From Anaerolineales bacterium (GTDB lineage Bacteria; Chloroflexota; Anaerolineae; 4572-78; NAK82): a stretch of DNA of 6,366 bases. Shown in pieces: positions 1 to 6,366 of this stretch. The number at the start of each line of letters is the position of its first letter. Position 1 is the stretch's first letter. The notes under the pieces are model-generated. The model made no database searches. It was given only the letters and a program-made list of their open reading frames with translations, and was not told the DNA's origin. The position numbers and the translations under genes were made by a program. The stretch covers positions 1 through 6,366 of the forward strand of contig JAHELX010000362.1 of NCBI GenBank assembly GCA_024643945.1. Reading direction: 5' to 3'.

Positions 1-309
1 GAGCCCGGCGCCAGGACACTGCTGATCAGCTACGGCGTGACGGCACGAGCCATGCGCGAGGCGGTGCGGAGGGCGAGACACAAGGGACAAAAAGTATCGG
101 CGCTGACTATCCATAGCCTGTGGCCAGTGCCAGAGGCCGCCATTCAGGCTGCGCTCCAGGGTGTCGGGCAGGTCGTAGTGGCCGAACTGAACCTGGGCCA
201 GTACCGGCGCGAGATAGAGCGTATCGCCCAGGGTCAGGAGGTCATAGGGCTCAACCGCGTAGACGGCGAGCTGATCTCGCCCGATCAATTCCTGGAGGTG
301 ATCCAATGA
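1..309 (+). CDS. korA: 2-oxoacid:ferredoxin oxidoreductase, alpha subunit, C-terminal part (cut by window edge)
   Basis: Only the last 102 residues are visible; the frame is open to base 1, so the ATG at 37 is internal. The stretch has the features of the transketolase C-terminal-like domain that ends the alpha subunit: TLLISYGVTARAMREAV, a later LWPVPEAAI, and VVVAELNLGQYRREIER, matching the family pattern of a beta strand ending in E-x-N-x-G-Q. In this enzyme family the alpha subunit binds part of the thiamine diphosphate and CoA site, and with the beta subunit oxidises a 2-oxoacid to acyl-CoA, reducing ferredoxin in the cytoplasm. The stop codon overlaps the next start as ATGA (306-309), so the two are translationally coupled in one operon. 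The substrate (2-oxoglutarate, pyruvate or branched-chain 2-oxoacid) cannot be read from this fragment, so the symbol is family-level. Confidence 0.9.
   Translation, partial: EPGARTLLISYGVTARAMREAVRRARHKGQKVSALTIHSLWPVPEAAIQAALQGVGQVVVAELNLGQYRREIERIAQGQEVIGLNRVDGELISPDQFLEVIQ
294..303 (+). promoter_or_regulatory. Ribosome binding site fixing the beta subunit start
   Basis: GGAGGTGATC is fully complementary to the usual 16S rRNA 3' end. Its GGAGG core lies 7 nt before the ATG at 306, inside the last codons of the alpha gene. It decides the start: the longer open frame back to 120 has no such site and would overlap the alpha gene by 190 bases. Confidence 0.85.
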
Positions 310-1646
310 CGGTGGCACCTGTCACGATTACGCCGCTTGAAACTTACCGCAACCAGTCTCCCTACCCCTTCTGCCCCGGCTGTGGCCACGGTTTCATTCT
401 GGACCATCTCAACCTGGCGCTGGTCAAGTTGCAGCTCGACCCGCGCCAGGTCGTCATCGTCAGCGACATCGGCTGTGTGGGCCTGTCGGACCAGTACTTC
501 GCTACAAGCGCCTTTCACGGCCTGCATGGGCGCAGTACGACCTACGCTACCGGTATCAAGCTGGCCCGGCCTGATCTCAAGGTAATTGTGCTGATGGGGG
601 ATGGCGGCACCGGGATTGGCGGCACTCATCTCATCAACGCCGCCCGGCGCAACGTCGGCATCACCGTCCTGGTGTTCAACAATTTCAACTTCGGCATGAC
701 CGGCGGGCAGCACTCGACCACCACGCCCACCGGGGCCATCACTTCGACGACCCACGCCGGCAATCTGGAGCGGCCGCTGGACATTTGCGCCACAGTGGCC
801 GCCAACGGCGCCAGCTTCGTCTACCGGGGTACCAGTTTCGACAAAGACCTGCCGGATCGCATCGCCGAGGCGATTCATAACGAGGGGTTTAGCCTGCTGG
901 ACATCTGGGAACTGTGCACGGCCTATTACGTGCCCAACAACCAATTCTCGCGCAAGGCGCTGATGGAGACCCTGGATCAGCTTCAGTTTCCCAGCGGCGT
1001 ATTGCAGCGGCAAGAGATTCCCGAATACGCTGCCGCCTATCGCCAGGCCTATGCCGGCACTCTGGGCCAACCCACCCCCTCACCTCAACCTGTCGAACCC
1101 AGCTTTGAGAGCCCCCTTGACCATCGCTTCAACCTGGTCGTGGCCGGCTCGGCCGGTGGCAAGGTGCGTTCAGCCGTGCACCTGGCCGGTCTGGCGGGAG
1201 TTCTCTCCGGCCTGCGGGCAGCGCAGCGGGACGACTACCCGACTACCGTCAAGAGCGGCCACAGCGTGTCTGACTTGATTCTGAATCCGGAGGAGATCTA
1301 TTACACGGGCATCACCCGGCCGGATGCGCTGCTCATCCTGACGCAAGACGGATACCGAAAGGTCACTCGCTACCTGCCGCTGATGACCGAGGACGATCGG
1401 CTGTTCATTCTGCCGGCGTTCGCCGGGGTAAACACGCGAGCCCAGGTGACGGTGATTGATCCCAGCCAGTCACCCCTGCGCCTGCCCAGAACTAACACGA
1501 CATTGGCGGTCCTGGCTGCCGTCCTCAAGCCACTGGCTTTGTTCCCTCCTCAGGCTTTAGAGGAAGCTGTTCGACTTGGACCGAAGCAGTACATGGACGA
1601 CAACCTGAAAGCCATCGCTGCTGGCTTTGCCCTGGCCGACCTGTAG
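306..1646 (+). CDS. korB: 2-oxoacid:ferredoxin oxidoreductase, fused beta and gamma subunits
   Basis: 446 residues from ATG 306. Residues 15-230 form the thiamine-diphosphate beta subunit: CPGCGHG (23-29), the diphosphate/Mg loop from GDGGTGIGG (98-106) through NAARRN (111-116), and FGMTGGQHSTTTP (129-141). Cysteines 23, 26, 57 and 204 match the spacing recalled for the [4Fe-4S] ligands of Sulfolobus KorB (12, 15, 46, 197), so the beta subunit probably carries a cluster. After a Pro-rich linker (about 255-270), residues 274-440 resemble the gamma subunit (2-oxoacid oxidoreductase catalytic domain, usually a separate protein of about 180 residues): FNLVVAGSAGGKVRSAVHLAG, a central TTVKSGHSVSDLIL, and PDALLILTQDGY. 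Beta subunits alone are about 280-300 residues, so this is a fusion. The gamma part lacks the usual G-x-G-G-Q-G and R-G-G motifs, having GSAGGK and KSGH. It is coupled to the alpha gene and probably acts as an alpha/beta-gamma complex. Substrate unresolved. Confidence 0.9.
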   Translation: MTVAPVTITPLETYRNQSPYPFCPGCGHGFILDHLNLALVKLQLDPRQVVIVSDIGCVGLSDQYFATSAFHGLHGRSTTYATGIKLARPDLKVIVLMGDGGTGIGGTHLINAARRNVGITVLVFNNFNFGMTGGQHSTTTPTGAITSTTHAGNLERPLDICATVAANGASFVYRGTSFDKDLPDRIAEAIHNEGFSLLDIWELCTAYYVPNNQFSRKALMETLDQLQFPSGVLQRQEIPEYAAAYRQAYAGTLGQPTPSPQPVEPSFESPLDHRFNLVVAGSAGGKVRSAVHLAGLAGVLSGLRAAQRDDYPTTVKSGHSVSDLILNPEEIYYTGITRPDALLILTQDGYRKVTRYLPLMTEDDRLFILPAFAGVNTRAQVTVIDPSQSPLRLPRTNTTLAVLAAVLKPLALFPPQALEEAVRLGPKQYMDDNLKAIAAGFALADL

Positions 1647-1674
1647 GGGCGACCCTTCCCCGAAGGGGACCTAT
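1642..1674. repeat. Dispersed palindromic element, copy 1, at the end of the beta-gamma gene
   Basis: The stop codon TAG (1644-1646) lies inside TGTAGGGGCG (1642-1651), a 10-mer found again on the minus strand at 5540-5549. It is followed by TTCCCCGAAGGGGACCTAT (1656-1674), shared with three copies at 4315-4433. TCCCC-GAA-GGGGA (1657-1669) can form a short hairpin. On the minus strand it reads CCCCTTCGGGG and could fold with a UUCG loop. It sits between convergent genes and may help end transcription, but no U-run follows on either strand. Confidence 0.7.
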
Positions 1675-1706
1675 TACCAATTTACCAATCTACCAATCTA
1701 CCAACC
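1675..1706. repeat. 8-bp tandem repeat, four units
   Basis: Four adjoining units: TACCAATT, TACCAATC, TACCAATC, TACCAACC. The array starts directly after palindromic element copy 1 and fills most of the gap between the convergent beta-gamma and cyclodeaminase-family genes. No coding potential or promoter is visible here. Confidence 0.85.
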
Positions 1707-1725
1707 CACCATTCTCTAATCCTGA

Positions 1726-2727
1726 TTATTGAACGTCAAATAAGTCTACCACCTGTCCCAATCCTTTTTCCACCGCCTGACGGTAGACAGCAGGTAGAAT
1801 AGCGGCGTATTCGCCCCAGATGCCCAGGGCGATGTAGGTGATGCGCTCCTCGTCACTCTCCCGGCCCGGCTTGCGCCCGGCCACGACGTCGGGCCACTCG
1901 GCGTGAAGCGCATGGCGCGTGAGGCGGCCTTGGGCCTGCAACTGGACCAATTCGGGGTTGCGATGACTGATGTACTCCCACTTATCTACCACCAGCTTGT
2001 CGGATCGAGTTATCACCTCCAATTCCAATTCCTGATACGATCCCATTTTGCACACCAGCACGCCCGGCTTGAGCCAGGCGTGTTTCACCAATTCGCCACT
2101 GCCGGTGGTGACAGTGATAATCACGTCTGACTCGCGGACAGCCACTTCGGGAGAGTCGGCTGCCTCAATGCTGAGTCCCAGGGCCGTACCCATCTCTTGC
2201 GCGATGCGCTCCGCCTTGGCCTGGTCGACGTCGATCAGCCAGACCTGGGCCCAGTCACGGACAACACTCAATGCCTCCAGGTGCATCTGCCCTTGCAGAC
2301 CCGCGCCAAAGAGGGTGAGGGTCCTCGCGTTGGATTGGCACAGGCCCTCGACGGTGAGGGCCGTAGATGCGCCGGTCTTCAAGGCAGTGACCCAACCGGC
2401 TTCCATCAGGCAGACGAGCATGCCCGTCTCAGCCTCAAACAGCAACACCTGCGACGAAGTGACGGGCAGCCCCTGGTTCACGTTGTCGGCGAAGAAGTTG
2501 AAGGTCTTGACGAAGAACAGATCCTCGCCGGCCTTGTATCCCGAAAAGGGCTTGGTGAAATGACCCGGGCGCAGGTCCATATAATACTTGTCGCCCATCA
2601 CCTGGCCGGCGGCATCGGCCTCCAGGCCGGCGCGGGCCAGGTCCACCGCCTGGGCCATGGCCAGCGTCTGACGCACGTCGGCGTCAGTCAGCAGCAGAAT
2701 CTCTCGTCCTGGTTTCGGTTTGGACAT
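1726..2727 (-). CDS. Ornithine cyclodeaminase/mu-crystallin family NAD(P)-dependent enzyme
   Basis: 333 residues, the usual length for the family. The start is ATG 2727, which has AAGGAGG 7 nt upstream; an in-frame GTG at 2748 lies before that site and is not used. Residues 8-115 form the substrate domain, with FFVKTFNFFADN (71-82) holding the family lysine (K74). VTALKTGASTA (113-123) corresponds to the usual A-x-R-T-A/G-A strand, but with Lys117 where most members have Arg. The Rossmann fold follows: TLFGAGLQGQMHLEAL (137-152) is the GxGxxG loop, and LIDVD (164-168) ends the second strand. MGSYQELELEV (228-238) replaces the usual G-x-D-x-P-G-K-x-E-L segment, so the Asp used by true ornithine cyclodeaminase is absent. 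VAGRKPGRESDEERI (282-296) and the C-terminal helix close the protein. Related enzymes act on ornithine, lysine, alanine, ketimines or siderophore precursors, so the substrate here is unknown. It is transcribed alone, convergent to the korB gene. Confidence 0.88.
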   Translation of the reverse strand: MSKPKPGREILLLTDADVRQTLAMAQAVDLARAGLEADAAGQVMGDKYYMDLRPGHFTKPFSGYKAGEDLFFVKTFNFFADNVNQGLPVTSSQVLLFEAETGMLVCLMEAGWVTALKTGASTALTVEGLCQSNARTLTLFGAGLQGQMHLEALSVVRDWAQVWLIDVDQAKAERIAQEMGTALGLSIEAADSPEVAVRESDVIITVTTGSGELVKHAWLKPGVLVCKMGSYQELELEVITRSDKLVVDKWEYISHRNPELVQLQAQGRLTRHALHAEWPDVVAGRKPGRESDEERITYIALGIWGEYAAILPAVYRQAVEKGLGQVVDLFDVQ

Positions 2728-2734
2728 AGTTATC

Positions 2735-2741
2735 CCTCCTT
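2735..2741 (-). promoter_or_regulatory. Strong ribosome binding site of the cyclodeaminase-family gene
   Basis: On the minus strand AAGGAGG stands 7 nt before the ATG at 2727. It is a full Shine-Dalgarno match and excludes the GTG at 2748 as start. It lies 9 bases from the large inverted repeat (2750-2839), so folding of that repeat in the mRNA leader could affect access to it. Confidence 0.85.
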
Positions 2742-2749
2742 GGTCCACT

Positions 2750-2839
2750 GATGAAGGACGAAAGACGGACGACGAAGGACAAATGAACGTATTGGCGGAT
2801 GATCATTCGTCCTTCGTCTTTCGTCCTTCGTCCTTCGTC
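2750..2839. repeat. Long inverted repeat built of heptamers, upstream of the cyclodeaminase-family gene
   Basis: Arms 2750-2785 and 2804-2839 are 36 nt each, pair at 31 of 36 positions and leave an 18-nt loop. The right arm reads as the 7-mers CGTCCTT, CGTCTTT, CGTCCTT, CGTCCTT (2808-2835). The left arm holds the reverse complements GAAGGAC, GAAAGAC, GGACGAC, GAAGGAC (2753-2780). If transcription of the minus-strand gene begins beyond 2840, its leader would contain this stem just ahead of the ribosome binding site. Confidence 0.85.
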
Positions 2840-3012
2840 GGCTTCAGTTTGGCTCGATTTGCAAATCAAGGGTGTTTCTACGTGTGAACGCCTGTGTCAT
2901 TACTTACCTGATTTATGGCTAGGGTATGGCAACCAGCAGGGGATGCTGTGGCGAAACTGGAGCATATTATACACCTCGGCGCCATGTCCGGGCAAAGAGG
3001 AATGGGGAGAGG
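2840..3012. other. Intergenic stretch without a supported gene
   Basis: It holds a perfect 12-bp palindrome GATTTGCAAATC at 2856-2867, a possible protein-binding site ahead of the minus-strand gene. Otherwise I see no coding sequence with a recognisable motif, no clear promoter for the minus-strand gene and no RNA gene. Short open frames crossing it on both strands have no family resemblance. Confidence 0.5.
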
Positions 3013-3042
3013 TCGGCCTGTCCCTCTCGCCTGTGTTATACT
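3013..3042 (+). promoter_or_regulatory. Promoter ahead of the TPR-like remnant
   Basis: TCGGCC (3013-3018), an 18-bp spacer and the extended -10 TGTTATACT (TATACT at 3037-3042). The 32 bases 3013-3044 match 24 of 32 bases of the promoter at 4179-4210, including GGCCTGT and TATACTCA. The inverted pair GAGAGG (3007-3012) and CCTCTC (3023-3028) brackets the -35 region and might be an operator. Confidence 0.55.
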
Positions 3043-3082
3043 CAACTTCGCACCTCCCACCAATTCATTGGGAGCGAGCGCC

Positions 3083-3361
3083 ATGAAGCACATACCACAT
3101 ATGGTGACCATCCGTTTCAGCAAGGTTGACAGCCAGAGCTACCGCCTGGACCAACTTGGGAGTGCTCTACCTGCAAACTGGCCGGGCTGAAAAGGCCAGG
3201 CCCCTGCCTGCCCGCGCAATCTGATCTTCGCCAAGATCGGTTCGCCCCATGCCGAGGCGGCGGAAGCGTACCTGGCCCGGGTGGTGAGGAATGATAGCTA
3301 TCTTGCCTGCAATAACCCTCAACAGGTAGACTATTTGTTTGTCTTGGCGTGTCGTTCGTAG
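3083..3361 (+). pseudogene. Frameshifted remnant of a TPR-like gene
   Basis: Starting at ATG 3083, with GGGAG (3070-3074) 8 nt upstream, one frame gives MKHIPHMVTIRFSKVDSQSYR and soon meets TGA at 3188-3190. From about 3129 another frame reads AWTNLGVLYLQTGRAEKA (3144-3197), a good match to the first helix pair of a tetratricopeptide repeat. It stops at 3222. From 3215 the first frame resumes with RNLIFAKIGSPHAEAAEAYLARVV and runs to TAG 3359-3361, overlapping the VapBC promoter. The simplest reading is one short TPR protein broken by two small indels. CTCCC (3054-3058) can pair with the GGGAG ribosome site. The promoter, ribosome site and start look intact. TPR modules bind protein partners; the original role is unknown. 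The match is by eye and modest. Confidence 0.45.
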
Positions 3362-3367
3362 TATAAT
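3339..3367 (+). promoter_or_regulatory. Sigma-70-like promoter of the toxin-antitoxin operon
   Basis: TTGTCT (3339-3344), exactly 17 bp, then a consensus TATAAT (3362-3367). Transcription would begin near 3374, about 30 bases ahead of the antitoxin start. It overlaps the end of the TPR-like remnant. Confidence 0.75.
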
Positions 3368-3374
3368 GAAGGCA

Positions 3375-3389
3375 GAAATTCGGAAATTC
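3375..3389 (+). promoter_or_regulatory. Possible antitoxin operator
   Basis: GAAATTC occurs at 3375-3381 and again at 3383-3389, one base apart, at the expected transcription start. The pair is also an imperfect inverted repeat (6 of 7 positions). AbrB-fold antitoxins commonly bind such sites to repress their own operon; that use here is inferred. Confidence 0.4.
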
Positions 3390-3407
3390 TTCCCTGGAGA
3401 ATAGATG

Positions 3408-3683
3408 ATGAGTACGTTGACTGTGCAGATCCGGCGTAAGGGGGTCATCACGCTTCCCGTAGAGTTGCGGAACCGGTATGGCCTCGACGAAGGGGATGTG
3501 TTTACACTGGAAGACCTGGGGGATGGCTCCTTCCTGCTGATCCCGCGCGTCTCTCAGGTGGCACACCTGGGAGATCGAGTGGCCGAGCTGATGGAAGAGG
3601 AAGGTGTAAGCCCCGAAGAGGTGCTCAAGGCGCTGGAAGAAGAGCGGGAGACTTACTACCGGGAACACTATGCCGAAACCTGA
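3408..3683 (+). CDS. AbrB/MazE-fold antitoxin (VapB type)
   Basis: 91 residues from the ATG at 3408, which lies 7 nt after GGAGA (3396-3400). The adjacent ATG at 3405 is only 4 nt away and less likely. Residues 1-47 form the swapped-hairpin SpoVT/AbrB DNA-binding domain: TVQIRRKGVITLPVELRNRYGL and, after DEGD, FLLIPR. The highly charged tail (about 53-91, rich in E and R) is probably the flexible part that covers the toxin active site. The gene overlaps the PIN-domain gene by 14 bases, a typical coupled antitoxin-first order. The complex would be expected to bind its own promoter region. The protein should neutralise the downstream nuclease and be degraded faster than it. Family assignment is strong; the specific VapB subfamily is not determined. 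Confidence 0.9.
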   Translation: MSTLTVQIRRKGVITLPVELRNRYGLDEGDVFTLEDLGDGSFLLIPRVSQVAHLGDRVAELMEEEGVSPEEVLKALEEERETYYREHYAET

Positions 3684-4125
3684 CCTCTTCCTGGACAGCA
3701 GCGCCCTCTTCGCCGGAGTCGTCTCAGCCGAGGGAGCATCCCGCGCCTTGCTGCTTCTGGCAGAGGGAGAGCTGATCACCATCACCGTTTCCGAACAGGT
3801 AGTGGCGGAAACGGAGCGGGCGGTGGCCCGCAAGGTTCCAAGGGCACTGCTTACCTACCGGGAGGCCCTGCGCAGCACGGGATTGCGCATCGTGCACGAC
3901 CCATCTCCGCATGAGGTGGAGGCTCACCGGGACATCATCTCCCACCCGCCCGATGTTCCTATCGTCGTGGCGGCTATGCAGGCGGGCGTGGACTACCTGG
4001 TGACCTTGAATCGCCGGCACTTTATGGATGACCCTCATGTGGCAGCTCGTGCAAGACTACGTATTGGCACGCCGGGGGATGCGTTGGCCTGGGTGCGCGG
4101 GCGGCTGGCAGGCGACGAGACGTAG
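3670..4125 (+). CDS. PIN-domain ribonuclease toxin (VapC type)
   Basis: 151 residues, near the usual 130-150 for the family. The PIN fold is shown by its acidic residues in order: D9 in LFLDSSALFAG, E47 in VVAETERAV, D95 in HPPDVPIVVAAMQAG, and D108 in VDYLVTLNRRHF. Together they would hold the Mg ions for RNA cleavage. The segment from D95 through the T-x-N-x-x-H-F motif is typical of the PIN group annotated as putative toxin components. The start ATG lies within the end of the antitoxin gene (14-base overlap), so it depends on antitoxin translation. It has no own promoter or ribosome site of note. Expected role: cleaving tRNA, rRNA or mRNA in the cytoplasm when the antitoxin is lost. The target cannot be inferred. 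All four acidic residues are present, so it looks active. Confidence 0.9.
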   Translation: MPKPDLFLDSSALFAGVVSAEGASRALLLLAEGELITITVSEQVVAETERAVARKVPRALLTYREALRSTGLRIVHDPSPHEVEAHRDIISHPPDVPIVVAAMQAGVDYLVTLNRRHFMDDPHVAARARLRIGTPGDALAWVRGRLAGDET

Positions 4126-4178
4126 TGCTCACCCTGGCCCGATTGCAGTGTTTCAGTGATTCCCAGGCGCTGCCCCCG

Positions 4179-4208
4179 TTGGCCTGTTCGCCCCACCCGT
4201 GCTATACT
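4179..4208 (+). promoter_or_regulatory. Promoter of the substrate-binding lipoprotein gene
   Basis: TTGGCC (4179-4184), an 18-bp spacer and TATACT (4203-4208). It is closely similar to the promoter at 3013-3042. Transcription would start near 4215, so an in-frame GTG at 4199 cannot be the translation start from this promoter. The ATG at 4217 would be almost leaderless. Confidence 0.6.
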
Positions 4209-4242
4209 CAGCGCCCATGAGCGCTAGAAAAACTATAACCTG

Positions 4243-4319
4243 CGTGTCACGCAACACGTACTGCGTACTGCGTACTGCGTATTCCGTATTCCGTATTCCG
4301 TTTTACGCTTTATGTTTTC
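4243..4319 (+). repeat. Heptamer array 1, eleven units
   Basis: Eleven consecutive 7-mers, ten beginning with CG: CGTGTCA, CGCAACA, CGTACTG three times, CGTATTC three times, CGTTTTA, CGCTTTA, TGTTTTC. The array lies just after the promoter and lies in an open frame from ATG 4217. It runs directly into palindromic element copy 2. Confidence 0.9.
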
Positions 4320-4343
4320 CCCGAACGGGACCTATGGGTACGC
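4315..4343 (+). repeat. Dispersed palindromic element, copy 2
   Basis: TTTTCCCCGAACGGGACC followed by TATGGGTACGC. Compared with copy 4, one base of the GGGG arm and one of the ACCTATAGGT palindrome differ. The change that made ATGGG creates the ATG at 4334, the last in-frame start before the lipobox. Confidence 0.8.
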
Positions 4344-6184
4344 TTCCCCCAAAGGGGACCTATAGGTACGCAACACGCAACACGCAACACGCAACACGCT
4401 TTACGTTTTCCCCGAAGGGGACCTATAGGTACGTTTTACGTTTTACGTTTTACGTTTTACTCACCGCCCTCCTCCTCACCGCCTGCAGCCAGACAGCCAA
4501 CCCGGCTCTTCCGCCCACCCAGCCACCGCTGCCCGGCTCGCTGCAGACAGTCGCCATCCCCATCCCCGAAGACCCACCCGGCTTTAACGCCTATCTCAGC
4601 GACACCGGCTACGAGGAACTTCTGGGAGAGCTTATCTACGAAGGCCTGGCCGAGATGGCGCCCGACGGGAGCTTTTATCCCAAGCTGGCCCTGGAATTGC
4701 CTACCCGCGAAAACGGCGGCATCTCACCGGATGGGTTGACCGTCACCTGGAAACTGCGCGATCACATCCTCTGGTCCGACGGCGAGCCCTTCACCAGCGA
4801 CGACGTGCGCTTCACCTGGCAGGCGCTCAGCCACCCCGACAACGGCCTGGCAGGGGCGACCAGCTTCGATTTGATTGACTGGGTGGAGACGCCCGATGAC
4901 TACACTGTCGTCGTGCACTATCGCCAGCCTTACGCCAACATGTTGGGACAGTTTGGTGGGCGGGGATTAGGCATCTTTCCGCGCCACGCCTGCGGCGACC
5001 CAGGTCGCATGGCCTATTGGGCCTGCAACACCCAGCCGGTAGGCACCGGCCCCTTTGTGCTTCAAACGTGGGAGGAAGGCAAGCAACTGGTCTTCGACCG
5101 CAATCCACGCTATTGGCAGACCGAGCGCCCCTTCCTCGACCGCCTGGTCTTCCCCATCGTCCCCCGCGACGCGGTGCGTAGCGATCTGCTGCGAGACGGC
5201 GACGCTCAGGTCAATCTGTGGCTCACGCCGGACCAGATTGAGGAGCTGCAAGACGTGGAAGGGGTACATTTGGTCTCCTTGCCCGGCCGCTGGCTGTTGC
5301 GCCTGGTCTTTAACCTGAGCCAACCGCCGGACGAAGGCGAGACGACCGAGGCCGGGACAAGCTCTTCCGGTCCGCACTTTGCCCTGGCCGATCCCCGCGT
5401 GCGAGAGGCCCTGGATTTGGCGATTGACCGGGGACGTCTTATCGAAGAGGCATTCGACGGGCAGGGGAACGTTGCCTTTGGCGAGTCTTATCGCGGCTGG
5501 GCAGTGTGTCCTGCCGCCGACGCAGGGGCGGGGTCACCCCGCCCCTACAACCCCGACGCCGCCCGCGCCCTGCTGGCCCAGGCGGGCTGGCTGGACTTGA
5601 ACGGCGACGGCGTGCTGGAAGCGCACGGCACGCCCTATGCCCCGGATGGGACCAAGCTCCAGTTAACCCTCCTTACCTACGACGGTTGGGATGCACTGAC
5701 CGATGCTCAGAATCTCATCGCCCAGATGCTGCGGGAGCTCGGCATCCGGGTCTTGACTGACTTGGCCGGGCCGGAGGATTTGTGGGGCAACTGGGAAGAA
5801 GGAGGGCTGGAAGCTCACGGCCAGTTTGACCTGGACCTGTGGGACGAAGGCTATCCCGGCATTGATCCCACCGACTACCTAATCTGGCGCTACGCTTCGT
5901 GGTCCATCCCCAGTATAGCAGATGGCGGGGCAGGGGGTAACGTGATGCGCTTCACCAACCCCGAAGTGGACCGCCTTTTGCAGCAGGCGCAGGCCCAGCC
6001 CGACCCGATGGCGCGCCGCCAGACCCTCTGCCAGATTCAGCGCATCCTGGCCGACGAACGCCCCATGCTGTACCTGGTCTACTTCTCCGATACTCACGCC
6101 TTTTCCTCCCAATTGCAGGGACTGGTCATCAACCCTAACGATGCCCTGACATGGGATGTGATCAACTGGCAGGTGGCGCGGTAA
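4334..6184 (+). CDS. ABC transporter family 5 substrate-binding lipoprotein (peptide/nickel/oligosaccharide type)
   Basis: 616 residues from ATG 4334. The frame is also open to ATG 4217 and GTG 4199; 4334 is preferred as the nearest start to the lipobox, but no good ribosome site precedes any of them. YVLLTALLLTAC ends in a type II signal lipobox (L-T-A-C), so Cys51 would be lipidated and the mature 566-residue protein anchored outside the membrane. The family 5 signature lies at about 132-165 (PDGLTVTWKLRDHILWSDG, then EPFTSDDVRFTW). GTGPF at 237-241 is followed by LVFDRNPRYW, then ADPRVREALDLAIDR and YNPDAARALLAQAGW. DLNGDGVLE (421-429) is a loop common in this family. Expected role: binding a peptide-like or other solute for an ABC importer. 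No permease or ATPase gene follows; a perfect inverted repeat overlaps the stop. Odd points are the repeat-built signal region and a GC-rich inverted repeat inside the gene. The ligand cannot be inferred. Confidence 0.9.
   Translation: MGTLPPKGTYRYATRNTQHATRFTFSPKGTYRYVLRFTFYVLLTALLLTACSQTANPALPPTQPPLPGSLQTVAIPIPEDPPGFNAYLSDTGYEELLGELIYEGLAEMAPDGSFYPKLALELPTRENGGISPDGLTVTWKLRDHILWSDGEPFTSDDVRFTWQALSHPDNGLAGATSFDLIDWVETPDDYTVVVHYRQPYANMLGQFGGRGLGIFPRHACGDPGRMAYWACNTQPVGTGPFVLQTWEEGKQLVFDRNPRYWQTERPFLDRLVFPIVPRDAVRSDLLRDGDAQVNLWLTPDQIEELQDVEGVHLVSLPGRWLLRLVFNLSQPPDEGETTEAGTSSSGPHFALADPRVREALDLAIDRGRLIEEAFDGQGNVAFGESYRGWAVCPAADAGAGSPRPYNPDAARALLAQAGWLDLNGDGVLEAHGTPYAPDGTKLQLTLLTYDGWDALTDAQNLIAQMLRELGIRVLTDLAGPEDLWGNWEEGGLEAHGQFDLDLWDEGYPGIDPTDYLIWRYASWSIPSIADGGAGGNVMRFTNPEVDRLLQQAQAQPDPMARRQTLCQIQRILADERPMLYLVYFSDTHAFSSQLQGLVINPNDALTWDVINWQVAR
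4344..4371 (+). repeat. Dispersed palindromic element, copy 3
   Basis: TTCCCCCAAAGGGGACC followed by TATAGGTACGC. It stands head to tail with copy 2 and leads straight into heptamer array 2. ACCTATAGGT is a perfect 10-bp palindrome here. Confidence 0.8.
4369..4410 (+). repeat. Heptamer array 2, six units
   Basis: CGCAACA four times in perfect tandem (4369-4396), then CGCTTTA and CGTTTTC. It lies inside the predicted coding region between ATG 4334 and the lipobox, and ends in palindromic element copy 4. A single CGCAACA unit also occurs in array 1. Confidence 0.9.
4406..4433 (+). repeat. Dispersed palindromic element, copy 4
   Basis: The most complete copy: TTTTCCCCGAAGGGG followed by ACCTATAGGTACG. 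It holds a CCCC-GAA-GGGG hairpin (4410-4420) directly joined to the perfect palindrome ACCTATAGGT (4421-4430). It separates heptamer arrays 2 and 3. Confidence 0.85.
4432..4459 (+). repeat. Heptamer array 3, four units, coding for the signal peptide
   Basis: CGTTTTA four times in perfect tandem. Read in the lipoprotein frame it gives a seven-residue cycle (Y-V-L-R-F-T-F, then Y-V-L) that forms the front of the hydrophobic signal segment. All three forward frames give the same cycle and contain no stop. Confidence 0.9.
5524..5546. repeat. Perfect GC-rich inverted repeat inside the lipoprotein gene
   Basis: AGGGGCGGGG, a 3-base TCA centre, then CCCCGCCCCT. The minus strand around it carries TGTAGGGGCG (5540-5549), identical to 1642-1651 at the korB stop. 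In frame it encodes part of DAGAGSPRPYNP, just ahead of the conserved YNPDAARALL segment, so it looks like a small repeat-derived in-frame insertion. Chance in GC-rich coding DNA is the alternative. Confidence 0.65.
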
Positions 6185-6240
6185 AACGTAAAGACGTAAA
6201 ACGTGACAAGCCCCTTACGTTTTACGTCTTTACGTTTTAC
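6181..6240. terminator. Perfect 24-bp inverted repeat overlapping the lipoprotein stop codon
   Basis: Arms 6181-6204 and 6217-6240 are exact reverse complements around a 12-nt loop. The TAA stop (6182-6184) lies in the left arm. The arms are built of the CGTTTTA heptamer and an 8-mer CGTCTTTA, the same unit as in array 3 of this gene; two more units (CGCTTCA, CGTTTTA) follow to 6253. Position and stem strength suggest it ends transcription or protects the mRNA end. The stem is AT-rich, so a classical GC-stem intrinsic terminator is not shown. Confidence 0.6.
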
Positions 6241-6250
6241 GCTTCACGTT

Positions 6251-6366
6251 TTACTGGACTACCGGCTCGGAGAATCTAACCGACGCGCCCAACCTGCCGA
6301 CGCCCCAGCGACCGCTTTCGTCTCCAAGCTGGCGGGTACCGTGTCCCCACAGGAAAGCCCTGCCGC
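6251..6366 (-). CDS. Possible C-terminal end of a convergent gene, cut by window edge
   Basis: On the minus strand a frame is open from the window edge to TAA at 6251-6253, giving 37 residues that end RLGASVRFSEPVVQ. About three quarters of its codons end in G or C, as in the real genes here. Its stop lies in a heptamer unit, as the stop of the lipoprotein gene does. I recognise no domain, and a frame this short could be open by chance. If real, the inverted repeat 6181-6240 would separate two convergent genes. Confidence 0.2.
   Translation of the reverse strand, partial: GRAFLWGHGTRQLGDESGRWGVGRLGASVRFSEPVVQ

Follow-up and report, generated by a model that had tools for sequence, protein, structure and literature searches.

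The window analysed in this study (the whole stretch of DNA, 6,366 nucleotides) carries on its + strand a gene for a peptide/nickel-type ABC transporter substrate-binding lipoprotein of the SBP_bac_5 family (4217..6184; PF00496, E 8.5e-69), whose product starts with MSAR. TTGGCC-18-TATACT (4179..4208, + strand) is the sole promoter-like match in 4100-6366, where shuffles gave a mean of 0.4. ATG 4217 lies only 8 nt past this element, which suggests that the SBP mRNA is probably leaderless. The codon at 4484..4486 (+ strand) specifies the cysteine of an LTAC motif, which we take to be the lipobox. The region between the ATG and this putative lipobox cysteine, that is, the signal-peptide region, is where a locus of heptamer repeats is placed. 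It sits inside the open frame 4199-6184 and is not intergenic, a gene context overlooked in the first reading. In the ortholog of locus L002 (CP070811.1), the promoter hexamers and ATGAGCGC are kept, and the corresponding place holds only three CG at 7-bp spacing. No Rfam family matched anywhere in the window, and no plasmid relatives of 4190-4480 were found within blastn distance.

The locus consists of three heptamer arrays and three copies of a palindromic element, all on the + strand. Array 1 (4243..4318) reads CGTGTCA, CGCAACA, CGTACTG x3, CGTATTC x3, CGTTTTA and CGCTTTA, followed by TGTTTT; array 2 (4369..4409) reads CGCAACA x4, CGCTTTA and CGTTTT; and array 3 (4432..4459), CGTTTTA x4, continues into the signal peptide's hydrophobic core (VLRFTFYVLLTALLLTAC). 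The 21-bp cores of the element lie at 4319..4339 (CCCCGAACGGGACCTATGGGT, diverged), 4347..4367 (CCCCAAAGGGGACCTATAGGT, with one extra C before it) and 4410..4430 (CCCCGAAGGGGACCTATAGGT). The sequence and coordinates given for this composite locus in the original prediction check out. The three element copies that it described are all present, but their sequences differ, exact CCCCGAAGGGG occurring in one and exact ACCTATAGGT in two. Its array sizes of 11, 6 and 4 units are right for the last two; the CG-started runs comprise 10 CG from 4243, 6 from 4369 and 4 from 4432, and array 1, with 10 unbroken CG-started units, reaches 11 only by counting one without CG. A single 7-bp register (4243-4453) spans all three arrays and all three elements, and the arrays are offset by whole periods (4369-4243 = 18x7; 4432-4243 = 27x7). 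Of the 25 CG in 4230-4466, 21 are in one phase; in 10,000 first-order Markov sequences modelled on the stretch the maximum was 12, and at least 21 was reached in 0/10,000. The predicted switch from CGTACTG x3 to CGTATTC x3 without phase loss is real, and the 7-bp register is kept across it.

Because 7 and 3 are coprime, a unit encodes the same cyclic heptapeptide whichever + frame is read, and the main units of this locus are free of + strand stops. Their heptapeptides (RFTFYVL, RFTLYAL, RNTQHAT, RIPYSVF and RTAYCVL) yield an Arg-rich n-region leading into a hydrophobic core. The heptamer array is probably translated as part of the SBP signal peptide, and the gene appears to tolerate the array rather than benefit from it. 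Homologs bear heptamer-like signal peptides of other kinds, and most of these fall into one of two 7-residue phases. Among the best 45 proteins, query included, 18 have an MSAR-like start (14 MSA; also MSGW, MSDQ, MRAK and LSTT). Arg-Arg distances in these 18 cluster at 7, 14, 21, 28, 35 and 42, and the last Arg motif, in residues from the start modulo 7, falls in phase 4 in 11, phase 1 in 6 and phase 3 in 1; this test ignores kinship and was devised after the start-to-Cys distance test had yielded three classes. P0021 has His in place of Arg at the last motif. The three main classes of start-to-Cys distance modulo 7 (6 in 6 proteins, 5 in 5 and 1 in 5) arise because the hydrophobic cores vary in length. 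Searching for CG-heptamer arrays with a lipobox after them produced 14 raw matches among 700 array-strand items, of which only the window gene and its L002 ortholog were convincing on manual reading; heptamer signal peptides are therefore not claimed as general.

P0002 (a record with 19 member sequences on 1 listed contig) is 96% identical to the window protein. Its start-to-Cys length differs by 14 residues (42 bp, or six units), its element-derived peptides lie elsewhere, and it has the same kinds of parts as the window gene in a different order. The length difference and the displaced peptides indicate that the locus turns over fast. The same record bears on whether the repeat region was simply misassembled in a metagenome contig. 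A metagenome source is likely, but the reading frame is open right through the locus, P0002, a separate record, has like parts in another order, like arrays occur in many genomes and the element has copies in another genome (G001), and we regard an assembly artefact as highly improbable.

The position of the array also raises the question of a phase-variable contingency locus, in which gain or loss of one heptamer would shift the frame after ATG 4217 and turn the lipoprotein off or on. The array lies directly after the start codon, in the coding region, and its unit length is not divisible by 3. Heptanucleotide tracts occur in phase-variable genes of other organisms. Enrichment of SSRs at N-termini is attributed to Lin and Kussell in a passage of PMC4692102. 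Furthermore, P0007, P0009, P0012 and P0022 of the best-45 list start near the lipobox and show no array; such records may reflect off forms, wrongly called starts or genes that lack an array. However, the units are degenerate, and runs of identical units at the main locus are short (at most 4). All 18 homologs with such a start are in frame, in a sample biased toward in-frame lengths because protein databases show only the frames that gene callers accepted. Nor is the family confined to genes: in four samples, 47-63% of array bases lie within the longest ORFs and 37-53% outside, the longest ORFs covering 83-90% of the sequence. By manual reading, 16/24 "coding" arrays in G106, 5/21 in G196 and 2/8 in G001 lie no more than 200 bp from a longest-ORF start, and the true starts therefore matter for the coding share. 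Taken together, phase variation is an improbable function for this locus.

Runs with a 7-bp period elsewhere, which the original prediction had called for, are abundant in relatives. The pattern CGCAACA x3+CG, with at most 3 mismatches, matched in 88/199 Chloroflexota-class genomes; its reversed control matched in about 32/199 (manual count) and exceeded the forward pattern in seven, e.g. G051, G187 and G193. In a scan of periods 4-15, period 7 was dominant, followed by 8, and 600 kb of G106 contained 150 period-7 and 15 period-8 arrays. The commonest CG units in the arrays examined are CGCAACA, CGTGTTG, CGTGAAA and CGTTTCA. CG anchoring had been proposed as the defining rule, but CG stands at 75% or more of the units in only 42/94 period-7 arrays, and the unit classes ACTGATT, TCCAATC, CCTGCCA and CAACAGT keep the period without it; a universal CG anchor is thus ruled out. 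Neighbouring units are more alike (0.739) than in shuffled order (0.640), a value reached in 0/500 shuffles; these arrays were chosen on CG spacing alone and take in pattern-selected loci, and the 78 rows cover both strands and represent about half as many arrays. Unit identity was also seen to fall off with distance in a separate test, but the rule used to detect those arrays partly imposes this decay, and the CG-spacing test is the cleaner one. It had been argued that slippage cannot explain in-phase switching. This is not supported, since slippage or unequal crossing-over moves whole periods, and the likeness of neighbours indicates that slippage or duplication with point mutation can explain the switching.

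Two candidate causes were rejected in a comparison of 30 of the 199 genomes, selected on how often a single unit pattern matched. The Y1 transposase as array writer was discarded, with Y1_Tnp in 12/15 array-rich versus 13/15 array-poor genomes, and so was loss of mismatch repair, with MutS_V in 14/15 versus 15/15.

The palindromic element is a separate family from the heptamer arrays and is found at the level of a lineage. It matched in 5/199 genomes of the class: at 14 places in G001, where the reversed control gave 0, and once in each of the remaining four, where the reversed control was equally frequent. The G001 copies are dispersed and have a palindromic core, as expected of a REP or MITE-like mobile palindrome. 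No heptamer array was present within the 60-69 flanking bases of six G001 copies. The idea that arrays and elements form a composite system is thus not sustained, and the element search and the copy flanks rule them out as one unit for G001. Of the six G001 element loci, one (L093) does have a heptamer array, at a distance of about 1.1 kb from the element copy, and L094 carries two element copies in inverted order. Y1_Tnp has one match in G001. Within the window, 1658..1715 (+ strand) holds a partial copy of the element and, after it, an 8-mer array (TACCAATC).

Three heptamer loci are present in the window, the main locus included. The second, CGTCCTT/CGAAGGA (2750..2839), adjoins an OCD_Mu_crystall gene on the - strand; its 37-nt inverted arms are 86% complementary, and it folds as a strong hairpin (z -8.1 and -9.7). 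The third, CGTAAAA/CGTTTTA (6181..6240), has perfect 24-nt inverted arms that overlap the SBP stop codon and also folds as a strong hairpin (z -8.3 and -5.6). The main locus also folds (z -3.1 and -3.8), with base pairing between its left and middle arrays. These folds favour a hairpin-driven element, in which arrays would be maintained or written as hairpins locked to the register, the 5' arm G-rich and the 3' arm C-rich; these would act through RNA (termination, stability) or as structures in replication, the SBP copy being ectopic. Strand polarity is in line with this proposal. In held-out sequence, which comprised only sequence fetched after a first count that had mixed pattern-selected loci and the window, the 5' arm was G-rich in 19/21 array hairpins (1 tie, 1 reverse) versus 44/84 other hairpins (11 ties, 29 reverse; Fisher p 0.0026), and CG class transitions ran R to F 13 times and F to R 3 times. 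The G-rich strand was sense to the nearer gene in 24 convergent intergenic arrays and antisense in 5, and near the starts of tandem pairs it was antisense in 23 and sense in 7. However, the strand rule is mixed elsewhere (11 sense to 13 antisense near tandem-pair stops, 28 to 41 inside ORFs, and 35 to 77 in a cruder count after stops). Most clusters lack a strong inverted partner, a score of at least 16 being found in 17/77 array clusters (mirror control 5, random windows 4). In ungapped searches for inverted arms, the main locus yielded either none or weak ones that did not outdo a random window. A hairpin-driven element is therefore unlikely.

We consider it reasonably probable that the locus is a dispersed, degenerate member of the heptamer family that grew in the N-terminal coding region of the SBP gene by whole-period duplication and point mutation, and that it is translated. 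New units would arise by whole-period duplication, through slipped-strand synthesis or unequal recombination, and point mutation would then drift the unit sequence, with the 7-bp register passed on unchanged. Within the N-terminal coding region, the array would be read as the Arg-rich n-region and hydrophobic core, and selection on the downstream reading frame would allow its length to change only by three units at a time (21 bp, 7 residues). The separate dispersed palindrome with its 21-bp core would have entered the array, leaving frame and register undisturbed. The SBP gene is a case in which an array has probably been turned into a translated signal peptide, with turnover traceable over homologs in 21-bp steps.

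Slippage alone leaves unaccounted why the periods are 7 and 8, not 5, 6 or 9, and why the hairpin arms are polar. A doubtful but broader idea is that the conserved property is a period of 7 (or 8) nt with strand polarity, not a sequence, set by a sequence-independent ruler. The ruler might, for example, be the footprint of a polymerase or other protein that moves in steps of 7-8 nt, copying or writing DNA where hairpins form; a polymerase footprint as the cause of heptamers is offered as a hypothesis in a passage of PMC4692102. If this idea is true, one kind of element is made in Chloroflexota, cyanobacteria and Xanthomonas, and sometimes yields new coding sequence, e.g. signal peptides. Array-dense genomes with many unit sequences make it possible to tell whether sequence, or instead period and polarity, is what is conserved.

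According to passages of PMC4692102, a 2007 report found heptamers over-represented in the simple repeats of bacteria, and few studies had taken this up by 2015; in the relevant part of PMC4060949, repeats with 4-11 bp units are normal or weakly over-represented in general. In literature searches on repeats in Chloroflexi, Chloroflexota and Anaerolineae, no description of this heptamer family was found. The nearest are the (GATAGRA)n heptamer satellites scattered in the genome of Chloroflexus aurantiacus (a passage of PMC6749651), which as described there represent one unit in one species; the class family has many units, with 88/199 genomes for one pattern. The TAACTGA repeats of Beggiatoaceae, in the account given in part of PMC4679880, are likewise dispersed heptamers but consist of a single exact unit that mostly sits shortly before start codons, with related heptamers rarely repeated. 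In the Nostoc trnL intron, P6b stems are built of 7-nt motifs (Class I TDNGATT, Class II NNTGAGT) in hairpins whose length changes by repeat units, as outlined in a section of PMC4476775. That description concerns one group I intron, whereas the Chloroflexota arrays are dispersed and the SBP copy is probably translated.

The nearest known counterparts of the locus are heptameric simple repeats, namely the STRRs of cyanobacteria and those of Xanthomonas/Nostoc, and the comparison with STRRs made in the original prediction was fair, given 7-bp tandem units at many loci in relatives. Cyanobacterial STRRs (Calothrix, Nostoc and Microcystis) are also 7-bp tandem repeats with several units per genome: three heptanucleotides in Calothrix (a passage of PMC4692102) and a range of repeating heptamers, often mixed, in Microcystis (a passage of PMC4679880). 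They differ in phylum, and the window copy lies in a signal-peptide coding region; the comparison is one of description, and the commonest CG units listed above may differ from theirs. The GGGNATC and GGGGA(T/C)T heptamers of Xanthomonas/Nostoc have period 7 and are dispersed, and in the portion of Rehm et al. (2015, PMC4692102) that treats their orientation the G-rich strand is for the most part the non-coding one immediately before ORFs and the coding one right after stops. Set beside that account, the window units lack quadruplex G-tracts, the unit repertoire is wider and the class arrays near tandem-pair stops show no strand preference, but the strand rule resembles the convergent and near-start counts of the class arrays.

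The main locus (4243-4459) lies within the open frame of an SBP_bac_5 protein gene. Pfam matches and reading frames also place in the window part of a 2-oxoacid:ferredoxin oxidoreductase (TPP_enzyme_C and POR domains; 306-1646), an ornithine cyclodeaminase/mu-crystallin-like gene on the minus strand (1726-2748) and a MazE-like/PIN pair (3405-4125), whose genes overlap by 14 bp and are likely a toxin-antitoxin pair. The outline originally predicted for the main locus, three arrays with three elements between them, stands, except that the first array has 10 CG-started units and not 11; the CG-started units number 10, 6 and 4. The register is common to the whole locus, as 21 of the 25 CG in 4230-4466 share one 7-bp phase; Markov sequences of the stretch had at most 12 in one phase and none of 10,000 reached 21. 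The main locus folded more weakly than the two other hairpin loci of the window (z -3.1 and -3.8), with 1 and 0 of 200 shuffles equally good, and an ungapped arm search found no clean ungapped inverted arms in it.

Related runs of 7-bp period, which the original prediction had proposed to seek in relatives, are widespread. We searched 199 genomes of the class of G001 (JAJRXB010000006.1, 'Chloroflexi bacterium'), which carries an SBP ortholog and whose family takes in records L002-L005, titled Anaerolineales, Anaerolineae and Ardenticatenia. CGCAACA x3+CG (up to 3 mismatches) was found in 88 of them. Genome G196 ranked first with 807+760 places versus 54+113 when the pattern was reversed as a control; overlapping places within one array were each counted. 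In seven genomes the reversed control exceeded the forward count. Self-match scans at lags 4-15 showed an excess at 7 and 8. Lag-7 and lag-8 arrays numbered 46 and 5 in 200 kb of genome G106 (lags 14 and 12 gave 16 and 6), 26 and 11 in 159 kb of G196, and 7 and 4 in 20 G001 contigs (146 kb); the Markov control gave 0 arrays at lag 7 in three repeats each. No such arrays were found in 43 kb of G004/G005 or in 52 kb of G002, a sample in which two of three stretches had been picked for a repeat-pattern match. Single contigs of ten further pattern-rich genomes held 11 lag-7 arrays in 109 kb, and those of ten pattern-free genomes 4 in 160 kb. In G001, G106 and G196, 8-mer arrays occur alongside 7-mer arrays, and at 1658-1715 of the window a partial palindromic element leads into an 8-mer array, TACCAATC.

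Arrays of the class have many unit sequences, which switch in phase. A CG column was present in 42 of 94 period-7 arrays, so that the predicted CG at unit starts holds for part of the family. Two fetched loci carry very long CG-heptamer runs (L061:4843-4968 and L077:13165-13311; 19 and 22 CG starts) with several in-phase switches each, and in the former the strand class flips at a unit compatible with both classes. In runs picked by CG spacing alone, neighboring units agreed at 0.739 of the five free positions; shuffling the unit order lowered this to 0.640, and none of 500 shuffles reached 0.739. This likeness is the expectation of whole-period duplication with point mutation. Therefore, the special register-keeping process once proposed is not needed, and ordinary duplication and mutation explain the 7-bp register.

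The palindromic element, CCCCGAAGGGGACCTATAGGT, was found (up to 3 mismatches) at 14 places in G001 with none in the control; elsewhere it occurred at one place in each of 4 of the other 198 genomes, which is not above control. Six G001 copies were read with their flanks: five are preceded by two or more T, and none has a heptamer array within the 60-69 flanking bases read. For G001 this rejects array and element as a single composite, and the co-occurrence that had been suggested was not observed around these copies. The three window copies are related, with a 21-bp core; each stays in the 7-bp register and sits between a heptamer remnant (TTTT in two, CTTC in one) and ACG. From its distribution, the array-free flanks and these junctions, it is concluded that the element is a separate lineage-level element that entered the main array.

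Strong hairpins occur at two window loci. At 2750-2839, a CGTCCTT/CGAAGGA hairpin with 37-nt arms adjoins the 5' end of the ornithine-cyclodeaminase-like gene. At 6181-6240, perfect 24-nt inverted heptamer arms overlap the SBP stop codon and share the same irregular 8-bp unit, CGTAAAGA / TCTTTACG, as might be expected had one arm arisen as a copy of the other. The palindrome GGGGCGGGGTCACCCCGCCCC (5525-5545) lies in the SBP coding region at an indel between homologs; with up to 2 mismatches it was found at 17+24 places in G106, 14+16 in G196 and 5+5 in G140, most counted on both strands as it is near-palindromic, and not in G001-G005.

CG units were classed as F (A ahead of the next CG) or R (the complement, starting CGT). 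R-before-F exceeded F-before-R transitions by 21 to 6 in an initial sample of 66 clusters that included the window, and by 13 to 3 in sequence fetched later (754,944 bp; 51 clusters, 16 with both). Since this order is strand-symmetric, the polarity is real: the 5' arm is G/T-rich and the 3' arm A/C-rich. The 5' arms of held-out array hairpins were G-rich in 19 cases, tied in 1 and C-rich in 1, versus 44, 11 and 29 for other held-out hairpins (Fisher p 0.0026). Hairpins cannot be the whole story because a strong inverted partner is lacking in most clusters (score at least 16 in 17 of 77; mirror control 5, random windows 4).

Upstream of the SBP gene stands TTGGCC-18-TATACT. Both hexamers and ATGAGCGC are kept in the ortholog L002 (CP070811.1), which has three CG spaced by 7 bp between start and lipobox. 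The start codon lies 8 nt past the -10 hexamer; therefore a leaderless mRNA is probable, as is a translation start ahead of the array. In the other close ortholog, L001 of G001, the window-type start was not seen and the region ahead of the lipobox differs. The SBP frame is open as far as the lipobox cysteine (4484). As 7 is not divisible by 3, a unit yields the same cyclic heptapeptide whichever of the three frames is read. None of the five main units has a stop on the plus strand, which is unremarkable as 69% of all heptamers are stop-free on one strand.

The protein search retained 823 of 7,997 scored candidates and lists 120 of them. Among the matches listed, the closest, P0002 (96% identity), has a similar start, element-derived peptides in another order and a start-to-Cys span 14 residues shorter than that of the window protein. 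At 77-84% identity, many listed homologs have different heptapeptide-like N-termini (SRLTPHA repeats in P0010) and several start close to the lipobox. At 64-73%, the homologs extending up to the lipobox lack such repeats, and their signal peptides are shorter. In the 18 of 45 proteins that have a start of the same or a similar kind, the span was 26 to 89 residues and the last Arg motif fell in phase 4 modulo 7 residues in 11, phase 1 in 6 and phase 3 in 1, a statistic that ignores kinship and draws on databases biased toward in-frame records. Phase variation, with the array as a frame-shifting on/off switch, is an unlikely reading; we rate it slightly higher since the array/ORF overlap count did not bear out one counter-argument, that arrays lie mostly outside coding sequence. 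We consider it fairly likely that the locus belongs to a family of heptameric repeats dispersed in a class of Chloroflexota, this member being probably translated in a lipoprotein signal peptide. Our confidence in this reading is slightly lowered because the reversed control of CGCAACA x3+CG was not empty and the start is missing in L001.

Ordinary duplication and mutation do not account for the preference for periods 7 and 8 or for the polarity, both of which merit further study. The discussion of Rehm et al. (PMC4692102) cites the idea that the period reflects the DNA segment held by polymerase. Strand was counted relative to the longest ORFs, excluding arrays inside ORFs, those with a G-C difference below 3 and those with a neighbor more than 600 bp away. 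For convergent pairs, the G-rich strand matched the sense strand of the nearer gene in 24 of 29, and for tandem pairs near starts it was antisense in 23 of 30; sense and antisense numbered 11 and 13 in tandem pairs near stops, and 4 and 9 in divergent pairs. In a less refined count made earlier, sense and antisense numbered 35 and 77 after stops, 12 and 1 in convergent pairs, 7 and 32 at the 5' ends of ORFs, and 28 and 41 within ORFs. The convergent and near-start counts resemble the strand rule that Rehm et al. describe for the Xanthomonas and Nostoc heptamers.
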